64,000 nt of DNA from Microbacterium sp. (lineage in GTDB: Bacteria; Actinomycetota; Actinomycetes; Actinomycetales; Microbacteriaceae). The stretch's first letter is position 1; each line of letters starts with the position of its first letter. The stretch is from contig NZ_JAPSIY010000001.1 in NCBI RefSeq assembly GCF_031178445.1, positions 186,001-250,000 of the forward strand, read 5' to 3'. Both the position numbers and the translations under genes were made by a program. Shown here piece after piece: positions 1-64,000 of this stretch. Under the pieces are notes generated by a model. The model made no database searches, had not been told where the DNA came from, and worked only from the letters and a program-made list of their open reading frames with translations.

Positions 1-1272
<1,272 letters not shown>

Positions 1273-1281
1273 TCAAACAAA

Positions 1282-1302
1282 GTTGAGTCCTGTTGACTCA
1301 GG
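1282..1302. promoter_or_regulatory. HAIR (HspR operator), copy 2
   Basis: TTGAGT-N7-ACTCAG is a second close match to the HspR operator, centred about 53 bp (roughly five helical turns) from copy 1. A pair of HAIR sites in front of dnaK is the usual actinobacterial arrangement for HspR autoregulation of the dnaK operon. Confidence 0.85.
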
Positions 1303-1504
1303 TTTGGATGCCGCGACTTGTGGGTACTCGGTGCTCGCGCGTCACCCGGGACAGGGGCTTCACCCGCAGCAGGACGGATGCGGCCGCATCGTCCTGTTCT
1401 CGGCGAACAGCCTGTTCTGGGTGCGCCCGCTCCCCGAGGTGTCGACGCGATCCCGCCGAGGTGCGCGCAGCATCCCGGGCACGCGCACGGCTTACGCTGG
1501 CAGC

Positions 1505-2197
1505 ATGATCCGCCCCGCGCTGCTCGCCGTGTCGCACGGCACCGCCGACGTCGACGGCGCCCGCGCGATCGCGGGGCTCGTCGAGCGCGTGGCCAGGGCC
1601 CTGCCCGACGTCGCGGTGCACGGGGCTTTCGTCGACGTGCAGCAGCCGGATGCGGCGAGCGCCCTCGCTGACATAGACGGCCCGGTGGTGATCGTGCCCC
1701 TGCTGCTGTCGAGCGGCTTCCACGTGCACCACGACCTGCACGGCGTCGCCGCCGCGCGCACGGATGCGGTGGTGGCCGATCCGATGGGCCCTGACCCTCT
1801 TCTCGCCGATGTGCTCGCGACCCGGCTCGACGGTCTCGACCGGGACGGCGCTCCGGTGATCCTCGCGGTGGCCGGGTCGCGCGACGAGCGCTCGGTGCCG
1901 GATGCCGAGGGCATGGCCTCTCTCCTTCGCGAGCGGATCGATCGCCCGGTCGAACTCGCCTATCTCGCGGCCCGCCGGCCCGATCTGCCGACCGCGCTCG
2001 AGGGGACGCCGGATGCCGTGGTGGCGACTTATCTGCTCGCCCGGGGCTACTTCTTCGACCTGGCGGCGCGTCTGAGCGGCGAACATGCGCTCACCCCTCC
2101 CCTGCTCGACGATCTGCTCGATGACGACGGCATCCCGTCCGCGCTCGTCGACCTCGTCATCGGTCGCTACTTGGCGGCCGACTCTCCCCTGAGCTGA
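1505..2197 (+). CDS. Sirohydrochlorin chelatase-like protein (CbiX/SirB family)
   Basis: The 230-residue protein opens with the family hallmark LAVSHGT (the metal-coordinating His) and continues with repeated chelatase-type alpha/beta segments (PDVAVHGAFVDVQQP, VVIVPLLLSSGFHVHHDL). The family inserts Fe2+ (or Co2+) into sirohydrochlorin. Next to sulfite reductase and cobA, the likely job is the last step of siroheme synthesis. The ATG at 1505 is preferred: a -10-like TACGCT lies only 6 nt upstream and there is no Shine-Dalgarno, so the mRNA is probably leaderless. It is separated from sir by 180 bp and may be its own transcript. Cobalt or nickel specificity cannot be excluded. Confidence 0.85.
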   Translation: MIRPALLAVSHGTADVDGARAIAGLVERVARALPDVAVHGAFVDVQQPDAASALADIDGPVVIVPLLLSSGFHVHHDLHGVAAARTDAVVADPMGPDPLLADVLATRLDGLDRDGAPVILAVAGSRDERSVPDAEGMASLLRERIDRPVELAYLAARRPDLPTALEGTPDAVVATYLLARGYFFDLAARLSGEHALTPPLLDDLLDDDGIPSALVDLVIGRYLAADSPLS

Positions 2198-2270
2198 CAC
2201 CGCGCCGGCAGCATCCGGGCCCTGATGCACAACACCGGCGATCCGGCCACCCCCTCAGCGTCACATTTCG

Positions 2271-2282
2271 CGTCACGTGACG
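2271..2282. promoter_or_regulatory. 12-bp perfect palindrome upstream of the sulfate-reduction operon
   Basis: CGTCACGTGACG is a perfect palindrome about 100 bp before the sir start codon. A TTGACC box (2297-2302) follows and could be a -35 element. The site is well placed for a transcription factor controlling the whole sir-cysHDN operon, but I cannot name the regulator. This is inference from symmetry and position only. Confidence 0.4.
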
Positions 2283-2377
2283 TTGTGTTTCGCCCGTTGA
2301 CCTTCCGTGTCATGAAGGGTTCTTGAACGGCGTCCAGCTCCGTACGTTGATGGCCAGCCATTCATCAAGGGGGCTCG

Positions 2378-4096
2378 ATGACCATCCAGCAGCCGACGAC
2401 CATCCGCGGCGCACGTACGCGCACCGGTCGCGCACCGACGAAACCGCACGGCCAGTGGGCCGTCGACGGCAACGAGCCGCTGAACGCGAACGAGGAGTTC
2501 AAGCTCGCCGGCCCCGGGCTCGACGTGCGCGAACGCATCGAGACGGTCTACGCGCAGGGTGGATTCGCCTCTATCGATCCGACCGACCTGCACGGCCGCT
2601 TCCGCTGGTGGGGGCTGTACACGCAGCGCCGCCCGGGCATCGACGGCGGGCGCACCGCACAGCTCGAGCCGCACGAGCTCGAGGACGAGTACTTCATGCT
2701 GCGGGTGCGCATCGACGGCGGCCAGCTCACCACGCATCAGCTGCGCGTGATCGGGCAGATCTCCTCTGAGTTCGCCCGTGACACCGCCGACCTCACCGAC
2801 CGTCAGAACGTGCAGCTGCACTGGGTGCGCGTCGAGGACGTGCCCGAGATCTGGCGCCGGCTCGAAGGGGTGGGCCTGAGCACCACAGAGGCCTGCGGCG
2901 ACGTGCCGCGCGTGATCCTCGGCTCGCCGGTGGCTGGCATCGCCGCCGACGAACTGCTGGACCCCACGCCGCAGATCCAGCAGATCGCCGAGCGCTTCAT
3001 CGGCGATCCGACGCTGGCGAACCTGCCGCGCAAGTACAAGACCGCGATCACCGGGCACCCCAGCCAGGACGTCGTGCACGAGATCAACGACTGCGCGTTC
3101 GTCGCCGTCGAGCATCCGCAGCTCGGCATCGGCTATGACCTCTGGGTGGGCGGGGCACTGTCGGTGGTTCCCCGTCTGGGCGAGCGCCTCGGCACCTTCG
3201 TCGCGCCGGAACGGGTGGCCGAGGTGTGGCACGGCGTGACGCAGATCTTCCGCGAGTACGGCTACCGACGCCTGCGCAACAAGGCGCGCCTGAAGTTCCT
3301 GCTGGCCGACTGGGGTGTCGCGAAGTTCCGCGAGGTGCTCGAGACGGAGTACCTCGACAGCCCGCTGCCCGACGGCCCTGCCGCGCCAAAGCCCACCGCT
3401 CTCGGTGACCACGTCGGGGTGCATGAGCAGAAGGACGGCCGGTTCTACGTCGGTGCGGCGCCCCTGGTCGGCCGCGTCTCGGGCCGCACCCTCACCGCGC
3501 TCGCCGATCTCGCCGAGGCGCACGGCTCATACCGCATCCGCACGACGCCGTACCAGAAGATCATCGTGCTCGACGTCCCGGAGGCGGACGTCGAGGGACT
3601 CATCTCCGGCCTCGACGCGATCGGGCTGTCGGCCAGACCGAGCCTGTTCCGCCGCGGCACCATCGCCTGCACCGGCATCGAGTTCTGCAAACTCGCGATC
3701 GTCGAGACAAAGGCGAACGCCGCGGCCGCGATCGCGAAGCTCGAAGAGCGCCTCGGCGAGCTCGAGCCGGAGATCGGCCGCCCGATCACGCTGCACGTGA
3801 ACGGATGCCCCAACTCGTGCGCCCGCATCCAGACCGCCGACATCGGGCTGAAGGGCCAGCTCGTGCAGATCGACGGCGAACAGGTGCCCGGCTACCAGGT
3901 GCACCTCGGCGGCGGACTCGCAAGCCCCGACCGCGAGGAGGCCGGGCTTGGGCGCACGGTGCGCGGCCTGAAGGTGCCCGCCGACGGCATCGCCGACTAT
4001 GCCGAACGCGTCATCCGGCGCTATCTCGCCGACCGCGAGGACGGCGAGACCTTCGCGCAGTGGGCGCACCGGGCCGATGAGGAGGCGCTGCAGTGA
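2378..4096 (+). CDS. sir: Assimilatory sulfite reductase (ferredoxin), siroheme/4Fe-4S
   Basis: This 572-residue enzyme reduces sulfite to sulfide with six electrons in the cytosol, using siroheme coupled to a 4Fe-4S cluster. It shows two nitrite/sulfite-reductase half-domain repeats. The cluster-binding motif is C-X5-C near residues 431 and 437 (ACTGIEFC) and C-X3-C near 477 and 481 (NGCPNSC). The RRLRNKARLKFLL stretch supplies basic siroheme or sulfite contacts. The length fits the mycobacterial SirA/NirA type. The ATG follows an AAGGGGG ribosome binding site. Its stop overlaps the cysH start (GTGA), and fdxA and fprA downstream are probable electron donors. A nitrite reductase role is possible by family, but the cysHDN neighbours argue for sulfite. 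Confidence 0.93.
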   Translation: MTIQQPTTIRGARTRTGRAPTKPHGQWAVDGNEPLNANEEFKLAGPGLDVRERIETVYAQGGFASIDPTDLHGRFRWWGLYTQRRPGIDGGRTAQLEPHELEDEYFMLRVRIDGGQLTTHQLRVIGQISSEFARDTADLTDRQNVQLHWVRVEDVPEIWRRLEGVGLSTTEACGDVPRVILGSPVAGIAADELLDPTPQIQQIAERFIGDPTLANLPRKYKTAITGHPSQDVVHEINDCAFVAVEHPQLGIGYDLWVGGALSVVPRLGERLGTFVAPERVAEVWHGVTQIFREYGYRRLRNKARLKFLLADWGVAKFREVLETEYLDSPLPDGPAAPKPTALGDHVGVHEQKDGRFYVGAAPLVGRVSGRTLTALADLAEAHGSYRIRTTPYQKIIVLDVPEADVEGLISGLDAIGLSARPSLFRRGTIACTGIEFCKLAIVETKANAAAAIAKLEERLGELEPEIGRPITLHVNGCPNSCARIQTADIGLKGQLVQIDGEQVPGYQVHLGGGLASPDREEAGLGRTVRGLKVPADGIADYAERVIRRYLADREDGETFAQWAHRADEEALQ

Positions 4097-4833
4097 GCAC
4101 CGAGGTCGGCATCCGTCCCGCGCGCCGCTCGGCCGACGAGTTGCGCGCTCTCGCGGAGCGCGGCGCGGCGGAGCTGCGCAGCGGACAGCTCGACGAGGCC
4201 ACGCCGGCCGAAGTCGTCGCCTGGGTCGCCGAGAACTTCGCCGTCTCGCAGGCCGCCGTGGCCTGCTCGATGGCGGATGCCGCACTCCCGCATCTGGTGG
4301 CAGAGGCCCTTCCGGGCGTGCACGTGCTGTTCCTCGACACCGGCTACCACTTCGCCGAGACGACCTTCACGCGCAACGAGGTGGCCGAGCGCCTCGATGT
4401 GCACATCGTCGACGTGCGACCCGCACAGACCGTACGGGAGCAGGATGCCGAGTTCGGGCCCGATCTGTTCACCCGCGATCCTGGCCTGTGCTGCGCGCGC
4501 CGCAAGGTCGAACCCCTGCAGCGGACGCTGGGCGGCTACGAGGTGTGGTTCACCGGCGTCCGCCGCGATGAGAGCCCGACTAGGGCCGGCACGCCCCTTA
4601 TCACCTGGGACGAGCGCAACGGCCTCGTGAAGGTGAACCCTGTCGCGGCCTGGAGCTTCGACGACCTCATCGACTACGCCGGCGCGCACGACGTGCCGGT
4701 GAACCCCCTCGTCTCGAACGGCTATCCGTCGATCGGCTGCGCGCCGTGCACGAAGCCCGTCGCCCCCGGAGACGACCCCAGGTCCGGCCGCTGGGCGGGA
4801 CTCGCGAAGACAGAATGCGGGCTGCACGTATGA
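4093..4833 (+). CDS. cysH: Adenylylsulfate (APS) reductase, thioredoxin-dependent, Fe-S type
   Basis: It reduces activated sulfate to sulfite. The 246-residue protein has the PP-loop fold and the LFLDTGYHFAET motif. Two cysteine pairs, CC near residue 132 and C-X2-C near residue 216, are followed by the C-terminal catalytic ECGLH. The CC...C-X2-C set binds a 4Fe-4S cluster and marks the bacterial APS-reducing branch rather than the cluster-free PAPS reductase of enteric bacteria. No cysC (APS kinase) is seen nearby, in line with direct APS use. The GTG start at 4093 overlaps the sir stop and its own stop overlaps the cysD ATG, so translation is coupled. Confidence 0.93.
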   Translation: MSTEVGIRPARRSADELRALAERGAAELRSGQLDEATPAEVVAWVAENFAVSQAAVACSMADAALPHLVAEALPGVHVLFLDTGYHFAETTFTRNEVAERLDVHIVDVRPAQTVREQDAEFGPDLFTRDPGLCCARRKVEPLQRTLGGYEVWFTGVRRDESPTRAGTPLITWDERNGLVKVNPVAAWSFDDLIDYAGAHDVPVNPLVSNGYPSIGCAPCTKPVAPGDDPRSGRWAGLAKTECGLHV

Positions 4834-5762
4834 GCACTGACATCCTCTCCGACCAGGCGGTCGCACCGGCCGCGCTGAGCACCCTCGACCTGCTCGAGGC
4901 CGAGGCGATCCACATCATCCGCGAGGTGGTCGCCGAGTTCGAGCGGCCCGTGCTGCTGTTCTCGGGCGGCAAGGATTCGGTGGTCGTGCTGCATCTGGCC
5001 GCCAAGGCGTTCGCGCCCGGTCGTGTGCCGTTCCCCGTGCTGCACGTCGACACCGGCCACAACTTCCCCGAGGTCATCGCGTTCCGCGATGAGACCGTCG
5101 CGCGACGCGGCATCGACCTCGAGGTGGCGAGTGTGCAGTCATACATCGACGACGGCCGCCTCGCCGAGCGTCCCGACGGCACCCGCAACCCGCTGCAGAC
5201 CCAGCCGCTGCTCGACGCGATCGCCGCAGGCCGCCACGACGCCGTGTTCGGGGGCGCCCGCCGCGACGAGGACAAGGCGCGCGCCAAGGAGCGCATCATC
5301 TCGCTGCGCGACGAGTTCGGGCAGTGGGATCCCCGCAACCAGCGACCGGAGCTCTGGAGCCTGTACAACGGGCGGCATCTGCCCGGGCAGCACGTTCGGG
5401 CGTTCCCGATCTCGAACTGGACCGAGTTGGACGTGTGGCGCTACATCGAGCGCGAGGACATCGCGCTGCCGCCGCTGTACTATGCGCACGAGCGCGAGGT
5501 GTTCCGCCGCGACGGCATGTGGTGGGCGGTGGGCGAGTTCTCGCAGCCTCAGTCCGGCGAGGAGGTGGTGCGTCGCACGGTGCGCTACCGCACCGTGGGC
5601 GACATGAGCTGCACGGGGGCGGTGGAGTCGGATGCCGCCGGTACGGCGGCCGTCGTCGCGGAGGTCGCCCGCTCGACCCTCACCGAGCGCGGGGCCACCA
5701 GGGCGGACGACCGCATCAGCGAGGCCGCCATGGAGGACCGCAAGAAGGACGGATACTTCTGA
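4830..5762 (+). CDS. cysD: Sulfate adenylyltransferase subunit 2
   Basis: CysD is the adenylyl-transferring subunit of the heterodimeric ATP sulfurylase, making APS from ATP and sulfate with CysN. The 310-residue protein carries the PP-loop SGGKDS near residue 45, followed by LHVDTGHNFPEV and the conserved C-terminal RKKDGYF. The ATG at 4830 overlaps the cysH stop (ATGA). An in-frame upstream ATG exists inside cysH, but the overlapping start gives the normal family length. The stop overlaps the cysN ATG by one base (TGATG). Confidence 0.95.
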   Translation: MSTDILSDQAVAPAALSTLDLLEAEAIHIIREVVAEFERPVLLFSGGKDSVVVLHLAAKAFAPGRVPFPVLHVDTGHNFPEVIAFRDETVARRGIDLEVASVQSYIDDGRLAERPDGTRNPLQTQPLLDAIAAGRHDAVFGGARRDEDKARAKERIISLRDEFGQWDPRNQRPELWSLYNGRHLPGQHVRAFPISNWTELDVWRYIEREDIALPPLYYAHEREVFRRDGMWWAVGEFSQPQSGEEVVRRTVRYRTVGDMSCTGAVESDAAGTAAVVAEVARSTLTERGATRADDRISEAAMEDRKKDGYF

Positions 5763-7081
5763 TGAGCACCACCGCACCGACAGCTCCGACCACGCTGTTC
5801 CGCTTCGCGACGGCCGGCTCGGTCGACGACGGCAAGTCGACACTGGTCGGCCGCCTCCTGCACGACGCCAAGGCGATCCTCGCCGACCAGCTCGACCAGG
5901 TCGCCGCGACCTCGCGCGCCCGCGGCTTCGCGCACGGCGCCTTCGACTTCGCGCTGCTCACCGACGGCCTGCGCGCCGAACGCGAGCAGGGCATCACGAT
6001 CGACGTCGCCTACCGCTACTTCGCCACCGGCAGGCGCAGCTTCATCCTCGCCGACTGCCCTGGCCACGTGCAGTACACGCGCAACATGGTCACCGGCGCC
6101 GCGACCGCCGACGCGGTGATCGTGCTGGTCGACGCCCGCAAGGGCGTGGTGGAGCAGACCAGGCGGCACCTGGCCGTCGCGTCGCTGCTTCGCGTGGAGC
6201 ACGTGATCGTCGCGGTGAACAAGATCGATCTGATCGGCTTCGACGAGCAGCGCTTCGTCGAGATCGAGTTGGAGGCGCTGCGCGTCGCCGACGAGCTGGG
6301 CATCAGCGCCGTGCGAGTGCTGCCGGTCTCGGCCCTGGAAGGCGACAACATCGTGGAGCGTTCCGGGCGCACGCCCTGGTACGCCGGCGAGACCCTGTTC
6401 GAGCTGCTCGAGACGCTGCCCGCCCGCACCGACGCCGACGAGCCGCTGCGCCTGCCCGTGCAGCTGGTGCTGCGTCCGCAGGGCGGTCTCTCGCCCGAGA
6501 TCCCGGCGGACGAGGCCGAACGGCTGCGCGACTTCCGCGGCTTCGCGGGCCGCATCGCCGCCGGAAGGGTGTCGGTCGGCGATAAGGTGCAGGTGCTGCC
6601 GGGAGGCCGCGCGACCGAGGTGACCGGCGTGCACGTCGCGGGAGCGGATGCCGGGCATGCCGGCGCGCGCCAGTCGGTGACGATCACCCTCGCTGACGAG
6701 GTGGATGCCGCGCGCGGCGCGCTGATCGTCGCAGACGGATCGGCGCCTCCGCCGCGGCGAGAGGCCGTGGTCGAGGTGTTCCAGCTCGACCCGCGGCGCA
6801 CCGTGCCCGGCGCGCGCGTGCTGATCAAGCACGGCACGGCCACCGTGCAAGCCGTGGTCGCCGAGCTGCTCTCCCGTCGCGACCTGGAGACCCTCGGGCA
6901 CACCGACCTCACCGCCGTCGATGCGCCCTCGCTCGCCGAGAACGAGATCGGCCGGGTACGACTGCGGCTGGCTGCGGAGCTGCCGCTCGAACGCTACGCG
7001 AGCAGCCGCGAGGGCGGTTCGCTGCTGCTCATCCATCCGGCCGATGGCGCCACCCTCGCCGCCGCGACCGTCATCGACTGA
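5762..7081 (+). CDS. cysN: Sulfate adenylyltransferase subunit 1 (GTPase)
   Basis: CysN is the regulatory GTPase of ATP sulfurylase. GTP hydrolysis drives the otherwise unfavourable formation of APS by CysD. The 439-residue protein has elongation-factor-type motifs: G1 GSVDDGKST (residues 19-27), switch-II DCPGH, and NKID. An EF-Tu-like beta-barrel domain follows. There is no fused APS kinase (CysC) domain: the protein ends after the barrel, unlike the CysNC fusion of mycobacteria. An 81-bp gap separates it from the transporter genes, the largest gap inside the cluster. Confidence 0.95.
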   Translation: MSTTAPTAPTTLFRFATAGSVDDGKSTLVGRLLHDAKAILADQLDQVAATSRARGFAHGAFDFALLTDGLRAEREQGITIDVAYRYFATGRRSFILADCPGHVQYTRNMVTGAATADAVIVLVDARKGVVEQTRRHLAVASLLRVEHVIVAVNKIDLIGFDEQRFVEIELEALRVADELGISAVRVLPVSALEGDNIVERSGRTPWYAGETLFELLETLPARTDADEPLRLPVQLVLRPQGGLSPEIPADEAERLRDFRGFAGRIAAGRVSVGDKVQVLPGGRATEVTGVHVAGADAGHAGARQSVTITLADEVDAARGALIVADGSAPPPRREAVVEVFQLDPRRTVPGARVLIKHGTATVQAVVAELLSRRDLETLGHTDLTAVDAPSLAENEIGRVRLRLAAELPLERYASSREGGSLLLIHPADGATLAAATVID

Positions 7082-7161
7082 ACCCGCATCGACGTCTGCA
7101 TCCCGCACACCGAACACACACGACCGACAACCGCACGAGCGACGCTGAAGGAGGCGAATCC

Positions 7162-8235
7162 GTGAAGATCACCCGCAGGAACCCGACATTCACCGCACTG
7201 GGGACCCTCGCCATGGGCCTCACCGCATGCGCACTGGCGGGCTGTGCCCCCTCGTCGGCACAGGCTGGCGCCGAAGAAGTCTCCGAGGTGCGCCTCGGCT
7301 ACTTCGCCAACGTCACGCACGCGCCGGCGCTGGTCGGCTTGACGGAAGGACTGTTCGAGGACTCGCTGGGCGATCTGGAACTGCAGACCGAGGCGTTCAA
7401 CGCGGGCCCCGCCGCGATCGAGGCGCTTTCGGCCGGAGCGATCGACGCGACGTACATCGGCCCGAACCCGGCGATCAACACGTTCATACAGTCCGGCGGT
7501 GCGTCGGCGCGGATCATCGCCGGTGCGACGTCGGGGGGCGCCGCGCTCGTCGTGCGCGACGGCATCGACTCCCCCGACGACCTCTCGGGAGCGAACATCG
7601 CGAGCCCGCAGCTCGGCAACACCCAGGATGTGGCACTGCGCAGCTGGCTGGCCGGCGAGGGTTTCGAGACGTCGACCTCCGGAGGCGGTGACGTCACGGT
7701 GACACCGACCGAGAACGCCCAGATCCTGGCTCTCTTCCAGAAGGGGCAGCTCGACGGCGCATGGGTCCCTGACCCCTGGGCATCGCGCCTGGTGCTCGAG
7801 GCCGACGCTCACGTGCTGGTCGACGAGGCTGAGCTGTGGCCGGACGGAGAGTTCCCGACCACCGTCCTGCTCGTGCGAGCGGACTTCGCCGAGGCGCATC
7901 CGGAGGTCGTCGAGCGCCTGCTCGAGGGGCACGTCGCGTCGGTCACCTGGCTCGACGAGCACGCGGCGCAGGCTCCCGGAGTCATCAACGACGCCCTCGA
8001 GGATTCCACGGGCAAGCGACTCTCCGACGACGTGCTCGCCCGCGCTCTCGAGAACGTGACCTTCTCGGTCGACCCGCACGCGGCCGCCTTCACGACCCTC
8101 GTCGAGAACGGCCTGGAAGCGGGCACGCAGAAGGAAGGTTCCATCGACGGGCTGTTCGACCTGCGCGCGCTGAACGGGCTGCTGCGCCAGGACGGCGCCC
8201 AGCCCGTCTCGGCCGCAGGCCTCGGGGAGCAGTGA
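7162..8235 (+). CDS. Sulfonate/taurine-type ABC transporter substrate-binding lipoprotein
   Basis: This 357-residue SsuA/TauA/NMT1-family protein has a lipoprotein signal peptide with lipobox LAGC (acylated Cys near residue 28) and a periplasmic-binding fold (VRLGYFANVTHAPALVGL...). It captures small sulfur anions or sulfonates outside the membrane and delivers them to the SsuBC-like pair downstream. The GTG start follows a clear AAGGAGG. The stop overlaps the next ATG (TGATG). Position in the sulfate-reduction operon suggests a sulfur ligand; no desulfonating monooxygenase (SsuD/TauD) is nearby, so the ligand is uncertain. Confidence 0.85.
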   Translation: MKITRRNPTFTALGTLAMGLTACALAGCAPSSAQAGAEEVSEVRLGYFANVTHAPALVGLTEGLFEDSLGDLELQTEAFNAGPAAIEALSAGAIDATYIGPNPAINTFIQSGGASARIIAGATSGGAALVVRDGIDSPDDLSGANIASPQLGNTQDVALRSWLAGEGFETSTSGGGDVTVTPTENAQILALFQKGQLDGAWVPDPWASRLVLEADAHVLVDEAELWPDGEFPTTVLLVRADFAEAHPEVVERLLEGHVASVTWLDEHAAQAPGVINDALEDSTGKRLSDDVLARALENVTFSVDPHAAAFTTLVENGLEAGTQKEGSIDGLFDLRALNGLLRQDGAQPVSAAGLGEQ

Positions 8236-9071
8236 TGTCACCGCTGAAGGAGACCGCCCGCCCGCAGGTCAGCGACGCCAGACTGACCCCGAGCTTCGAC
8301 GGGGTCAGCCCGCTGCCCGGCACACGCCCCCTGGTCGCGCCCGCCGTCCGGATCTCACATGTCACCAAGCGCTACGGTGCGGGGCCGGTGGTGCTCGACG
8401 ACGTTTCGCTCGACATCGCCCCTGGCGAGTTCATATGCCTGCTCGGAGCATCCGGATGCGGCAAATCGACACTGCTGAACCTCATCGCCGGCCTCGAGCC
8501 GATCACATCCGGCGCCATCGAGACGCCGGCCGGCGGCTCGGCAGTGATGTTCCAGGAGGCCGCGCTGATGCCGTGGCTGACCGCACGGCGCAACGTCGAG
8601 CTCGCCCTGCGGCTGCGGGGCGTGCCCCGCGGCGAGCGCCGATCGGAGGCCGAGCGACTTCTGAGCACCGTGAACCTCGCGGAGGCCGCCGACCGCCGCC
8701 CGCACGAGCTCTCCGGCGGCATGCGACAGCGCGTCGCGCTGGCGCGCGCCCTCGCGCAGGACCGCTCGGTGCTGCTGATGGACGAGCCGTTCGCGGCGCT
8801 CGATGCGATCACCCGAGATCTGCTGCACGAGGAGCTCGAGCGGGTGTGGCGGGCGACCGGCCGCACGATCGTCTTCGTCACCCACAACGTGCGTGAAGCC
8901 GCCAGGCTCGGGCAGCGGGTCATCCTGCTGTCGAGCCGTCCCGGTCGCGTCGCGGGCGAGTGGCGCGTGGCGAACACCGCCGGCCGGCGCATCGAGTCAC
9001 CCGAGGTCGCCGCGCTCGCCACCGAGATCACCGCCGAGCTGCGGAAGGAGATCAGCAGAAATGCCTCATGA
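8235..9071 (+). CDS. Sulfonate-type ABC transporter ATP-binding protein
   Basis: The 278-residue ATPase belongs to the SsuB/TauB group. Walker A GASGCGKST lies near residues 69-77, the Q-loop is FQEAALMPW, the signature is LSGGMRQRVALARA, Walker B is LLMDEPF, and the H-loop is VTHN. The ATG at 8235 overlaps the upstream stop, and the gene runs 11 bp into the permease gene. A roughly 40-residue N-terminal tail precedes the ATPase fold. It energises import through the membrane partner encoded next. Confidence 0.9.
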   Translation: MSPLKETARPQVSDARLTPSFDGVSPLPGTRPLVAPAVRISHVTKRYGAGPVVLDDVSLDIAPGEFICLLGASGCGKSTLLNLIAGLEPITSGAIETPAGGSAVMFQEAALMPWLTARRNVELALRLRGVPRGERRSEAERLLSTVNLAEAADRRPHELSGGMRQRVALARALAQDRSVLLMDEPFAALDAITRDLLHEELERVWRATGRTIVFVTHNVREAARLGQRVILLSSRPGRVAGEWRVANTAGRRIESPEVAALATEITAELRKEISRNAS

Positions 9072-9981
9072 CACCGCATCCCTCGCCGACACCACACCGG
9101 CCCCGGCGAGCACCAGCGCCGATGAGCTGCACACGCTCTCGACCGGCCTCGACCGATTGCAGGCGCAGCAGGACCAGCGCCGCTCGCACCTGCGCGACGG
9201 ATTCGCCAAAGCCCTGCCGCCGGTGGTGCTGCTGGTGGTGCTGCTCGTCGCCTGGCAGCTCTACGTCGTGCTCGCACAGCCGCGCCCCGACATCGCTCCC
9301 GGGCCTCTTCAGGTCGCCGGCGCCTTCGCCGACGCGTGGGAGTCGGGCCGTCTGCAGGAGGCGGTGCTCACAAGCCTGGAGCGCGGGGTGGTCGGGTTCC
9401 TCATCGCGATCGCCGTCGGCACACCCCTCGGGCTGCTGCTGGCGGAGTGGAAGCCGTTGCGCCGCGCCGCAGGCCCGCTCATATCCGGCCTGCAGGTGCT
9501 TCCCTCGGTGGCCTGGGTGCCGGCCGCGATCATCTGGTTCGGCCTGTCGGACGCCACGGTGTACTTCGTGGTGCTGATGGGTGCGATCCCCTCGATCGTC
9601 AACGGCCTGCTGTCGGGGGTCGACCAGGTGCCGCCGCAGCTGCGGCGCGTCGGCACCGTGCTCGGCGCGAGCAGGTGGCAGCTCGCCACCTCGGTGGTGC
9701 TGCCGGCAGCACTGCCCGGGTACGTCGCCGGCCTCAAACAGGGCTGGGCATTCTCATGGCGCTCGCTGATGGCGGCCGAGATCATCGCCGTCGGCGGGTC
9801 GATCGGCTTCGGGCTGGGCTCGATGCTGCAGCAGTCCCGCGAGCTCGCCGACCTCGCCGGGGTGCTCGGCACGATCCTGCTTATCCTCGCGATCGGCATC
9901 CTCATCGAACTGCTGCTGTTCGGTCCGCTCGAGCGTCGGATGCTGCGCAGCCGCGGACTCGCGCTGGGAGGTGCACGATGA
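9061..9981 (+). CDS. Sulfonate-type ABC transporter permease
   Basis: A 306-residue inner-membrane permease of the SsuC/TauC type (BPD_transp_1) with about six membrane segments. The first is PPVVLLVVLLVAWQLYVVL near residue 60. The EAA-loop is recognisable around VGTVLGASRWQLATSVVLPAALPG, which contacts the ATPase. A charged N-terminal region of about 55 residues precedes the first helix. The ATG lies inside the end of the ATPase gene, and the stop overlaps the cobA start (ATGA). Confidence 0.9.
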   Translation: MPHDTASLADTTPAPASTSADELHTLSTGLDRLQAQQDQRRSHLRDGFAKALPPVVLLVVLLVAWQLYVVLAQPRPDIAPGPLQVAGAFADAWESGRLQEAVLTSLERGVVGFLIAIAVGTPLGLLLAEWKPLRRAAGPLISGLQVLPSVAWVPAAIIWFGLSDATVYFVVLMGAIPSIVNGLLSGVDQVPPQLRRVGTVLGASRWQLATSVVLPAALPGYVAGLKQGWAFSWRSLMAAEIIAVGGSIGFGLGSMLQQSRELADLAGVLGTILLILAIGILIELLLFGPLERRMLRSRGLALGGAR

Positions 9982-10985
9982 CCGGGCTCGTGACCCTGGT
10001 CGGGGCTGGGCCTGGCGATGCCGGGCTGCTCACCCTGCGCGGCCTGCGCTCGCTCGAGCAGGCCGACGTCATCGTCGCCGACCGCCTCGGCGCACGGGCC
10101 GTGCTCGAGCAGCTCGCGGCGGAGGGGTTCGTACTGGATGCCGAGGTGATCGACGTGGGCAAGCTGCCAGGGCACCACCGCGTGCCGCAGGACGCCATCA
10201 ACGAGCTGCTCGTCGAGCTCGCCGGCGCCGGACGTCGTGTCGTGCGCCTCAAGGGCGGTGACCCGTTCGTGTTCGGCCGCGGTCGGGAGGAGCAGCTGTT
10301 CTGCGAAGCGGCCGGCATCCGCGTCGAGGTCGTCCCGGGGGTGACCAGCGCCGTGTCCGTGCCCGCGGTCGCCGGCATCCCGCTGACCCACCGCGGCGTC
10401 TCGACGTCGTTCACTGTGGTCAGCGCCCACGACCAGATCGACGGGCTTCCCGGCGGCGCCGATCACACCGTCGTCCTGCTGATGGGCGTCGGCACGCTCG
10501 CCCACTCCGCGCATGCGCTGGCGACCGGACCACGCGGCGCAGACTGCCCCGTCGCGATCGTCGAAGACGGGTACGGTCCCGGCGAGCGCGTCACCATCGG
10601 CACGCTGGGCACGATCGCCCAGCTCGCCGCGGCGCGGCAGGTGCGCTCCCCCGCGGTGGTCGTGGTGGGCGAGGTCGTGCGGCTCAGTCCGCACGCGGAG
10701 GGGATCCTGCCGGCATCCGCCATCGCCGAAGCCGTAGCTCTCGTCACCGAACCCGACGCCGCGTCCGCCGCCCTCGAACCTGCCGCGCCCGTCGCCGCCA
10801 CCTCCGTCGCACACGCACGGCCCCGGTCGCGACTCGCCGCCGCGCTCGACGCGGGACTCGCCGTCGACACCGGCCTGGTCAGCGCGATCGACTCCACGCT
10901 GGCGCCGGTCGGTGAGGGGACACCGGCCCGCGGCATCCGCCCATCCCTCTCCGCACTGCTCTCCCGAAAGGCCACCACCTCATGA
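9978..10985 (+). CDS. cobA: Uroporphyrinogen-III C-methyltransferase with C-terminal extension
   Basis: It methylates uroporphyrinogen III twice with SAM to give precorrin-2, the siroheme precursor needed by the sulfite reductase. The N-terminal 250 residues show the family motifs VGAGPGDAGLLTLRG, RLKGGDPFVFGRG and VVPGVTSAVSVPA. The protein is 335 residues, roughly 80 longer than stand-alone CobA. The extra tail is Ala-rich, carries no HemD or CysG dehydrogenase motif, and ends with repeated AALDAGLAVDTGLVSAI-like helices. Precorrin-2 dehydrogenase is not found in this window. The ATG overlaps the permease stop, and the stop overlaps the fprA ATG. Confidence 0.92.
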   Translation: MTGLVTLVGAGPGDAGLLTLRGLRSLEQADVIVADRLGARAVLEQLAAEGFVLDAEVIDVGKLPGHHRVPQDAINELLVELAGAGRRVVRLKGGDPFVFGRGREEQLFCEAAGIRVEVVPGVTSAVSVPAVAGIPLTHRGVSTSFTVVSAHDQIDGLPGGADHTVVLLMGVGTLAHSAHALATGPRGADCPVAIVEDGYGPGERVTIGTLGTIAQLAAARQVRSPAVVVVGEVVRLSPHAEGILPASAIAEAVALVTEPDAASAALEPAAPVAATSVAHARPRSRLAAALDAGLAVDTGLVSAIDSTLAPVGEGTPARGIRPSLSALLSRKATTS

Positions 10986-12361
10986 CCCTTCCCTCGCTGC
11001 GCGTCGCGATCGTCGGCGCCGGACCCGCGGGCATCTACGCCGGCAACCTGCTGGCGAACGCCGTCGCCGAACGCGGCGGGCGGGTCGAGGTCGACCTGTT
11101 CGAGTCGCTGCCCGCTCCGTACGGGCTGATCCGCTACGGCGTCGCACCCGACCATCCCCGCATCAAGGGCATCGTCAACTCGCTGCACGAGATGCTCGAC
11201 GCCTTCCCCCATCCGGATGCCGATCGCCGCACGATCCGGTTCATCGGCAACGTCGAGGTGGGGCGCGACGTCGCGCTGGAGGAACTGCGCGAGCGGTACC
11301 ACGCGGTGATCCTGGCGACCGGAGCGATCCGCGACGCCGCGCTCGAGGTCCCAGGGGTGGAGCTTCCCGGCTCGTTCGGAGCCGCCGACTTCGTGGCCTG
11401 GTTCGACGGCCATCCCGACGTCGCGCGCACCTGGCCGCTCGACGCCCGTGAGGTCGCAGTGATCGGCAACGGCAACGTCGCGCTGGACGTCGCCAGGGTG
11501 CTGGCGAAGCACGCGGTCGACCTGCGCACCACTGAGGTGCCCGACAACGTACTCGCGGGGCTCGAGTCCTCGGCCGTCACCGACGTGCACGTGTTCGGCC
11601 GCCGCGGCCCGGCCGACATCAAGTTCACGCCGATCGAGCTGCGTGAACTCGGCGAGGTGCCCGGCGTCGACATCGTGCTGCACGACGAGGACTTCGACGG
11701 CGTCGACCCGGCGACGGCGGCGAACAATCAGCTCAAGGTCATGCTGCGCACGCTGAACGGCTGGCGTGAACGCCCCGCGACCGGCGCATCGCGTCGGCTG
11801 CACCTGCACTTCTGGCACGCGCCGGAGGCGATCGAAGGGGACGGCAGAGTCGAGAGCATCCGTTTCTCGCGCACGACCGTCGATGCCGACGGTGCTCTCG
11901 CGTCGACGGGCGAGGTTCGCGAGTACCGTGTGCAGGCGGTGTATCGGGCCGTCGGGTACTACGGCACGAGGGTCAGCGGGGCGCCGTTCGATGAGGGCCG
12001 AGGAGTCGTGCCCAATGACGAGGGCCGGGTGCACGGCGAGGCGGGCCTCTATGCGACCGGCTGGATCAAGCGAGGGCCGGTCGGCCTGATCGGTCACACC
12101 AAGTCGGATGCACTCGAGACGATCGGCCACCTCGTGGCGGACGCCGAAGCGGGCGGGCTCACCGAGCCGGGGATCACCGGCGACGTGCTCGAGCTGCTCG
12201 ACGAGCGCGAGACGGCATACACCACGTGGGACGGCTGGCTGGCGCTGGATGCTCACGAGCGCGCCCTCGGCGCGGATCACCAGCATGTGCGTGAGCGGGT
12301 GAAAGTGGTGCCCCGCGACGAGCAGGTGGCGATCTCGAGGCCGGGGGTGCTGGCCCCGTGA
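10982..12361 (+). CDS. fprA: Ferredoxin/adrenodoxin-type NADP+ reductase (FprA family)
   Basis: The 459-residue flavoprotein has an FAD-binding [14 protein letters not shown] at the N-terminus and an NADP-binding [13 protein letters not shown] near residue 160. The late motif [18 protein letters not shown] is typical of actinobacterial FprA. It moves electrons from NADPH to ferredoxin. Coupled translation with fdxA (GTGA overlap) and membership of the sulfite-reductase operon make it the probable electron source for Sir. Confidence 0.92.
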
Positions 12362-12687
12362 CCTACGTGATCGCGTTGCCGTGCGTGGACGTGAAGGATC
12401 GCGCGTGCATCGACGAGTGTCCCGTCGACTGCATCTACGAGGGCGAACGGTCGCTGTACATCCACCCCGACGAGTGCGTGGACTGCGGTGCGTGCGAGCC
12501 GGTCTGCCCTGTCGAGGCGATCTACTACGAAGACGACCTGCCCGAGGAATGGGCCGACTACTACAAGGCCAACGTCGAGTTCTTCGACGAGGTCGGCTCG
12601 CCCGGCGGCGCCGCCAAGACCGGCACGTACGACTTCGACCACCCGCTGATCGCCGCGCTGCCTCCGCAGGGAGAGGGTCATGACTGA
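12358..12687 (+). CDS. fdxA: Seven-iron ferredoxin (3Fe-4S/4Fe-4S)
   Basis: A 109-residue ferredoxin with the actinobacterial FdxA pattern: [21 protein letters not shown] for the first cluster and [21 protein letters not shown] for the second. A C-terminal tail ([11 protein letters not shown]) follows. The GTG start at 12358 overlaps the fprA stop. It likely carries electrons from FprA to sulfite reductase. The stop lies 8 bp inside the next flavoprotein gene. Confidence 0.95.
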
Positions 12688-13735
12688 CTACGACGTGCTC
12701 ATCGTCGGTGGCGGCCCGGCCGGGCTCTCAGCCGCGCTCAACCTCGGCCGCTCAATGGCGCGGGTGCTTGTCGTCGATGCCGACCGGCCGCGGAACGCCG
12801 CCACGCTGAACTCGCACGGGTTCCTCACCCGCGACGGGGTGCCGCCGTTCGAACTGCGACGGATCGCCCGCGAGGAGCTCGCGGCGTACCCGAACGTCGA
12901 GATCCGCTCCCGCGTGCGGGTGACCGCGCTGGCTGCGGCGGATGCGCGGTGGGCCGCCACGGACCTCGGGTCGGCGGCGACGGACGTCGGGTCGGTTGCG
13001 ACGGATGCCGGCTTCCCGGTGATCGACGTCGGGTCGGCGGCGAGGGCCGGCTCGACGGCGACGCGTGATGGCTCGCCGGCCGGATTCCGCGCGGAAGTGG
13101 GAAGGCGCGGCCCGACCGAGACGGTGTCGGCGCGAGCCGTGCTGCTCGCTACGGGCTTGCGTGAGACGCTGCCCGACGTGCCGAATCTGCGCGGCTTCTA
13201 CGGGATGAGCCTGTTCAGCTGTGCCGCGTGCGACGCATGGGAACTGCGTGGGCGCGAGCTGGCGCTGATCGGCGAGACACCGGATCTGGCGGAGCGGGCG
13301 CGGCTGATCGCGCACTGGACCACGCGACTGACAGTCTTCACCCACGGCTCCGAGGCGGTGACGACCGCAGAGGAAGCCGAGCTCGCCGCGGCCGGAGTGA
13401 GCGTCGTCCGCGAGCCGATCGAGGAGCTCGTGGGCGACCGGGGTCGCATCGAGGCGGTTCGTGTCGCCGGCGGAGGCACCCACGCCGTAGGCGGCGGGTT
13501 CGTTCGGCCGGAGTGGGATGCCGACCTGTCGTTCCTCGGCGACCTCGCGCCCGATCGGGATGCCGCGGGGCATGTCACGACCGACCGCTCGGGCCGCACG
13601 ACCGTACCGGGTCTGTACGCGGCGGGCGATGTGGCGGCGCCTGGCCCGCAGCAGCTCATAGTGGCCGCCGGCGCGGGTGCGCGCGTCGCCGCCGTGATCA
13701 TGCATGACGCGATCGGCGTGGCCACGGCGCACTGA
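12680..13735 (+). CDS. Thioredoxin-reductase-like FAD oxidoreductase with tandem-repeat insertion
   Basis: The 351-residue protein has an FAD motif ([19 protein letters not shown]), a redox-active-type CAACD motif where thioredoxin reductase has CATCD, and a final [15 protein letters not shown] flavin motif. It may reduce a disulfide partner, perhaps supplying CysH. That is inference: no thioredoxin gene is adjacent. Residues ~93-133 (nt ~12956-13078) are an imperfect 21-bp tandem repeat encoding variants of ATDVGS, which looks like a slippage-born insertion in the FAD domain. The second Rossmann motif is also poorly conserved ([12 protein letters not shown]), so NADPH binding is uncertain. 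Confidence 0.8.
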
Positions 13736-13764
13736 CCGCTGCTCACCGACGAGGGGATCGTCGT

Positions 13765-14226
13765 TCAGCGTCCGCCGGGAGGGCCGACGATCAGCAGGAT
13801 GCTGAAGATCGCCGCGACCGCGACGAGGATCAGCAGTGCCAGCACCCAGGGCCGGTGCAGGAACCAGCGCATGGTGCGGTCGTACCAGGTGTGATCGCGC
13901 GGGTCGTCGGTCTCGGCGAGACGCCAGTGTCCGGCGAGCCGTCCACTGCGGTGCAGCCAGATCTCGACGGGGATCGTGGCGTAGGGCACGATCGCACTGG
14001 CGATGGTGACCGCCGCGACGCCGGCGTGCCAGCGCTGGTGGAAGGCGAGCAGCACCGCCGTCGCTCCGTAGGCGAGGAACACGAACCCGTGGATGCCTCC
14101 GGCGATCGTGACCAGCACCGCGGGCTGCCCGGCGGCGCGGGCGATGAGGGCGCTGATCAGCAGAGTCCAGGTGATCGCCTCGGCGATCGCGAGCACGCGG
14201 AACAGTCGGGCTGGGCTTCGGAACAT
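13765..14226 (-). CDS. DUF3817 family membrane protein
   Basis: This 153-residue integral membrane protein starts FRVLAIAEAITWTLL, as DUF3817 proteins do. It has three membrane segments in its first 95 residues (the third near AAVTIASAIVPYA) and a fourth near the C-terminus (PWVLALLILVAVAAIFSILL). A GAGGAGAACC ribosome binding site supports the ATG at 14226. The gene converges on the preceding oxidoreductase; a weak 6-bp stem (13747-13763) lies in the 29-bp gap. Function is unknown. Confidence 0.8.
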   Translation of the reverse strand: MFRSPARLFRVLAIAEAITWTLLISALIARAAGQPAVLVTIAGGIHGFVFLAYGATAVLLAFHQRWHAGVAAVTIASAIVPYATIPVEIWLHRSGRLAGHWRLAETDDPRDHTWYDRTMRWFLHRPWVLALLILVAVAAIFSILLIVGPPGGR

Positions 14227-14358
14227 GGTTCTCCTCTGTGCTCCCGGCCTCTGCAGGGCGTTCCGGGCAGGCGCCTTCAGGCTATTCAGGGCGGGCTATG
14301 GATTGGCTCGACCGGCGGGCTGCACATAGCCTTTGGCTGCACCGTCCGGAAGGGGCCG

Positions 14359-14862
14359 ATGATGACTGACGACGCTCTGCGCGCCGAGCTCGACCGCATC
14401 TTCGCGGCACGCGATCGTGATCACATGGCCCCGACGATCGAAGCGTTCACCGCGCTGCTCGAGCAGCATCCCGACGATCCCGATGTCCTGTACGAGCTGG
14501 GCGGTGCGTACGACACCGACGGGCAGGAGCAGCGAGCCGCCGGGTATTACCGCAGGGCGATGGATGCCGGGTTGAGTGGCGCGCGCCTGCGGCAGTGCTA
14601 TCTGCAGTTCGGCAGCACGCTGCGCAATCTCGGGCGCTTGGACGAGAGCATCGCGATGTTCGACGAGGGACTCGAACGGTTTCCGCCATCTGAATCGCTG
14701 GGGCTGTTCCGCGCTCTCACCCTGCATGCCTCCGGCCGGCCGAGCGCGGCCCTGGGCTCGGTGCTCGAGCTCGTCGCCGACCGCTTCCGCACCGACGAGG
14801 TGCTCCGCTATGAGGCGGCGCTTCGTGGAAACGCGGCATACCTTCGCTCGCTCGACGACTGA
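14359..14862 (+). CDS. Tetratricopeptide-repeat protein
   Basis: A 167-residue soluble protein of stacked helices with TPR-like units: HPDDPDVLYELGGAYDTDGQEQRAAGYYRRAMDAG, then CYLQFGSTLRNLGRLDESIAMFDEGLERFP. TPRs mediate protein contacts, and no catalytic motif is visible. Two adjacent ATGs (14359 and 14362) follow GGAAGGGG; either may be used. It stands alone between a divergent DUF3817 gene and a convergent HNH gene. Confidence 0.8.
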   Translation: MMTDDALRAELDRIFAARDRDHMAPTIEAFTALLEQHPDDPDVLYELGGAYDTDGQEQRAAGYYRRAMDAGLSGARLRQCYLQFGSTLRNLGRLDESIAMFDEGLERFPPSESLGLFRALTLHASGRPSAALGSVLELVADRFRTDEVLRYEAALRGNAAYLRSLDD

Positions 14863-15016
14863 GCGGGGCTGGTCGCGACCGCCCGCTTCAGTGACAGCCG
14901 TCGGCGGCTGACACGTCACCAAGCGACAAGGCGTCCGGTCGCACCGCGGCTCTCGCGTCGCCGCTACCGTGTCGGTCGGCAGTGCGGAGCCGGTAGCGGG
15001 TCATCCCGACCTGCAC

Positions 15017-16399
15017 TCAGAACGGACTGAGATGCTCGAGTGGTGCGGCGGCCCAGAGTTCGCCCCTGGTCGAGACGGCGGTGGGTGGGCCTTCATCGGT
15101 GAAGGCGACTGTGTTCTGGGGTGGCGGTCTGTCGATGTAGACCCGTCCGGCGGGACTGGTCCATTCCAACAGCCCGCCGCCGATCTGTTTCACGTGCCAA
15201 GGGGTGTGATGCTTCAGAACATGGTGGCGTCGGCACAGTGCACCGAGGTTCCCCTCTTCTGTCCTGCCGCCGAGCGCAGCGTCGTGCGTATGGTCGAGGT
15301 CGCTGTCACGCGCGGGCATACCGCAGCACACGAACCGGCATCGCTGATCCCTCGCCCGCAGTTGACGTCGTAGCGACTCGCCCGGCCGATAACGGTCCAC
15401 GGCGAGCATCCCTCCGGTGATCGGGTGAGTCAGGACCCGGTCCCAGCCGGTGGCGGCGCCGGCCAGCTGGCGGGCCGTGGCCGGGTCGATGGGGGAACAT
15501 CCGTCGAGCTCGGCCTGTGGCGTTCCCGTCTCATCGGCGCCCATCAGGGTCAGCACCGGCACGGTCACGCTCACCTGCCCGGAGATCGCGGCGAGCAGTC
15601 CGTCGGGGGTGTCGTGACCGGCCGGGCTGCCCGTGAGCAGAAGGTCCAGGGCGAGGTCGGCGCGCTTCTGCGACAGCGTGCGAGGATCCGCGGGAGTATC
15701 GCGCTCGTGCGAAGCCGCCGCGGAATCGGCATCCGCATCCGCAGCCGCATCGGCATCAGCATCGAGTGTTTTGGCCATGGAGGTGAGCCGGTCGAACACG
15801 CCGTGCACGAGGGCGGCCGGGCCGAGGAGGCCGAGTTCGGCCATCCCGTCTGGCGCATCCTTCACCCAGACCGCACGCTGCTCGCGGGCATCCTCGTGCC
15901 GCTGCTGCAGCGAACGCGCGGTGTACTGTTCGGCGAGGCGGGCAGCGATCGGCCGCAACCTGTTCGGCGACTCATCGCCTGCGAACTCCAACACTCGCGC
16001 GGTGTACGCCTCCCGCGCGTCCGGGTCGTCGAGGTGCTCACCGGCGTCGATGATGACCCGCGCGTGTCCGGCGGTGATCCGTCCGGCACCCTGCGCCCGC
16101 CACACCGCGGGGAACCCGTTCACCTTCGTTTCCGCATCCGCCATCCGCCGCTGCACCGTGCGGTCACTGACCCGCAACGCCGCCCCCAACTCCGCCGCCA
16201 CCGCCCGCACCGTCAGATCCGACGCCTCGACACCATCGCCCTGTTCGGCCACCGACAGCGCCCACCGCGCCGCGAGCGCCAAAGCCCCATCCCGTGCCGC
16301 CTGGAGACTGCCGATCGTGCGCTCGATGCTCTGCACCAGGTCGACCAGCTCATCGAGCGTGGTCACCTGCTCCGCAGAGACATCCATCAGCGCCGTCAT
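15017..16399 (-). CDS. DUF222 / HNH endonuclease domain protein
   Basis: The 460-residue protein has an N-terminal DUF222 (13E12-repeat type) helical domain and a C-terminal HNH domain: CRFVCCGMPARDSDLDHTHDAALGG, then NLGALCRRHHVLKHH. Proteins of this kind are multi-copy in actinobacterial genomes and often repeat-associated; their role is unknown. Between the domains is an Asp/Ala run encoded by GCATC repeats (about 15729-15766). The ATG at 16399 is chosen because a -10-like TGTACT lies 6 nt upstream; an in-frame start at 16555 would add 52 poorly coding-like residues. Confidence 0.88.
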   Translation of the reverse strand: MTALMDVSAEQVTTLDELVDLVQSIERTIGSLQAARDGALALAARWALSVAEQGDGVEASDLTVRAVAAELGAALRVSDRTVQRRMADAETKVNGFPAVWRAQGAGRITAGHARVIIDAGEHLDDPDAREAYTARVLEFAGDESPNRLRPIAARLAEQYTARSLQQRHEDAREQRAVWVKDAPDGMAELGLLGPAALVHGVFDRLTSMAKTLDADADAAADADADSAAASHERDTPADPRTLSQKRADLALDLLLTGSPAGHDTPDGLLAAISGQVSVTVPVLTLMGADETGTPQAELDGCSPIDPATARQLAGAATGWDRVLTHPITGGMLAVDRYRPGESLRRQLRARDQRCRFVCCGMPARDSDLDHTHDAALGGRTEEGNLGALCRRHHVLKHHTPWHVKQIGGGLLEWTSPAGRVYIDRPPPQNTVAFTDEGPPTAVSTRGELWAAAPLEHLSPF

Positions 16400-16563
16400 A
16401 CGACCAGTACACCAGGGGCCACCGACATTCAAACCCCAGATCCCAGGCTTAAAACCACCCCGAAGATCACGAACATGCAACAAACGGAAGCCGCCCAAGC
16501 CCCATGGAAAACGGCAGACAGCGTCGACGCCCGACCGCGCCGTTCGACCTGGCACGTCAGTGC

Positions 16564-17040
16564 TCAGCCCGACAGCGCACCGAGGCGCTCCCAGGCGGAG
16601 CGAAGCGCACGCGCGTCCGCATGGAACGACTCGATAGGCGCAAAATGGGGGCCGTCAGAGATGTCGACGTTCCGCAGCGGGTCGTCCTCTGAGTGCTGTG
16701 GGAACACGTGGCAGTGGAGATGAGGCATTCGATGGCCCATCACCAGATAATCGATCTTCCGCGGCTCGAACGTCGCGGCGATTGCCCGTCCCGCTCGTTG
16801 CACGTCCGACCAGAAGGCTTGGAGCTGCTCCGACGAGAGGTCGCCGAGGTCGGTGATGTGTTCGCGGAGGACCACGAGCGAGTAGCCGCGGTGCGCCTGG
16901 TTCCGCGCGATGCGTGTGTGGGTCGCACGCGTGGAGCCGATCAGGATGCTGTGCTCGTTCTCATCGAGGTGCATGTCCTTGCACATGCCGCAGGAATCGG
17001 CGTCGGTCATCGCTGACCATTCCTCGGCGGTCCACCACAT
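16564..17040 (-). CDS. HIT family nucleotide hydrolase/transferase
   Basis: A 158-residue histidine-triad protein with the catalytic PHLHCHVFPQ motif near residue 107. An N-terminal C-X2-C (DSCGMCKDM) may bind zinc, as in some HIT hydrolases. The family cleaves nucleoside phosphoramidates, dinucleotides or similar. The ATG at 17040 is preceded, with a 6-nt spacer, by TAGGCT and has no Shine-Dalgarno, so the transcript is probably leaderless. It follows the HNH gene's upstream region on the same strand but is likely a separate unit. Confidence 0.88.
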   Translation of the reverse strand: MWWTAEEWSAMTDADSCGMCKDMHLDENEHSILIGSTRATHTRIARNQAHRGYSLVVLREHITDLGDLSSEQLQAFWSDVQRAGRAIAATFEPRKIDYLVMGHRMPHLHCHVFPQHSEDDPLRNVDISDGPHFAPIESFHADARALRSAWERLGALSG

Positions 17041-17238
17041 CGGCCCAGCCTAGGTGCGAGAACAACAGAAGCGCACCGGCGCGCGTTGAGCACCTTCATC
17101 TGATCGCAGCTGACTTTCGCCCCAACATCACGAACCGGTAACGGCCGTCACCGGCCCGTCGCGCCATCGGCATCCGCACCCCTAAGCTCGACCACGCACC
17201 GGGACGGACCCGGAAGGCACGAGCGGAAGGAGCATCCG

Positions 17239-17301
17239 ATGAACACCGTCTTCGTCGCGCCCGCCGCCGACCACCTTCCCTTCGAGGCCTCCCGCTCCTG
17301 A
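17239..17301 (+). CDS. Possible 20-residue leader peptide ahead of the RIO kinase gene
   Basis: A 21-codon frame (MNTVFVAPAADHLPFEASRS, then stop) starts at an ATG with a good GAAGGAG ribosome binding site and ends 32 bp before the kinase GTG. The kinase start has only a weak ribosome binding site, so coupling or upstream-ORF control is conceivable. No run of regulatory codons is seen. It could also be a chance frame. Confidence 0.35.
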   Translation: MNTVFVAPAADHLPFEASRS

Positions 17302-17333
17302 TCCGCGCGCGGCCTCCCTTCCGGAGCCGCACC

Positions 17334-18185
17334 GTGAACACGCAGAACCCCACGTCCTTCGACGCATCACCCTTCGACATCTCGCTGTCCTTCGCCGACA
17401 CCGTGCTCGGCGACAACCAGCGCTGGTCCACCTGGCCGGCCATCACGCCATCCGAACGCGGGCCGCTCCCCTGGCCCGACTGGGTCGTCACCAGCGCCGA
17501 CGCCGTCGACACCGAACTCGGCGTGCTGAAGACAGGCAAGGAGGCTGATGTCTTCCTCATCGAACGCGCGGTTCCCGGCGATACGGCGCAGCGCACCCTG
17601 CTGGCCGCGAAACGCTATCGCGACGAGACGCACCGCAGCTTCCACCGCTCGACGACTTACACCGAAGGGCGTCGCACCCAGAACACCCGCGATGCCCGTG
17701 CCCTGGCCCGGAAGAGCTCACACGGTCGTGCGGTCGCCGCGGCGCAGTGGTCGTTCGCCGAGTTCGCGGCGCTGAGCCGCATGCACGAGCTCGGCGCGCC
17801 CGTTCCCTACCCCGTGCAGGTGAACGGCTCAGAGGTGCTCATGGAGTTCATCGGGCACGGGAAGGAGGCGGCGCCCAGGCTCGCCCAGGTGAGGGTGGAT
17901 GCCGCGCAGCTCGACGATCTGTTCCAGCAGGTCGTCGATGTCATGCACACGTTCGCCGCCGCGGGCTTCGCGCACGGCGACCTCTCGGCGTACAACCTGC
18001 TCGTGCACGACGGCAGAGTGCGGGTCATCGACCTGCCGCAGATCGTCGACACCGTGTCGAACCCGCAGGGTCTCGATCTGCTGCACCGAGACTGCGTCAA
18101 CATCTGCGACTGGTTCGCCAGACGCCGACTCGAGCGCGATCCGGAGGAGCTGTTCGGGAAGCTGCTGGCCGTGTCCTTCGGCTGA
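17334..18185 (+). CDS. RIO-family atypical serine kinase
   Basis: This 283-residue RIO1-like protein kinase has the flexible P-loop segment VLKTGKEADVFLIE near residue 64, an ATP-anchoring Lys in LLAAKRYR, the catalytic loop HGDLSAYN and the metal-binding IDLPQ. RIO kinases act in ribosome biogenesis in archaea and eukaryotes; their bacterial role is not settled. The start is the GTG at 17334 (no nearer ATG gives a full domain). It converges on the beta-helix gene, with a strong hairpin between them. Confidence 0.9.
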   Translation: MNTQNPTSFDASPFDISLSFADTVLGDNQRWSTWPAITPSERGPLPWPDWVVTSADAVDTELGVLKTGKEADVFLIERAVPGDTAQRTLLAAKRYRDETHRSFHRSTTYTEGRRTQNTRDARALARKSSHGRAVAAAQWSFAEFAALSRMHELGAPVPYPVQVNGSEVLMEFIGHGKEAAPRLAQVRVDAAQLDDLFQQVVDVMHTFAAAGFAHGDLSAYNLLVHDGRVRVIDLPQIVDTVSNPQGLDLLHRDCVNICDWFARRRLERDPEELFGKLLAVSFG

Positions 18186-18187
18186 CG

Positions 18188-18227
18188 CGCACGATCCCGC
18201 AGGCCTGGCGGCCCGCGGGACCGTGCG
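18188..18227. terminator. Bidirectional hairpin terminator
   Basis: An 18-bp stem with two mismatches (arms 18188-18205 and 18210-18227) closes a 4-nt TGGC loop. It sits between the stops of two convergent genes, the RIO kinase and the beta-helix protein. There is no U-tract, as is usual in GC-rich actinobacteria. Confidence 0.7.
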
Positions 18228-18232
18228 ACGGT

Positions 18233-20935
18233 TCAGCGTCCGAACACCTGGAGCTCCGCCAGATTCAGCATCTTCGTCGTCGAATCGAGCTGGATGCGCA
18301 CGTACCGGCCCTGCGCGCCGACCTCGATCACGCTCGGTCGCTCGGCACGGTCGGCGAAGAACGTCGCCCACACGCCGTCGGTACCGGCGGTGACAGTGGG
18401 ATCCTCCGACGTGAACGGGCTGTCCGACACGAACACGTAGACACCCTCGACGCGGTCCTGGCAGCAGTCATTGCGATTCCACAACGCGATCGCGTCGACC
18501 GCCGTCGAGGAGCCGAGGTCGACCTCGAGCCACGGCTGCGGATCGTTCTGCGCAGTGTGCGCGTAGTTGCTGATGTTGCCGTCGACCGCATTGGAGGCTG
18601 GGAACGGGGTTCCGCTGCTCTGCAGCACATAGGTAGACGACTGAGTCGCCGCCTTGCCGAGAGCGATGTTGGGCTCGCTCACGTACACCTCTCTGGTGCT
18701 GACGACCTCACCGTCGCCGTCGGAACTCGTGTACGAGCCGGCGACGCTGAACTCCTGGAGCTCGATCGCCTTGTCGCTGCCGATCGTGGGCACCACGGTC
18801 CAAGCGACGTCGACACCCTCCCCGCCCGGCACATCCTCGAAGCTGAGCGGCGTCTCGTCCGAGACGGTCCAGCCCTCCGGGGCGTCCAGCGAGATGGCGA
18901 GCGTGTCGAGTGCGACATCCGGCGAGGCGTTCGTGATCCGCGCCGTGATCCGCTCGGTGCCGCCGTTGTCGAACGGCGCACCGACGCTCGTCACGTCGAA
19001 CGCGAGGCGCGGCATCTGGAACACCTCGCCGGGAGGGTTGGCGCCGGCCGCGGCCGCGACGGCGACCGCTTCCTTCGGCAACCAGGTGAGCGACTCGTGG
19101 TTGTCGTACTGTGTGCTGCCACGGCCGTTCATCTTGCGGTAGGCGGCAGACGCCCAGTTGTCGTGGGCGACGTTCTCGATGCCGTAACCGGCCCAGTTCG
19201 ACAGCCAGGTGCGCGGAGGCTCGACACCGGTGATGACGTTGCGCGCCACGGTGATGTACGAGCTCTGCTCATCCAGGTAAATGCTGTTGTTGGTCGTCTT
19301 GTGGATGTAGTTCTCGTTGATCGTCGTGCCGGGCTGCGGCCCCTGTGTGTAGATGGATCCGCCGTCGGCCTGCTCCGACCAGGGCATCAGTGCCTCGACG
19401 ATGCGGTTGGCGTCGATCCGGTTGTCGCGGCTGAACGGGTTGCGCACCTCGGGCTGGTTCCATCCCCAGCCGAGCGAGATGCCACTGTAGGGCAGGTACT
19501 CGATCGTGTTGTGCGAGATCGAGGTCTCGGCCTCGTAACCGCCCCAGATCGCCACCGCGTCTGTGAACTCGAGACCGGGGTGGAGGATCGTGTTGCGCTC
19601 GTACACGTTGCCGCGTGATTCCAGCTCTGCGACGGGGTTCGCCTCCGTGTCGCCGGTGTAGATCGCCCCCGAGGACAGGTCCTCGAAGTGGTTGCCGATC
19701 ACCGAGACGCCCTGGCTTCCCTGCTCGACGACGATGCCAGCGCCGCCGAGGCGCCGGAAAGAGCCTCCGTCGATGACGACATCACGACCGGTGCGCACCA
19801 CCACGGCGGACGCGGGCTTGGTGTAGTAGCGGCCGGCGTGGTCGACCGGTCCGGTCTCGCCGGTGAGGGTGAGTCCCGCCTGCATGCTGGCGTAGCCTTC
19901 ATCCGTGTCGGGCTGGGTGTACGCACTGTGCGCGAAGCCGATGCCCTCGAAGCGCACGTGGTGCACGGGTGCGTCGGTTTTGCCGTCGAGCTTCAGCAGA
20001 GTCTCGGTGCGCGGGGTGACGAACGAAAGCTCACGCGGGTCCTCGCCGTCGCGCGCCTTGTATGTGACCGTCTTCGCCTTCGAGTCGTACGCCCACTCGC
20101 CAGGCTCGTCGATCAGTTCGGATGCTCCGGTGAAGAACGAAACGCCGGCGTAACGCGACGAGTCGACCGTGGTGGTGTCCCACGCCGGGCCGGTGCGATC
20201 GGTGCCCGCCGAGCTGTTCTTCCAGCACGGCTGAGACATCACGAGGGTGTCGCCGTCGACGCCGTCGACACCGCAGCGGAAGTTGCGCCAGCGGATCTTG
20301 ATCGAGGCCTCCAGGTCGACGGCGTCCGACCAGGTGAGCATCTCGGCCACCCCGGGCCCGGAGATGCCGGTGTCGGTGACGACGCACTCCTTGGCCGAGC
20401 ACGGCTCGCTCTCCGCGCGGGTGAGGCGGTCGCCGTCGGCGAACAGCTGACGAACAGACCCGCCGTCAGCAGCGGCGGCCTTCCACAGGCCCGCGTCCGC
20501 GTCGACCAGCTGCCACCCGTCGACGGCGACACCGCCGTCGAACACCGGATCCGCCCCCTCCGCCGCACGCCACACGACCGGCATCGCCGCCGTGCCGCTG
20601 TCACGGGCGTCGAGCACGAGCGGTTCGGAACGGTGGTAGGTGCCGTCGGCGAGCTCGACGACGATCGGCCGGTCGGCGTCCTCAGCCTGGAACTCGCGCA
20701 CCTTGTCGCGCGCCGCTTCGAGACTGCATGGCGCCTCGACCGTGCACGCGCTCGCCTTGCCGTCCGGCGCGACGTGGAACGTCCTCGGCCCGGCCTGCGC
20801 CGCGGCCGGGGAGAGCGGCGAGAGCGAAAGCGCTGCGGCGATCGCGGCTGTCAAGGCCAGCGCAGAGCGCCATCTCGTGGTCATCTTTCCTGGCACTCCG
20901 GCATCGACGCCTGTGCCCTGCAACTTCTTTGTCAC
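18233..20935 (-). CDS. Secreted right-handed parallel beta-helix protein with F5/8-type C domain
   Basis: The 900-residue exported protein has a Sec signal (hydrophobic core after MTTRWRS, probable cleavage after AQA near residue 48). A long parallel beta-helix follows, with many short N/G-turn repeats (e.g. SISHNTIEYLPYSGISLGW, TTINENYIHKTTNNSIYL). Next is an NPCBM-associated NEW3-like domain (~650-735), then a C-terminal discoidin/F5-8 type C carbohydrate-binding domain from ~753 (NIALGKAATQSST...). The architecture fits a polysaccharide-acting lyase or glycosidase; the substrate is unknown. The GTG start at 20935 follows GAAGGG; an in-frame ATG at 20884 is the alternative. It has no sugar-locus neighbours. 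Confidence 0.85.
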   Translation of the reverse strand: MTKKLQGTGVDAGVPGKMTTRWRSALALTAAIAAALSLSPLSPAAAQAGPRTFHVAPDGKASACTVEAPCSLEAARDKVREFQAEDADRPIVVELADGTYHRSEPLVLDARDSGTAAMPVVWRAAEGADPVFDGGVAVDGWQLVDADAGLWKAAAADGGSVRQLFADGDRLTRAESEPCSAKECVVTDTGISGPGVAEMLTWSDAVDLEASIKIRWRNFRCGVDGVDGDTLVMSQPCWKNSSAGTDRTGPAWDTTTVDSSRYAGVSFFTGASELIDEPGEWAYDSKAKTVTYKARDGEDPRELSFVTPRTETLLKLDGKTDAPVHHVRFEGIGFAHSAYTQPDTDEGYASMQAGLTLTGETGPVDHAGRYYTKPASAVVVRTGRDVVIDGGSFRRLGGAGIVVEQGSQGVSVIGNHFEDLSSGAIYTGDTEANPVAELESRGNVYERNTILHPGLEFTDAVAIWGGYEAETSISHNTIEYLPYSGISLGWGWNQPEVRNPFSRDNRIDANRIVEALMPWSEQADGGSIYTQGPQPGTTINENYIHKTTNNSIYLDEQSSYITVARNVITGVEPPRTWLSNWAGYGIENVAHDNWASAAYRKMNGRGSTQYDNHESLTWLPKEAVAVAAAAGANPPGEVFQMPRLAFDVTSVGAPFDNGGTERITARITNASPDVALDTLAISLDAPEGWTVSDETPLSFEDVPGGEGVDVAWTVVPTIGSDKAIELQEFSVAGSYTSSDGDGEVVSTREVYVSEPNIALGKAATQSSTYVLQSSGTPFPASNAVDGNISNYAHTAQNDPQPWLEVDLGSSTAVDAIALWNRNDCCQDRVEGVYVFVSDSPFTSEDPTVTAGTDGVWATFFADRAERPSVIEVGAQGRYVRIQLDSTTKMLNLAELQVFGR

Positions 20936-21131
20936 GTCTCGATCCCTTCAAAGATCGGATCTATGGGTCGCCAGCAACGGTAGCGAATCGTTTAACATGC
21001 AGCAATAGGCATCTGACGATGGTCGTACAGGCCACGACGTCCGATCTCTTCATCGAGACCGTTGACGACTGACCGTACCGTCCGAAGGCGCCGCAGAGCA
21101 GGATCACCGCAGCACGCGAGGGGCACGCCCG

Positions 21132-21707
21132 TCAGATCAGCCGCATCGTCGCTTCGAGCAGGGCGGTCAGCGGCGGCGGCATCCGCTCGACCGGGACGAC
21201 ATCGATCACGTCGGCGGCGAAGCGCGCCTTACGCCCTGCCGCCGTGCCCGCGAACCGGTGCAGCTGCTGCTCGAGGGGCCTCTCCCGCTGGGCCGGCTGC
21301 CCCTGGAACGTGCGGAATCGGGCGAGCTCGCCGCGGGCGGCGAGGGTCTGCAGCACGAGCTCAGCGCCGGCCGCACGGATCACCTCGTCCTCCAGGTCGC
21401 GCTCGCAGCCGAAGAATCCGACGTCGCCGGGATCGTCCGTGACGTCGGCGAGCACGCTGACGTCGTGCAGCACGCCGGCGACGTAGCGCCCCTCCGCAGA
21501 GTCGTAGAGCCCGAGCACCCGCCCTGCCGAGACGTCACCCCCAAGCCCGGTCAACGCGCGACGCAGGTTGGTGACGCCATCGAGATCGACCAGCGCCAGC
21601 CCCTCCAAGGACGCGCCCCGACGCCTGGCGAGCGCGCGGAAGGCGAGACTGTCGCTTCTGCCCTCGAACAGCACGACGGCGCGAGATGCTCCGGTACCGG
21701 CCGACAT
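21132..21707 (-). CDS. Stand-alone TOPRIM-domain protein (OLD-nuclease-like)
   Basis: The 191-residue protein begins VVLFEGRSDSLAFRALARRRG, followed by LVDLDG. These are the acidic (E, DxD-like) positions of a TOPRIM fold as found at the C-terminus of OLD-family nucleases. No ATPase partner is adjacent. A -10-like TAGGGT lies 6 nt before the ATG, indicating a leaderless transcript. Function is unknown; nuclease activity is only a family-level inference. Confidence 0.7.
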   Translation of the reverse strand: MSAGTGASRAVVLFEGRSDSLAFRALARRRGASLEGLALVDLDGVTNLRRALTGLGGDVSAGRVLGLYDSAEGRYVAGVLHDVSVLADVTDDPGDVGFFGCERDLEDEVIRAAGAELVLQTLAARGELARFRTFQGQPAQRERPLEQQLHRFAGTAAGRKARFAADVIDVVPVERMPPPLTALLEATMRLI

Positions 21708-21771
21708 GGCTCGACCCTAACGCGCGGCGCGCCGTCACCACCCGTTCACCCTGCCCGGCCAGACTTCGAGG

Positions 21772-23154
21772 ATGAGCGAAGAGCGTGCAATGCCGCATCC
21801 GGAGCCCACCGCGCCGGCTGTCGAAGACGTCCGCAAGCCCGGCGTGCTCGCCTGGGCCCTGTGGGACTGGGGATCGGCAGCGTTCAACGCGGTCGTCACG
21901 ACCTTCGTCTTCAGCACCTTCCTGGCCAGCACCTACTTCGTCGACGACGCCGTTCTCGATGCGGCGGGAGATGATGCCAAGGACCCGGCGGTGGTCGCAG
22001 CGCTCGCGAACAACGCCAGCATCATCGGCATCGCCCTCATGATCGCCGGCATCGTGATCGCCGTGCTCGCGCCCGTGCTCGGCCAGCGCTCAGACGGCAC
22101 GGGGCGCCGCAAACTCTGGCTCGGCGTCAACACGTTCGTGGTGGTGCTGGCCATGGCAGCGATGGTGTTCGTCGAGGGTGCGCCCGCCTACCTGATCCTC
22201 GGCGCCACGCTGCTGGCGGTCGGCAACGTGTTCTTCGAGTTCGCAGGCGTCAATTACAACGCCATGCTCGTGCAGGTCTCGACCAAACAGGACATGGGGC
22301 GCGTCTCCGGCTTCGGGTGGGGCATGGGGTACGTCGGCGGAATCGCGCTGCTGGTGATCCTGCTGGTCGGTTTCATCGGACTGGCCTCGAGCCCCGGCCC
22401 GCTCGGCATCACCACCGACGACGGCCTGCACATCCGCCTCGCGGTGCTCGCCTCGGCGGTGTGGTTCGGCGTCTTCGCGATCCCCGTGCTGTTGCGCGTG
22501 CCGGAGATCCCCGCGCAGGAGCGGCGGGTACGCGTCGGCTTCTTCCGCTCGTACGCCGTGCTGTGGGGCACGATCACGAAGCTGTGGCGCGGCAACAGGC
22601 AGGTGCTGCTCTTCCTGCTTGCGAGCGCCGTCTTCCGCGACGGACTCGCCGGCGTGTTCACCTTCGGGGCGATCATCGCTGCCCAGGTCTTCGGCTTCTC
22701 CTCGACGGAAGTGCTGTACTTCGCCGTCGCCGCGAACATCGTCGCCGGCGTCTCCACGATCATCGCCGGGCGGCTCGACGACCGCTTCGGCCCCAAGAAC
22801 GTGATCCTGATCTCGCTGATCGGACTCGTCATCGCCGGCAGCGTGGTGCTGTTCATCGGCACCGCCGCGATCGGGTTCTGGATCGTCGGGCTCATCCTGT
22901 GCATGTTCGTCGGCCCGATCCAGGCGGCGAGCCGCTCGTTCCTCGCGCGCATCACACCGCCGGGACGCGAGGGAGAGATCTTCGGCCTCTACGCCACGAC
23001 GGGACGGGCGGTGTCGTTCCTCGCTCCGGGTCTGTTCGCGCTGTTCGTCGGCATCTCCGGTGACACCCGCCTCGGCATCCTGGGCATCGTGCTGGTACTG
23101 GCCGCCGGTCTGCTGCTCATGCTTCCCGTCAAGGCGAAGCAGGCCGTGATCTGA
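21772..23154 (+). CDS. MFS transporter, UMF1/Atg22-like family
   Basis: This 460-residue, roughly 12-helix membrane protein opens with VLAWALWDWGSAAFNAVVTTFVF, the signature of the UMF1 (Atg22-like) group. The cytoplasmic GQRSDGTGRRK loop follows the second helix. Eukaryotic Atg22 exports amino acids from vacuoles; bacterial substrates are unknown. A GAGG precedes the ATG. It is divergent from the TOPRIM gene. Confidence 0.88.
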   Translation: MSEERAMPHPEPTAPAVEDVRKPGVLAWALWDWGSAAFNAVVTTFVFSTFLASTYFVDDAVLDAAGDDAKDPAVVAALANNASIIGIALMIAGIVIAVLAPVLGQRSDGTGRRKLWLGVNTFVVVLAMAAMVFVEGAPAYLILGATLLAVGNVFFEFAGVNYNAMLVQVSTKQDMGRVSGFGWGMGYVGGIALLVILLVGFIGLASSPGPLGITTDDGLHIRLAVLASAVWFGVFAIPVLLRVPEIPAQERRVRVGFFRSYAVLWGTITKLWRGNRQVLLFLLASAVFRDGLAGVFTFGAIIAAQVFGFSSTEVLYFAVAANIVAGVSTIIAGRLDDRFGPKNVILISLIGLVIAGSVVLFIGTAAIGFWIVGLILCMFVGPIQAASRSFLARITPPGREGEIFGLYATTGRAVSFLAPGLFALFVGISGDTRLGILGIVLVLAAGLLLMLPVKAKQAVI

Positions 23155-23208
23155 GGCTTCCGTGGCACCCACACGGCCGGTCGAAGGACTGACGGCCTCG
23201 AGAAGGGG

Positions 23209-23889
23209 TCACCGCCGCAAGAGCACGAGCGCGGACTCGTCCGCACCAGCGCTGAGCAGCCGCTGCCGCATCCCGAGCGCGGCGATCTCGTACGGCCTGT
23301 CGCTTCCGTAGAGCAGTGAGCGGGCGTTGGCCTGCTCATACAGAGCGGGCAGCTCGAAGGCGAGCAGCTCGACCCCGGCGGTGTCGAGTTGTAGGTCCCC
23401 GGCCTCCGCGGCGTAGCGCACCTGGGCCGCGATGTAGCCGTACCAGTCGGCCATCGCCGCCCGCACCGCGTCGCGCACCGGCCCCGGCTTCGAGTCCACA
23501 TCTGCGCTGACCGCGGCGAAGAAGCATCCGCCCGAGAACACCCTCGTGCGCGAGTACTCGATCAGATGATGCATGAGCGCGACCAGGCGAGGCAGCCCGC
23601 GCGCATGCTCGCGTGCCGGCTCCACGACGACGGCCATGAACACGGTGCGGCCGGCCTCGACGGTGGCGAGCTGCAGTCCGGCCTTGTTCTGAAACAGCCC
23701 CGCGATACTGCTCTTGCTGTGCCCGGAGGCATCGGCGAGTCGGCCGATACTCAGGCCGTCGAGCCCCTCGACCGAGGCCAGATCGGTCGCAAAGGTGAGC
23801 ACCGTCCGCCGCGAGGCGTCTCCCCGCGCTCGCCGGCCGTCGAACGACGCCTCGACCGTGACGGTCGACCCCGCGGCTTCCTCAGACAT
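23209..23889 (-). CDS. TetR family transcriptional regulator
   Basis: A 226-residue repressor with an N-terminal helix-turn-helix (GLDGLSIGRLADASGHSKSSIAGLFQNK, a TetR signature) and a C-terminal ligand-binding region. It is transcribed divergently from the alpha/beta hydrolase. A TAGACT -10-like box is 6 nt before its ATG and abuts the double palindrome at 23900-23940, so autorepression and control of the hydrolase from the same operator are likely. The ligand is unknown. Confidence 0.92.
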   Translation of the reverse strand: MSEEAAGSTVTVEASFDGRRARGDASRRTVLTFATDLASVEGLDGLSIGRLADASGHSKSSIAGLFQNKAGLQLATVEAGRTVFMAVVVEPAREHARGLPRLVALMHHLIEYSRTRVFSGGCFFAAVSADVDSKPGPVRDAVRAAMADWYGYIAAQVRYAAEAGDLQLDTAGVELLAFELPALYEQANARSLLYGSDRPYEIAALGMRQRLLSAGADESALVLLRR

Positions 23890-23899
23890 GGCTCTAGTC

Positions 23900-23940
23900 T
23901 ACGAACGATCGTTCATATAGTCTATGAACGATCGTTCGTA
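23900..23940. promoter_or_regulatory. Double palindromic operator of the TetR/hydrolase pair
   Basis: Two copies of the perfect palindrome GAACGATCGTTC (inside 23900-23917 and 23923-23940), flanked by TAC/ATA and TAT/GTA, sit back to back about 23 bp centre to centre. The whole 40-bp block is nearly self-complementary. It covers the space between the two divergent starts and is the probable TetR binding site, possibly for two dimers. Confidence 0.85.
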
Positions 23941-23955
23941 TTGATGGGAGTGGAT

Positions 23956-24870
23956 ATGTCCACAGCGCTGAAGATCGCCGCCGCCGGCATCCGGTCCATA
24001 TCGTCGGTGTCGCCCACTCTTGCCGGGAGGTTCGCGACCCCCCTGTTCTTCTCCACCCGGCCACGCATGCGGGTTCGCGAGGACGACATGGCGACGCATG
24101 CCGCGGCCGCGTGCGAGACCGCCGACGTTCGGGGTCGGCCGATAGTCACCTATCGCTGGGGCACCGGCACGCGAGCGGCGCTGCTGATGCACGGCTGGAG
24201 CGGTCGCGCCTCGCAGTTCGCGACCCTTGTTCGCGACCTCCTCGCGGAGGGATACCGGGTGCACGCGTTCGACGCTCCGGCGCACGGTTCCTCTGCGGGC
24301 GCACGCACGGACGTGCGCGACTGGATCGCGGCGGCACGGCTGATCGCCGACGCCGATGGTCCTCTCGACCTCATCGTGGGTCACTCGTTCGGCGCGTTCG
24401 CCGCACTGGCCGCGGTCCGCGGGGGAATCGCGGCGCCGCGAGTGGTGTCGATCGCGGGCGCGGGGCGGGTCGACGCGTTCTTCGACGAGTTCGGGCGCAC
24501 GCTCCGCATGCCCTCTCGCACGCGCTCCAGCTTCGAGGAAGCGTTCCACCGGCGCCTGGGCATGAGCCGCGCCGAGACCGCCTCGCGTTTCGACTCTCTC
24601 GCGGACCCGCTGCCGTCGCACACGGAGCTGCTCGCCATCCATGACGTCGACGACCGCGCGTTGAGTGCACAGAGCTCGACCGATCTGCATCTCGCTCACG
24701 GCGAGCGTTCGCGCCTGCTGCTGACGCACGGATTCGGGCACAACCGGCTGCTCGGATCGGATGCGGTGCTCGACGCGGTGCTCGCGTTCGCCGCCGGTGG
24801 CGTGCGGGGCGTGGATGCCGCGGGAATCGGAAGCGGCGCCGTCGGCACCGACACCCCCGCGCCGCGGTAG
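23956..24870 (+). CDS. Alpha/beta hydrolase
   Basis: The 304-residue hydrolase has the oxyanion-hole LLMHGWSG, nucleophile elbow GHSFGA and a late catalytic His in THGFGHNRLLG. Its enzyme class (esterase, lipase, haloperoxidase) cannot be read from sequence. The ATG at 23956 is chosen because GGGAG lies 5 nt upstream; an ATG at 23944 would add four residues. It is probably repressed by the divergent TetR protein. Confidence 0.88.
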   Translation: MSTALKIAAAGIRSISSVSPTLAGRFATPLFFSTRPRMRVREDDMATHAAAACETADVRGRPIVTYRWGTGTRAALLMHGWSGRASQFATLVRDLLAEGYRVHAFDAPAHGSSAGARTDVRDWIAAARLIADADGPLDLIVGHSFGAFAALAAVRGGIAAPRVVSIAGAGRVDAFFDEFGRTLRMPSRTRSSFEEAFHRRLGMSRAETASRFDSLADPLPSHTELLAIHDVDDRALSAQSSTDLHLAHGERSRLLLTHGFGHNRLLGSDAVLDAVLAFAAGGVRGVDAAGIGSGAVGTDTPAPR

Positions 24871-24875
24871 CGGGC

Positions 24876-25373
24876 TCAGACGCCCCAGTTGTCGGCGAGC
24901 TTGGTGAGCAGGCGCGCGAGCTCGGCACTCTCCTCGTCGGAGAAGGCGGCGAGCGCCCGCGAGAGCGCCTCGCGCCGTTCCCCACGCACGCCCCGGAAGA
25001 GCCGGACACCCTCTTCCGTGAGCGCGATCCTTGTGCGCCTGGCGTCGTCGGGGTCGACCTCCCGGCGCACCCAGCCGCGATCGACGCCCTGCTGCACGAG
25101 CCTTGAGGCGCGGGGCTGATCCACACCGATCGCCTCCGCCAGGCCGCTCACGCTGAGCGGATCGGATGCGGCGGCGAGCGCCTCGACCATCCGGATCACC
25201 GCGGGCGTGCCCTGGCGTGCGCCGTCGGCGACCCACGGCGTCCGACCCCACCCGTGGGGCCCGTGTGGACCGCGCCCGTGCGGATGCTGCCTTGAGTGCA
25301 GGCCGCGCCGCGCACGCAGCCGCGACAGCGCGGTGGCGATGGCGTCGGCAGGATTGACGGGCTCGGTGGACAT
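24876..25373 (-). CDS. MarR family regulator with His-containing N-terminus
   Basis: A 165-residue winged-helix regulator (DPLSVSGLAEAIGVDQPRASRLVQQGVDRGWVRREVDPDDARRTRIALTEEG). Its N-terminal tail has five His in a Gly/Pro-rich stretch (residues ~26-41), which could bind metal. A TAAAAT -10 box lies 6 nt before the ATG, so the message is leaderless. It is divergent from a second, much more His-rich MarR protein across an unusually AT-rich operator region. Confidence 0.88.
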   Translation of the reverse strand: MSTEPVNPADAIATALSRLRARRGLHSRQHPHGRGPHGPHGWGRTPWVADGARQGTPAVIRMVEALAAASDPLSVSGLAEAIGVDQPRASRLVQQGVDRGWVRREVDPDDARRTRIALTEEGVRLFRGVRGERREALSRALAAFSDEESAELARLLTKLADNWGV

Positions 25374-25393
25374 GGATCGATTTTACATGCGAC

Positions 25394-25436
25394 TTGACAT
25401 GGAACTGAAATGCATGTCACACTGCATATACATGCA
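25394..25436. promoter_or_regulatory. Shared operator/promoter region of the divergent MarR genes
   Basis: Two overlapping symmetric signals occupy the 84-bp gap. TGACAT (25395-25400) is mirrored by ATGTCA (25414-25419), and TGCAT-N4-ATGCA spans 25423-25436. The stretch is strikingly AT-rich compared with its surroundings. Position over both promoters suggests binding by one or both MarR proteins. Confidence 0.6.
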
Positions 25437-25457
25437 ATATGACAAGTAAGGAATGCC

Positions 25458-26144
25458 ATGAACACCGATCAGAACCCCACCTCCTCCGATTCCCGCCCCT
25501 TCGGCTACTGGATCACCGCCGTGGATCGCCTGCTGCGAGCCGAGTTCGCGACCGTCTTCGAAGACGAGGGCATCACCCGCCGAGACTGGCGGATGCTGAA
25601 CGTCGTCGACGGCACTGCGGCATCCGACCGCAGCCCGCGCGGCCGCGACCTGCACCGACTGGTCGACCTCGGCTGGGTCGCACGCTCCGCGGACGGCTGG
25701 ACTCTCACCGAAACGGGCCGCCTGGCCAAGCAGCGCCTCGGCGTCGCCGTGCAGGAGATCCGCGAGCGCATCGCCGGTGCGGTGACACCCGATGAGTTCG
25801 CGACCATGGGCGCGACGCTCGAGAAGATCGCCCGCGAGCTCGGCTGGCAGGAGGGCCGCGAACTCCCCCGCCGCGGACGCAGCCACGGATCGCGCCACGG
25901 CCGCCGCGAACACGGCCACAGGAGCGGTCACGGCTCGACGCGCGAGCACCGGATGCACCATGGCGGCGAAGCCGGTCACCGCTTCCTCGGGCACGACACG
26001 GACGAGCATCAGGGCCCGCAGCGTCACGGCCGCCACGACTTCGACCACCGAGGCCACAGCGGCCATCACGGCCACCACGGCCACCACGGCCACCACGGCC
26101 ACCCGAACCGCGCGCACCACATCCACATCCACACGCACGGCTGA
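25458..26144 (+). CDS. MarR-like regulator with histidine-rich C-terminal tail
   Basis: In this 228-residue protein, the first ~135 residues resemble a MarR winged helix (FGYWITAVDRLLRAEFATVFEDEGITRRDWRMLNVV). From about residue 140 the chain is low-complexity, with about 29 His in 90 residues. It ends in GHH repeats and HHIHIHTHG, a plausible metal sink or sensor (Ni, Zn, Cu or Co). An AAGGA ribosome binding site precedes the ATG. No metal transporter is adjacent, so the regulon is unknown. Confidence 0.8.
   Translation: MNTDQNPTSSDSRPFGYWITAVDRLLRAEFATVFEDEGITRRDWRMLNVVDGTAASDRSPRGRDLHRLVDLGWVARSADGWTLTETGRLAKQRLGVAVQEIRERIAGAVTPDEFATMGATLEKIARELGWQEGRELPRRGRSHGSRHGRREHGHRSGHGSTREHRMHHGGEAGHRFLGHDTDEHQGPQRHGRHDFDHRGHSGHHGHHGHHGHHGHPNRAHHIHIHTHG
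26061..26104 (+). repeat. 9-bp tandem repeat coding for Gly-His-His
   Basis: Four full units of GGCCACCAC (the first GGCCATCAC) and one partial lie in the His-rich tail of the MarR-like gene. Copy number could vary by slippage and change tail length. Confidence 0.85.
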
Positions 26145-26242
26145 TCCCGTGCAGGCGATCCCGTCGATCCGGCGCCGCGGCGCCCGTCGGCGGGATGCCT
26201 GAACGCGGAATAGCCCGGCCGGCGCGCCGGTTGCCAGAAGGC

Positions 26243-27127
26243 ATGAGCCTTCTCACGCCGATGCCGGGCCCTGCCATCACCGGGCGTGAAGCCGCCCTGG
26301 AACGGCTCCTCGGAGAGATCGCCGTCAGCATCCGATCGCAGCGGCGCATCCTCTCCGCCGGCCACGACACCGTCATGCTTCCCGCCGACGGCGTCTCCCT
26401 CGTCTACGTCCTCTCGGGTGAAGTCGAGCTGCCCGCGGACCGCGGACTGCCCGACGGGATCTCATCCGGCGACGCCCTGATGTCATCGGGCCGTCGCGCT
26501 CTCACGATGCAGCTCCCCGCCGGCTCGGGAGTGCTCGTCTCGCACCTGCAGCTCGCCGACAGTGCCGCGCACCTTGCAGAGCTCCTTCCCGACACGGCCT
26601 GGATCCACCACTTCGACGAACTCGAACCCGCCGCCGCGGCGCTCGCCCATCACATGGGCACGGATCGACCGGTGGCATGCCCCGAGCGCGAGGGCGATCT
26701 GGTGATCTGCCGCATGATGGCGACCACGTTGCTGCAGTCGGTGATCCGTGCCTGGACCACCGTCGGCTGCGCGCCCGAAGGCTGGCCGTCCCGCACGAAC
26801 GATCCGTTCCTCGATCGGGTGCTCGACGCCGTGCGCGATGACCCCGGGCGGGAATGGACGGTCGATCAGATGGCATCGATCAGCGCGCTGTCACGCACGG
26901 TGTTCGCCGAGCGTTTCCGCAGGGCCTTCGGCCGCTCGCCCGCGCAGTACGTCACGGAGGTGCGCATGATGGCCGCCCGCGCGCTGCTCATCGACGGGCG
27001 AGCCGTCAGCGAGGTGTCGCGTGAACTGGGATACGGCTCCGACGAGGGCTTCAGCCGTGCGTTCCGCCGACACACCGGCATGACTCCCTCCGCGTGGCGG
27101 GTCGGCCGCCCGCTCACCCCGGCCTGA
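26243..27127 (+). CDS. AraC family transcriptional regulator
   Basis: The protein has an N-terminal cupin-like region and a C-terminal double helix-turn-helix (WTVDQMASISALSRTVFAERFRRAFGRSPAQYV, then SEVSRELGYGSDEGFSRAFRRHTGMTPSAWR). The start is uncertain: the ATG at 26243 sits in the loop of a perfect 7-bp inverted repeat (AGAAGGC/GCCTTCT, 26236-26253), and a 16-residue longer form starts at 26195. A 12-bp palindrome CCGGCGCGCCGG (26219-26230) lies just upstream. It converges on an MFS exporter that it may control. Confidence 0.88.
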   Translation: MSLLTPMPGPAITGREAALERLLGEIAVSIRSQRRILSAGHDTVMLPADGVSLVYVLSGEVELPADRGLPDGISSGDALMSSGRRALTMQLPAGSGVLVSHLQLADSAAHLAELLPDTAWIHHFDELEPAAAALAHHMGTDRPVACPEREGDLVICRMMATTLLQSVIRAWTTVGCAPEGWPSRTNDPFLDRVLDAVRDDPGREWTVDQMASISALSRTVFAERFRRAFGRSPAQYVTEVRMMAARALLIDGRAVSEVSRELGYGSDEGFSRAFRRHTGMTPSAWRVGRPLTPA

Positions 27128-27235
27128 GCCCGGCATCCGGCATCCCGCATCCCGCATCCACGTTGCCGGAGGAGCTTTCCGCGCGGAGACCGAACGAGCG
27201 GCGAGAAGCTCGCTCCAGCGCGGGGCGGACCGCGA

Positions 27236-28435
27236 TCAGCGTGCGAGGCGGTTCGACACCCCGAACAGCAGCGCGCCGACCAGCAGCATCGTCGCTCCCG
27301 CCGCGTACGCGAGCTCGATCCCGAGGGCGTCGACGAGCATCCCGCCCAGCCCGGCGGCGAGCATGATGGCCGCCTGGAACCCGACGACCACCAGGCTGCC
27401 ACCGGCCTCGAGGCGATCAGGCATGCGGTGCCCCACCCAGGTGTTCACGATCAGCAGCCACGAGGCGAAGAAGAATCCCCACACGAAGGCGAAGGCGCCG
27501 ACGGTCCACAGCGATGCTGCCCCGAAGATGATGATCATGACGGCGGCGCCGATCACGAGCGGGGTCACCACGGCGAGCGCGCGGTACGTGCGGTCGATAC
27601 GAGCGCCGATGACGAGGTTGCCGATGAAACCGCCGATGCCGAACACGGCCAGCAGCACGATGATGGTGCCCTCGTCGACGCCGGCACCGTCGACCTGCAC
27701 TCGTTCGAGCGCCAGACGGATGTAGGTGTAAGCGAGGGCGTGGCCGAAGATCACCAGCACGTGCCCGGCCATGCCGACGCCGATACCGGGACGGCGAAGC
27801 GTCTCGAACAGCACCGAGATGCGGGCGACGTTCTCAGCCGGCACGGTAGGCAGCAGGGTGCGCAGGGCGACGGCGAGCGCAGCGGTGGCGATGGCGGCGA
27901 TGCCGAACACCCCGCGCCAATCGAGCAGCTGGCTGAGCATCACTCCGACGGGCACTCCCGCGACCGTCGCGAGCGAGGTGCCGGCGGACGTGAACATCAC
28001 CGCTCGCCCCAGCCTCTCGGGCCCTGCGATGCGCGCGGCGACGGTGATCGACATGCTCCAGAAGCCCGAGAGTGCGGCGCCCAGCAGCACGCGGGCCATC
28101 AGCATCAGGGGCAGGCTCGGCGCGAACGCGACGACCAGGTTCGACACCGCGGCCAGCACCGCCATCCACACGAGCAGCGTGCGACGGTCGAGACGGGGCA
28201 GCATCAATCCGATCGTCGGCGCCACCACGAGTCCAGCGAGGGCTGTGACGGTGACGAGCTGACCCGCCTGGCCGGGAGTCACGCTCAGTTCGGCGGCGAT
28301 CTCGGTGAGCACGCCGTTCGGCAGGAACTCGGCGCTGACGAGCAGGAAGCTCATCGCCATCATGGTGAGCAGGGCGCCGTACGGCAGGCGGCGGGTGGTC
28401 GCTGGCGCGACGGGGACGGGCGCGGTGACGGTCAT
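27236..28435 (-). CDS. MFS transporter, DHA1 efflux type
   Basis: The protein has 399 residues and twelve predicted helices, beginning LLTMMAMSFLLVSAEFLPNGVLTEIA, typical of the AraJ/NepI-like drug:H+ antiporter-1 exporters. It probably exports small molecules (sugars, nucleosides or drugs); the substrate is unknown. The ATG at 28435 has a -10-like CAGGCT 6 nt upstream; an in-frame start at 28489 would add 18 residues. The AraC regulator converges on it. Confidence 0.87.
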   Translation of the reverse strand: MTVTAPVPVAPATTRRLPYGALLTMMAMSFLLVSAEFLPNGVLTEIAAELSVTPGQAGQLVTVTALAGLVVAPTIGLMLPRLDRRTLLVWMAVLAAVSNLVVAFAPSLPLMLMARVLLGAALSGFWSMSITVAARIAGPERLGRAVMFTSAGTSLATVAGVPVGVMLSQLLDWRGVFGIAAIATAALAVALRTLLPTVPAENVARISVLFETLRRPGIGVGMAGHVLVIFGHALAYTYIRLALERVQVDGAGVDEGTIIVLLAVFGIGGFIGNLVIGARIDRTYRALAVVTPLVIGAAVMIIIFGAASLWTVGAFAFVWGFFFASWLLIVNTWVGHRMPDRLEAGGSLVVVGFQAAIMLAAGLGGMLVDALGIELAYAAGATMLLVGALLFGVSNRLAR

Positions 28436-28513
28436 GATCCCAGCCTGGCGGGACGGCGGACGCGGCGCCCGACCGTGCGTCCGGGCCAACCGACCGATCG
28501 TCCGGACGCGAGG

Positions 28514-29110
28514 TCAGCGGCCGGCCGGCACCGTCAGGACCGTGCCGGTGAGTGCGGCTCCCGAGGAGGGGAAGGGCGAGACCCCGCCGGCGAGCAGGGC
28601 GGAGACCAGGACCACGGCGCCGATGAGCAGGATGATCAGGATGCTGAAGATCGCGATCGTCCAGCCGCGATAGTTTCCGGGCGTGGCGCCGGACGGAGGC
28701 GGCACGACCGCCGGGTCGGGCGGAGGTGCGGTGGACGCGTCGGCCGTCGTGCGGCGGGCCGCCCTGGTCGCCGGGGTGGCGGAGCCCGTCGCTGATGAGG
28801 TGGGCCGCTCGCCCTCGTCAGCCGATGCCCCGGCGCCGGGGAGAGCGGGCGCCAGTCCCTCCGGGGCCGGCGGGATCACCGGCTCGGCTAGTGCTGCCGC
28901 AGGGATCTCGGGTTCCGGGATCACGGGATCGGGGACGTCGAGGTCGGCTATGGTCGCCTCGGCGTCGGAGAGGCCGACCGCGTCGGGAGGATCCGCGGCA
29001 CGATTCGGCGATTCAGCCGGCGATTCGACGGCATCCGGCTCGACGGGCCCGGGCTCGACGGCATCCGGTCCTGTCTCGTGCTCGCGCCCTGCCGGATTCC
29101 CGTCGCTCAT
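28514..29110 (-). CDS. Hypothetical protein, acidic Pro/Ala-rich region plus C-terminal membrane segment
   Basis: The first ~145 of 198 residues are disordered-looking, rich in Pro, Glu, Asp and Ala (VPDPVIPEPEIPAAALAEPVIPP). One strong transmembrane helix (WTIAIFSILIILLIGAVVLVSALLAGG) and a short extracytoplasmic end follow. No family is recognised. GGAGG precedes the ATG. It lies 1 bp downstream of dcd and may be co-transcribed. Confidence 0.7.
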   Translation of the reverse strand: MSDGNPAGREHETGPDAVEPGPVEPDAVESPAESPNRAADPPDAVGLSDAEATIADLDVPDPVIPEPEIPAAALAEPVIPPAPEGLAPALPGAGASADEGERPTSSATGSATPATRAARRTTADASTAPPPDPAVVPPPSGATPGNYRGWTIAIFSILIILLIGAVVLVSALLAGGVSPFPSSGAALTGTVLTVPAGR

Positions 29111-29111
29111 G

Positions 29112-29717
29112 TCAGCCTCCTATCGACCCCGCATCGGTGACGCCCACGTCGGTGCGGTGGAAATTGTGGAAGGAGCGCGACGCCGTCGGCCCGCGCTGCC
29201 CCTGGTAGCGGTTGCCGTACGGGCCGGACCCGTAGGGGTTCTCGGCCGGCGAGGTCAGCCGGAAGAAGCACAGCTGCCCGATCTTCATCCCCGGCCACAG
29301 CTTGATCGGCAGGGTCGCGACGTTCGCGAGCTCGAGGGTGACGTGCCCGGTGAAGCCGGGGTCGATGAAGCCCGCGGTCGAGTGCGTGATGAGACCGAGC
29401 CGACCCAGTGAGGACTTCCCTTCGAGACGAGCGGCGATGTCGTCGGCCAGGGTGACCTGCTCGAATGTCGCGCCGAGAGCGAACTCGCCCGGGTGCAGGA
29501 TGAACGGCTCGTCGGGGTCCACCTCGATGAGCCGGGTGAGCTCCGGCTGGTCCTCGGAGGGGTCGATGAAGGGGTACTTGTGATTGTCGAACAGCCGGAA
29601 GTAGCGGTCGAGGCGCACGTCGACACTGGAAGGCTGCACCATCCCGGGCTCATGAGGGCTCAGCCCGATGCGCCCTGATGCCAGTTCCGCCCTGATGTCG
29701 CGATCGCTGAGAAGCAC
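29112..29717 (-). CDS. dcd: dCTP deaminase
   Basis: The 201-residue trimeric enzyme has the Dcd/Dut fold. The catalytic segment [33 protein letters not shown] contains the deaminase Glu-region and the dUTPase-like motif. It makes dUTP from dCTP; some actinobacterial forms go on to dUMP, and whether this one does cannot be told here. The GTG start at 29717 has TACGCT 6 nt upstream and no ribosome binding site, so it is leaderless. Confidence 0.95.
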
Positions 29718-29771
29718 GTGTTCAGCGTAACGGCTGGCGTTGCGCGCCGGGTGTGCGGGTACGGAGCGGTT

Positions 29772-30464
29772 TCACGGCACGATCGCAGTGCCGGGGTCGA
29801 CGAGCCCCAGACGGTGGGCCATGATCACGACGTGGATGCGGTCGCGTGCATCCAGCTTCGCGAGCACACGGCCGACGTGCGTCTTGACCGTCGACTCGCT
29901 GAGGAAGAGACGCTCGGCGATCTCGCTGTTCGTCAGGCCGTGCCCGATGGCCAGGAAGATGTCGTGTTCGCGTCCGGTGAGCCCGGCGAGCGGGTCTTCG
30001 CCGGTCGCGGGCGCGACCGGGCTCTCGGCGGACAGCTGAGGGGTCAACCGGTCGAGCAGGGCGCGGGTGATGCGCGGTGCCAGCACGGCGTCGCCCCGAT
30101 GCACCGCCCGAACCGCCGCGGTCAGCTCCTGGCGTTGGGCGTCCTTGAGCAGGAAGCCGCCCGCCCCCGCGCGGATCGCGGCGAATGCGTACTCGTCGAG
30201 GTCGAACGTGGTGAGCACGAGCACCTTCGTGCCCGGATGCCGCCTCACGATCTCCTCGGTCGCGGCGATGCCGTCGACGCCGGGCATCCGCACGTCCATG
30301 AGCACGACGTCCGGTCGCACTGCCGCGACCTGGGTGACCGCGGCGGCGCCGTCGCCTGCCTCGCCGACGACGATCAGATCGGGCTCGGCCTCGAGCACCA
30401 TGCGGAAGCCGACGCGGATGAGAGCCTGATCGTCGACGAGAAGCACGCGGATCGGTCCTGTCAT
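29772..30464 (-). CDS. Two-component response regulator, NarL/LuxR type
   Basis: The 230-residue protein has an N-terminal receiver (VLLVDDQALIRVG; phospho-acceptor Asp in DVVLMDVRMPG) and a C-terminal LuxR helix-turn-helix (LTGREHDIFLAIGHGLTNSEIAERLFLSESTVKTHVGRVLAKL). It forms a pair with the histidine kinase: the ATG overlaps the kinase stop (ATGA). Targets probably include the ABC transporter genes upstream in the same cluster. Confidence 0.95.
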   Translation of the reverse strand: MTGPIRVLLVDDQALIRVGFRMVLEAEPDLIVVGEAGDGAAAVTQVAAVRPDVVLMDVRMPGVDGIAATEEIVRRHPGTKVLVLTTFDLDEYAFAAIRAGAGGFLLKDAQRQELTAAVRAVHRGDAVLAPRITRALLDRLTPQLSAESPVAPATGEDPLAGLTGREHDIFLAIGHGLTNSEIAERLFLSESTVKTHVGRVLAKLDARDRIHVVIMAHRLGLVDPGTAIVP

Positions 30465-31756
30465 GACGGGATCCCCTCGGTTGACGTGCGGGTGGTCTGC
30501 GCCGCGGACACCTCGTCCGCGACGGTCGTCGTCAACGCCGCGCCGTCGGGGTGCGGCAGCTCGGCGTGCAGCATCCATCCACCCTGCCCGACGGGCGATG
30601 ACACGACCGTTCCGCCGAGCAGCCCGGCACGCTCGGCCAACCCGCGCAGGCCGAAGCCGCCCTCGGAAGCACGGCCGGTCGCCCCGTCGTTTGCGATCTC
30701 GATCACGATCGGATCGGAATCGTGATCGATGCGCACCTCGATGGCGCTGGTGCCAGGAGCATGGCGCATCGCGTTCGTGACGCCCTCCTGCACGATGCGC
30801 CCGATCGCGAATCGCAGTGCCGGCGGGGCGTCGGGCTCACCGCGCACGGTGAGCGAGGCTGTGAAGCCGGCGCGCTGTGCGGCGGCGACCGTCTCCGCGG
30901 GGCTCGCGGGTTCCAGAGGGGCGAGCGGGGCATCCGTGCCGCCGTCGCGGAGCACGCCGAGCATCGACCGCATCTCGGTGAGGGCGCTGCGCGCCGTCGC
31001 CGCGGCGGCAGTGGACGCCGCTCGCGCGCGGTCGCGGTCCGCCGTCGCCGCAGCACCCTCGGAGAGCGCGACGACGACGGTCAGCGAGTGCGACACGATG
31101 TCGTGCATCTCGCGGGCGATGCGCTCCCGCTCCGAGGCCGCCGCGAGCCGTGCGTGCTGATCGCGTTCGACCAGCAGCTGGCGGGAACGGTCGATCACGG
31201 CCTCCAGGTAGCGCTTTCGATTGCCTACGTTGATGCCGATCAGTGCACCGATGAGCCCCATCACCAGTTCGCCGATGACGGCGTTGATCGCGATGACGAA
31301 CGAGATCGCTCCGAGGCTCGACAGAGCGAAAGCCAGCAGCGTGAGCGACGAGAGCCCGATAGCAAGGCCGGTCCAGCACGCCCTCGCCGAGCGGTACACG
31401 GCGAGGGAGTACGCCGTGACCAGCACCAGCGGCCCACCGACCGGCACGCTCTCGAGCAGATAGGTGGCCGAGGCGGCCCAGGCGGCGACGAAGGCTGCGA
31501 CCGGCCAGCGCCGACGACGCAGCAGCAGTGCGCAGGCGATGAGGACGGCGAGCGGTGTGGCCAGTGCGGCGAGGACGCCCGAGACGCGGAAGCTCGTCGC
31601 GGGAACCAGCGACGCGGTCAGGCAGAACAGCGCGATCAGCACATCGGCGAGCACCGGATGACGTGCCCAGAACCGGCGGATCACGCCGGGCGGTCGCGGC
31701 AGCCGCAGCTCTTCGTCCTCGAGGACGGAGACGCTGCGGCTGCGCGAGGTCGACAC
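30461..31756 (-). CDS. Sensor histidine kinase, HisKA_3 type
   Basis: The ~430-residue membrane kinase has several N-terminal helices, a dimerisation/phospho-acceptor box (ERERIAREMHDIVSHSL) and a HATPase_c domain (VQEGVTNAMRHAPGTS, GFGLRGLAERAGLLGG). It phosphorylates the adjacent NarL-type regulator. A TAGAGT -10-like box lies 7 nt before a GTG at 31756; another GTG at 31762 is in frame. The gene is 34 bp downstream of the ABC permease, so it can be read from the transporter promoter and also from its own leaderless one. Confidence 0.93.
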   Translation of the reverse strand: MSTSRSRSVSVLEDEELRLPRPPGVIRRFWARHPVLADVLIALFCLTASLVPATSFRVSGVLAALATPLAVLIACALLLRRRRWPVAAFVAAWAASATYLLESVPVGGPLVLVTAYSLAVYRSARACWTGLAIGLSSLTLLAFALSSLGAISFVIAINAVIGELVMGLIGALIGINVGNRKRYLEAVIDRSRQLLVERDQHARLAAASERERIAREMHDIVSHSLTVVVALSEGAAATADRDRARAASTAAAATARSALTEMRSMLGVLRDGGTDAPLAPLEPASPAETVAAAQRAGFTASLTVRGEPDAPPALRFAIGRIVQEGVTNAMRHAPGTSAIEVRIDHDSDPIVIEIANDGATGRASEGGFGLRGLAERAGLLGGTVVSSPVGQGGWMLHAELPHPDGAALTTTVADEVSAAQTTRTSTEGIPS

Positions 31757-31790
31757 GCTCACGACTCTACGATGGGTGAGCGTCCGCGGC

Positions 31791-32600
31791 TCAGGCGTCC
31801 CGCCCGCGCAGCACCGCCCACGCTCCCAGCATGCCTGCCGCTACCCATCCGGCGAGGGTCAGGAAGGCGACGGGCTCGTCGAGGCCCCACTCGTCCTGCG
31901 GCACGATCGCGTTCTGCGCGGCCGATGCGGGCAGGTAGTCGCCCAGTGCACGGATCCAGTCCCACGCGGGCCCGGCCATGCCGAACATGCTGAGCACGAT
32001 CGGCAGCACGAAGAGCAGGCCGACCGTCGCGGCGATCGCACCGGCGCCGGAGCGCAGCAGGAATCCGAACGCAACGCCGATGAGCGCGAACACGGCCATG
32101 CACAGTGACGCGATCAGGATCGGCTGGATGGCGCCGCTGAAGTCGGCCCAGTCGATGGCGGCGTTCTTGGACTCGAGGATCGGTGACACCACGGTCGCGG
32201 CGACGCCGAAGATCACCAGTGAGGTGACGAACATGAACAGTGCGAGCACTGCGGCCTTCGCCGCGAGCACCAGGCCGCGGATCGGTGTGGCCGCGAGCGT
32301 GGAGCGGATCATGCCGGTGGAGTACTCGCCCGTGACCGAGATCGCGCCCAGGATGCCGGCAAGGAGCATGGTGAACTGGATAGGCGAGACGATCATCTGA
32401 ATCCCGGGCATGCCCGTGTCGCCGATGGCCAGCGCCATCAGCAGGGCGATCCCCACGGTGAGGACGGCGACGATGGAGATCGACCACCACGTCGAGCGCA
32501 GAGATGCGAGCTTGATCCATTCACTGCGCAGCTGCCGCGGGAAGGAGAGTGTGAACCGGGCCGTGGGCTGGTGGGTGGCGCGAGCCTGGATGGTCGTCAT
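31791..32600 (-). CDS. ABC-2 type transporter permease
   Basis: The 269-residue membrane protein with about six helices starts LRSEWIKLASLRSTWW, the typical opening of actinobacterial ABC-2 permeases that partner with bacitracin/lantibiotic-type ATPases. SVTGEYSTGMIRSTLAATPIRG is the conserved cytoplasmic loop. The ATG overlaps the stop of the ATPase gene (ATGA). The export substrate is unknown; resistance to a cell-envelope agent is a common theme for such ABC-two-component sets. Confidence 0.9.
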   Translation of the reverse strand: MTTIQARATHQPTARFTLSFPRQLRSEWIKLASLRSTWWSISIVAVLTVGIALLMALAIGDTGMPGIQMIVSPIQFTMLLAGILGAISVTGEYSTGMIRSTLAATPIRGLVLAAKAAVLALFMFVTSLVIFGVAATVVSPILESKNAAIDWADFSGAIQPILIASLCMAVFALIGVAFGFLLRSGAGAIAATVGLLFVLPIVLSMFGMAGPAWDWIRALGDYLPASAAQNAIVPQDEWGLDEPVAFLTLAGWVAAGMLGAWAVLRGRDA

Positions 32601-33541
32601 GCGACAGCCTCCTCGAGCTGGGCGCCTGCCTGCGGGACGGCGCGGGTGCGGTATTCGACGGACTCCCCGGTGAGGGCGAGATAGGCGTCTTCCAGCGATC
32701 CGCTGGTGGGGGTGAGCTCGTGCAGCGGTATGCCGCGCTCGGCGGCGAGGTCGCCGATGCGCGATGCGGGGAGACCCGCGATGTCGAGCGTCTCGGGACT
32801 CGTGGTGACGATCTCGACGTCTCGCGCGGCGAGGAGATCGGCGAGTTCGGCAGAGCGCGGGCTGCGCACGTGCACGCGGGCCGTCGTCCACGAACGGACC
32901 AGGTCGGGCAGCGCAGCATCCGCCAGCACTTTCCCGCGACCGAGAACGATCACGTGGTCGGCCGTCTGCGCCATCTCGCTCATCAGATGGCTGGAGAGCA
33001 GCACGGTGCGACCCTCGGATGCCGCGTGACGCACGAACTGACGCACCCATCGCACGCCCTCGGGGTCGAGGCCGTTCACCGGCTCGTCGAGGATCAGCGT
33101 GTGCGGATCGCCGAGGAGGGCGGCGGCGATGCCGAGACGCTGGCCCATGCCGAGCGAGAACTTACCCGCGCGCTTGCGTGCGACCGAGCCGATGCCGGTG
33201 ATCTCGATCACCTCGTCGACGCGGGAGGACGGGATGCCGTGCGTGGCGGCCATCGCCCGGAGGTGATTGCGGGCGGAACGGCCGGTGTGCACCGCCTTCG
33301 CGTCGAGCAGCACGCCCACCTCGGTGAGCGGCGCCTTGATGTGCCGGTAGTCCGTGCCGCTGACGGTGACCCGGCCGGCGGTGGGCCGGTCGAGGCCCAC
33401 GATCATCCGCATCGTGGTGGACTTGCCCGCGCCGTTCGGGCCGAGGAATCCGGTGACGCTTCCCGGGCGCACCGTGAACGACACGTCGTCGACGGCCGCT
33501 TTGTCTCCGTACCGCTTGCCGAGACCTTCTGCTGTGATCAT
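32597..33541 (-). CDS. ABC transporter ATP-binding protein
   Basis: The 314-residue DRA-type ATPase has Walker A GPNGAGKST, signature FSLGMGQRLGIAAALLG, Walker B LILDEPVNGLDPEG and H-loop SSHLMSE. A C-terminal extension of ~90 residues follows the ATPase fold. A TAGCGT box 7 nt before the ATG suggests leaderless transcription. It is the first gene of a transporter-kinase-regulator cluster. Confidence 0.93.
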   Translation of the reverse strand: MITAEGLGKRYGDKAAVDDVSFTVRPGSVTGFLGPNGAGKSTTMRMIVGLDRPTAGRVTVSGTDYRHIKAPLTEVGVLLDAKAVHTGRSARNHLRAMAATHGIPSSRVDEVIEITGIGSVARKRAGKFSLGMGQRLGIAAALLGDPHTLILDEPVNGLDPEGVRWVRQFVRHAASEGRTVLLSSHLMSEMAQTADHVIVLGRGKVLADAALPDLVRSWTTARVHVRSPRSAELADLLAARDVEIVTTSPETLDIAGLPASRIGDLAAERGIPLHELTPTSGSLEDAYLALTGESVEYRTRAVPQAGAQLEEAVA

Positions 33542-33608
33542 GCTCTCGACGCTATGCGGCGCCGCCGACTGCGCGCGTCCGCCTGCAGGATGAACCTCTA
33601 CACCGATA

Positions 33609-33624
33609 TGGCACCACGGTGCCA
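33609..33624. promoter_or_regulatory. Inverted repeat upstream of the ABC-two-component cluster
   Basis: TGGCACC-AC-GGTGCCA is a perfect 7+7 inverted repeat centred about 75 bp before the ABC ATPase start and its putative leaderless transcription start. The position suits an activator site, and the response regulator encoded in the same cluster is the natural candidate. This is inference from symmetry and location. Confidence 0.5.
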
Positions 33625-33704
33625 CATCCCGCACGGATGCCGCGAGCGGTGAGAACGGATGCCGCGGATGGTTTGTTATGCTGGCCAGGCGCCGCAAGGC
33701 GTGC

Positions 33705-33778
33705 GGGGCTGTAGTTCAATGGCAGAACTTCTGCTTCCCAAGCAGACAGCGCGGGTTCGATTCCCGTCAGCCCCTCCA
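33705..33778 (+). tRNA. tRNA-Gly(CCC)
   Basis: A complete cloverleaf can be drawn. The acceptor is GGGGCTG/CAGCCCC, the D-stem GTTC/GAAC, and the anticodon stem TCTGC/GCAGA with loop TTCCCAA (anticodon CCC). The T-arm is GCGGG-TTCGATT-CCCGT, the discriminator T, and the CCA is encoded. A TTATGCT -10-like box lies about 28 nt upstream. The 3' 49 nt are part of the att repeat of the downstream element, which regenerates the tRNA end. Confidence 0.95.
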
Positions 33779-33779
33779 C
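33730..33779. repeat. attL, 50-bp direct repeat within tRNA-Gly 3' end
   Basis: It is identical over 50 bases to 39774-39823. It runs from the anticodon stem through the anticodon loop, variable and T-arms, acceptor 3' strand and CCA, plus one base. The first mismatches are at 33729/39773 and 33780/39824. Anticodon-stem-to-CCA identity is typical for tyrosine integrases using tRNA targets. Confidence 0.95.
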
Positions 33780-33852
33780 AGGATTATCCCCAGGTCACAC
33801 GAGGTTTCCGTCTGCCGTCAACTCCAATCGGATGACCGCCTCCAGGCTCGTT

Positions 33853-33870
33853 CGTGCCATCCCCGTGCCA
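33853..33870. promoter_or_regulatory. Candidate integrase arm-type sites, left end
   Basis: Two direct copies of CGTGCCA start at 33853 and 33864, 11 bp apart (one helical turn), about 75 bp inside the left att repeat. The same heptamer with the same 11-bp spacing occurs at the right end, as expected for arm binding sites of a lambda-type integrase. The rest of 33780-33928 shows nothing else. Confidence 0.6.
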
Positions 33871-33928
33871 GTAGTGTCTGAGAAGGCCGCTTGAATGGTC
33901 CCGTCCGCAACCGCAGAAGGGGGCACTC

Positions 33929-34915
33929 ATGCCGAACGACCACCACGTTCCGAGGGTGCATCTGCGACGGTTCGCTGTTCCCGGCACTGGTTCGCCTCCA
34001 CGAGAGTGGTTCACGGACGCCGCAGAGGCGGATGCGCCCGAGAAGGTCTTTCGCGCCAATGTCCGGAGGGTTGGCGCGGAGCGCAACTTCTACACGTTCG
34101 AAGGGCTCGACGGTCAGGAGACGCGCGTCCTAGAGTCATTCTTTGGGCAGTTGGAAGGCGCCGTCTCCCCTATATTCCGAGCGCTTCTGGACCACCCGAA
34201 GTACGCGCTCACCGACCTATGGCCGCTCCCGCCGCGGATGAGAGGGCCGCTGGCCTGGTACATGGCGGCACAGATCGTCCGCACGACTCGCCAACGAAAG
34301 CGCCTCCAGGCGTGGGGAGCGGGCGCGTCTTTCACCGTTCCCGGTGCGCCAACGCCACCCGACCTTGCCACCACGCACGCGCGGTACATCAGCACCACAC
34401 TTGGAGAGGTTGCACGGGCACTTCATGTTCGCCCGTGGGGTCTTGGCTTCACCAACGCTTGTCTCCCGACCTCAGATTGCCCCGTGGTGATCCTGAACGC
34501 GCACGACGACGAGGATCAGGTGGGCGCGGCGCTCACATGGGACATCGTGTTCCCTCTCGATCCGCATCGCTTCATCTTCATGCCCGACATTCAGATGGTC
34601 GAGGATGACCCCGCGAAGCGGGTCGATCATCGCCTGAATCTGAGCGGCGTCGGGGTGGCATTCGTTGATGCCATCTGCTCCGCCGCAGACCGCTACATCT
34701 ACATGCATCCCGAGCACAAGCCGTGGCTCGATCGGAGCCGCGCTCCGAGGCTTCCCGCCCCGGGCGCACCGGGCTTCGCGCCGCAATCGGTCCTTCAGTA
34801 CCCCGTTTTCCCTGATCACCTGACCATCAGCGCGCGGTGGGCAACGCACCATCTGCCCCGTGGAGATGGGGACCGTAGAGCCGCGTTCACGGGTGAAGCC
34901 TTTGGCGTTCGTTAA
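33929..34915 (+). CDS. DUF4238 family protein, element cargo
   Basis: The 328-residue protein opens DHHVPRVHLRRFAVPG, the hallmark of DUF4238 (HxVP...LRRF). A later polar segment (TSDCPVVILN, WDIVFPLDPHRFIFM) is also typical. Function is not established. The ATG follows GAAGGGGG. It lies between the tRNA-side att site and the integrase, a usual place for satellite accessory or defence genes. Its TAA overlaps the integrase TAA by two bases (convergent stops share TTAA). Confidence 0.8.
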   Translation: MPNDHHVPRVHLRRFAVPGTGSPPREWFTDAAEADAPEKVFRANVRRVGAERNFYTFEGLDGQETRVLESFFGQLEGAVSPIFRALLDHPKYALTDLWPLPPRMRGPLAWYMAAQIVRTTRQRKRLQAWGAGASFTVPGAPTPPDLATTHARYISTTLGEVARALHVRPWGLGFTNACLPTSDCPVVILNAHDDEDQVGAALTWDIVFPLDPHRFIFMPDIQMVEDDPAKRVDHRLNLSGVGVAFVDAICSAADRYIYMHPEHKPWLDRSRAPRLPAPGAPGFAPQSVLQYPVFPDHLTISARWATHHLPRGDGDRRAAFTGEAFGVR

Positions 34916-36186
34916 ACGCTTGGCATTTCGAGCCGGATAACTGCTTCGAGGCCCGTTCCGCGGGAGCGGCCCCGTGGCTCCAGCGCGGCTCCGGCGAGCG
35001 CGTCCATCGCCTCCGCAAGAGATGCATTCCGCTCCTCCGCGACGTGCTGATAGATGAGCGCGGCGCGTGCGGTGCGGTGACCTCCTCGGGCCATGAGTTC
35101 GCGCGTCGTCGCACCACCCTGCGCCGCCATCGTCAGCCCGGCGTGCCTCACGTCGTGCACGTGGAACTGCCCCAGGCCGATGCTCCGCGCCGCCTTGCGC
35201 CACGCCTGCCCCAGCGCGTTCCCCGTGATCGCTCCACCATCGGCGCGAGGGAAGAGCGGCGACTTGCCGAACCCTGTCGTCGCGTCCAGGTAGGCTCCCA
35301 ACTCGGCGGCGATGCGCGGCGGAAGAGCGACCGACCGCGCATTGCCCGTCTTCGTCGGCGTGGTGATGAACTCACCCCGCACCCGGATCGTCTGCCGCTC
35401 CACCCTCAATACGCCGTCCGCGTAGTCCCCACGCTGGAGCGCCACGAGTTCCCCGACGCGCAGGTGAGCACCGAACATCACGCGGATCGGGAGCGTCCAC
35501 TGCTCGGGCATGGCGTTGACGATGGCGGCGAGCGCCTCCGGCGTCATGTAGGGGCGCTCGGCGTGAGCGACGGACCCGGCACCGACGATCTGGCAGGGAT
35601 TCGACGCGATGAGCCCGTCCCTCACGGCCGTCTGGAGGATAGAGCGGAGGAGGGTGTACGCCTGGCGGAGCCGGGATTCACCCGTAGGGATGGGCGGGGC
35701 CTCGGCCGGCTCCACACCGCGCCGCTTCGCCGCCTCCACCACCTTGCGCCGGGCCTCCTCCGCACGCCGCTTCAGCGTGGCGGCGAGGTCCTTGCGGGCC
35801 CGGCTGTACCAGGAGCGGACGACGGCGGACGTGATGGAGTTCAGGGCGTAGTCGTGGAGCGGGGAGAGGAGCCCGGCGAGGAGGTCCTCGTTGTTCGCGC
35901 GCGTCTTCGGCGCGAGTCTGCCCCGCGAACCACCAGCGGCGACCCACTCGGAGGCGTAGGGGCCGAACGGTGCATCCCCGGCGCGGTGGTCGCGGTAGGT
36001 GCCGCGCATCCGGTCGGCGCGGACTCCGGCGATGTGGTCGAGGGCCGCACGCTTCGTGGCGAAGGTGGTGGGCGCGGTCATGGGGCGGCCCGCAGGATCG
36101 GGGTACCGGGCCTGGAAACGCCCGGAGGGCAACTTTCTGACATTCCCGAACGATGCCCTGTTCGCTTTCTGTTTTGCGCCGCTCAT
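34912..36186 (-). CDS. int: Tyrosine site-specific integrase
   Basis: The 424-residue recombinase has an arm-binding-like N-terminus (GRFQARYPDPAGRP), a SAM-like core-binding domain, and the catalytic set: Arg in HLRVGELVAL (near 242), Lys in TPTKTGNARSVAL, HDVRHAG (near 343-347), GGHRT, and Tyr in IYQHV (near 378). It cuts and joins the tRNA-Gly att sites. The ATG at 36186 has GAGGA 7 nt upstream; a GTG at 36189 is in frame. It is divergent from the excisionase-like operon, as in PICIs. Confidence 0.95.
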   Translation of the reverse strand: MSGAKQKANRASFGNVRKLPSGRFQARYPDPAGRPMTAPTTFATKRAALDHIAGVRADRMRGTYRDHRAGDAPFGPYASEWVAAGGSRGRLAPKTRANNEDLLAGLLSPLHDYALNSITSAVVRSWYSRARKDLAATLKRRAEEARRKVVEAAKRRGVEPAEAPPIPTGESRLRQAYTLLRSILQTAVRDGLIASNPCQIVGAGSVAHAERPYMTPEALAAIVNAMPEQWTLPIRVMFGAHLRVGELVALQRGDYADGVLRVERQTIRVRGEFITTPTKTGNARSVALPPRIAAELGAYLDATTGFGKSPLFPRADGGAITGNALGQAWRKAARSIGLGQFHVHDVRHAGLTMAAQGGATTRELMARGGHRTARAALIYQHVAEERNASLAEAMDALAGAALEPRGRSRGTGLEAVIRLEMPSV

Positions 36187-36210
36187 CACGGGTTCCTCGC
36201 TCCTGACTAG

Positions 36211-36227
36211 GGTGACAATTTATCACC
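36211..36227. promoter_or_regulatory. Inverted repeat between int and the xis-like operon
   Basis: GGTGA-N7-TCACC lies in the 212-bp divergent gap, about 25-40 bp before the integrase start, over its likely promoter. A sixth CGTGCCA heptamer occurs at 36266-36272. The site could bind the element's own regulator (the excisionase-like or winged-helix protein). Confidence 0.5.
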
Positions 36228-36398
36228 TGATCTGCGGTTTCTCTCCAGTCTAGCGCGGGACAAGCCGTGCCAGTGAGATACGCTGGAGGTAATGGCGAAG
36301 ACGCCAGGAGGGCCGGAGCCACACACGCTCAGACGCCATCGCCGCCGGGAAGGACCCGGGGACGCCGATACCCAAAGCGACCCCGAGGAGGTCCCCCG

Positions 36399-36650
36399 AT
36401 GCCAGCACGAATCGATAAGACCGAGGAGCGCGCCGCTCTCACCGCGCGCCTGCTCGCGCACCCCGTCCCGACGATCACCGTCGAGGAATACGCCCTCCTA
36501 GCCGACCGGAGCCGCGACCGCGCGTTCGATGACATTCGCCAGGGACGGGTGGAGGTTGACCGGCGAGGCCGGAGCGTGCGCGTCAAGGTGATCCCGCTCA
36601 TGCGCGCTCTCGGGTTCGAGTTCGACGCGCCCGTGTCGCTCACGCGCTGA
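36399..36650 (+). CDS. Excisionase-like small DNA-binding protein
   Basis: An 83-residue protein with a MerR/Xis-like helix-turn-helix and wing: TITVEEYALLADRSRDRAFDDIRQGRVEVDRRGRSVRVKVIPLMRALG. This architecture is usual for excisionases or AlpA-type regulators encoded near integrases. The ATG at 36399 follows a strong GAGGAGG; a longer in-frame start at 36267 looks non-coding. First gene of the rightward element operon. Confidence 0.75.
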   Translation: MPARIDKTEERAALTARLLAHPVPTITVEEYALLADRSRDRAFDDIRQGRVEVDRRGRSVRVKVIPLMRALGFEFDAPVSLTR

Positions 36651-36670
36651 TCGGTGAGAGGCAGAGGCCG

Positions 36671-36820
36671 ATGACCAACACACAGCATGCACAGCCGAAC
36701 GACGCCGTGAGCCTCTTCGTGCCGCTCTTCGCGCTCATGGATCAGTTCGACGCGCACCTGGCCGAGTTCCAGGAGGCCGCACGCCAGGGCGTCCCGAGCA
36801 CAGTAGGAGGGATGCCGTGA
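36671..36820 (+). CDS. 49-residue hypothetical protein in the element operon
   Basis: A short frame, MTNTQHAQPNDAVSLFVPLF..., with an amphipathic helix (ALMDQFDAHLAEFQEAARQG). The ribosome binding site is weak. Its stop overlaps the next gene's start (GTGATG), which supports real translation. No family is recognised. Confidence 0.6.
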   Translation: MTNTQHAQPNDAVSLFVPLFALMDQFDAHLAEFQEAARQGVPSTVGGMP

Positions 36821-37578
36821 TGGGCTACAAGACGCACAAGCGGATGGGCGAAGCCCTCCTCCGGGTGAAGGTGCCGACGATGGAGCGGGTCGTGCTCCTC
36901 GACATGGCGCTCGCGGTCGAGGACGGGACGCTCGTCTACTCGTGGGGTCATGACCGGCTGGCGCTCGCCATCGGCAAGGAGCCCGGCACGCCCGCCGCGA
37001 AGCAGGCTCTCAGCGGCCGCATCCTCCCCCACCTGATCGAGCGTGGCCTGATCCACAAGACCTCCCAGGCGCACCGCGGACGCCATGCCGAGTACGTGCT
37101 GTCGGTGCTCTCCGACCGTGGAATGGGTAACGGTCTGGAGGCCGAAAGGGTAACGGTTTCGACGGGAATGGGTAACGCCCAGACCGTTACCCCACTACCT
37201 ACTCCTCTACCTGAATTCACTGACATTCGTAACAGCGCTTCGCCGCGCTGGACGATGACGGATGCTCAGCGCCGGAACGTGCTCGATGCCCTCCAGGCTG
37301 TCGATGCTCGATGCGACTCCATCGACGTGAACGGCTTCGCAGAGGCCGAACTCGCATACCTCGATGGCCTCCCCCCCGACGAGCGCCGCGAGCGAATCGC
37401 GACCTGGAGCGGCCTCCGCTCCCGAGCACTCACTGACGCCGGGGATGACCTCGTGGAGGATGAGCGCCTGCACGCGCTCCTCTCCCCGCACGGGTACACC
37501 TGGCCCGGCCCCTCCTGGCCGACACGCATCCCCGGCACCGACAACACCTGGACCGATCACCGAGAGGAGGCGCGATGA
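36817..37578 (+). CDS. Winged-helix protein, possible replication or regulatory protein of the element
   Basis: The ~253-residue protein has an N-terminal winged helix (MERVVLLDMALAVEDG, LALAIGKEPGTPAAKQALSGRILPHLIERGLI, HAEYVLSVL). A linker and a helical C-terminal half (residues ~145-230) with conserved-looking Trp and Pro at the end follow. Similar HTH proteins in actinophages and satellites act in replication or control; no nuclease or ATPase motif is visible. GTG 36817 or ATG 36820 follow an AGGAGGG. The stop overlaps the TerS-like ATG (ATGA). Confidence 0.65.
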   Translation: MMGYKTHKRMGEALLRVKVPTMERVVLLDMALAVEDGTLVYSWGHDRLALAIGKEPGTPAAKQALSGRILPHLIERGLIHKTSQAHRGRHAEYVLSVLSDRGMGNGLEAERVTVSTGMGNAQTVTPLPTPLPEFTDIRNSASPRWTMTDAQRRNVLDALQAVDARCDSIDVNGFAEAELAYLDGLPPDERRERIATWSGLRSRALTDAGDDLVEDERLHALLSPHGYTWPGPSWPTRIPGTDNTWTDHREEAR

Positions 37579-38024
37579 GCGCCAACACCACTGGCACCGC
37601 CGACCTCGCCGCCGAGTATGTCCTCGGTGAGCGTCCCGCCCCGAAGGGCGCACCGCGACGGATCGCGACCGCCACACGGAAGCAGAAGGCGCTCACGATG
37701 CGCCGCGCCGGGATCGCCGTCGAGGCCATCGCCGCACACCTGAAGGTGCATCCGTCCACGGTGTACGCCTGGCTAAAGGATGCCATCGCCGCGATCCCCC
37801 GTGAGGAGGCCGACGAACTGCGACTCCTCGAACTGGACCGACTCGATGCGGTCTTCCGCGGCCACTTCGCCGCCGCCGTGAGCGGTGACGTGCGATCCGC
37901 CGAGATGTGCCTGAAGGTCATGGAGCGCCGCGCACGCCTCCTCAACCTCGACGCCGCGCACACGGCGGGCCTGGAGCAGGTCGGGAACCTCCTCGACCGC
38001 CTCGTGCTCGGAACGGAGGGCTGA
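37575..38024 (+). CDS. Terminase small subunit-like protein
   Basis: The 149-residue protein has a helix-turn-helix (KALTMRRAGIAVEAIAAHLKVHPSTVYAWLKDAI). A long helical segment then ends MCLKVMERRARLLNLDAA, a signature seen in small terminases of actinophages (LKVMERRAKLLGLD-type). TerS recognises packaging sites. A satellite-encoded TerS without a large terminase would redirect a helper phage's packaging motor, as in PICIs. The ATG follows GAGGAGG. A generic HTH regulator is the alternative. Confidence 0.7.
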   Translation: MSANTTGTADLAAEYVLGERPAPKGAPRRIATATRKQKALTMRRAGIAVEAIAAHLKVHPSTVYAWLKDAIAAIPREEADELRLLELDRLDAVFRGHFAAAVSGDVRSAEMCLKVMERRARLLNLDAAHTAGLEQVGNLLDRLVLGTEG

Positions 38025-38027
38025 GCC

Positions 38028-38258
38028 ATGGCCTACAGCCCTCCCCGGACAGACGCCGCCACGGCCGCCGCTCTCGCCCGCTCGAAGGCCACGTCGGCGG
38101 AGTACGGCCGCGTCATGAGCACACTTCCCAAGGAGGTTCAGGCCGTGATCCGTGCCCGCACCACCGCGCTCTCCGCTGAGGCGGCCGCCCAGCGGAATCG
38201 GGCGAAACGCGCGGAGGCCGAACTTGCGGCGCTCCGCGCTGAGAGGGGCAAGCGATGA
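38028..38258 (+). CDS. 76-residue coiled-coil-like hypothetical protein
   Basis: The C-terminal half is a charged helix likely to form a coiled coil (ALSAEAAAQRNRAKRAEAELAALRAERGKR). GGAGGG precedes the ATG, 3 bp after the TerS stop. The stop overlaps the next ATG (ATGA). Family unknown. Confidence 0.65.
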   Translation: MAYSPPRTDAATAAALARSKATSAEYGRVMSTLPKEVQAVIRARTTALSAEAAAQRNRAKRAEAELAALRAERGKR

Positions 38259-38656
38259 ATGCGCCCTCCTACGACCAGGTGCACTACGCGCTTAAGCGAA
38301 AGCGGGGCTCCGCCGTGGGCCTCCCCTGCTCGCACCCCGAGTGTGACCGGCCCTCGACGGGCTGGGCTCTCCTCGATCACCCGACGCACATCGTCATCAA
38401 CTCGCACGGCAAGCCAGTGCGGATCAGCACCGACCTCGACGCCTACGGCCCGGCGTGCACACGACATAACGCCCAGCGCGACCACGGCGGCAACTGGACG
38501 TTGTGCCCGCACGGGCACGTCCGATTCCTCTGGGGCACCGACTCTAAGGGCACGTGCCGGGGATGCCAGCGCCTCGGCCGCATGACCTCCCACCTTCCGG
38601 TGGGTCGAATCGCTCACGTGGTGAGCACCAACACCGATGAAAGGGGGCGCTCGTGA
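38255..38656 (+). CDS. Cys/His-rich zinc-binding protein, HNH-like
   Basis: The 133-residue protein has a C-X5-C pair (PCSHPECDRP), then YGPACTRHN, LCPHGH and a C-X2-C (GTCRGCQR), enough ligands for two zinc sites. The pattern resembles zinc-stabilised HNH endonucleases of actinophages, but no canonical catalytic HNH set is certain. HNH proteins next to terminases assist packaging in many phages. It is coupled on both sides (ATGA in, GTGA out). Confidence 0.55.
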   Translation: MNAPSYDQVHYALKRKRGSAVGLPCSHPECDRPSTGWALLDHPTHIVINSHGKPVRISTDLDAYGPACTRHNAQRDHGGNWTLCPHGHVRFLWGTDSKGTCRGCQRLGRMTSHLPVGRIAHVVSTNTDERGRS

Positions 38657-39330
38657 ACACCGCGACGCTCATCCAGTCCACCGTCCAGGCTCGTGCCGAC
38701 CTCCTCGCCACGGCGCTTATCCGGGACCCGCACCTGACGCCGGAGGGCCTCCGCGCTCGCCAGCGCCGGGACGTGGACGCGATCCGGGCCCGTCTCACCG
38801 CGGCCATGCCCGCGGAGCCCACCACGCCCGACCGTCAGCCGGTCCTCGACGCTCTCGCGCCGAAGGGTGCCGACGACATAGCGCTCCAGGCTCACCAGTG
38901 GTCGAAGGTGCGGGCGCTCCTCGACGCCGGGCGCGACCTCCCCAGCATCATCGCGGACGCCGACCGCGCGCGGCTTGCGGCGATCCTCGACGCTCTGGAG
39001 ACGATGCCGGAGGTCCTGGAGGACTCCCAGCCCGAGTCCGTGGTGGAGTTCGTGCGGGGCGCGGTGTGGGATCGGCTCGTGCAGGTGGACCCAGCCGCCG
39101 AGCGCATCGCCGCCATCGAGCGCACGAACCAGCCCGCCATCGCGTGGCGCACGATCCTGGAGGGCCTCGCCGCGACGGGTGAGATTCCCTTCGACGGCCT
39201 AGTGCTCCTCCGTGAGGCTGACGCCGCCGCGTTCGACCTCCTCATGGACGGCGACGCGGTGGCCGCCCCCGCACCGGAGTCGGGCACCATCCCCCGCCTC
39301 GTGGAGGCGCTGGAGAGCGTCCCCGCGTGA
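38653..39330 (+). CDS. Hypothetical protein, last gene of the element operon
   Basis: The 225-residue, largely helical, Cys-free acidic protein (ADLLATALIRDPHLTPEGLRARQ..., RLAAILDALETMPEVLED) resembles no family I recognise. The GTG at 38653 overlaps the previous stop and has AAGGGGG upstream. A strong terminator follows 20 bp after the stop. A capsid-size or packaging-interference role would fit the satellite idea but nothing in the sequence shows it. Confidence 0.65.
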   Translation: MNTATLIQSTVQARADLLATALIRDPHLTPEGLRARQRRDVDAIRARLTAAMPAEPTTPDRQPVLDALAPKGADDIALQAHQWSKVRALLDAGRDLPSIIADADRARLAAILDALETMPEVLEDSQPESVVEFVRGAVWDRLVQVDPAAERIAAIERTNQPAIAWRTILEGLAATGEIPFDGLVLLREADAAAFDLLMDGDAVAAPAPESGTIPRLVEALESVPA

Positions 39331-39350
39331 CTGATGCCCACCACAACCGC

Positions 39351-39388
39351 CGAGGGGCGGGATTGCCTGACCTCCATCCCGCCCCTCG
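39351..39388 (+). terminator. Terminator of the element operon
   Basis: A 13-bp perfect stem (39351-39363 with 39376-39388, GC-rich) and a 12-nt loop, 20 bp after the last operon stop codon. It argues that the frame continuing beyond 39330 is not a gene. Confidence 0.8.
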
Positions 39389-39650
39389 AACTCTGCGTAA
39401 GGCGCTCTTCGCCCGTCTGAGCGCCTCAAATCCTCTCCAGGCCCTCTCACCCCACCCCGGGCCCTTCCATCGCTCTGTGCGAGGCTCATGGTGCCCTGGA
39501 GGGTCTGAGAGTGCTACTTATCTCCGAACGGTGCGCGCGGCGATCCGAGAGCCGCGAACAGCCCCACGAGGTCCGGTTCTCCACAGGCCAACGGAAGCCC
39601 CATCTTGCAAGAGCAGGGAGGGCGAATCTGGCCTCGTCGCACCCTTTCGC

Positions 39651-39688
39651 CGTGCCAGATTCGTGCCACTAGGGGCTGTTACGTGCCA
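39651..39688. promoter_or_regulatory. Candidate integrase arm-type sites, right end
   Basis: Three copies of CGTGCCA start at 39651, 39662 and 39682. The first two have the same 11-bp spacing as the left-end pair. They lie 85-125 bp inside the right att repeat. Otherwise the 514-bp stretch 39331-39844 holds only the terminator, attR and no convincing gene. Confidence 0.6.
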
Positions 39689-39773
39689 TAACTCGCTAGT
39701 ACGGGCTGGCATGGAGGAGGGCCCGGCTCCCCAGTATCTCGCGGGATTCCGGACCCTCGCTTATGGCCTGCTC

Positions 39774-39823
39774 TCTGCTTCCCAAGCAGACAGCGCGGGT
39801 TCGATTCCCGTCAGCCCCTCCAC
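39774..39823. repeat. attR, 50-bp direct repeat (partial tRNA-Gly copy)
   Basis: It is identical to 33730-33779 but lacks the tRNA 5' half, so it is an att site and not a functional tRNA. It marks the right end of the element; ordinary chromosomal genes resume 22 bp later. Confidence 0.95.
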
Positions 39824-39844
39824 CAGAACCCTGCGTCACCGGCC

Positions 39845-40546
39845 TCAGTCGCCTGCGAGCAGTCCGGCGGCCGCGAGCGCGGCATCCACGTGCAGCGCCG
39901 TCGTCGGGAACACCGGCACGGGCGAGTCCTCCTCGGAGACGAGAAGCTCGATCTCGGTGCAGCCGAGCACGACCCCCTCCGCTCCCCGCGCGACGAGCCG
40001 CTCGATGACCTCACGGTAGAACGCGCGCGACTCGGGCCGGATGATGCCGTGCACGAGCTCGTCGTAGATCACCGCGTGCACTCCCGCACGGTCCTCGGCG
40101 GCGGGGACGAGCACGTCGATTCCGTGGGCCTCGAGCCGCTCGCGGTAGAAGGGCCGCTCCATCGTGAATGCCGTGCCCAGCAGCGCGACCCTCCTCGCGT
40201 CGGTGCGAAGCACGGCCTCCGCTGTGGTGTCGGCGATGTGGAGGAAGGGCACGCCGATCGCCGCTTGGATGCGGGCGGCGACGAGGTGCATCGTGTTCGT
40301 GCACAGCACGATGAGGTCGGCGCCCGCCAGCTCCAGTCGGCGGGCATGGTCTGCGAGGAGAACCCCCGCGGCATCCCAGTCGTCCCGCGCCTGCAGCGAT
40401 TCGATCTCGGCGAAATCCAGAGAATCGAGCAGGATCCGCGCGGAATGATGCCCGCCCAGCCGCTCGCGCACGCGCTCGTTCGCCATCCGATACCACTCGA
40501 GCGACGAGTCCCAGCTCATGCCCCCGAGAACTCCGATGGTCTTCAT
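39845..40546 (-). CDS. Aspartate/glutamate racemase family protein
   Basis: The 233-residue protein begins MKTIGVLGGMSWDSS, the RacD/YgeA opening, with the catalytic Cys pair in VLCTNTMH and VLGCTEIELL. It interconverts L- and D-aspartate or a related amino acid. A TAGAGT -10-like box is 7 nt before the ATG, so it is likely leaderless. Its stop lies 21 bp from attR, so the element's insertion did not damage it. Confidence 0.92.
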   Translation of the reverse strand: MKTIGVLGGMSWDSSLEWYRMANERVRERLGGHHSARILLDSLDFAEIESLQARDDWDAAGVLLADHARRLELAGADLIVLCTNTMHLVAARIQAAIGVPFLHIADTTAEAVLRTDARRVALLGTAFTMERPFYRERLEAHGIDVLVPAAEDRAGVHAVIYDELVHGIIRPESRAFYREVIERLVARGAEGVVLGCTEIELLVSEEDSPVPVFPTTALHVDAALAAAGLLAGD

Positions 40547-40577
40547 CGGTATCACTCTAGAGCTCCGCCGGCGCAGC

Positions 40578-41432
40578 TCACCCACCTGCCGCATCCGCAT
40601 CCGGCCGCGGGCACGCACGGTAGACGTACCCGTCCTCTTCGGGCGTCAGCAGATCGTGATCGCGCAGGATCGTGGTCGGCCGCGACGACTCCGCACACGC
40701 CTCGGCGAACTCCCCCGAGCCGAGCTCGTCGTCGTACTCGATGTCGAGAACCACCTCGTAGACGTCGGAGTAGGCGTCACACTCGTCGAACCGATGGCAC
40801 GACTCGGTGATCGCGAAGTCGTAGCCCATCTCGGCCAGGCGACGCGACTGCTCCGCCGTGTTCTTCTGCGCGATCGCCAGGCCCTCCTCGTGCGCAAGCC
40901 GGGCGTACTCGGCGGCCAGCGCCATGTTGTCGTCGAGCGTCAGCCTGCCCTCCGAACGGGTGTAGGAGTCGAGATTGTCGATCTCGACGGCCGCGTACCC
41001 GGCGTCGCCGCATCCCGCGATCCACGGTCCGACGATTCCGATCAGCGCGTCCCGTTTCGCCGCCGAGGACGTGTCGAAGAGAAGCTCGTCGGGCCAACCC
41101 GGGTCGGCGAGCGGTTCTCCGTCCACATGCACGATGAGCTCCGGATGCTCCTCCGCCATCTGCGCCGAGGCGTCTGGCTGCGTCTGAAACCCGTTCACGT
41201 AGCAGATGTCGTATCCAGCACCGGCGGGCTCCACCAGACGATCCCGCACGACCACGGTGGCGCCCTCCGGCGGGTCGTACGCGCCCCCGAGCTGATAGTC
41301 GAATCCCGCCGCCGCGTCGGGCACGGTCACCGCGGCCGCATCCGGCGGGCGCGAGCAGGCGGGCGCTGGGCCTGCGCACCCGGCGACCGCGCAGGCCACG
41401 GCGACGGATGCCGCGATCAGCAGCATCCGCAC
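40578..41432 (-). CDS. Lipoprotein of the GH114 (endo-alpha-1,4-polygalactosaminidase) family
   Basis: The 284-residue exported protein has a lipobox VAGC near residue 19 and a TIM-barrel-like GH114 domain: YDICYVNGFQTQP, GYAAVEIDNLDSY, LAIAQKNTAEQ, FAITESCHRFDEC. The family cuts galactosamine-containing polysaccharides outside the cell. There are several Cys, possibly disulfides. It stands between the racemase and CorA on the same strand. Confidence 0.85.
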   Translation of the reverse strand: MRMLLIAASVAVACAVAGCAGPAPACSRPPDAAAVTVPDAAAGFDYQLGGAYDPPEGATVVVRDRLVEPAGAGYDICYVNGFQTQPDASAQMAEEHPELIVHVDGEPLADPGWPDELLFDTSSAAKRDALIGIVGPWIAGCGDAGYAAVEIDNLDSYTRSEGRLTLDDNMALAAEYARLAHEEGLAIAQKNTAEQSRRLAEMGYDFAITESCHRFDECDAYSDVYEVVLDIEYDDELGSGEFAEACAESSRPTTILRDHDLLTPEEDGYVYRACPRPDADAAGG

Positions 41433-41449
41433 GGGCGCGTTCGGGGCGG

Positions 41450-42466
41450 CTACAGCCAGCCCTTACGCTTGAACGCCAGGTACAGGCCGATGCCGAGCAC
41501 CGCCATGAGCCCGATCGCCATCGGATATCCGAGCGCCCAGTGCAGCTCAGGCATGTGGTCGAAGTTCATGCCGTAGACGCCCCCGATGAGCGTCGGTGCG
41601 AAGAGGATCGCGGCCCAGCTGGAGATCCGCTTCATCTGGTCGCCCTGGCGGATGCTCTCCTCGGTCATGCGCCGCATCTCCTCGTTCTGCCGACGGGCCA
41701 CGATGGTCGACTCGACGGTGAGCGCGTTGTCGAGGATCGTGCGGAACGTCGCCGCCCGGTCGGCGACGCGGATCGCGTGGTCGTGCACGTCGCGCAGGTG
41801 GCGTTGCAGCTCCTCGTCCACCGCGTACTTCTCGCCGCCGCGCTGCAGCGCCTCGATCATGCCGGTCAGCGGCTGCGCCGCGCGTTGGAAGTCGATCACC
41901 TCGCGGCCCAGCTCGTAGATGCGCTGCGTGGCGTCGACGTCCTCGACGAACAGCTGGCTCTCGATCTCGTCGATGTCGTTCTCGAGCCCGGCCAGCACTG
42001 GCGCGTACTCGTCGACCACCTCATCGAGGATCGCGTACAGCACTGCCTCCGGTCCCCGGGCGAGCAGCTCCGGCTGCGACTCCAGGCGCCGCCGCACCCG
42101 CCCGAGGTCGGGCGACTCCGCGTGGCGCACGGTGACGACGAAGTCCGCACCGACGAAGACGTGCACCTCGCCGAACTCGACCTCCTCTTCGGCATCCAGG
42201 TACCTCGCCGGCCGCAGCACGACGAACAGATGATCGCCGTAGCGTTCGATCTTCGGTCTCTGATGCCCCGAGCGCGCATCCTCGACGGCCAGCTCGTGCA
42301 ATCCAAACTCCTCGGCGACGGCGTTGAGCTCGTCGTTCTCCGGTCGGTACAGCCCGATCCAGCCCATACCGCCGCGATGGCGCATCAACTCGAACGTCTC
42401 GTCGAGACTCGACGGGTTCTCCGTGCGGACGCCGTCGACGTAGATGCCGTTGTCGATGATCGCCAT
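41450..42466 (-). CDS. corA: CorA family magnesium/cobalt transporter
   Basis: The 338-residue protein has a long cytosolic alpha/beta and helical domain and two C-terminal membrane segments. The selectivity motif YGMNF lies between them, and the C-terminus is basic (FKRKGWL). It forms pentameric Mg2+ channels in the membrane. The ATG at 42466 follows GGAGGGAG; a TAGAGT -10-like box lies about 20 nt upstream of that. A longer in-frame start at 42619 is unlikely. Confidence 0.93.
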   Translation of the reverse strand: MAIIDNGIYVDGVRTENPSSLDETFELMRHRGGMGWIGLYRPENDELNAVAEEFGLHELAVEDARSGHQRPKIERYGDHLFVVLRPARYLDAEEEVEFGEVHVFVGADFVVTVRHAESPDLGRVRRRLESQPELLARGPEAVLYAILDEVVDEYAPVLAGLENDIDEIESQLFVEDVDATQRIYELGREVIDFQRAAQPLTGMIEALQRGGEKYAVDEELQRHLRDVHDHAIRVADRAATFRTILDNALTVESTIVARRQNEEMRRMTEESIRQGDQMKRISSWAAILFAPTLIGGVYGMNFDHMPELHWALGYPMAIGLMAVLGIGLYLAFKRKGWL

Positions 42467-42634
42467 CGCGCTCCCTCCGCCGGTGCAGACTCTACCCCGG
42501 CGTGCAGCATCATCCCGCACGCTGATGGGCGCAGAGCCGATGTCGGGCGGAGGAATCCGCGAGGATCCCTCCGCCCGAACGAGAGCGCTCTGCGGGTCAG
42601 CGAGGCGTGGCGCGCTCACTCGCGAGCGCGGTGC

Positions 42635-43213
42635 TCAGGCCCGGCGCCTGCGCGCGAGGACCACGGCGGTCACGATCGCCGCGACCACGATCAGCCCGCC
42701 GATGCCCCAGAGCACCGGGGCGAGCGCCGACCCGTCGTCGGATGCGGATGCCGGCGACTGCTCCGCCGTGGGCTGCTCGCTCGGCTCATCCGACGCCTCC
42801 TCCGTCGGCTCGGCGGTCGCCTCGGCGTCCTCCGCCGCGAGCGAGAACGCGTACTGGCCGTCGGTCGGGTGCCCGTCGCTCGACACGACCTTCCAGGTGA
42901 CGGTGTAGTCGCCGTTCGGCATGCCCTCTTCGAGCGGCACGGTCACCGTGTCGGCCTGAACCACGGGCTCACCCGCGACCCAGTCCTCGCCGCTCGAGTC
43001 GACGACGGTCATCGCGGTGCCGCTGTTGTCCTCCAGCGACAGCAGGTCGTTCGAGAACGTAAGCACCACCTGCTCGGGCGCGACGGTGAGCTGCTCATCG
43101 GCAGCGGGCGAGCTCTGCACGAGCTCATCGTGAGCGGACGCCGGTGCGGCGAAGGCGAGCACGGCGGCGGCGGCCACGGCGGCCCCCGCAAGGACGGTAC
43201 GGATGCGGAACAT
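42635..43213 (-). CDS. CopC-domain copper-resistance-type exported protein
   Basis: The 192-residue protein has a Sec signal (cleavage near ASA-HDEL). A CopC fold follows, with His1 (AHDELVQSSPAADE) and the SDGHPTDGQYAF motif providing copper ligands, then an acidic Glu/Pro linker and a C-terminal membrane anchor (LWGIGGLIVVAAIVTAVVLARRRR). The ATG at 43213 follows GAGAGG. The next gene in the same direction is a membrane protein; the CopD-like partner is fused to CtaG near 49-51 kb. Confidence 0.9.
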   Translation of the reverse strand: MFRIRTVLAGAAVAAAAVLAFAAPASAHDELVQSSPAADEQLTVAPEQVVLTFSNDLLSLEDNSGTAMTVVDSSGEDWVAGEPVVQADTVTVPLEEGMPNGDYTVTWKVVSSDGHPTDGQYAFSLAAEDAEATAEPTEEASDEPSEQPTAEQSPASASDDGSALAPVLWGIGGLIVVAAIVTAVVLARRRRA

Positions 43214-43308
43214 GAAGAAACCTCTCATCGGATGCCGCGAAGCGGCGGATCTGAAGAAGCGGCGCGCCCGGATGGCACGACCGCGTGCCGCGCATGGCGC
43301 GGTGGGGA

Positions 43309-43914
43309 TCAGATGAGACGGAGAGGTGGTCCGCGTCTGCGCAGACCCGACAGCACCGGGTCCTGGCGCACGGGTGCGAGGACGACGATCCAGCGTGAGG
43401 ACTCCCTGCCCACGGCGAGCACGGGCGTGGGAAGGCGCGCGACGCGGCCCAGCCAGGCACGCAGCTCCGACGCCGCGGTCAGCAGCGCCTGGATGAGAAG
43501 CTCGCCCCGGTGCAGGGCGGCGATCGTCACGACCGCGGCGAACGCGTGCGCGCCCCACATCCCTGCGTCGCCGGGCAGCGGAACCGGCGCGCCGTCGAAC
43601 GAGAGCACCATGGCGGCGTGGTCGTGTGGCGCGAAGCCGCCCTTCGGGCTGATACTGCCGAGCACGAACAGCGCGTGGAAGAGCAGCTGCGATACGACCA
43701 CGGAAGCGCTCAGGCGCACGATGGAGAGACGCCGTCCCGCGAGCAGCGTGCAGATCATTAGCGACAGCATCCACGGCACGAGCAGGCCGAGCGGCCCCGG
43801 CATGACCCCTGACACCCACACATGCGACGCGAGCGCGACGAACGTCGCGATCGAGGCGGCGGCGAATCCGCGAAGAAGCGGGATTCTGCGTGAGGGGCGC
43901 ACGCCCTCCATCAT
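43309..43914 (-). CDS. Hypothetical membrane protein upstream of the CopC-like gene
   Basis: The 201-residue protein has about four hydrophobic segments (FAAASIATFVALASHVWV, GPLGLLVPWMLSLMICTLL, SVVVSQLLFHALFVLG, AGMWGAHAFAAVVTIAAL) and scattered His (HDHAAM, LFHALF). It resembles the small membrane proteins often found beside CopC-like genes, so copper handling is possible. Two adjacent ATGs (43914, 43911) lack a clear ribosome binding site, so the start is uncertain. Confidence 0.7.
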   Translation of the reverse strand: MMEGVRPSRRIPLLRGFAAASIATFVALASHVWVSGVMPGPLGLLVPWMLSLMICTLLAGRRLSIVRLSASVVVSQLLFHALFVLGSISPKGGFAPHDHAAMVLSFDGAPVPLPGDAGMWGAHAFAAVVTIAALHRGELLIQALLTAASELRAWLGRVARLPTPVLAVGRESSRWIVVLAPVRQDPVLSGLRRRGPPLRLI

Positions 43915-43957
43915 TTCACGCCGCGCGCATCCGTCGCTCTCGGCGCTTCCGCCCCTG

Positions 43958-44869
43958 TCAGGGAACGGGCTCCTGCGTTTCGCGCTGCGCCGACGGCCGA
44001 TCGCGACCCGCCCACACCGCACCGGCGCTCGCGAGGACCACGAGTGCGATGCCACCGACCTCGAGAAGTGAGAGATGCTGGCCGAGCACGATGAAGCCGG
44101 CGATGCTCGCCGTGGCGGGGCCGAGGCTCATCAGGATGCCGAAGATCGCGGGCGACAGCCGGCGAAGCGCCATCAGCTCGAGCGCATAGGGCACGGTGGA
44201 GCTGAGTACGGCGACGGCGGCTCCCAGCGCGACCAGCTCGACGCGCAGCAGCGCCTCCCCCGCATCGGCGATACCGAGCGGTAGGGACAGGATCGCGCCG
44301 ATGACCATCGCCAGCGCCAGGCCGTCGAGCTTCTGGAAGTCCCGTCCGACCCGGGCCGACGCGAGGATGTAGCCGGCCCAGCTCACCGCGGCGCCCAGCG
44401 CGAAGAGAACCCCCGCCACCGTCAGCCGATCCCAGCCTCCGCCGGCGAGAGCCAGGATGCCGAGCAGCGCCAGTGCCGCCCACAGCCAGGCGATGCGTGA
44501 TCGGGCGGTGATGACGGCCAGGGCGAGCGGACCGAGCACCTCGATCGTCACAGCGACACCGAGCGGCAGCTCGCTGAGCGCCAGGTAGAACAGGCAGTTC
44601 ATGGTCACGAGCACCCCGCCGAGCATGGCGGCGGAGCGCCACGCCCGCGGGGTGAGGCCTCGCAGCGAAGGGCGGGCGATGAGCAGCAGGATCACCGACG
44701 AGAACACCAGCCGCATCATGACCATGCCCAACGGTCCCACCGCCGGGAACAGCAGCACCGCGAGAGACGCGCCGAGCTCCTGGCAGACGAGGCCCGCCGC
44801 GACGAGGGCGAGCGCCGGTGCACCTGAGCCGGACGCGACCCGCGCTCGGAAAGCCGGCGCGCGGTTCAC
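43958..44869 (-). CDS. EamA family exporter (DMT superfamily)
   Basis: The 303-residue protein has ten hydrophobic helices in two EamA repeats (ALALVAAGLVCQELGASLAVLLFPAVGPLGMVMMRLVF; TVAGVLFALGAAVSWAGYILASARVG), as in RhtA-type threonine/homoserine exporters. The GTG start at 44869 overlaps the upstream stop (GTGA), so it is coupled to the serine-hydrolase-like lipoprotein. Confidence 0.88.
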   Translation of the reverse strand: MNRAPAFRARVASGSGAPALALVAAGLVCQELGASLAVLLFPAVGPLGMVMMRLVFSSVILLLIARPSLRGLTPRAWRSAAMLGGVLVTMNCLFYLALSELPLGVAVTIEVLGPLALAVITARSRIAWLWAALALLGILALAGGGWDRLTVAGVLFALGAAVSWAGYILASARVGRDFQKLDGLALAMVIGAILSLPLGIADAGEALLRVELVALGAAVAVLSSTVPYALELMALRRLSPAIFGILMSLGPATASIAGFIVLGQHLSLLEVGGIALVVLASAGAVWAGRDRPSAQRETQEPVP

Positions 44870-46152
44870 TCTGCGGGCGGGGCGGTGCAGATCGCGCCCT
44901 TGGCGATCTGCTGGCCGTACTGCTCGGCCGTGAACGGCAGGCCGAACTCCGGCGCGGTCTGTCCCTCGGCAGCCGGCGCCTTGGAGGCGATCGCCGCGAG
45001 CTGCCAGGCCAGGTACGCCGCGGTGCCGCTGCCGGTCGAGGAGTTGTTCATGGTCACCGCGACGGTGAACCCGGTGGTCGGGTCGGAGTACGCGGCCGTG
45101 ATGTACCCCGGCGTCCAGCCGTGCTGCCCGATCATCGAGCCGACCAGGTAGGCGCCGCCGGTGGCCTGGTACCACGACGCGGCCTTCGGTGCGGCCGGCA
45201 GCGGCGCAGAGAACCGGTCGGGCTCCGCATCCTCGTCACGCAGCGCCTGGCGCGCCTCGGCCTGCACGTAGCGCCCGAGGTCTTCAATGGTCGACACGGC
45301 GCCCGAGTCGGTGAAGCCCGTGCTCGACGACATCTCGGTGATGTCGACCGGAGCGGCGCAGTCGTAGCCGCCCTCCACGGCCGGCAGGTAACGGCCCTTG
45401 AGCGACGGCTCGGGCGTGGGGGGCGCCGCCTTCGGGCGCGGAAGCGACGTCGACGAGAGCTCGAGCGGCTCGGTGACGTACTTCTCGATCAGCTCGGAGG
45501 CGCTCATGCCTGATGCGCGCTCCAGCGCGAGGCCGAGCATCAGGTAGCCGGCGTCGGAATCGCGGTAGGCGGTGTGCGCCGGGCCGCGCTGCTGGCCGAG
45601 CCCGAAGCTGGCCAGCTGCAGAGGAGACCAGTCGCGGGCGGGAGTGTTGAGCCAATAGCCCTTGACCGAGGCCTCCGACGAGCCGACGCCGCTGGTGCCG
45701 TTGCACAGATCGAGCAACGTGATGTCGGGCAGGTCGGCGACGCCGGACACGTACTTGGGCACGGGCGCGTCGAGCTTCACCTTGCCGTCGTCGGCGAGGC
45801 CGTAGAGGACGTCGCAGGTCATCAAGCGCGTCACATCGGCGATGCGGAACGACATGTCAGTGGTCACCTTGGTCTCGTCGCCCGCACCCTGCGTGCCGAG
45901 GCCAGTGACCCACTTGCCGCTCCACGGCACCCAGACGCCCACGATGGCCCCCGATGCCCCGGTCGCGGTCATCGCGTTCTCGACCGCCGTCTGCAGCTGC
46001 GCGGTGACGTCGTCGGGCAGGGCGGCGTCGACCTGCTCCGGCGGCGTGTAGCTGAACTCGTCGGCCTGTCCGGAGCATCCAGTGAGGGCGAGGGCGAGCG
46101 CTGCGACGGCGCCCACGGCTGCGCGCACGCGGCGCGACGAACGAAGCTGCAT
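44866..46152 (-). CDS. Serine beta-lactamase/DD-peptidase-fold lipoprotein with altered catalytic motifs
   Basis: The 428-residue exported lipoprotein (lipobox LTGC) is of the class-C beta-lactamase/PBP family. The SxxK position reads FRIADVTRL instead of FRIGSVTK, so Ser becomes Asp and Lys becomes Arg. The YxN motif reads YRDSDAGY, and the third motif reads QHGWTPG. The scaffold (DDGKVKLDAPV, GYLMLGLALERASG) is otherwise well kept. It is probably catalytically dead and may bind peptidoglycan. GGGAGAG precedes the ATG. Confidence 0.82.
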   Translation of the reverse strand: MQLRSSRRVRAAVGAVAALALALTGCSGQADEFSYTPPEQVDAALPDDVTAQLQTAVENAMTATGASGAIVGVWVPWSGKWVTGLGTQGAGDETKVTTDMSFRIADVTRLMTCDVLYGLADDGKVKLDAPVPKYVSGVADLPDITLLDLCNGTSGVGSSEASVKGYWLNTPARDWSPLQLASFGLGQQRGPAHTAYRDSDAGYLMLGLALERASGMSASELIEKYVTEPLELSSTSLPRPKAAPPTPEPSLKGRYLPAVEGGYDCAAPVDITEMSSSTGFTDSGAVSTIEDLGRYVQAEARQALRDEDAEPDRFSAPLPAAPKAASWYQATGGAYLVGSMIGQHGWTPGYITAAYSDPTTGFTVAVTMNNSSTGSGTAAYLAWQLAAIASKAPAAEGQTAPEFGLPFTAEQYGQQIAKGAICTAPPAE

Positions 46153-46223
46153 TGATCGACTCTCCCGGGGATGGATGCTCCGAGTCTAGAACGCGGATGC
46201 TGGGAGCCGGCCACCCGCCCCGC

Positions 46224-47603
46224 TCAGCCGGTGACCGTCTCTGCCTGCCGCGCCTCCCACGCCTCGCGCATGAAACGTCGCACGTCCTCGTCGACTCGGA
46301 TGTCGGAGGGCCGCAGCGGACGGGAGAGGTAGAGCCCGTCGAGGGAGGTGAGCCGGCTGAGCGCCACGTACGTCTGACCGGGGGCGAACGCGCCTGAGCC
46401 GAGATCGATGATCGCCCTGTCGTAGGTCTTGCCCTGCGACTTGTGGATCGTGACCGCCCACGCCAGCCGCAGCGGGAACTGCGTGAACTCGGCGACCACC
46501 TCGCGCGAGAGCGTCTTCGTGCCCGGGTTGTAGGCGTAGCGGAATCGCTCCCAGACGGCGGGCTCGACGTCGAACTCCTCCCCGTCGACGTCGACGCGCA
46601 CCGTGCCGCCGAGGATGCGCGTCACGGTGCCGATCGAGCCGTTCACCCACCGCGGCGGCTCGCCGCCCATGGACACGTCGTTGCGCAGGAACATCACCTG
46701 GGCGCCGACCTTGAGCTTCAGCTCCTGGTCAGCGGGGTAGTTCGCCTCTCCACGCCCGAAATCTCCCGACACCTCGGCGTGCGCGGTCTGCTCTCGCCCT
46801 GCGAGCGCGGCGAGATGGCGGCGGTTGATGCTGTTGACGATGTCGTTGCGCGTGGCGAGGGTGATGATCGGCACCTCGCCTGGCTCCGGGTCGGGCGGCG
46901 TTCGCGCCCCCTGGGCGTTGAGCACACCCGCGATGTCGGACGTCACCCGGCCATAGCGCACCGCGTTCAGCATGGACTTGAACCCGTCATCCGACTGCCT
47001 GTGGATCTGCACCAGTTCACGCACGTGCAGCTTGGCGCCATGCGCGCCGAGGTCGAGCATCCCGCCCTCGGATGCCGTTCCGCCCGTCCACACCTTCGCG
47101 TCGAAGAACCAGAAGGAGCGGTAGTGGTCCTGGATGTAACGCAGCTCGTCTCCCCGCGGCGGTACGGGGGCGAGCTGATAGGGGTCGCCGAACATGACGA
47201 CCTGAACGCCGCCGAACGGCTCGGCCCGTCGTCCGCGCGCCTGGCGCAGCGAGCGGTCGATCGCGTCCATCAGGTCGGCGTTGACCATCGAGATCTCGTC
47301 GATGACGAGCGTCTCGATGGCGTTCAGGATGCGCCGGGTGGCATCGGACTGGTCGATCTCGCTCTCGGCGATGAGCCCGATCGGCAGCCGGAACAGCGAG
47401 TGGATCGTCTGCCCCTCCACGTTCAGCGCGGCGACACCGGTGGGAGCGCAGATCGCGATCTGCTTCTTGGTGTTCCACGCGAAATGCTGCAGCAGGGTGG
47501 ACTTGCCCGTGCCGGCACGGCCCGTGATGAAGACGTGCTCGTCGGTGTCCTCGATCAGACGGAACAGCTCCCGCTGTTCATCGGAGAGGGGCTGCGCGGA
47601 CAC
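46224..47603 (-). CDS. PIF1-like superfamily 1 DNA helicase
   Basis: The 459-residue cytosolic helicase has Walker A GRAGTGKSTLL, motif Ia (APTGVAALNVEGQTIHS), motif II IDEISM, motif III GDPYQLAPV and motif VI VALSRLTSLDGLYL. The TIHKSQGKTYD motif is typical of PIF1/RecD-like enzymes. It unwinds DNA 5' to 3' by family. The GTG start has TAACAT 6 nt upstream, a leaderless arrangement, and is divergent from another leaderless gene. Confidence 0.9.
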   Translation of the reverse strand: MSAQPLSDEQRELFRLIEDTDEHVFITGRAGTGKSTLLQHFAWNTKKQIAICAPTGVAALNVEGQTIHSLFRLPIGLIAESEIDQSDATRRILNAIETLVIDEISMVNADLMDAIDRSLRQARGRRAEPFGGVQVVMFGDPYQLAPVPPRGDELRYIQDHYRSFWFFDAKVWTGGTASEGGMLDLGAHGAKLHVRELVQIHRQSDDGFKSMLNAVRYGRVTSDIAGVLNAQGARTPPDPEPGEVPIITLATRNDIVNSINRRHLAALAGREQTAHAEVSGDFGRGEANYPADQELKLKVGAQVMFLRNDVSMGGEPPRWVNGSIGTVTRILGGTVRVDVDGEEFDVEPAVWERFRYAYNPGTKTLSREVVAEFTQFPLRLAWAVTIHKSQGKTYDRAIIDLGSGAFAPGQTYVALSRLTSLDGLYLSRPLRPSDIRVDEDVRRFMREAWEARQAETVTG

Positions 47604-47659
47604 GCACCCATGTTAAGGCCGTTCGGCTCCGTCCCAGCGCGGATCCCTAGACTTGCGCC

Positions 47660-48724
47660 ATGATGCACGGTGGGCGGGGGTCTCGGCGGCGCGCCCGCCT
47701 GAGCACCGACCTCACGATCCTCGGCATCGTCGGGGTGCTGCTGATCGCCGCCGTCGGCGCCGGAGGCGTGTCGCTGTATCAGCAGTTCTACAGCCCCTCC
47801 GCATTCGTGCAGCGCTATCTCGACCTGCTCTCGTCCGGGCGCGCGGCCGACGCGCTTCAGGTGCCGGGAGTGTCGGTCGATCTCGCACTGCTCGAAGACT
47901 CCGGCATCGACAGGACCGCCTCCGAGGCGCTGCTTCGCCCCGCGGCACTCGCCCCCCTGACCGATGCGCACGTCACCTCCGAGAAGAGCGCCGACGGCGC
48001 CTACCGCGTGACCGCGCAGTACCGCGCCGCGAACGTGCGCGGTGCGACCACGTTCGACGTCGTGCAGGACGGCTGGGTCGGCGTCACGCCCAACTGGCGC
48101 TTCGCCCGCAGCCCGCTCGCCGAGATCGAGCTGACCGTGCGCGGTGCGGACCAGTTCGCCGTGAACGGCTTCGCGATCGACCGTCGCCAGGTGTCGGCGG
48201 CGGGAATGGACGCCGCGCCGCTGGACCCGCTGCACCTGATGGTGCTCACCCCCGGGGTGTACTCGGTGACGGTCGACACACCGATCGCGGCATCCGAGGG
48301 AGTGAGCGTGCTCGCCGACACACCCCTCGCCCGCACACCCGTGGAGGTGCAGGCGCAGCCGACCGAGCGCTTCATCGACGTGGTGCAGGAACGGGTGGAG
48401 CAGTTCCTGACCACGTGCGCCACGCAGGAGGTGCTGCAGCCGACGTCCTGCCCGTTCGGTCTCGAGGTGCAGAACCGCCTCGCCGACGGCTCGGCCCCGA
48501 AGTGGTCCATCGCAAAGCAGCCGGAGGTGACCGTTGTGCCCGACGGCTCCGGCTGGGCGATTCCCCCGACGGATGCCGTGGCTCACATCGAAGTCGACAT
48601 CATGTCTCTGTTCGACGGGTCGGTGCAGACGGTCTCGGAGGACGTTCCGTTCCAGGTGAACGGCACGATCGCCATCCTGCCCGACGGATCGGCATCCATC
48701 CGAGTGGGATCACCCTCCTCGTAA
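47660..48724 (+). CDS. Hypothetical membrane-anchored exported protein
   Basis: The 354-residue protein has a basic N-terminus (GGRGSRRRARL), one signal-anchor helix (LTILGIVGVLLIAAVGAGGVSLY) and a long extracytoplasmic beta-rich part with two Cys (TTCATQEVLQPTSC). No family is recognised. A TAGACT box 6 nt before the ATG indicates a leaderless start. Confidence 0.75.
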   Translation: MMHGGRGSRRRARLSTDLTILGIVGVLLIAAVGAGGVSLYQQFYSPSAFVQRYLDLLSSGRAADALQVPGVSVDLALLEDSGIDRTASEALLRPAALAPLTDAHVTSEKSADGAYRVTAQYRAANVRGATTFDVVQDGWVGVTPNWRFARSPLAEIELTVRGADQFAVNGFAIDRRQVSAAGMDAAPLDPLHLMVLTPGVYSVTVDTPIAASEGVSVLADTPLARTPVEVQAQPTERFIDVVQERVEQFLTTCATQEVLQPTSCPFGLEVQNRLADGSAPKWSIAKQPEVTVVPDGSGWAIPPTDAVAHIEVDIMSLFDGSVQTVSEDVPFQVNGTIAILPDGSASIRVGSPSS

Positions 48725-48753
48725 GACGACCGAGGAATCCAGCAGGCGCCGGC

Positions 48754-49317
48754 TCAGCGCACTCCGGCCCTTGCCAGCCCGCTGACGATGCGCGCGGCCA
48801 GCCACGACCCGGCGGCGGAGGCGACGATCCGGGCCGCCCATGTGGCGAGCAGCAGACCGGGCATCAGATGCTCGGCCGACATCACCGGCAGCGAGATCCC
48901 GAAGAGCGCCGTGCCGACAACGGCGCCTGTCAGCACATGCTGCACGGCCGACGGCGATGTGCTGCGGCTCAGCAGCCGCAACATCAGGTCGAAGCTCGCG
49001 CCGGCCACCACAAGCGGTACCGCGATCAGCCAGCCCACGGCGTTGAACGGGCCGACGAGCACCGCCGTGATCACGGCGGTCAGGCTCGCCGCCCACCGTA
49101 GCCCTACCATCCGCCTCGCCGCGAACACGAACAGCGTCTGCAGCCCGGCGACAGCGGCGTAGACGGGCGGCGACCAGGCGGCGATGTGAGGCGTCACCGG
49201 TGACAGCGCGATGATCGGCAGCGCCTGCACCGCCGCGAAGGCCGCGATCTGAAGATGCCGTCGAGTCAGCCCGACAGTGGCAGGGGCCGCCGCGGCCGCG
49301 CGTTCCTGCTGCGTCAT
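48754..49317 (-). CDS. Hypothetical polytopic membrane protein
   Basis: The 187-residue protein has about five hydrophobic helices (LQIAAFAAVQALPIIALSPVTP, SLTAVITAVLVGPFNAVGWLIAVPLVVAG, HVLTGAVVGTALFGISLPV). It resembles ECF-type S components in size and layout, but I cannot assign a ligand. Its ATG overlaps the stop of the CopD-CtaG gene (ATGA), so the two are co-translated; a copper or cofactor link is possible. Confidence 0.6.
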   Translation of the reverse strand: MTQQERAAAAAPATVGLTRRHLQIAAFAAVQALPIIALSPVTPHIAAWSPPVYAAVAGLQTLFVFAARRMVGLRWAASLTAVITAVLVGPFNAVGWLIAVPLVVAGASFDLMLRLLSRSTSPSAVQHVLTGAVVGTALFGISLPVMSAEHLMPGLLLATWAARIVASAAGSWLAARIVSGLARAGVR

Positions 49318-51341
49318 GCGCGGGGGGACCGGGTCTCGCGCTCGGCGACGCGCCTGTCGCGCTCGGCGATCTCGGCGAGGCGAGCGTTGTACTCCTCCAG
49401 CTCGGCATCGCCCGTGCGGTCGGCGTGCCTGTCGCGACGGCGCTGCAGACGGGCATCCGAGCGCGACCATTGGATCGCCACCGTGATCGCCAGCACCAGC
49501 GTCGGGATCTCGCCCACCGACCACGCGATTCCGCCGCCGATGTACTGATCCTCGATCGGTGTCGGACCCCACGTCCGGCCCATCGACCCGTACCACTCGG
49601 CGACGATCAGGCCCTCCTGCATCATGATCGCCATACCGAAGAACGCGTGCATGGCCATCACTGCGATGAGCGTGATCAGCCGGCCCGCGTGCGGGAGTCG
49701 ATACGGCACCGGATCGACTCCGATCAGGCTCATCACGAAGAGATAGCCCGAGATGAGGAAATGGATGACCATCCACTCGTGGCCGAGATGGTCGTACATC
49801 GCCCACCGCACCAGGTCGGTGAAGTAGAACGCCCACAGCGACACCACGAAGATCGCGGCCGCCACGAACGGATGCGTGACCACGCGGGAGAAGGGCGAGT
49901 GCACCGCCCACATGATCCATTCGCGTCCGCCGCGCGTGCCGTCCTCGCGTTTGTGGACGGCACGCAGCGCCAGCGTGATCGGCGCTCCGCTCACGAGCAG
50001 AAGCGGGATCGCCATGCTGAGCATCATGTGCCCGAGCATGTGCACGCTGAACAGGTACTCCTGGTACCTGTTGATCGGGCCGCAGGTGACCCACAGCAGC
50101 AGCGCCATGCCGAGCATCCAGAACACGGTGCGCTGGATCGGCCAGCGGTCGCCGCGTCGATGCAGCCGCACCACGCCGACGGCGTAGAACACCACGCCGA
50201 AGCCCACGGCGACCAGCCAGAGCACGTCGATGTCGATCGAGGTGAACCAGCGATCCAGCGTGAGCTCGGGTGGCAGCACCTCCCGGGTGAGCCGCTGCGC
50301 CGGGGTCTGCACGGCAGGGGCCTCCTCGCCGACCGGCGGCGGGGTGCGGGCGAGCGCGGCGGCCGCACCGGAAGCCAGGCCCATCAGCAGCAGCTCTCCG
50401 AGGATGAGGCTCCAGAACGACCGTCTCTGCTTCTCACCGCTGAGCTGCGGGATGAGCCGCCGGCGGTACCATGCGCCGAACAGTCCGAGGCCGGCGAGCA
50501 GCACGGCCTTAGCGATCACGATGACGCCATAGGGGCTGAGCAGCTCCGCCCAGCCGCCGAGCGCGACGACCGTGCGCGCGACACCGGAGACGGCCACGAC
50601 GACGAACGCGGCGAGCGCGAGAGACGAGTACCTGCCGACGAGCAGCGGCACGTCCAACCGCCGGGCGGCATCCTTCGTCTGGCGGTCACGGCCCGCACTC
50701 GACGTGCGCAGCAGCACGAGCAGCATCACGCCGCCCAGCCACACGGCTGCGCCGATCGTGTGCAGCAGGATCGCGTTGACGGCGACGGTGTGACCGGCCA
50801 GATCGCCGGAGTGCCCCTGCGTCGCCATGGGCACGAAGGCGGCGGCCGCGAGAACCGCCGTGAGCATGGTTCCGGTCCAGCTGCGCCACCCGAACACGAG
50901 CAGCGTGACCGCAGCGCCCATGAGGGTGGTGATGAGCCACGCCTGCCCCAGCGGCAACTCGAGCAGGAACCTGCCGAACTGCTCGCCGAACGACCGGTCG
51001 GCCGACAGCTTCGGGTTGAAGGCGGCCATGAAGGTGAAGAACGCCGTGGCACCCGAGGCGACGGTGAACACCGCGGCGCCCACGGATGCGGTGTCGAGCG
51101 CGATGTCGAACGACTTCTCACCGCTGCGCAGGCCGAAGAGTGCCAGCACGAGAGAGCCGAGCATGGCTGCGGCTGCGAGGTTCGCGACGAGCTTGACGGC
51201 CGGAAGCCCCCACATCACGATCGGGCCGGGGTCGAGCAACCTCGGCGGCACGGCGCCGCCGCCGACGATCAGCGACGCGATCAACGCCGCGGACGCGCCG
51301 GCGAGCAGGATCGCGAGGCCTGCGAGGCGGTAGGGGTTCAC
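49314..51341 (-). CDS. CopD-CtaG fusion: copper import / cytochrome c oxidase assembly membrane protein
   Basis: The 675-residue protein has about 15 helices. The N-terminal half is CopD-like (FVPMATQGHSGDLAGHTVAVNAILLHTIGAAVWLGG). The C-terminal half is CtaG_Caa3-like (LFSVHMLGHMMLSMAIPLLLV, HEWMVIHFLISGYLFVMSLIGVDP, MHAFFGMAIM), with several membrane His for copper. The family aids copper delivery to caa3-type oxidase. The charged C-terminus (RRRDRHADRT...) is probably cytosolic. The GTG start has TAGGCT 6 nt upstream (leaderless). Confidence 0.9.
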   Translation of the reverse strand: MNPYRLAGLAILLAGASAALIASLIVGGGAVPPRLLDPGPIVMWGLPAVKLVANLAAAAMLGSLVLALFGLRSGEKSFDIALDTASVGAAVFTVASGATAFFTFMAAFNPKLSADRSFGEQFGRFLLELPLGQAWLITTLMGAAVTLLVFGWRSWTGTMLTAVLAAAAFVPMATQGHSGDLAGHTVAVNAILLHTIGAAVWLGGVMLLVLLRTSSAGRDRQTKDAARRLDVPLLVGRYSSLALAAFVVVAVSGVARTVVALGGWAELLSPYGVIVIAKAVLLAGLGLFGAWYRRRLIPQLSGEKQRRSFWSLILGELLLMGLASGAAAALARTPPPVGEEAPAVQTPAQRLTREVLPPELTLDRWFTSIDIDVLWLVAVGFGVVFYAVGVVRLHRRGDRWPIQRTVFWMLGMALLLWVTCGPINRYQEYLFSVHMLGHMMLSMAIPLLLVSGAPITLALRAVHKREDGTRGGREWIMWAVHSPFSRVVTHPFVAAAIFVVSLWAFYFTDLVRWAMYDHLGHEWMVIHFLISGYLFVMSLIGVDPVPYRLPHAGRLITLIAVMAMHAFFGMAIMMQEGLIVAEWYGSMGRTWGPTPIEDQYIGGGIAWSVGEIPTLVLAITVAIQWSRSDARLQRRRDRHADRTGDAELEEYNARLAEIAERDRRVAERETRSPRA

Positions 51342-51389
51342 CTCTCCAGCCTAGGCCGGAAGCCTGTGCGACGATCGCGCCCCGGAACG

Positions 51390-51421
51390 ACGAAGGCCGC
51401 CCCCGGAGGGACGGCCTTCGT
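51390..51421 (-). terminator. Terminator downstream of the HU gene
   Basis: A perfect 10-bp stem ACGAAGGCCG/CGGCCTTCGT (51390-51399 with 51412-51421) and a 12-nt loop, 15 bp after the HU stop on the minus strand. Confidence 0.8.
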
Positions 51422-51435
51422 GCGGCTGGGCGGTC

Positions 51436-51723
51436 TTACTTGACAGCGGCCTTCAGCTTGGAGCCGGCGGTCACCTTGACGCGCTTGCCGGCCGGGATCT
51501 TGATCTCGGCGCCGGTCTGCGGGTTGCGGCCGGTGCGGGCGGCGGTGTCGACCTGCTCGAACGAGATCCAGCCCGGGATCGAGACCTTGCTGCCCTTGGC
51601 GACGGCGTCGGAGACGGTGCCGAAGAGCGAGTCGAGAACGCGCGAGACCGTGGCCTGGCTCTCGCCGGTGGCGGAAGCGATGCTCGCGACGAGCTCGGTC
51701 TTGGTGATGGACTTGTCAGCCAT
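51436..51723 (-). CDS. hup: Nucleoid protein HU
   Basis: The 95-residue histone-like DNA-binding protein has the conserved dimer core (ITKTELVASIASATGESQATVSRVLDSLF) and the DNA-gripping arm (RTGRNPQTGAEIKIPAGKRVKVTAGSKLK). It lacks the Lys/Ala-rich C-terminal tail of mycobacterial HupB, so it is the short bacterial type. GGAGGATGAC before the ATG is a good ribosome binding site. Confidence 0.95.
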   Translation of the reverse strand: MADKSITKTELVASIASATGESQATVSRVLDSLFGTVSDAVAKGSKVSIPGWISFEQVDTAARTGRNPQTGAEIKIPAGKRVKVTAGSKLKAAVK

Positions 51724-51921
51724 GTCATCCTCCAGCGACGATGGTCCGTCGCATCATGTTGGTTTCGGAGGCGAACCTCCGTCGGTCGATCGACCGCCTC
51801 GACAGTATCAACCGAGACCATGAAATCCGCGTCATTTCGCGGGTTTCGGGCACATTTCTCGGCGTGTCACGCCACATGTGTCACATCAGTCACAGAAATC
51901 GGGCCGCAAACCCTCACGGTT

Positions 51922-51997
51922 CGCAGGAGATCGCACGGAATCAAGGAGCGGATGCGTGTGCTCGGGCCTGCAGATCGTGCGATCTCCTGCAGGTCGT
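51922..51997. repeat. Palindromic repeat, copy A
   Basis: GCAGGAGATCGCACG (51923-51937) is mirrored perfectly by CGTGCGATCTCCTGC (51976-51990), a 15-bp stem with a 38-nt spacer containing AAGGAGCGGATGC. A related copy (B) lies on the other side of the DUF559-type gene. No coding sequence is needed to explain it. The surrounding gap 51724-52001 also holds the HU promoter. Confidence 0.75.
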
Positions 51998-52001
51998 GCG
52001 G

Positions 52002-52832
52002 TCAGCGAGCGGCGCGATGCAGCCCCTGCGCCACCGCCTCCATGATGATGGCCTGCACCTGTTCCCATCGGTCCATGATCTGCTCGTAGCTGAAGCGCAG
52101 CACGTGGTATCCGCGCAACGTCAGCTCGGCGTCATGCCGGATGTCGCTGGTGCGCTGCGCCCCCGTGTGCGTGGCGCCGTCGATCTGCACCACGAGACGC
52201 TCACCGATCAGCAGGTCGACGCGATGACCGAGCACCCACGCCTGCGGCAGCATCGGCACCCCCATCCATCGGAGCCGGAAGATGATGATCGTCTCGAGAC
52301 CCGAGTCTGCGAAGGGGCGCGCCTGCTCAAGCACGGCGACCGCCGCCGGCGGAAGAGGCAGCCGCGCGAGCGCCTGACGGTCGACGAGCCCTTTGTTGAG
52401 CGCCGACTCCCAGATCACCAGCGCCTGCTCGGCAGGCTGGCACTGCGCGATGATCGACAGCGCGTTGACCAGGTGGTCTTCGATGTCATCGCTACTGCGG
52501 TCGATCACCGGCTTGGACCAGTGGACCACGACGTGCGCGGGAACCTCGATCCGCGACCCGTTGGGCGCAGCGGCCACATGGAACGCCGTACGCTCGGGAA
52601 CCCACAGCCCTCGGCGTTCAGCCACGGTGACGCAGCTCAGCACCACCCCACGACGCACGGCGCCGAGCAGAAGCTGATCGGCATCCGGCACCGCCACCCA
52701 GCCACTGCGCACGGTGACGATCTGACCGGATTCCTTCGCGCGTCGCACAGCGTACGTGCTCACACCCGCGCGCACGAGAGTGCGGGTGCGGGCGATCCCG
52801 CCACGCTTTCGGAGTTCGGTCACGGCATCCAT
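52002..52832 (-). CDS. DUF559/Vsr-type endonuclease-fold protein with AbiEi-like N-terminus
   Basis: The 276-residue protein has an N-terminal winged-helix part (GGIARTRTLVRAGVSTYAVRRAKESGQIVTVRSGWVAV), as in AbiEi-type antitoxins. A C-terminal restriction-endonuclease-like fold follows (HRVDLLIGERLVVQIDGATHTG, RHDAELTLRGYHVLRFSYEQIM). The D and VQIDG positions match the PD-(D/E)XK-type core of DUF559. Such genes are common orphans in Microbacteriaceae and their role is unproven. The start at 52832 keeps it clear of palindromic repeat B; longer frames would read through the repeat. Confidence 0.75.
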   Translation of the reverse strand: MDAVTELRKRGGIARTRTLVRAGVSTYAVRRAKESGQIVTVRSGWVAVPDADQLLLGAVRRGVVLSCVTVAERRGLWVPERTAFHVAAAPNGSRIEVPAHVVVHWSKPVIDRSSDDIEDHLVNALSIIAQCQPAEQALVIWESALNKGLVDRQALARLPLPPAAVAVLEQARPFADSGLETIIIFRLRWMGVPMLPQAWVLGHRVDLLIGERLVVQIDGATHTGAQRTSDIRHDAELTLRGYHVLRFSYEQIMDRWEQVQAIIMEAVAQGLHRAAR

Positions 52833-52937
52833 CAGGCCACTCTGCGCCGGCCGCGCGGCGGCGCGGGATCCGTCACCCGGTCCTTGGGGACAACTCAGCG
52901 CCACAGGCCGATGTGCAGAGCAGCGCGTCGCGCGATC

Positions 52938-53007
52938 CGCAGGAGATCGCACGGAGTGAAGGAGCGGATGCCGGGTATCCGGCCTGCAGATCATGCGAAC
53001 TCCGGCA
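52938..53007. repeat. Palindromic repeat, copy B (degenerate)
   Basis: It begins with the same 17 bases as copy A's left arm region (GCAGGAGATCGCACGGA, 52939-52955), keeps AAGGAGCGGATGC in the spacer, and ends with a diverged right arm (GATCaTGCGAaCTCCgGCAG type). It is in the same orientation as copy A, about 1 kb away, with the DUF559-type gene between them. Confidence 0.7.
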
Positions 53008-53030
53008 GAGTATGCGACCCGAAGACGCAG

Positions 53031-53062
53031 AAGGGGCGGGGATCCGAAGATCCCCGCCCCTT
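53031..53062 (-). terminator. Terminator of the rpmB-rpmG-rpsN operon
   Basis: A 14-bp perfect stem (53031-53044 with 53049-53062) closed by a 4-nt loop (TTCG on the transcribed strand), 13 bp after the rpsN stop, followed by few U. One of the strongest hairpins in the window. Confidence 0.9.
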
Positions 53063-53074
53063 GAAAGCGACTGC

Positions 53075-53380
53075 TTACCAGCTTGACTTGGTCACGCCGG
53101 GCAGCTCGCCGCGGTGCGCCATGTCACGGAAGCGGACACGCGAGATGCCGAACTTCGTGAGCACACCACGGGGGCGGCCGTCGATGACGTCGCGCGAGCG
53201 CACGCGCACGGGCGATGCGTTGCGCGGCAGCTTCTGCAGGCCGATGCGAGCGGCTTCGCGCTGCTCGTCGGTCGACTCAGGGCTCACAAGAGCCTTCTTC
53301 AGCTCGGCGCGACGCTCGGCGTAGCGCTCGACGATGACCTTGCGCTGCTCATTGCGAGCGATCTTGCTCTTCTTAGCCAT
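53075..53380 (-). CDS. rpsN: 30S ribosomal protein S14, zinc-independent long form
   Basis: The 101-residue S14 ([24 protein letters not shown]...) ends [24 protein letters not shown]. The C-X2-C pairs of the short zinc form are absent. It binds 16S rRNA in the 30S head. Last gene of a three-gene operon before a strong terminator; 3 bp separate it from rpmG. Confidence 0.97.
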
Positions 53381-53383
53381 GGA

Positions 53384-53554
53384 TCAACGCTCCTCGCGGA
53401 ATTCGACGTGCTTGCGGACGACCGGGTCGTACTTCTTCAGCACGAGACGGTCGGGGGTGTTGCGGCGGTTCTTCTTGGTCACATAGGTGTAACCGGTGCC
53501 CGCCGTCGAACGCAGCTTGATGATAGGACGGACGTCCTGAGCCTTCTTGGCCAT
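53384..53554 (-). CDS. rpmG: 50S ribosomal protein L33, zinc-independent form
   Basis: The 56-residue protein reads [20 protein letters not shown] at the start, then [14 protein letters not shown] and [16 protein letters not shown]. It has no Cys, so it is the C-minus form. Its ATG overlaps the rpmB stop by one base (TAATG). Confidence 0.96.
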
Positions 53555-53790
53555 TAGAGCTTCACACCCTTCGCAAGGAGGTCCTTGACCACGTTCTCGA
53601 TGCCGCGCACGTCGATCACCTTGATGCCCTTGGCGGACACGTTCAGGGTGACCTTACGACCGAGCGACGGCACGTAGTAGGTCTTCTTCTGCACGTTCGG
53701 GTCGAAGCGGCGCTTCGTCCGGCGGTGCGAGTGCGAGATGTTGTGACCGAAGCCGGGAACAGCGCCGGTCACCTGGCACACTGCTGCCAT
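53554..53790 (-). CDS. rpmB: 50S ribosomal protein L28
   Basis: The 78-residue L28 ([36 protein letters not shown]...) has only one Cys and therefore no zinc site. GAAGGAG precedes the ATG. First gene of rpmB-rpmG-rpsN. In other actinobacteria such C-minus sets can be Zur-controlled paralogs, but I see no AT-rich Zur-type palindrome in the 167-bp upstream gap. Confidence 0.96.
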
Positions 53791-53957
53791 GTTGTGACTC
53801 CTTCAATACCGTGAGGCCGGACGGCCCCACCCAAGATCCCTTGTCGGCCCCTTCCGCTCACATCGACGGACCCAGCAGGCCCGAGGAGAATGAGAGGGAG
53901 GGACGAACTGCGCACAGGAGAGCGCGCAGACAAAGAGTCAGTCTAGCACGCGCAGGA

Positions 53958-54848
53958 TCACTTCTCCGACCCGGCGACCATGCCCTTGATGAAGTAGCGC
54001 TGCAGCACCAGGTAGACGACGAGCACGGGCAGCACCGAGATGAGCGATGCCGCCGCGGCCGCGCCGAGGTCGCTGGACGATGTGGCGAAGAACGTGCTGA
54101 TCGACGGCGCGATCGTGCGCATCTCGGGACTGCGCATGAGGTACACGCTCAGCGCGTACTCGTTCCACACGTTCACGCTGGTGAGGATCACGACCGTGGC
54201 GGTCACCGGCCTCAGCATCGGCACGACCACCCGGAACAGCACCTGCACGGCGTTGGCCCCGTCGACCGATGCGGCCTCCTCGATCGAGACGGGCAGACCG
54301 CGCATGAACGCGGTGTACAGGAAGATCGCGAGCGGCAGCTGGGTGGCCGTCATCACCAGGATGGTGCCCCAGTAGGTGTTGACGCCGTGCAGCTGGACCA
54401 TCTGGGCGTACAGCGGAACGAGGATCGACAGCGGCGGGATCATGATGAGCCCGACGATCACCGCGAACACGAGCCTGTTCAGCCGAGTCGGGCGCCGCGC
54501 GAGCGGGTACGCCGCGAGCGCGCCCAGCACGCACACCAGCACGGTCGAGCACAGCGTCACCAGAGCGCTGTTGCCGATCGCCTGCAGGATGCGCCCCTGC
54601 TCGATCGCCGTGGCGAAGTTCTGCCAGTAGATCTCGCCGAACGGAGGCAGCCACTGCGACGACAGGTCGCTGCGCGCCTTCAGTGACGAGGTGAGGGTGA
54701 TGTAGAACGGCAGCAGCTGCAGCAGCACGGCCAGCAGCACCCCGGCCCCGATCGCCAGTCGCGCCGGCCACGGTGAACGAGCGGATGCCGGGGGCATCCG
54801 ATCCTGCGTCCCGCCGGCCGCCCGCGCCGCGTCCCGCACGACGCTCAC
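53958..54848 (-). CDS. Carbohydrate ABC transporter permease (MalG-like)
   Basis: The 296-residue permease has six helices and the EAA loop EEAASVDGANAVQVLFRVVVPMLRP. It follows the substrate-binding protein and MalF-like permease, with its ATG overlapping the MalF-like stop (ATGA). No ATPase gene is present, so a shared MsiK-type ATPase encoded elsewhere probably powers the importer. Confidence 0.92.
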   Translation of the reverse strand: MSVVRDAARAAGGTQDRMPPASARSPWPARLAIGAGVLLAVLLQLLPFYITLTSSLKARSDLSSQWLPPFGEIYWQNFATAIEQGRILQAIGNSALVTLCSTVLVCVLGALAAYPLARRPTRLNRLVFAVIVGLIMIPPLSILVPLYAQMVQLHGVNTYWGTILVMTATQLPLAIFLYTAFMRGLPVSIEEAASVDGANAVQVLFRVVVPMLRPVTATVVILTSVNVWNEYALSVYLMRSPEMRTIAPSISTFFATSSSDLGAAAAASLISVLPVLVVYLVLQRYFIKGMVAGSEK

Positions 54849-55789
54849 GACTGCTCCAGCCTTCGCCGGTTGAGCGCCGTGTTCAGCACCAGGGTGAACA
54901 CAGCGATGATCAGGAAGAGCACCACGCCCATCGCCGAGGCGTACCCCGCGCGCTGACTGTCGAAGTACATCTTGGCGATCAGCGTCGACACCGAGTTGGT
55001 CGAGTAGCCGGGGCCGCCTCCGGTCAGCACCTGGATCACATCGAAGAGCTTCAACCCGCCGATCAGGTTCAGCACGATGCTGGTGGCGAAGGCCGGCTGC
55101 AGCATCGGGACCGTGATGTGCAGGAAGGACTGCCGCGCGTTCGCCCCGTCGAGGCGCGCCGCCTCGAAGTACGTCGTCGGAATCGACTGCAGGCCGGCGA
55201 GGTAGATGACCATCGATATCCCGACGAACTGCAGCGAGTTAACCGCGACGATGATCGCGACGGCCGCACCGGAGTCGCTCAGCCACGCCGTGCGCTCCCC
55301 GCCCAGTGCGATCACGAGGTCGTTGAGCCCGCCGGAGTTGTAGGAGAAGAAGAGGTAGTACATCGTGCCCATCACGATGGGCGAGACGAGCACGGGCAGG
55401 TAGATGATGGCGCGGGCGATCCCCCTCCCCCGCACCGCTCTGTCGAGGGCGAGCGCGAGCGCGAGTCCGATCACCTGCTGCACGAGGGTCGAGCCGAACC
55501 CGTAGACGAACGTGTTCCCCAGCGCGGTGCGGAAGTTGGGGTCTTCGAAGAGGCGCAGATAGTTCTCGGCGCCGACGAACGCCCGCTCGGCGCTGTACCC
55601 GTTCCAGTCGGTCAGGGAGAACAGGATGCCGTTGGCCAGCGGCCACAGCGTGAACACCCCGAGGACGATGAGAGCGGGCACGTACAGCAGATCGAGCCGG
55701 CGACCCGCGAAGCGGGGGACAAGCCCCCCTGTCCCCCGCTTCGGCTCAGTGACCGCGGTGTCGTTCTCGACGACAGTGGCGGTGGTCAT
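54845..55789 (-). CDS. Carbohydrate ABC transporter permease (MalF/UgpA-like)
   Basis: The 314-residue permease has six helices, a first periplasmic loop (LTDWNGYSAERAFVGAENYLRLFED) and an EAA loop (EAARLDGANARQSFLHITVPMLQP). It overlaps the substrate-binding gene's stop and the MalG-like start. Importer for an unknown sugar, probably the one processed by the divergent oxidoreductase. Confidence 0.92.
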   Translation of the reverse strand: MTTATVVENDTAVTEPKRGTGGLVPRFAGRRLDLLYVPALIVLGVFTLWPLANGILFSLTDWNGYSAERAFVGAENYLRLFEDPNFRTALGNTFVYGFGSTLVQQVIGLALALALDRAVRGRGIARAIIYLPVLVSPIVMGTMYYLFFSYNSGGLNDLVIALGGERTAWLSDSGAAVAIIVAVNSLQFVGISMVIYLAGLQSIPTTYFEAARLDGANARQSFLHITVPMLQPAFATSIVLNLIGGLKLFDVIQVLTGGGPGYSTNSVSTLIAKMYFDSQRAGYASAMGVVLFLIIAVFTLVLNTALNRRRLEQS

Positions 55790-57030
55790 CCTCGCAGCGA
55801 GTCGTAGCTCGACTTCATCTGGGATACGGCATCCGCCGGCGTCATCTGGCCGGTGATCACGCCGTCGGTGGTGGCGACCATGGTGTCCCAGATGCCGTTC
55901 GGCAGGTACACGCGGTCGAAGTAGGGCTGCAGGGGCAGATCGCCGGGTGCCACGAACTCGTCGTAACTCGCCTGCAGGACGCCGAGGTCACTCTCCGCGC
56001 TCGTCAGGCCCGGGATGCCGCCGACGGCGCTCGCCAGCTTGGACAGGTTCTCGGGCTGGGCGAGGAAGTCGAGGTAGTCGAGCGCCTGCTCCTTGTCGGG
56101 CGAGTCCTTGGCGACGCCGTAGGCGCGCCCCTCACCGCCCACCAGGAACGGCTCGCCGTCCTCCGAGGGAACGGGCATGTAGCCGAGGTCGGCGTCGGGG
56201 TCGAATCCGAGAGCGGTGGCGACCAGGTAGTTCTGCACGAACACGAAGGCGGTCGTGCCCTCCGCCAGCGCACGACCCAGATCGTCGGCGGTGGCCGACG
56301 AGTAGTCGGGGTTGAAATAGCCCGCCTTCTGCCAGTCGGAGACGTGATCGAGGAGGCGGGTGTAGCCGGCCTCGTCGAACGTGCCGTCGAGGAAGCCCTC
56401 GAAAGACTCTTCGCTGAAGTCGCCGGAGCCGATGAAGTCGGTGATGTTGCCCGCGAACCAGCTGTCCTTGCCCGAGGAGGAGAGGGGGATGACCCCGGCG
56501 TCCTTCAGTGTCTTGAGCGCCTCTTCGAACGCGACCCAGTCGGTGAGGGAGGCCGCGTCGATGCCGGCCTCGTCGAGCACCGTGCGGTTGTAGACGATGC
56601 CGGCGACGTCCGTGTCGATCGGCAGAGCGAAGAACTGTCCGTCGTCGTTCTGCATCGCCGGTGCGAGCGCCTCGTTGAAGTCCTTCGCCCACGGCCGTTC
56701 GTCCAGCGGCTCGAGGAACTCGCTGTAGCGCAGCAGGGACCAGCCGTGCGTGGCCCAGATGTCGGGGAGATCGCCCGAGGACAGGCGCACCTTGATGTCG
56801 GCCTCATAGGTGTCGGTCGAGGGAACGAGGTCGATCTTCACGCCCGGGTTCTCGTCCTGATAGGCGTCGGTGATCTCCTGCAGCACCTCCAGTGACGGGT
56901 CGGATGCACCGAAGTTGGTCTGCATCTCGAGCTCGACATCTCCTCCGCCCCCGCTCGCGTCTCCCGAGCAGCCGGTGAGCGCCAGCGCGCTCACGGCGAT
57001 CGCCGCGGCCCCGATCATCGTGCGCTTCAT
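55786..57030 (-). CDS. Extracellular sugar-binding lipoprotein (ABC importer)
   Basis: The 414-residue family-1 binding protein has lipobox LTGC near residue 20 and a typical fold (NPGVKIDLVPSTDTYEADIKVRLSSGDLPDIWATHG; ALPIDTDVAGIVYNRTVLDEAG). The ATG at 57030 is chosen for its GAGG at 8 nt; a start at 57060 would add ten residues before the signal peptide. Divergent from the oxidoreductase/LacI genes, with a candidate operator in between. Confidence 0.92.
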   Translation of the reverse strand: MKRTMIGAAAIAVSALALTGCSGDASGGGGDVELEMQTNFGASDPSLEVLQEITDAYQDENPGVKIDLVPSTDTYEADIKVRLSSGDLPDIWATHGWSLLRYSEFLEPLDERPWAKDFNEALAPAMQNDDGQFFALPIDTDVAGIVYNRTVLDEAGIDAASLTDWVAFEEALKTLKDAGVIPLSSSGKDSWFAGNITDFIGSGDFSEESFEGFLDGTFDEAGYTRLLDHVSDWQKAGYFNPDYSSATADDLGRALAEGTTAFVFVQNYLVATALGFDPDADLGYMPVPSEDGEPFLVGGEGRAYGVAKDSPDKEQALDYLDFLAQPENLSKLASAVGGIPGLTSAESDLGVLQASYDEFVAPGDLPLQPYFDRVYLPNGIWDTMVATTDGVITGQMTPADAVSQMKSSYDSLRG

Positions 57031-57082
57031 GTTCCGTACCTCGCTGTTCTTCGACGCCATCGTCCGGAAAAGTTGATGCGAA

Positions 57083-57104
57083 AACCTGCCGTTCGTGGTA
57101 GGTT
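57083..57104. promoter_or_regulatory. Candidate LacI-type operator between importer and oxidoreductase
   Basis: AACCTGCC-N6-GGTAGGTT is an inverted repeat with one mismatch in the arms, placed 53-74 bp upstream of the importer start. A small hairpin (GGAACCC/GGGTTCC, 57139-57164) follows. The LacI-family protein encoded just downstream is the natural ligand. This is inference. Confidence 0.45.
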
Positions 57105-57216
57105 ACCCGCGTAGATCACTGGGGATCAAGGGGGTCTCGGAACCCGACTGAGGGGCAGGGTTCCGGGGCCCTCCTCCATGTTGACACCCGTAGAGAGGCA
57201 ATGGAAGACTGCCGAG

Positions 57217-58425
57217 ATGGCGTTCAGCTTGGGAATGGTCGGGGCCGGGCAGTTCGCAGGCCAGTTCGCCACGCTCTTCCACCATCACCCTGCCGTATCG
57301 GCTGTTCACGTCACCGATGTCATCGGCTCGCGCGCCGACCAACTGGTGCACTCCGCCGGTCTCGCCGGGACGTTCCGCAGCTTCGATGAGATGCTCGCAT
57401 CCGAGGCCGTCGACGCAGTCGCGATCTTCACCCAGCGGTGGACACACGGACCGCTCGTCGTGCAGGCGCTGCGCGCCGGCAAGCACGTCTACTCGGCAGT
57501 GCCCATGGCGATCAGCGTCGAGGAGATCGGCGCCATCATCGAAGCCGTGCGCGAGACGGGCCTCACTTACATGATGGGTGAGACGAGCTACTACAACCCC
57601 GCGACGGTGTTCGCCAGGCAGAAGCTCGCCGAGGGTGCCTTCGGCCGGCTGTTCTACGGCGAGGGCGACTACGTGCACGACATGGACCTGGGCTTCTACG
57701 AGGCGTACCAGTACTCCGGCGGCGAGGGCTGGAAGTCGACGGCGAGCTACCCGCCCCTGCTCTACCCGACGCATTCGATCGGCGGGGTGCTCGGCGCATG
57801 GCCGACCCACGCGACCGCGGTGTCGGCCATCGGGATCACCGACGGTCGCGGCGACGGCGTCTTCGATCGCTCGGTCAGTCAGTTCGACAATGACTTCTCC
57901 AACGCCACCGCGTTGTTCGAGCTCGCCGCCGGAGGCTCGATGCGCATCAACGAGTTCCGTCGGGTCGGCTATCCCTCACATCTGCGCGAGTCGCGTTTCC
58001 GGTGGTTCGGCACCGACGGGTCGTTCGAGCAGCTCGCCCGCACGACGGTGTGGCAGAACCGCGAGGGCGTCGAGGACATCTCGCACCTGATCGACACCCA
58101 CGCCTCAGTGTCGCCCGACGACCCTTCGCTCGAACGCGTCGCGCCGGCGCTGCGCGACGCGTTCGTCTCGGGGTATGCCGCGATCCACGAGAAGGAGCGC
58201 GCCCGCATCCCGGCCGAGCTCGCGCCCTTGCACAACGGCCACGAAGGCAGTCACCATTTCCTCGTGGACGATTTCGCTCGCGCTGTCGAGGACGGCACAC
58301 TGCCACCGGTGAACGCCTGGAAGGCGGCCCGTTTCACGCTGCCGGGCGTGATCGCGCACGATTCCGCCCGTCGAGGCGGCGAACGCCTCCCGATCCCCGA
58401 CATGGGGGATCCGGATGCCGGATGA
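57217..58425 (+). CDS. Gfo/Idh/MocA family oxidoreductase
   Basis: The ~402-residue NAD(P)-dependent dehydrogenase has an N-terminal Rossmann motif (GMVGAGQFAGQFATLF), the AGKHVYSAVP motif, and a C-terminal alpha/beta domain. It probably oxidises or epimerises a sugar imported by the divergent ABC system. The ATG at 57217 follows GGAAG at 9 nt; an in-frame ATG at 57178 lacks a ribosome binding site. Its 3' end overlaps the LacI gene by 11 bp. Confidence 0.88.
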   Translation: MAFSLGMVGAGQFAGQFATLFHHHPAVSAVHVTDVIGSRADQLVHSAGLAGTFRSFDEMLASEAVDAVAIFTQRWTHGPLVVQALRAGKHVYSAVPMAISVEEIGAIIEAVRETGLTYMMGETSYYNPATVFARQKLAEGAFGRLFYGEGDYVHDMDLGFYEAYQYSGGEGWKSTASYPPLLYPTHSIGGVLGAWPTHATAVSAIGITDGRGDGVFDRSVSQFDNDFSNATALFELAAGGSMRINEFRRVGYPSHLRESRFRWFGTDGSFEQLARTTVWQNREGVEDISHLIDTHASVSPDDPSLERVAPALRDAFVSGYAAIHEKERARIPAELAPLHNGHEGSHHFLVDDFARAVEDGTLPPVNAWKAARFTLPGVIAHDSARRGGERLPIPDMGDPDAG

Positions 58426-59425
58426 GCGCCGTCCGCGCTCGGTGACCCGTGCCGACGTCGCGCGATACGCAGGGGTCAGCACCGCCGTCGTCAGCTATGT
58501 GCTCAACGACGGGCCGAAAGCCGTCGCGCCGCTGACCCGCGAGCGGGTGCTGGATGCGGTGCGCGTGCTCGGCTACCGGCCGAACGCCGCCGCTCGTGCG
58601 CTCTCGAAGGGCGCAGCCGACATGCTGGGCCTGCTGGTGAACGACAATCGCAACCCGTTCTTCGCCGAGCTGTGTCATGCCCTCGACCAGGCCAGTGCCG
58701 AAACCGGCCGATCGCTGCTCATCGTCAACTCCGACCGCACCCAGGTGACCACATCGGAGCAGATCCGCGACCTCGTCTCCAGGCAGATCGGCGGTCTGAT
58801 CATCGCCGATGTGCTCACCGCGCGTGAGCAGGCACTGGTCGAGTCGCTCGGCATCCCCGCCGTCCTGATCGGTCCGTTCGGCGAGACCGATGGCCTGCAG
58901 AGCATCGGCGTCGACTTCTGCGCAGGAACCCGTGAGAGCACGACACACCTGATCGAGCACGGATACCGCGACGTCGCCTTCGTGGGAAGCGCCGCCCGCT
59001 ACGACGACCGCGAACGGGGCTGGCGCGAGGCGCTGGTCGACGCGCGCCTGGCTCCCGGCATGCTCCTGCACGTCCCCTTCAGCTATCAGGGCGGGTACGA
59101 CGCCGGCACCCGCCTCGCCGACGCCGAGCGGCGGCCACGGGCTGTCGTCGCAGCCTCCGATCAGATCGCGATCGGGATGCTCGCCGCTTTCGGCGAGCGC
59201 GGCATCCGTGTGCCTGATGACATCGCCATCGTCTCGTTCGACGGCACCGTGACGGCCGACTTCGTCTGGCCGCGTCTCACCACGGCGGTGCAGCCTCTCG
59301 AGCAGATGGCGGCAGCGGCGGTGCGGGCGCTTCTCGAGCCGAGCCCGCCGGGTGAGCATCACGCGTTCCCTGCGCGTCTGCGGATCCGCGAGTCGTGCGG
59401 GTGCCGGCCCGGTGGCGGCGAGTGA
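58415..59425 (+). CDS. LacI family transcriptional regulator
   Basis: The 336-residue repressor has an N-terminal helix-turn-helix and hinge (VTRADVARYAGVSTAVVSYVLNDGPKAVAPLTRERV; GYRPNAAARAL) and a periplasmic-binding-like effector domain. It likely controls this oxidoreductase-importer locus in response to the sugar. Translation is coupled to the preceding gene. Confidence 0.93.
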   Translation: MPDERRPRSVTRADVARYAGVSTAVVSYVLNDGPKAVAPLTRERVLDAVRVLGYRPNAAARALSKGAADMLGLLVNDNRNPFFAELCHALDQASAETGRSLLIVNSDRTQVTTSEQIRDLVSRQIGGLIIADVLTAREQALVESLGIPAVLIGPFGETDGLQSIGVDFCAGTRESTTHLIEHGYRDVAFVGSAARYDDRERGWREALVDARLAPGMLLHVPFSYQGGYDAGTRLADAERRPRAVVAASDQIAIGMLAAFGERGIRVPDDIAIVSFDGTVTADFVWPRLTTAVQPLEQMAAAAVRALLEPSPPGEHHAFPARLRIRESCGCRPGGGE

Positions 59426-59437
59426 GCAGCTCGCCGG

Positions 59438-60109
59438 TCAGTCGCCGGTGAGGTCGAGCGCGGCTGCGGCCGCGCCCCTCCCCCAGCGGAACGGCGAGAC
59501 CGTCGGGTCACCCGGGATCCAGAACCGCCACGGGAAGGCGTGCGTGCCCGCGACACCTGCGACGCCCACCCGCGGGCCGGTGGCGACCTCCTCCAGGGGA
59601 TCCGCAAGGCGCAGTGTCGCCACCGCGCCGTTCAGCGGCTGCCCGGTGATCGCGTCGATGCCGTCGTGAAGCGGATGCCGCAGCCCCGCCACCTGGCCGA
59701 GCCGGCCGGGTCCGCGCGCGAGATCGCGACCGGAGCGGCCGGAGCGGGCGATCGCGGCATCCGCTCCGTCGATCACCTCGCCGGCGCGCAGCAGCACACC
59801 GCCTGCGGTGCCGGAGGGACCGCACACGACGTTCACGCATGAGTGGATGCCGTGGCTGAGGTAGACGTAGAGGTGACCGGGCTCTCCCCACATGGTGGCG
59901 TTGCGCGCCGTCGGCCCCATCCGCGCGTGCGATCCGGGATCGGGCAGGTCTCCGGTGCCGCGGCCGTGGTAGGCCTCCACCTCGGTGATCCGCAGCGCCA
60001 CTGAATCGCCGTCGACCGTTGTGCGCAGTTCGGCGCCGAGCAGGCGAGGGGCCACCTCGAGTGGCAGGGCGGCGAGTTCCGAGCGGTCGGCTGGGCGGGT
60101 GGCGCGCAT
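59438..60109 (-). CDS. 3-methyladenine DNA glycosylase (AAG/MPG family)
   Basis: The 223-residue base-excision enzyme has the family motifs RITEVEAYHG (catalytic Glu), MWGEPGHLYVYLSHGIHSCVNVV, VLLRAGEVIDG and LARGPGRLGQ. It removes alkylated purines. The ATG at 60109 is chosen because CATGAT lies 6 nt upstream as a leaderless-type -10; an in-frame start at 60154 is the alternative. It converges with the LacI gene. Confidence 0.92.
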   Translation of the reverse strand: MRATRPADRSELAALPLEVAPRLLGAELRTTVDGDSVALRITEVEAYHGRGTGDLPDPGSHARMGPTARNATMWGEPGHLYVYLSHGIHSCVNVVCGPSGTAGGVLLRAGEVIDGADAAIARSGRSGRDLARGPGRLGQVAGLRHPLHDGIDAITGQPLNGAVATLRLADPLEEVATGPRVGVAGVAGTHAFPWRFWIPGDPTVSPFRWGRGAAAAALDLTGD

Positions 60110-60129
60110 CGCCCCATCATGCCTCAGGA

Positions 60130-61818
60130 TCAGGGCCGGGGCGCCTGTCGACACCAGGAGATGTCGAAGCCGCTCAGCGTGGGCAGCTCGCCGTCGCCTG
60201 CGAGGTCGATCAGTCGGGTGTGCAGGGTGGTGGGCAACGGCAGCAGCAGATCGTCGTAGTCGTTGTTCGGCAGATCGGGCGCGACCGTCACCGCTGCGTA
60301 CTGCCCGCTCGGCGACGCGCAGACCTGCATGATGGCGTCGGTTCCGCTCACTTCGCTGATCACCTGCGCCTCGCCGTCGTCTGCGACCTTGACGACGGCC
60401 TGGCCGGTCGGCATCCCCGACTCGTCGCGCTGCACGATGTGGCGCAGAGTCCCGCCGGGTACGGGCTCGATGCTCGTGGCGTCGCCGTAATCGGGTTCGG
60501 ATGCCGGCAAGGTGCCCTCCTCACCCGTGGTGAGATCGATCGTCACGATCCGCGCGTCGGTGCGCTCGACGATCGCGGTGTACGTGCCGCGGCTCACTCC
60601 GAGGATGCTGGCGGCGTTGCCCATCGGCTGCACTCCGGCATCCGTGAGCGGATCCTCCACGCTGAGCGCGCCGTCGAAGTCGATGAACAGCAGCGAAGAC
60701 GAATCCGGCACGAACCGCCAGTCCGCGACGCTCGCCTCGGCATCCTCGACCTGCACGATGCGCGCCTCTCCGGCTCCGCTGAGCGGCTGGGTGACCAGCA
60801 CGCTGGCTCGCCCGGAGTCCTCGCTGAGTTCACGGTCGGAGTAGCTGTAGCCGACAAGGCCGCCTCGGTCGGAGACCTGCACCGACGAGACGTAGCCTTC
60901 GCCCGGCAATGTCAGGTCGCGCTGCTGCGAGCCGTCGCGGCGCATGACGAGCAGGCGCGAGCCCTCCTCCTCCTCGACGGTGACGACCAGCAGCTCGCCC
61001 GCGATCCGGTAGTCCGAGATGCGCGGATGCTCGAAGACCGGGCTCGCCTTCTCTCCGGTCAGATCGGTGGTGAAGATCTTGTCGTCGCCGTCGGCGCTGC
61101 GCTGCAGCAGCATGATGCTCGAGGAGGGGGTGGTGAACGAGGTCTTGAGGTCGGCCGCAGGCCCGCCGCCCGACGACGTGACGCCGGCGACCGACACGGT
61201 GTACTCGGTGGCGTCGTGCAAGGGCACCGTGAAGCGGATGCCGACGTTGCGGCCAGCTGCATCCACCGTGAACGGCACGGCGGGTTCGACCGTGATCTGA
61301 GCCGGATCGACGGCGCTGAGCCGCTGGTTCGCGGTGAGTATGACCCGGCTGCCGGAGGTCTCGATCGCCTGGGCGGCATCGACCTGGACCTGGCTCAGCC
61401 GCGGCCCCTGGGTCAGGCTGACCGCCCCGAGCACGCCGACGACGAGCACCAGCACGCCGAGCACGGCGAACAGAGCCCGGGAGGAGCGGTTCCGGGTGCG
61501 TGCGGTCGGTTCCTCGGCCTTCACGGCAGGTGGAGTGCGCGCGGAGGCCGGTTCTGCTTCGGCCGGCGTCTCGGGAATGAACGCCGGAGCCGCGCCGACG
61601 ACCACGGGCGTCGTCGGGGGCGGGATCGCGGGTGTGGTCGGCGTCGCCGCGTCGTCGTCGGCGCGAGCGACCTCGGCGACCTCCTCGGCGGGCGCGGCCT
61701 CGGCGGTCTCCTTCGCGGGAGCGACCTCGGCGACCTCCTCGGCGGCTCGCAGGGCACGCAGCTGGGCGCGCGTGAGGGGCGCCCCGCTCTCGCCGGGGCG
61801 GGGTCCGTCAGTACTCAT
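60130..61818 (-). CDS. Membrane-anchored protein with Ala/Glu repeats and propeller-like C-terminal region
   Basis: The 562-residue protein has a cytosolic N-terminal part with an EVAEVAPAKETAEAAPAEE repeat (residues ~28-50), then a Pro/Thr linker and one transmembrane helix (ALFAVLGVLVLVVGVLGAVSL). An Ig-like segment and a C-terminal region of repeated beta-propeller-like blades (RIVQVEDAEASVADWRFVPDSSSLLFIDFDG) follow. No enzyme motif is seen. It overlaps the TIGR03943 gene by 11 bp. Confidence 0.7.
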   Translation of the reverse strand: MSTDGPRPGESGAPLTRAQLRALRAAEEVAEVAPAKETAEAAPAEEVAEVARADDDAATPTTPAIPPPTTPVVVGAAPAFIPETPAEAEPASARTPPAVKAEEPTARTRNRSSRALFAVLGVLVLVVGVLGAVSLTQGPRLSQVQVDAAQAIETSGSRVILTANQRLSAVDPAQITVEPAVPFTVDAAGRNVGIRFTVPLHDATEYTVSVAGVTSSGGGPAADLKTSFTTPSSSIMLLQRSADGDDKIFTTDLTGEKASPVFEHPRISDYRIAGELLVVTVEEEEGSRLLVMRRDGSQQRDLTLPGEGYVSSVQVSDRGGLVGYSYSDRELSEDSGRASVLVTQPLSGAGEARIVQVEDAEASVADWRFVPDSSSLLFIDFDGALSVEDPLTDAGVQPMGNAASILGVSRGTYTAIVERTDARIVTIDLTTGEEGTLPASEPDYGDATSIEPVPGGTLRHIVQRDESGMPTGQAVVKVADDGEAQVISEVSGTDAIMQVCASPSGQYAAVTVAPDLPNNDYDDLLLPLPTTLHTRLIDLAGDGELPTLSGFDISWCRQAPRP

Positions 61819-62611
61819 ACGGATCCCTCGGCTCGGCGATCTCCTTGACTTCGGAGGGCTCGATGCGCAGGGTGCCGTCGGCGTCCGCGCGAACGGTGCC
61901 GGTGACCTCGATCCACTGACCGGTGGCGTATCCGCCCTGCGAATCCGCTGACGCGAGCGGGAGCGATGCCGGCTGCGCATCGATCACGCAGTGCGTGATG
62001 ACCATCCGGGTGAGGTTCAGCCCGCCGGCATCCGACGGGGTCACGAATCCGGTGAGCGTCACAGCCGCGCCGTCGTAGGTCTCGGGCCGGGTGGCGGTGG
62101 CGAACGCGCTGGCCCACTCTCCGACGCCGAAGGTGGTGGTGTCGGCGACGCCGAGCGTCACGTCGTCGGCGCCGGCGAACAGAGCGGTGGTCTCGCCGGC
62201 GCGCGACATCGCCAGCTCGGCCGACAGCGACGCCGGCGGCAGCACGAGGGCGGCGAGCACCACGCCGGAGGCGATCACCCCGCCGCTGACTGTGGCTGCG
62301 GCTCCCAGGCTGCGGCGACGCGATGCGGCGGCATCCGTTTCCGCGGTGCCGTGGTCCGTGGTGCCGTGATCGTGATCGTGCTCCTGCTCGGCACCAAGCG
62401 GAAGCGTGCACGACCAGATCGCGGCGATGATCGTCAGAGCCGCAGCGGCACACGCGAACCACACTGTCTCGGGACTGACGTACAGGGTGAGCCGGCCGGT
62501 CAGGCCGAGGCCGAGCGTGACGACCGCCACGATCGTCGCCAGGCCCACACCCAGCCATCGGGAGCTCAGAGCTCGGAGGCGAGCGGAGGACGGGTCGCGG
62601 GGGTCAGCCAA
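61808..62611 (-). CDS. TIGR03943 family putative permease-associated protein
   Basis: The 267-residue protein has two N-terminal and one middle membrane helix, a His-rich loop (EQEHDHDHGTTDHGTAE), and a soluble C-terminal domain with a Cys in VITHCVID, a hallmark of TIGR03943. It always accompanies a UPF0718 permease, here upstream with 8-bp overlap. The His loop suggests metal traffic. Confidence 0.85.
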   Translation of the reverse strand: MADPRDPSSARLRALSSRWLGVGLATIVAVVTLGLGLTGRLTLYVSPETVWFACAAAALTIIAAIWSCTLPLGAEQEHDHDHGTTDHGTAETDAAASRRRSLGAAATVSGGVIASGVVLAALVLPPASLSAELAMSRAGETTALFAGADDVTLGVADTTTFGVGEWASAFATATRPETYDGAAVTLTGFVTPSDAGGLNLTRMVITHCVIDAQPASLPLASADSQGGYATGQWIEVTGTVRADADGTLRIEPSEVKEIAEPRDPYEY

Positions 62612-63650
62612 GGACGTTCACCCCCAGCCCGATCGCGCAAGAGGTGAGCACCACGACGCCGACCACGCCGGCGAGAATCCGAGCCGTGAACGTCGTGCGC
62701 AGCAGAGCGAGCATCTTCACGTCGACGAGCGGCCCGACGAGCAGGAAGGCGATGAGAGCGCCCGACGAGAACGTCGAGGCGAACGACAGCGCGAAGAAGG
62801 CGTCGACGTTCGAGCAGATCGCCACCGTCATGGCCAGTGCCACCATCGCAACGATCGAGAGCACGGGATTCGAGCCCACCGCCAGAAGCACGTCTCGCGG
62901 CACCAGCACCTGCACCGCCCCGGCAAGCGCCGAACCGATCACCAGTGCCGGCATGACTGCGCGCAGCTCGATGAGGAACTGGGTGAGGCTGCGCCGCACC
63001 GGCGTGCCGGGCTCATGCGCGACGTGCGCGCAGGTCGCGACGAAGCGCTCGGTGAGCATGCCCTCCTGATCGGCGCGGCGGCTGTATATCCAGCCGATGA
63101 GGTTGGCGATCAGGTAGCCGCCGACGAGACGGGCGACGAGGATGCCGCCGTCCCAGCCGAACGCGGCGTGGGTGGTCAGGATGACGATCGGATTCACGAT
63201 CGGCGCGGCGATGAGGAACGTCATCGCCTCAGCCGGTGCGAGTCCGCGCATCATCAGGCCGCGGGCGAACGGCACGTTTCCGCACTCGCACACGGGGATG
63301 AACATGCCCAGCAGCGAGAGCACGGCGCGGCGAGCCCAGGCGTTGCGCGGCAGCCAGCGCTGCACGGCATCGGCGGGCAGCCACACCTGCACGACGATCG
63401 ACAGCACGACGCCGAGGATCACCCAGGGCAGCGCCTCGATGAGCACGCTCAGCGCGAGGGTGAGCCCGTCCTGCGCGCGGGTGGGCAGCGAGGCGGCGAA
63501 CAGCGTCGGTGCGAGCTGATCGATGAGCACGAGCACCGCCACGACGGCGGCGCCGATGCCGAGCGCCGCTGACACCGGCAGGCGACGGCTCGCCTGCCGA
63601 CGCGAAGCCGTGGCCGCGCGGGGCGCCTCCTGCTGCGGGGCAGTCGTCAC
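62604..63650 (-). CDS. UPF0718 (DUF318/YraQ-like) permease
   Basis: The 348-residue protein has about eight helices and the conserved GMFIPVCECGNVPFARGL segment, whose Cys pair (CEC) is typical of the family, plus AICSNVDAFFALSFA. Substrate unknown; metal or sulfur-species transport has been proposed for relatives. The GTG start at 63650 overlaps the stop of the Fur-family gene (GTGA). Confidence 0.87.
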   Translation of the reverse strand: MTTAPQQEAPRAATASRRQASRRLPVSAALGIGAAVVAVLVLIDQLAPTLFAASLPTRAQDGLTLALSVLIEALPWVILGVVLSIVVQVWLPADAVQRWLPRNAWARRAVLSLLGMFIPVCECGNVPFARGLMMRGLAPAEAMTFLIAAPIVNPIVILTTHAAFGWDGGILVARLVGGYLIANLIGWIYSRRADQEGMLTERFVATCAHVAHEPGTPVRRSLTQFLIELRAVMPALVIGSALAGAVQVLVPRDVLLAVGSNPVLSIVAMVALAMTVAICSNVDAFFALSFASTFSSGALIAFLLVGPLVDVKMLALLRTTFTARILAGVVGVVVLTSCAIGLGVNVLG

Positions 63651-64000
63651 TCCGCTTCTCCCGCGGGGGCGGCATCTGCGAGACCCGATCCTGTGCCGTC
63701 GGCGCCGGCCGCACCGGCATCCTGACGGTTGGCGCAGGTGGCGCACAGGCCGAAGATGTCGACAACATGCTCCGCGTCGCGGAAGCCGTGCAGAGCGGCA
63801 GTGCGCTTGGCCCACTGCTCGACGTCCTTCGCCTCGATCTCGACGGTCAGTCCGCAGGAGCGGCAGATGAGGTGGTGGTGGTGCTCCTGCGTGATGCAGG
63901 CGCGGTACAGCGCCTCGCCCTCGGGGCTCTGCAGCGAGTCGGCCTCGCCGGACGCCGCGAGTCCGGCCAGAGCGCGATAGACGGTCGCCAGGCCGATGCC
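63647..64000 (-). CDS. Fur family metalloregulator (Fur/Zur), C-terminal part, cut by the window edge
   Basis: The frame is open from base 64000 to the stop at 63647 (117 residues). It shows the end of the winged helix (IGLATVYRALAGLAASGEAD), the metal-binding EHHHHLICRSCG and the second zinc pair CATC. A short Ala/Gly-rich tail follows. It is translationally coupled to the permease and probably controls it; zinc or iron specificity cannot be decided here. The start lies outside the window. Confidence 0.92.
   Translation of the reverse strand, partial: GIGLATVYRALAGLAASGEADSLQSPEGEALYRACITQEHHHHLICRSCGLTVEIEAKDVEQWAKRTAALHGFRDAEHVVDIFGLCATCANRQDAGAAGADGTGSGLADAAPAGEAE

Follow-up and report, generated by a model that had tools for sequence, protein, structure and literature searches.

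The locus analysed here, which lies in a 64-kb window (the whole stretch of Microbacterium DNA that was examined), is best read as a gene-palindrome system that resembles REP/RAYT, is possibly homing-like and employs an unrelated enzyme. A gene for a predicted nuclease is bracketed by two copies of one palindromic unit. As read from the sequences of the gene and its relatives, the bracketing units match each other, the unit changes with the protein, a half-site layout is common to units that differ in their letters, and the active-site residues are conserved; in some genomes there are dispersed copies of the unit, which are missing from most of the matching sites examined in relatives. We think it somewhat probable that gene and unit pair together make up a single "nuclease plus palindrome" element, either selfish or domesticated, which would be the analogue of a RAYT gene with its REPs.

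The predicted nuclease gene and its flanking units

The gene occupies positions 52002 to 52832 on the minus strand and is predicted, from Pfam matches and a modelled structure, to encode a 276-residue protein with an AbiEi-like winged helix-turn-helix (wHTH) part and an EDxHD-type (DUF559, Vsr-like) nuclease domain. The ATG at 52832 is the likely start, since the longer reading frame available on the same strand (52002-52994) would overlap the upstream palindromic unit. Unit A (51917-51992, plus strand) lies 9 bp downstream of the stop codon. Its arms form a perfect 15-bp stem (51923-51937 and 51976-51990; GCAGGAGATCGCACG / CGTGCGATCTCCTGC) that encloses a 38-nt loop. Unit B (52933-53008, plus strand) lies 100 bp upstream of the likely ATG, in the orientation of unit A, and folds as an imperfect hairpin. 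The two are direct repeats of 76 nt each, 83% identical and 1016 bp apart, which bears out the original prediction of related palindromic units flanking the gene in one orientation, one of them with a perfect 15-bp stem. When up to three mismatches were allowed, the first 18 bases of the left arm had three matches in the window, a number reached by none of 100 shuffles. Relatives carry units at the place corresponding to unit A.

The genes adjoining the nuclease gene were identified by Pfam as those for HU and the S14/L28 ribosomal proteins: the HU gene (51436-51723, minus strand; Bac_DNA_binding) lies on one side and rpsN (53075-53380, minus strand; Ribosomal_S14) on the other. A separate hairpin with a 4-nt loop follows rpsN at 53031-53062, outside the palindromic unit, and probably marks where the ribosomal-protein operon ends. 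Most of the relatives read, with or without the nuclease gene, have a similar hairpin after rpsN. A promoter/terminator scan of the window did not score this hairpin as a terminator; it found no terminator-like site at unit A or unit B and one weak site of this kind at 51901-51913. Comparison with Rfam returned a single sub-threshold snoRNA match in the region and, in four loci, none at the gathering score.

Two Pfam families matched the protein above their cut-offs, AbiEi_4 (2e-8) and DUF559 (3.9e-9), with MTES_1575 below threshold. NCBIfam PRK09767 (E 0.023, far below its cut-off) was set aside, as was PHROGs, where the only match had an E value of 0.2. A structure was predicted from an alignment of 11 sequences (mean pLDDT 89.5) and examined by structure comparison and Foldseek. 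Residues 177-271 resembled I-Bth0305I, an EDxHD homing endonuclease, in its catalytic domain (Z 13.1, rmsd 2.2 over 94 residues), residues 175-272 resembled Vsr (Z 10.4, rmsd 2.4 over 98 residues) and residues 1-172 were similar to 6y8q, an AbiEi antitoxin (Z 9.4, rmsd 4.8 over 171 residues). These matches, which hold within the list of folds compared and leave room for folds outside it, agree with Pfam and support the combination originally proposed, that of an AbiEi-like N-terminus with a predicted Vsr/DUF559 fold. Since residues 1-172 match AbiEi and residues 177-271 match EDxHD/Vsr, the protein is not of the HUH/Y1 type, and no HUH/Y1 tyrosine transposase domain was found in the gene by Pfam. 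Among the relatives, the putative active-site residues E180, D206, D218, R246 and Y249 are invariant (99/99), as is Q216 (98/98), and H222 (97/99), D230 and D234 (98/99) are nearly so. Some of these residues presumably correspond to the EDxHD motif. Both the catalytic fold and the conserved catalytic residues of EDxHD homing endonucleases are present.

Of the 295 genomes of the genus, 276 held relatives of the window protein (E ≤ 1e-20), with one to eight in each; the set is taken as Microbacterium because, among ten named loci with a relative of the gene, seven are from Microbacterium and three from Leucobacter. In a sample of the class, the AbiEi-EDxHD family was present in 28 of 246 genomes and 15 of 103 genera, spread over several families. 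The abundance of relatives within the genus would suit a restriction-like defence nuclease, for which the units would be self-marks or bait and not mobile elements, and PADLOC gave weak matches to AbiEi models (best E 1.4e-4) and to one homing-endonuclease model (E 0.03). We regard this explanation as improbable: the window site has no partner gene, its neighbours code for HU and ribosomal proteins, and the dispersed and solo units described below would have no obvious role.

Matching flanks and their correspondence with the protein

To each gene a bracketing score was assigned, the best local match between the 350 bp upstream and the 350 bp downstream, with no profile used. The genes were for the most part drawn from the top of the list of relatives ranked by similarity to the window protein (about 90 loci from about 150 matches listed) and not a random sample; three of 99 loci were dropped for short flanks, and two of the loci (L068 and L177) represent a single gene. 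Flanks matched at a score of at least 25 in 83 of the resulting 96 genes, from Microbacterium and Leucobacter, and at a score of at least 30 in 74; the other 13 had no matching flanks at 25 or above. When flanks were swapped between genes, scores of at least 25 and at least 30 were reached in 111 and 56 of 1152 pairs, and random slices of the window reached them in 60 and 10 of 600 cases. An earlier set of 39 genes had a mean flank score of 43.5, against a permuted mean of at most 25.8 in 2000 permutations. An enzyme gene bracketed by its own repeats, one of the features of REP/RAYT systems, is thus found in the great majority of the genes scored. The upstream matching unit ends at a median of 107.5 bp before the start codon and the downstream one lies at a median of 12 bp after the stop; among 74 pairs of flanking units, 48 were clearly direct, 15 clearly inverted and 11 ambiguous. 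Bracketing extends to relatives outside the genus (21 loci, two dropped for short flanks), 11 of 19 having flanks that match at 25 or above and nine at 30 or above, with ten below 30; the corresponding figures for swapped pairs were 24 and 6 of 342.

An eight-unit own-genome profile was also applied to 40 relative loci, three pairs of which are the same species from two collections (L064/L077, L065/L080 and L067/L087). By this profile, 21 loci had a unit on each side of the gene, four had one on a single side and 15 had none. Ten of these 15 had matching flanks of another sequence (score of at least 25) and five had none. The window genome contains two more DUF559 genes (L001, G000:C14:385024, and L003, G000:C29:54164); each has matching flanks, and their units are unrelated to the window units and to each other. 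A copy of the unit of one of these two genes was found elsewhere in the genome, at C10:157122 (81%, E 3e-12).

Comparison of 74 genes showed that repeat similarity follows protein identity (Mantel r 0.68, reached by none of 2000 permutations, whose maximum was 0.10). A repeat score of at least 30 was obtained for all 13 pairs of proteins at least 80% identical, for 79 of 97 pairs at 70-80% and for 78 of 142 at 65-70%. The proportion then fell to 25/137 at 60-65%, 10/643 at 55-60%, 3/1320 at 50-55% and 0/349 below 50%. Paralogs residing in the same genome had unrelated units in nine of nine pairs (scores 9-19.5). Common descent contributes to the correlation. As predictors of repeat similarity, the N-terminal regions carried higher standardised weights (0.33, 0.32 and 0.17) than the nuclease domain (0.04), a value partly lowered because the nuclease domain is the most conserved part of the protein. 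Single residues were weakly coupled to the repeat (best partial r 0.25); therefore, only the contrast between the N-terminal part and the nuclease domain was used. On these sequence comparisons, the N-terminal part is likely to recognise the unit.

Despite their differing letters, the units have a common layout, with direct half-sites 18-19 bp apart that stand in inverted orientation on either side of a variable loop. Among the 148 units that flank 74 genes (the two units of one gene not being independent), direct repeats of 6-mers were spaced by 18 bp in 46 and by 19 bp in 82; base shuffling would yield 6.6 and 5.4, respectively. A second repeat type consists of ACAGGTCAACCGnnnTTnnnCAGGA, a variable loop and then the reverse arm. 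Its units end in ACAGG...CCTGT, and the flanks outside them are mostly unrelated. There are also pairs of units 160-210 bp apart, and the flanks of these are likewise partly alike. At G282:C1:178317-178455, second-type half-sites form an iteron-like array in 19-bp steps.

Dispersed units and site occupancy

The window genome (G000; 3.37 Mb in 29 contigs) holds about eight recognisable units of the window type, namely the gene's own pair and six dispersed units (C14:356178, C10:467022, C10:463093, C4:167684, C4:73971 and C4:49650), and no DUF559 relative was found within 1.5 kb of any of the six. Across genomes, 23 of 29 loci with a window-type match had no DUF559 relative in the flanks examined. 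Close orthologs of the window gene, defined by E ≤ 1.1e-113, are present in 15 of the 295 genus genomes. A scan in which three candidates per genome were scored found a window-type match (E ≤ 1e-3) in 12 of these 15, and away from the gene in 11; in one genome (G033), the only match was a gene-flanking copy. Among the 280 genomes with no close ortholog, 13 had a match (Fisher p 9e-11 against 11/15). The remaining three close-ortholog genomes (G186, G172 and G095) had no match in the scan, yet their flanking units were found by an own-unit profile. Copies strewn about with no tie to DUF559 genes, the outcome that would have spoken against the original prediction, were not found. Together with the bracketing and with the way in which the repeat follows protein identity, these figures uphold the initial suggestion of a REP/RAYT-like pairing with a different type of enzyme. 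Fifteen dispersed copies were ranked by resemblance to flanking units and had a mean rank of 3.3 of 15 for those of their own genome (8 expected); most of these copies had been found because they resemble the window type, and both the copy and the flanking units are common to genomes that are related.

Seventeen of the 295 genomes contained second-type repeats; as many as 30 half-sites, counting those that flank the gene, were present in a single genome, and a reversed control pattern was present in none of the 295. A cognate gene at least 70% identical accompanies them in 11 of the 17, the copy in G100 having one internal stop, and was not found at this identity in the other six (G028, G198, G226, G175, G223 and G261). 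One of the six, G028, has 13 second-type half-sites and no cognate gene at E ≤ 1e-60; it holds an orphan repeat population, or else the gene was missed by the search. Among 21 chosen genomes besides the 17, the cognate gene was found in one (G193), with a variant repeat. G347, a genome from another family, yielded the flanking pair and no dispersed copies. These six second-type genomes, the 13 genomes with window-type copies but no close ortholog, the case of G347 and the genes whose flanks do not match all weigh against the reading favoured here. Dispersed extragenic copies, a further feature of REP/RAYT systems, were found with both types.

Sites that lack the gene together with its repeat, which the original prediction had proposed to look for, were found in two relatives: in G021 and G022 the joined outer flanks of the home site align without unit or gene, the position being fixed only to some 50 nt. 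Thirty further genomes, picked by handle, were surveyed at the home site. The gene with both units was present in one (G034), a clear solo unit in three (G014, and G029 and G013, where the hairpin unit stands alone) and a weaker hairpin in two (G049 and G012). HU lay within reach in ten, and in five of these (G021, G022, G031, G018 and G003) the gap was short and held no hairpin unit. The solo unit of G014 matches gene-bracketing units of other genomes (score 45), and the solo units or hairpins of G029, G013, G049 and G012 match none well (20-21.5). The window gene has an intact unit on either side, and home sites that are empty or hold a solo unit exist as well.

Occupancy varies at other sites too. 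A unit between a gene for a GNAT acetyltransferase (rimI-like) and tsaD has a counterpart in the corresponding position in G274 and in G075, and was not detected in ten other relatives examined, eight of which have a short gap of 37-64 nt there. The C10:463093 unit is absent after its left flank in all ten relatives that have this flank, its right flank being matched in none, and no unit was found at the sites matching C4:49650 (0/3 relatives), C4:167684 (0/1) and C4:73971 (0/1). In G033, what follows the left flank of C10:463093 is instead the sequence that borders the C10:467022 unit on its right. These two units are very similar, have the same orientation and bracket about 3.9 kb (L291, G000:C10:461800-468600), a stretch that holds a glycosyl hydrolase 20 gene. 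The outer flanks lie about 190 nt apart in G033 (L274), with no units; therefore a cassette may have been gained or lost here. The genomes compared are too diverged for a target-site duplication or the precise edge of an insertion to be fixed.

The main rival to the reading favoured here, which we consider unlikely, is that the units are operators. An AbiEi-like autoregulator would bind both ends of its gene, the dispersed units would constitute a small regulon and the nuclease domain would have some other target. The AbiEi-like N-terminal domain, the N-terminal bias in the tracking of repeat type, the position of the upstream unit and the two flanking copies of G347 all suit this explanation. 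Against it, the second unit stands just after the stop codon, where an operator is unneeded; the explanation is also at odds with the near-invariance of the active-site residues and with the absence of dispersed units from most of the matching sites examined in relatives. The location of the dispersed second-type loci, as judged by a crude composition test, argues in the same direction. None of 19 is spanned by a coding-like ORF; eight have coding-like ORFs converging on them from either side, away from promoters, one has a co-directional setting and the other ten could not be judged on both sides.

Extragenic sites between converging ORFs are expected for REPs and for terminators alike, and the same loci could be taken to indicate that the units are terminators or mRNA stabilisers, their bracketing of genes being a by-product of inheritance at one site. 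The caution that came with the original prediction, that the repeats might be ordinary terminators at convergent gene ends, stands in part: such a role is possible for dispersed copies (8/19) but does not explain the bracketing pairs. Paralogs are bracketed at many sites, with different letters at each, and swapped flanks rarely match. In the window, the scan scored neither unit as terminator-like and rpsN already has a hairpin of its own. We disfavour the explanation by extragenic hairpins and consider it very improbable.

Known systems and a proposed mechanism

REP/RAYT (TnpA-REP, REPtrons) is the closest known system in behaviour. There, as with REPINs and in the present case, palindromes bracket a cognate enzyme gene, dispersed extragenic copies occur and the repeat type is specific to the enzyme. 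REPINs have inverted arms with a variable spacer, and the window-type system is alike in this. Of the traits that define it, two are absent here: an HUH enzyme and a GTAG tag. RAYT is an HUH tyrosine transposase, whereas the enzyme described here combines an AbiEi-like wHTH part with an EDxHD-type nuclease, and the units measure about 67-76 bp, contain direct half-sites and lack a GTAG tag. This tetranucleotide marks the foot of REP palindromes according to PMC3733652 and PMC8266576; units A and B, read by eye, have it at neither end. REPs usually number more than 100 copies according to PMC2817692, as opposed to the 30 half-sites at most seen per genome here.

Other systems share single features. 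In IS elements with gene-less derivatives (MITEs), end-like repeats also bracket a gene and gene-less copies are dispersed; here, however, Pfam found no transposase domain, no target-site duplication was seen and the flanking pairs are mostly direct. The catalytic fold is that of Vsr and of EDxHD homing endonucleases. One of the latter, I-Bth0305I, dimerises on a target of nearly 60 bp according to PMC3943268; the unit is similarly long and may likewise be bound by a dimer. Apparent differences from homing endonuclease genes are that no intron was seen, that a target-like unit stands intact on each side of the gene and is not interrupted by it, and that the N-terminus of the product is AbiEi-like. 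AbiEi antitoxins (type IV toxin-antitoxin) share the N-terminal fold, but here it is fused to a nuclease domain and set among HU and ribosomal-protein genes, and Pfam analysis of the neighbours showed no nucleotidyltransferase toxin gene (AbiE) adjacent at the window locus. A literature search covering few subscription papers found no paper linking DUF559 or AbiEi-nuclease genes to palindromic repeats, nor any naming DUF559 together with AbiEi.

Binding, cutting and movement are steps that we infer. A protein dimer would bind one unit of about 67-76 bp. Its AbiEi-like domains would each read half-sites with a spacing of 18-19 bp, and cutting, in or near the loop, would fall to the EDxHD-type domain. 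That the protein cuts the unit is plausible by analogy, given its fold, its residues and the nearly 60-bp target of dimeric I-Bth0305I. If the break were repaired from another copy, units would spread and the gene's pair would stay alike. Such repair could also bring a unit-gene-unit cassette into a solo-unit site, in a homing-like manner, and recombination between the two flanking units, mostly direct, would remove the gene, with one solo unit left behind. Spreading driven by the nuclease is the most economical step of this scheme, and an unproven one.

We see even chances that the REP/RAYT principle was invented independently a second time. The AbiEi-EDxHD family, found in several families of the class, would then pair each of its enzymes with a co-evolving palindrome of about 67 bp, the dimeric recognition and cleavage site, and units and gene would spread by break-induced copying. 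If this is true, populations of palindromes served by an enzyme of their own have originated on more than one occasion, and from enzymes that are unrelated. From the 74 natural enzyme-site pairs, the rules of DNA recognition by a homing-endonuclease-type nuclease could be read. The proposal also offers a possible function for a large group of genes named only by their DUF559 or AbiEi-like domains.
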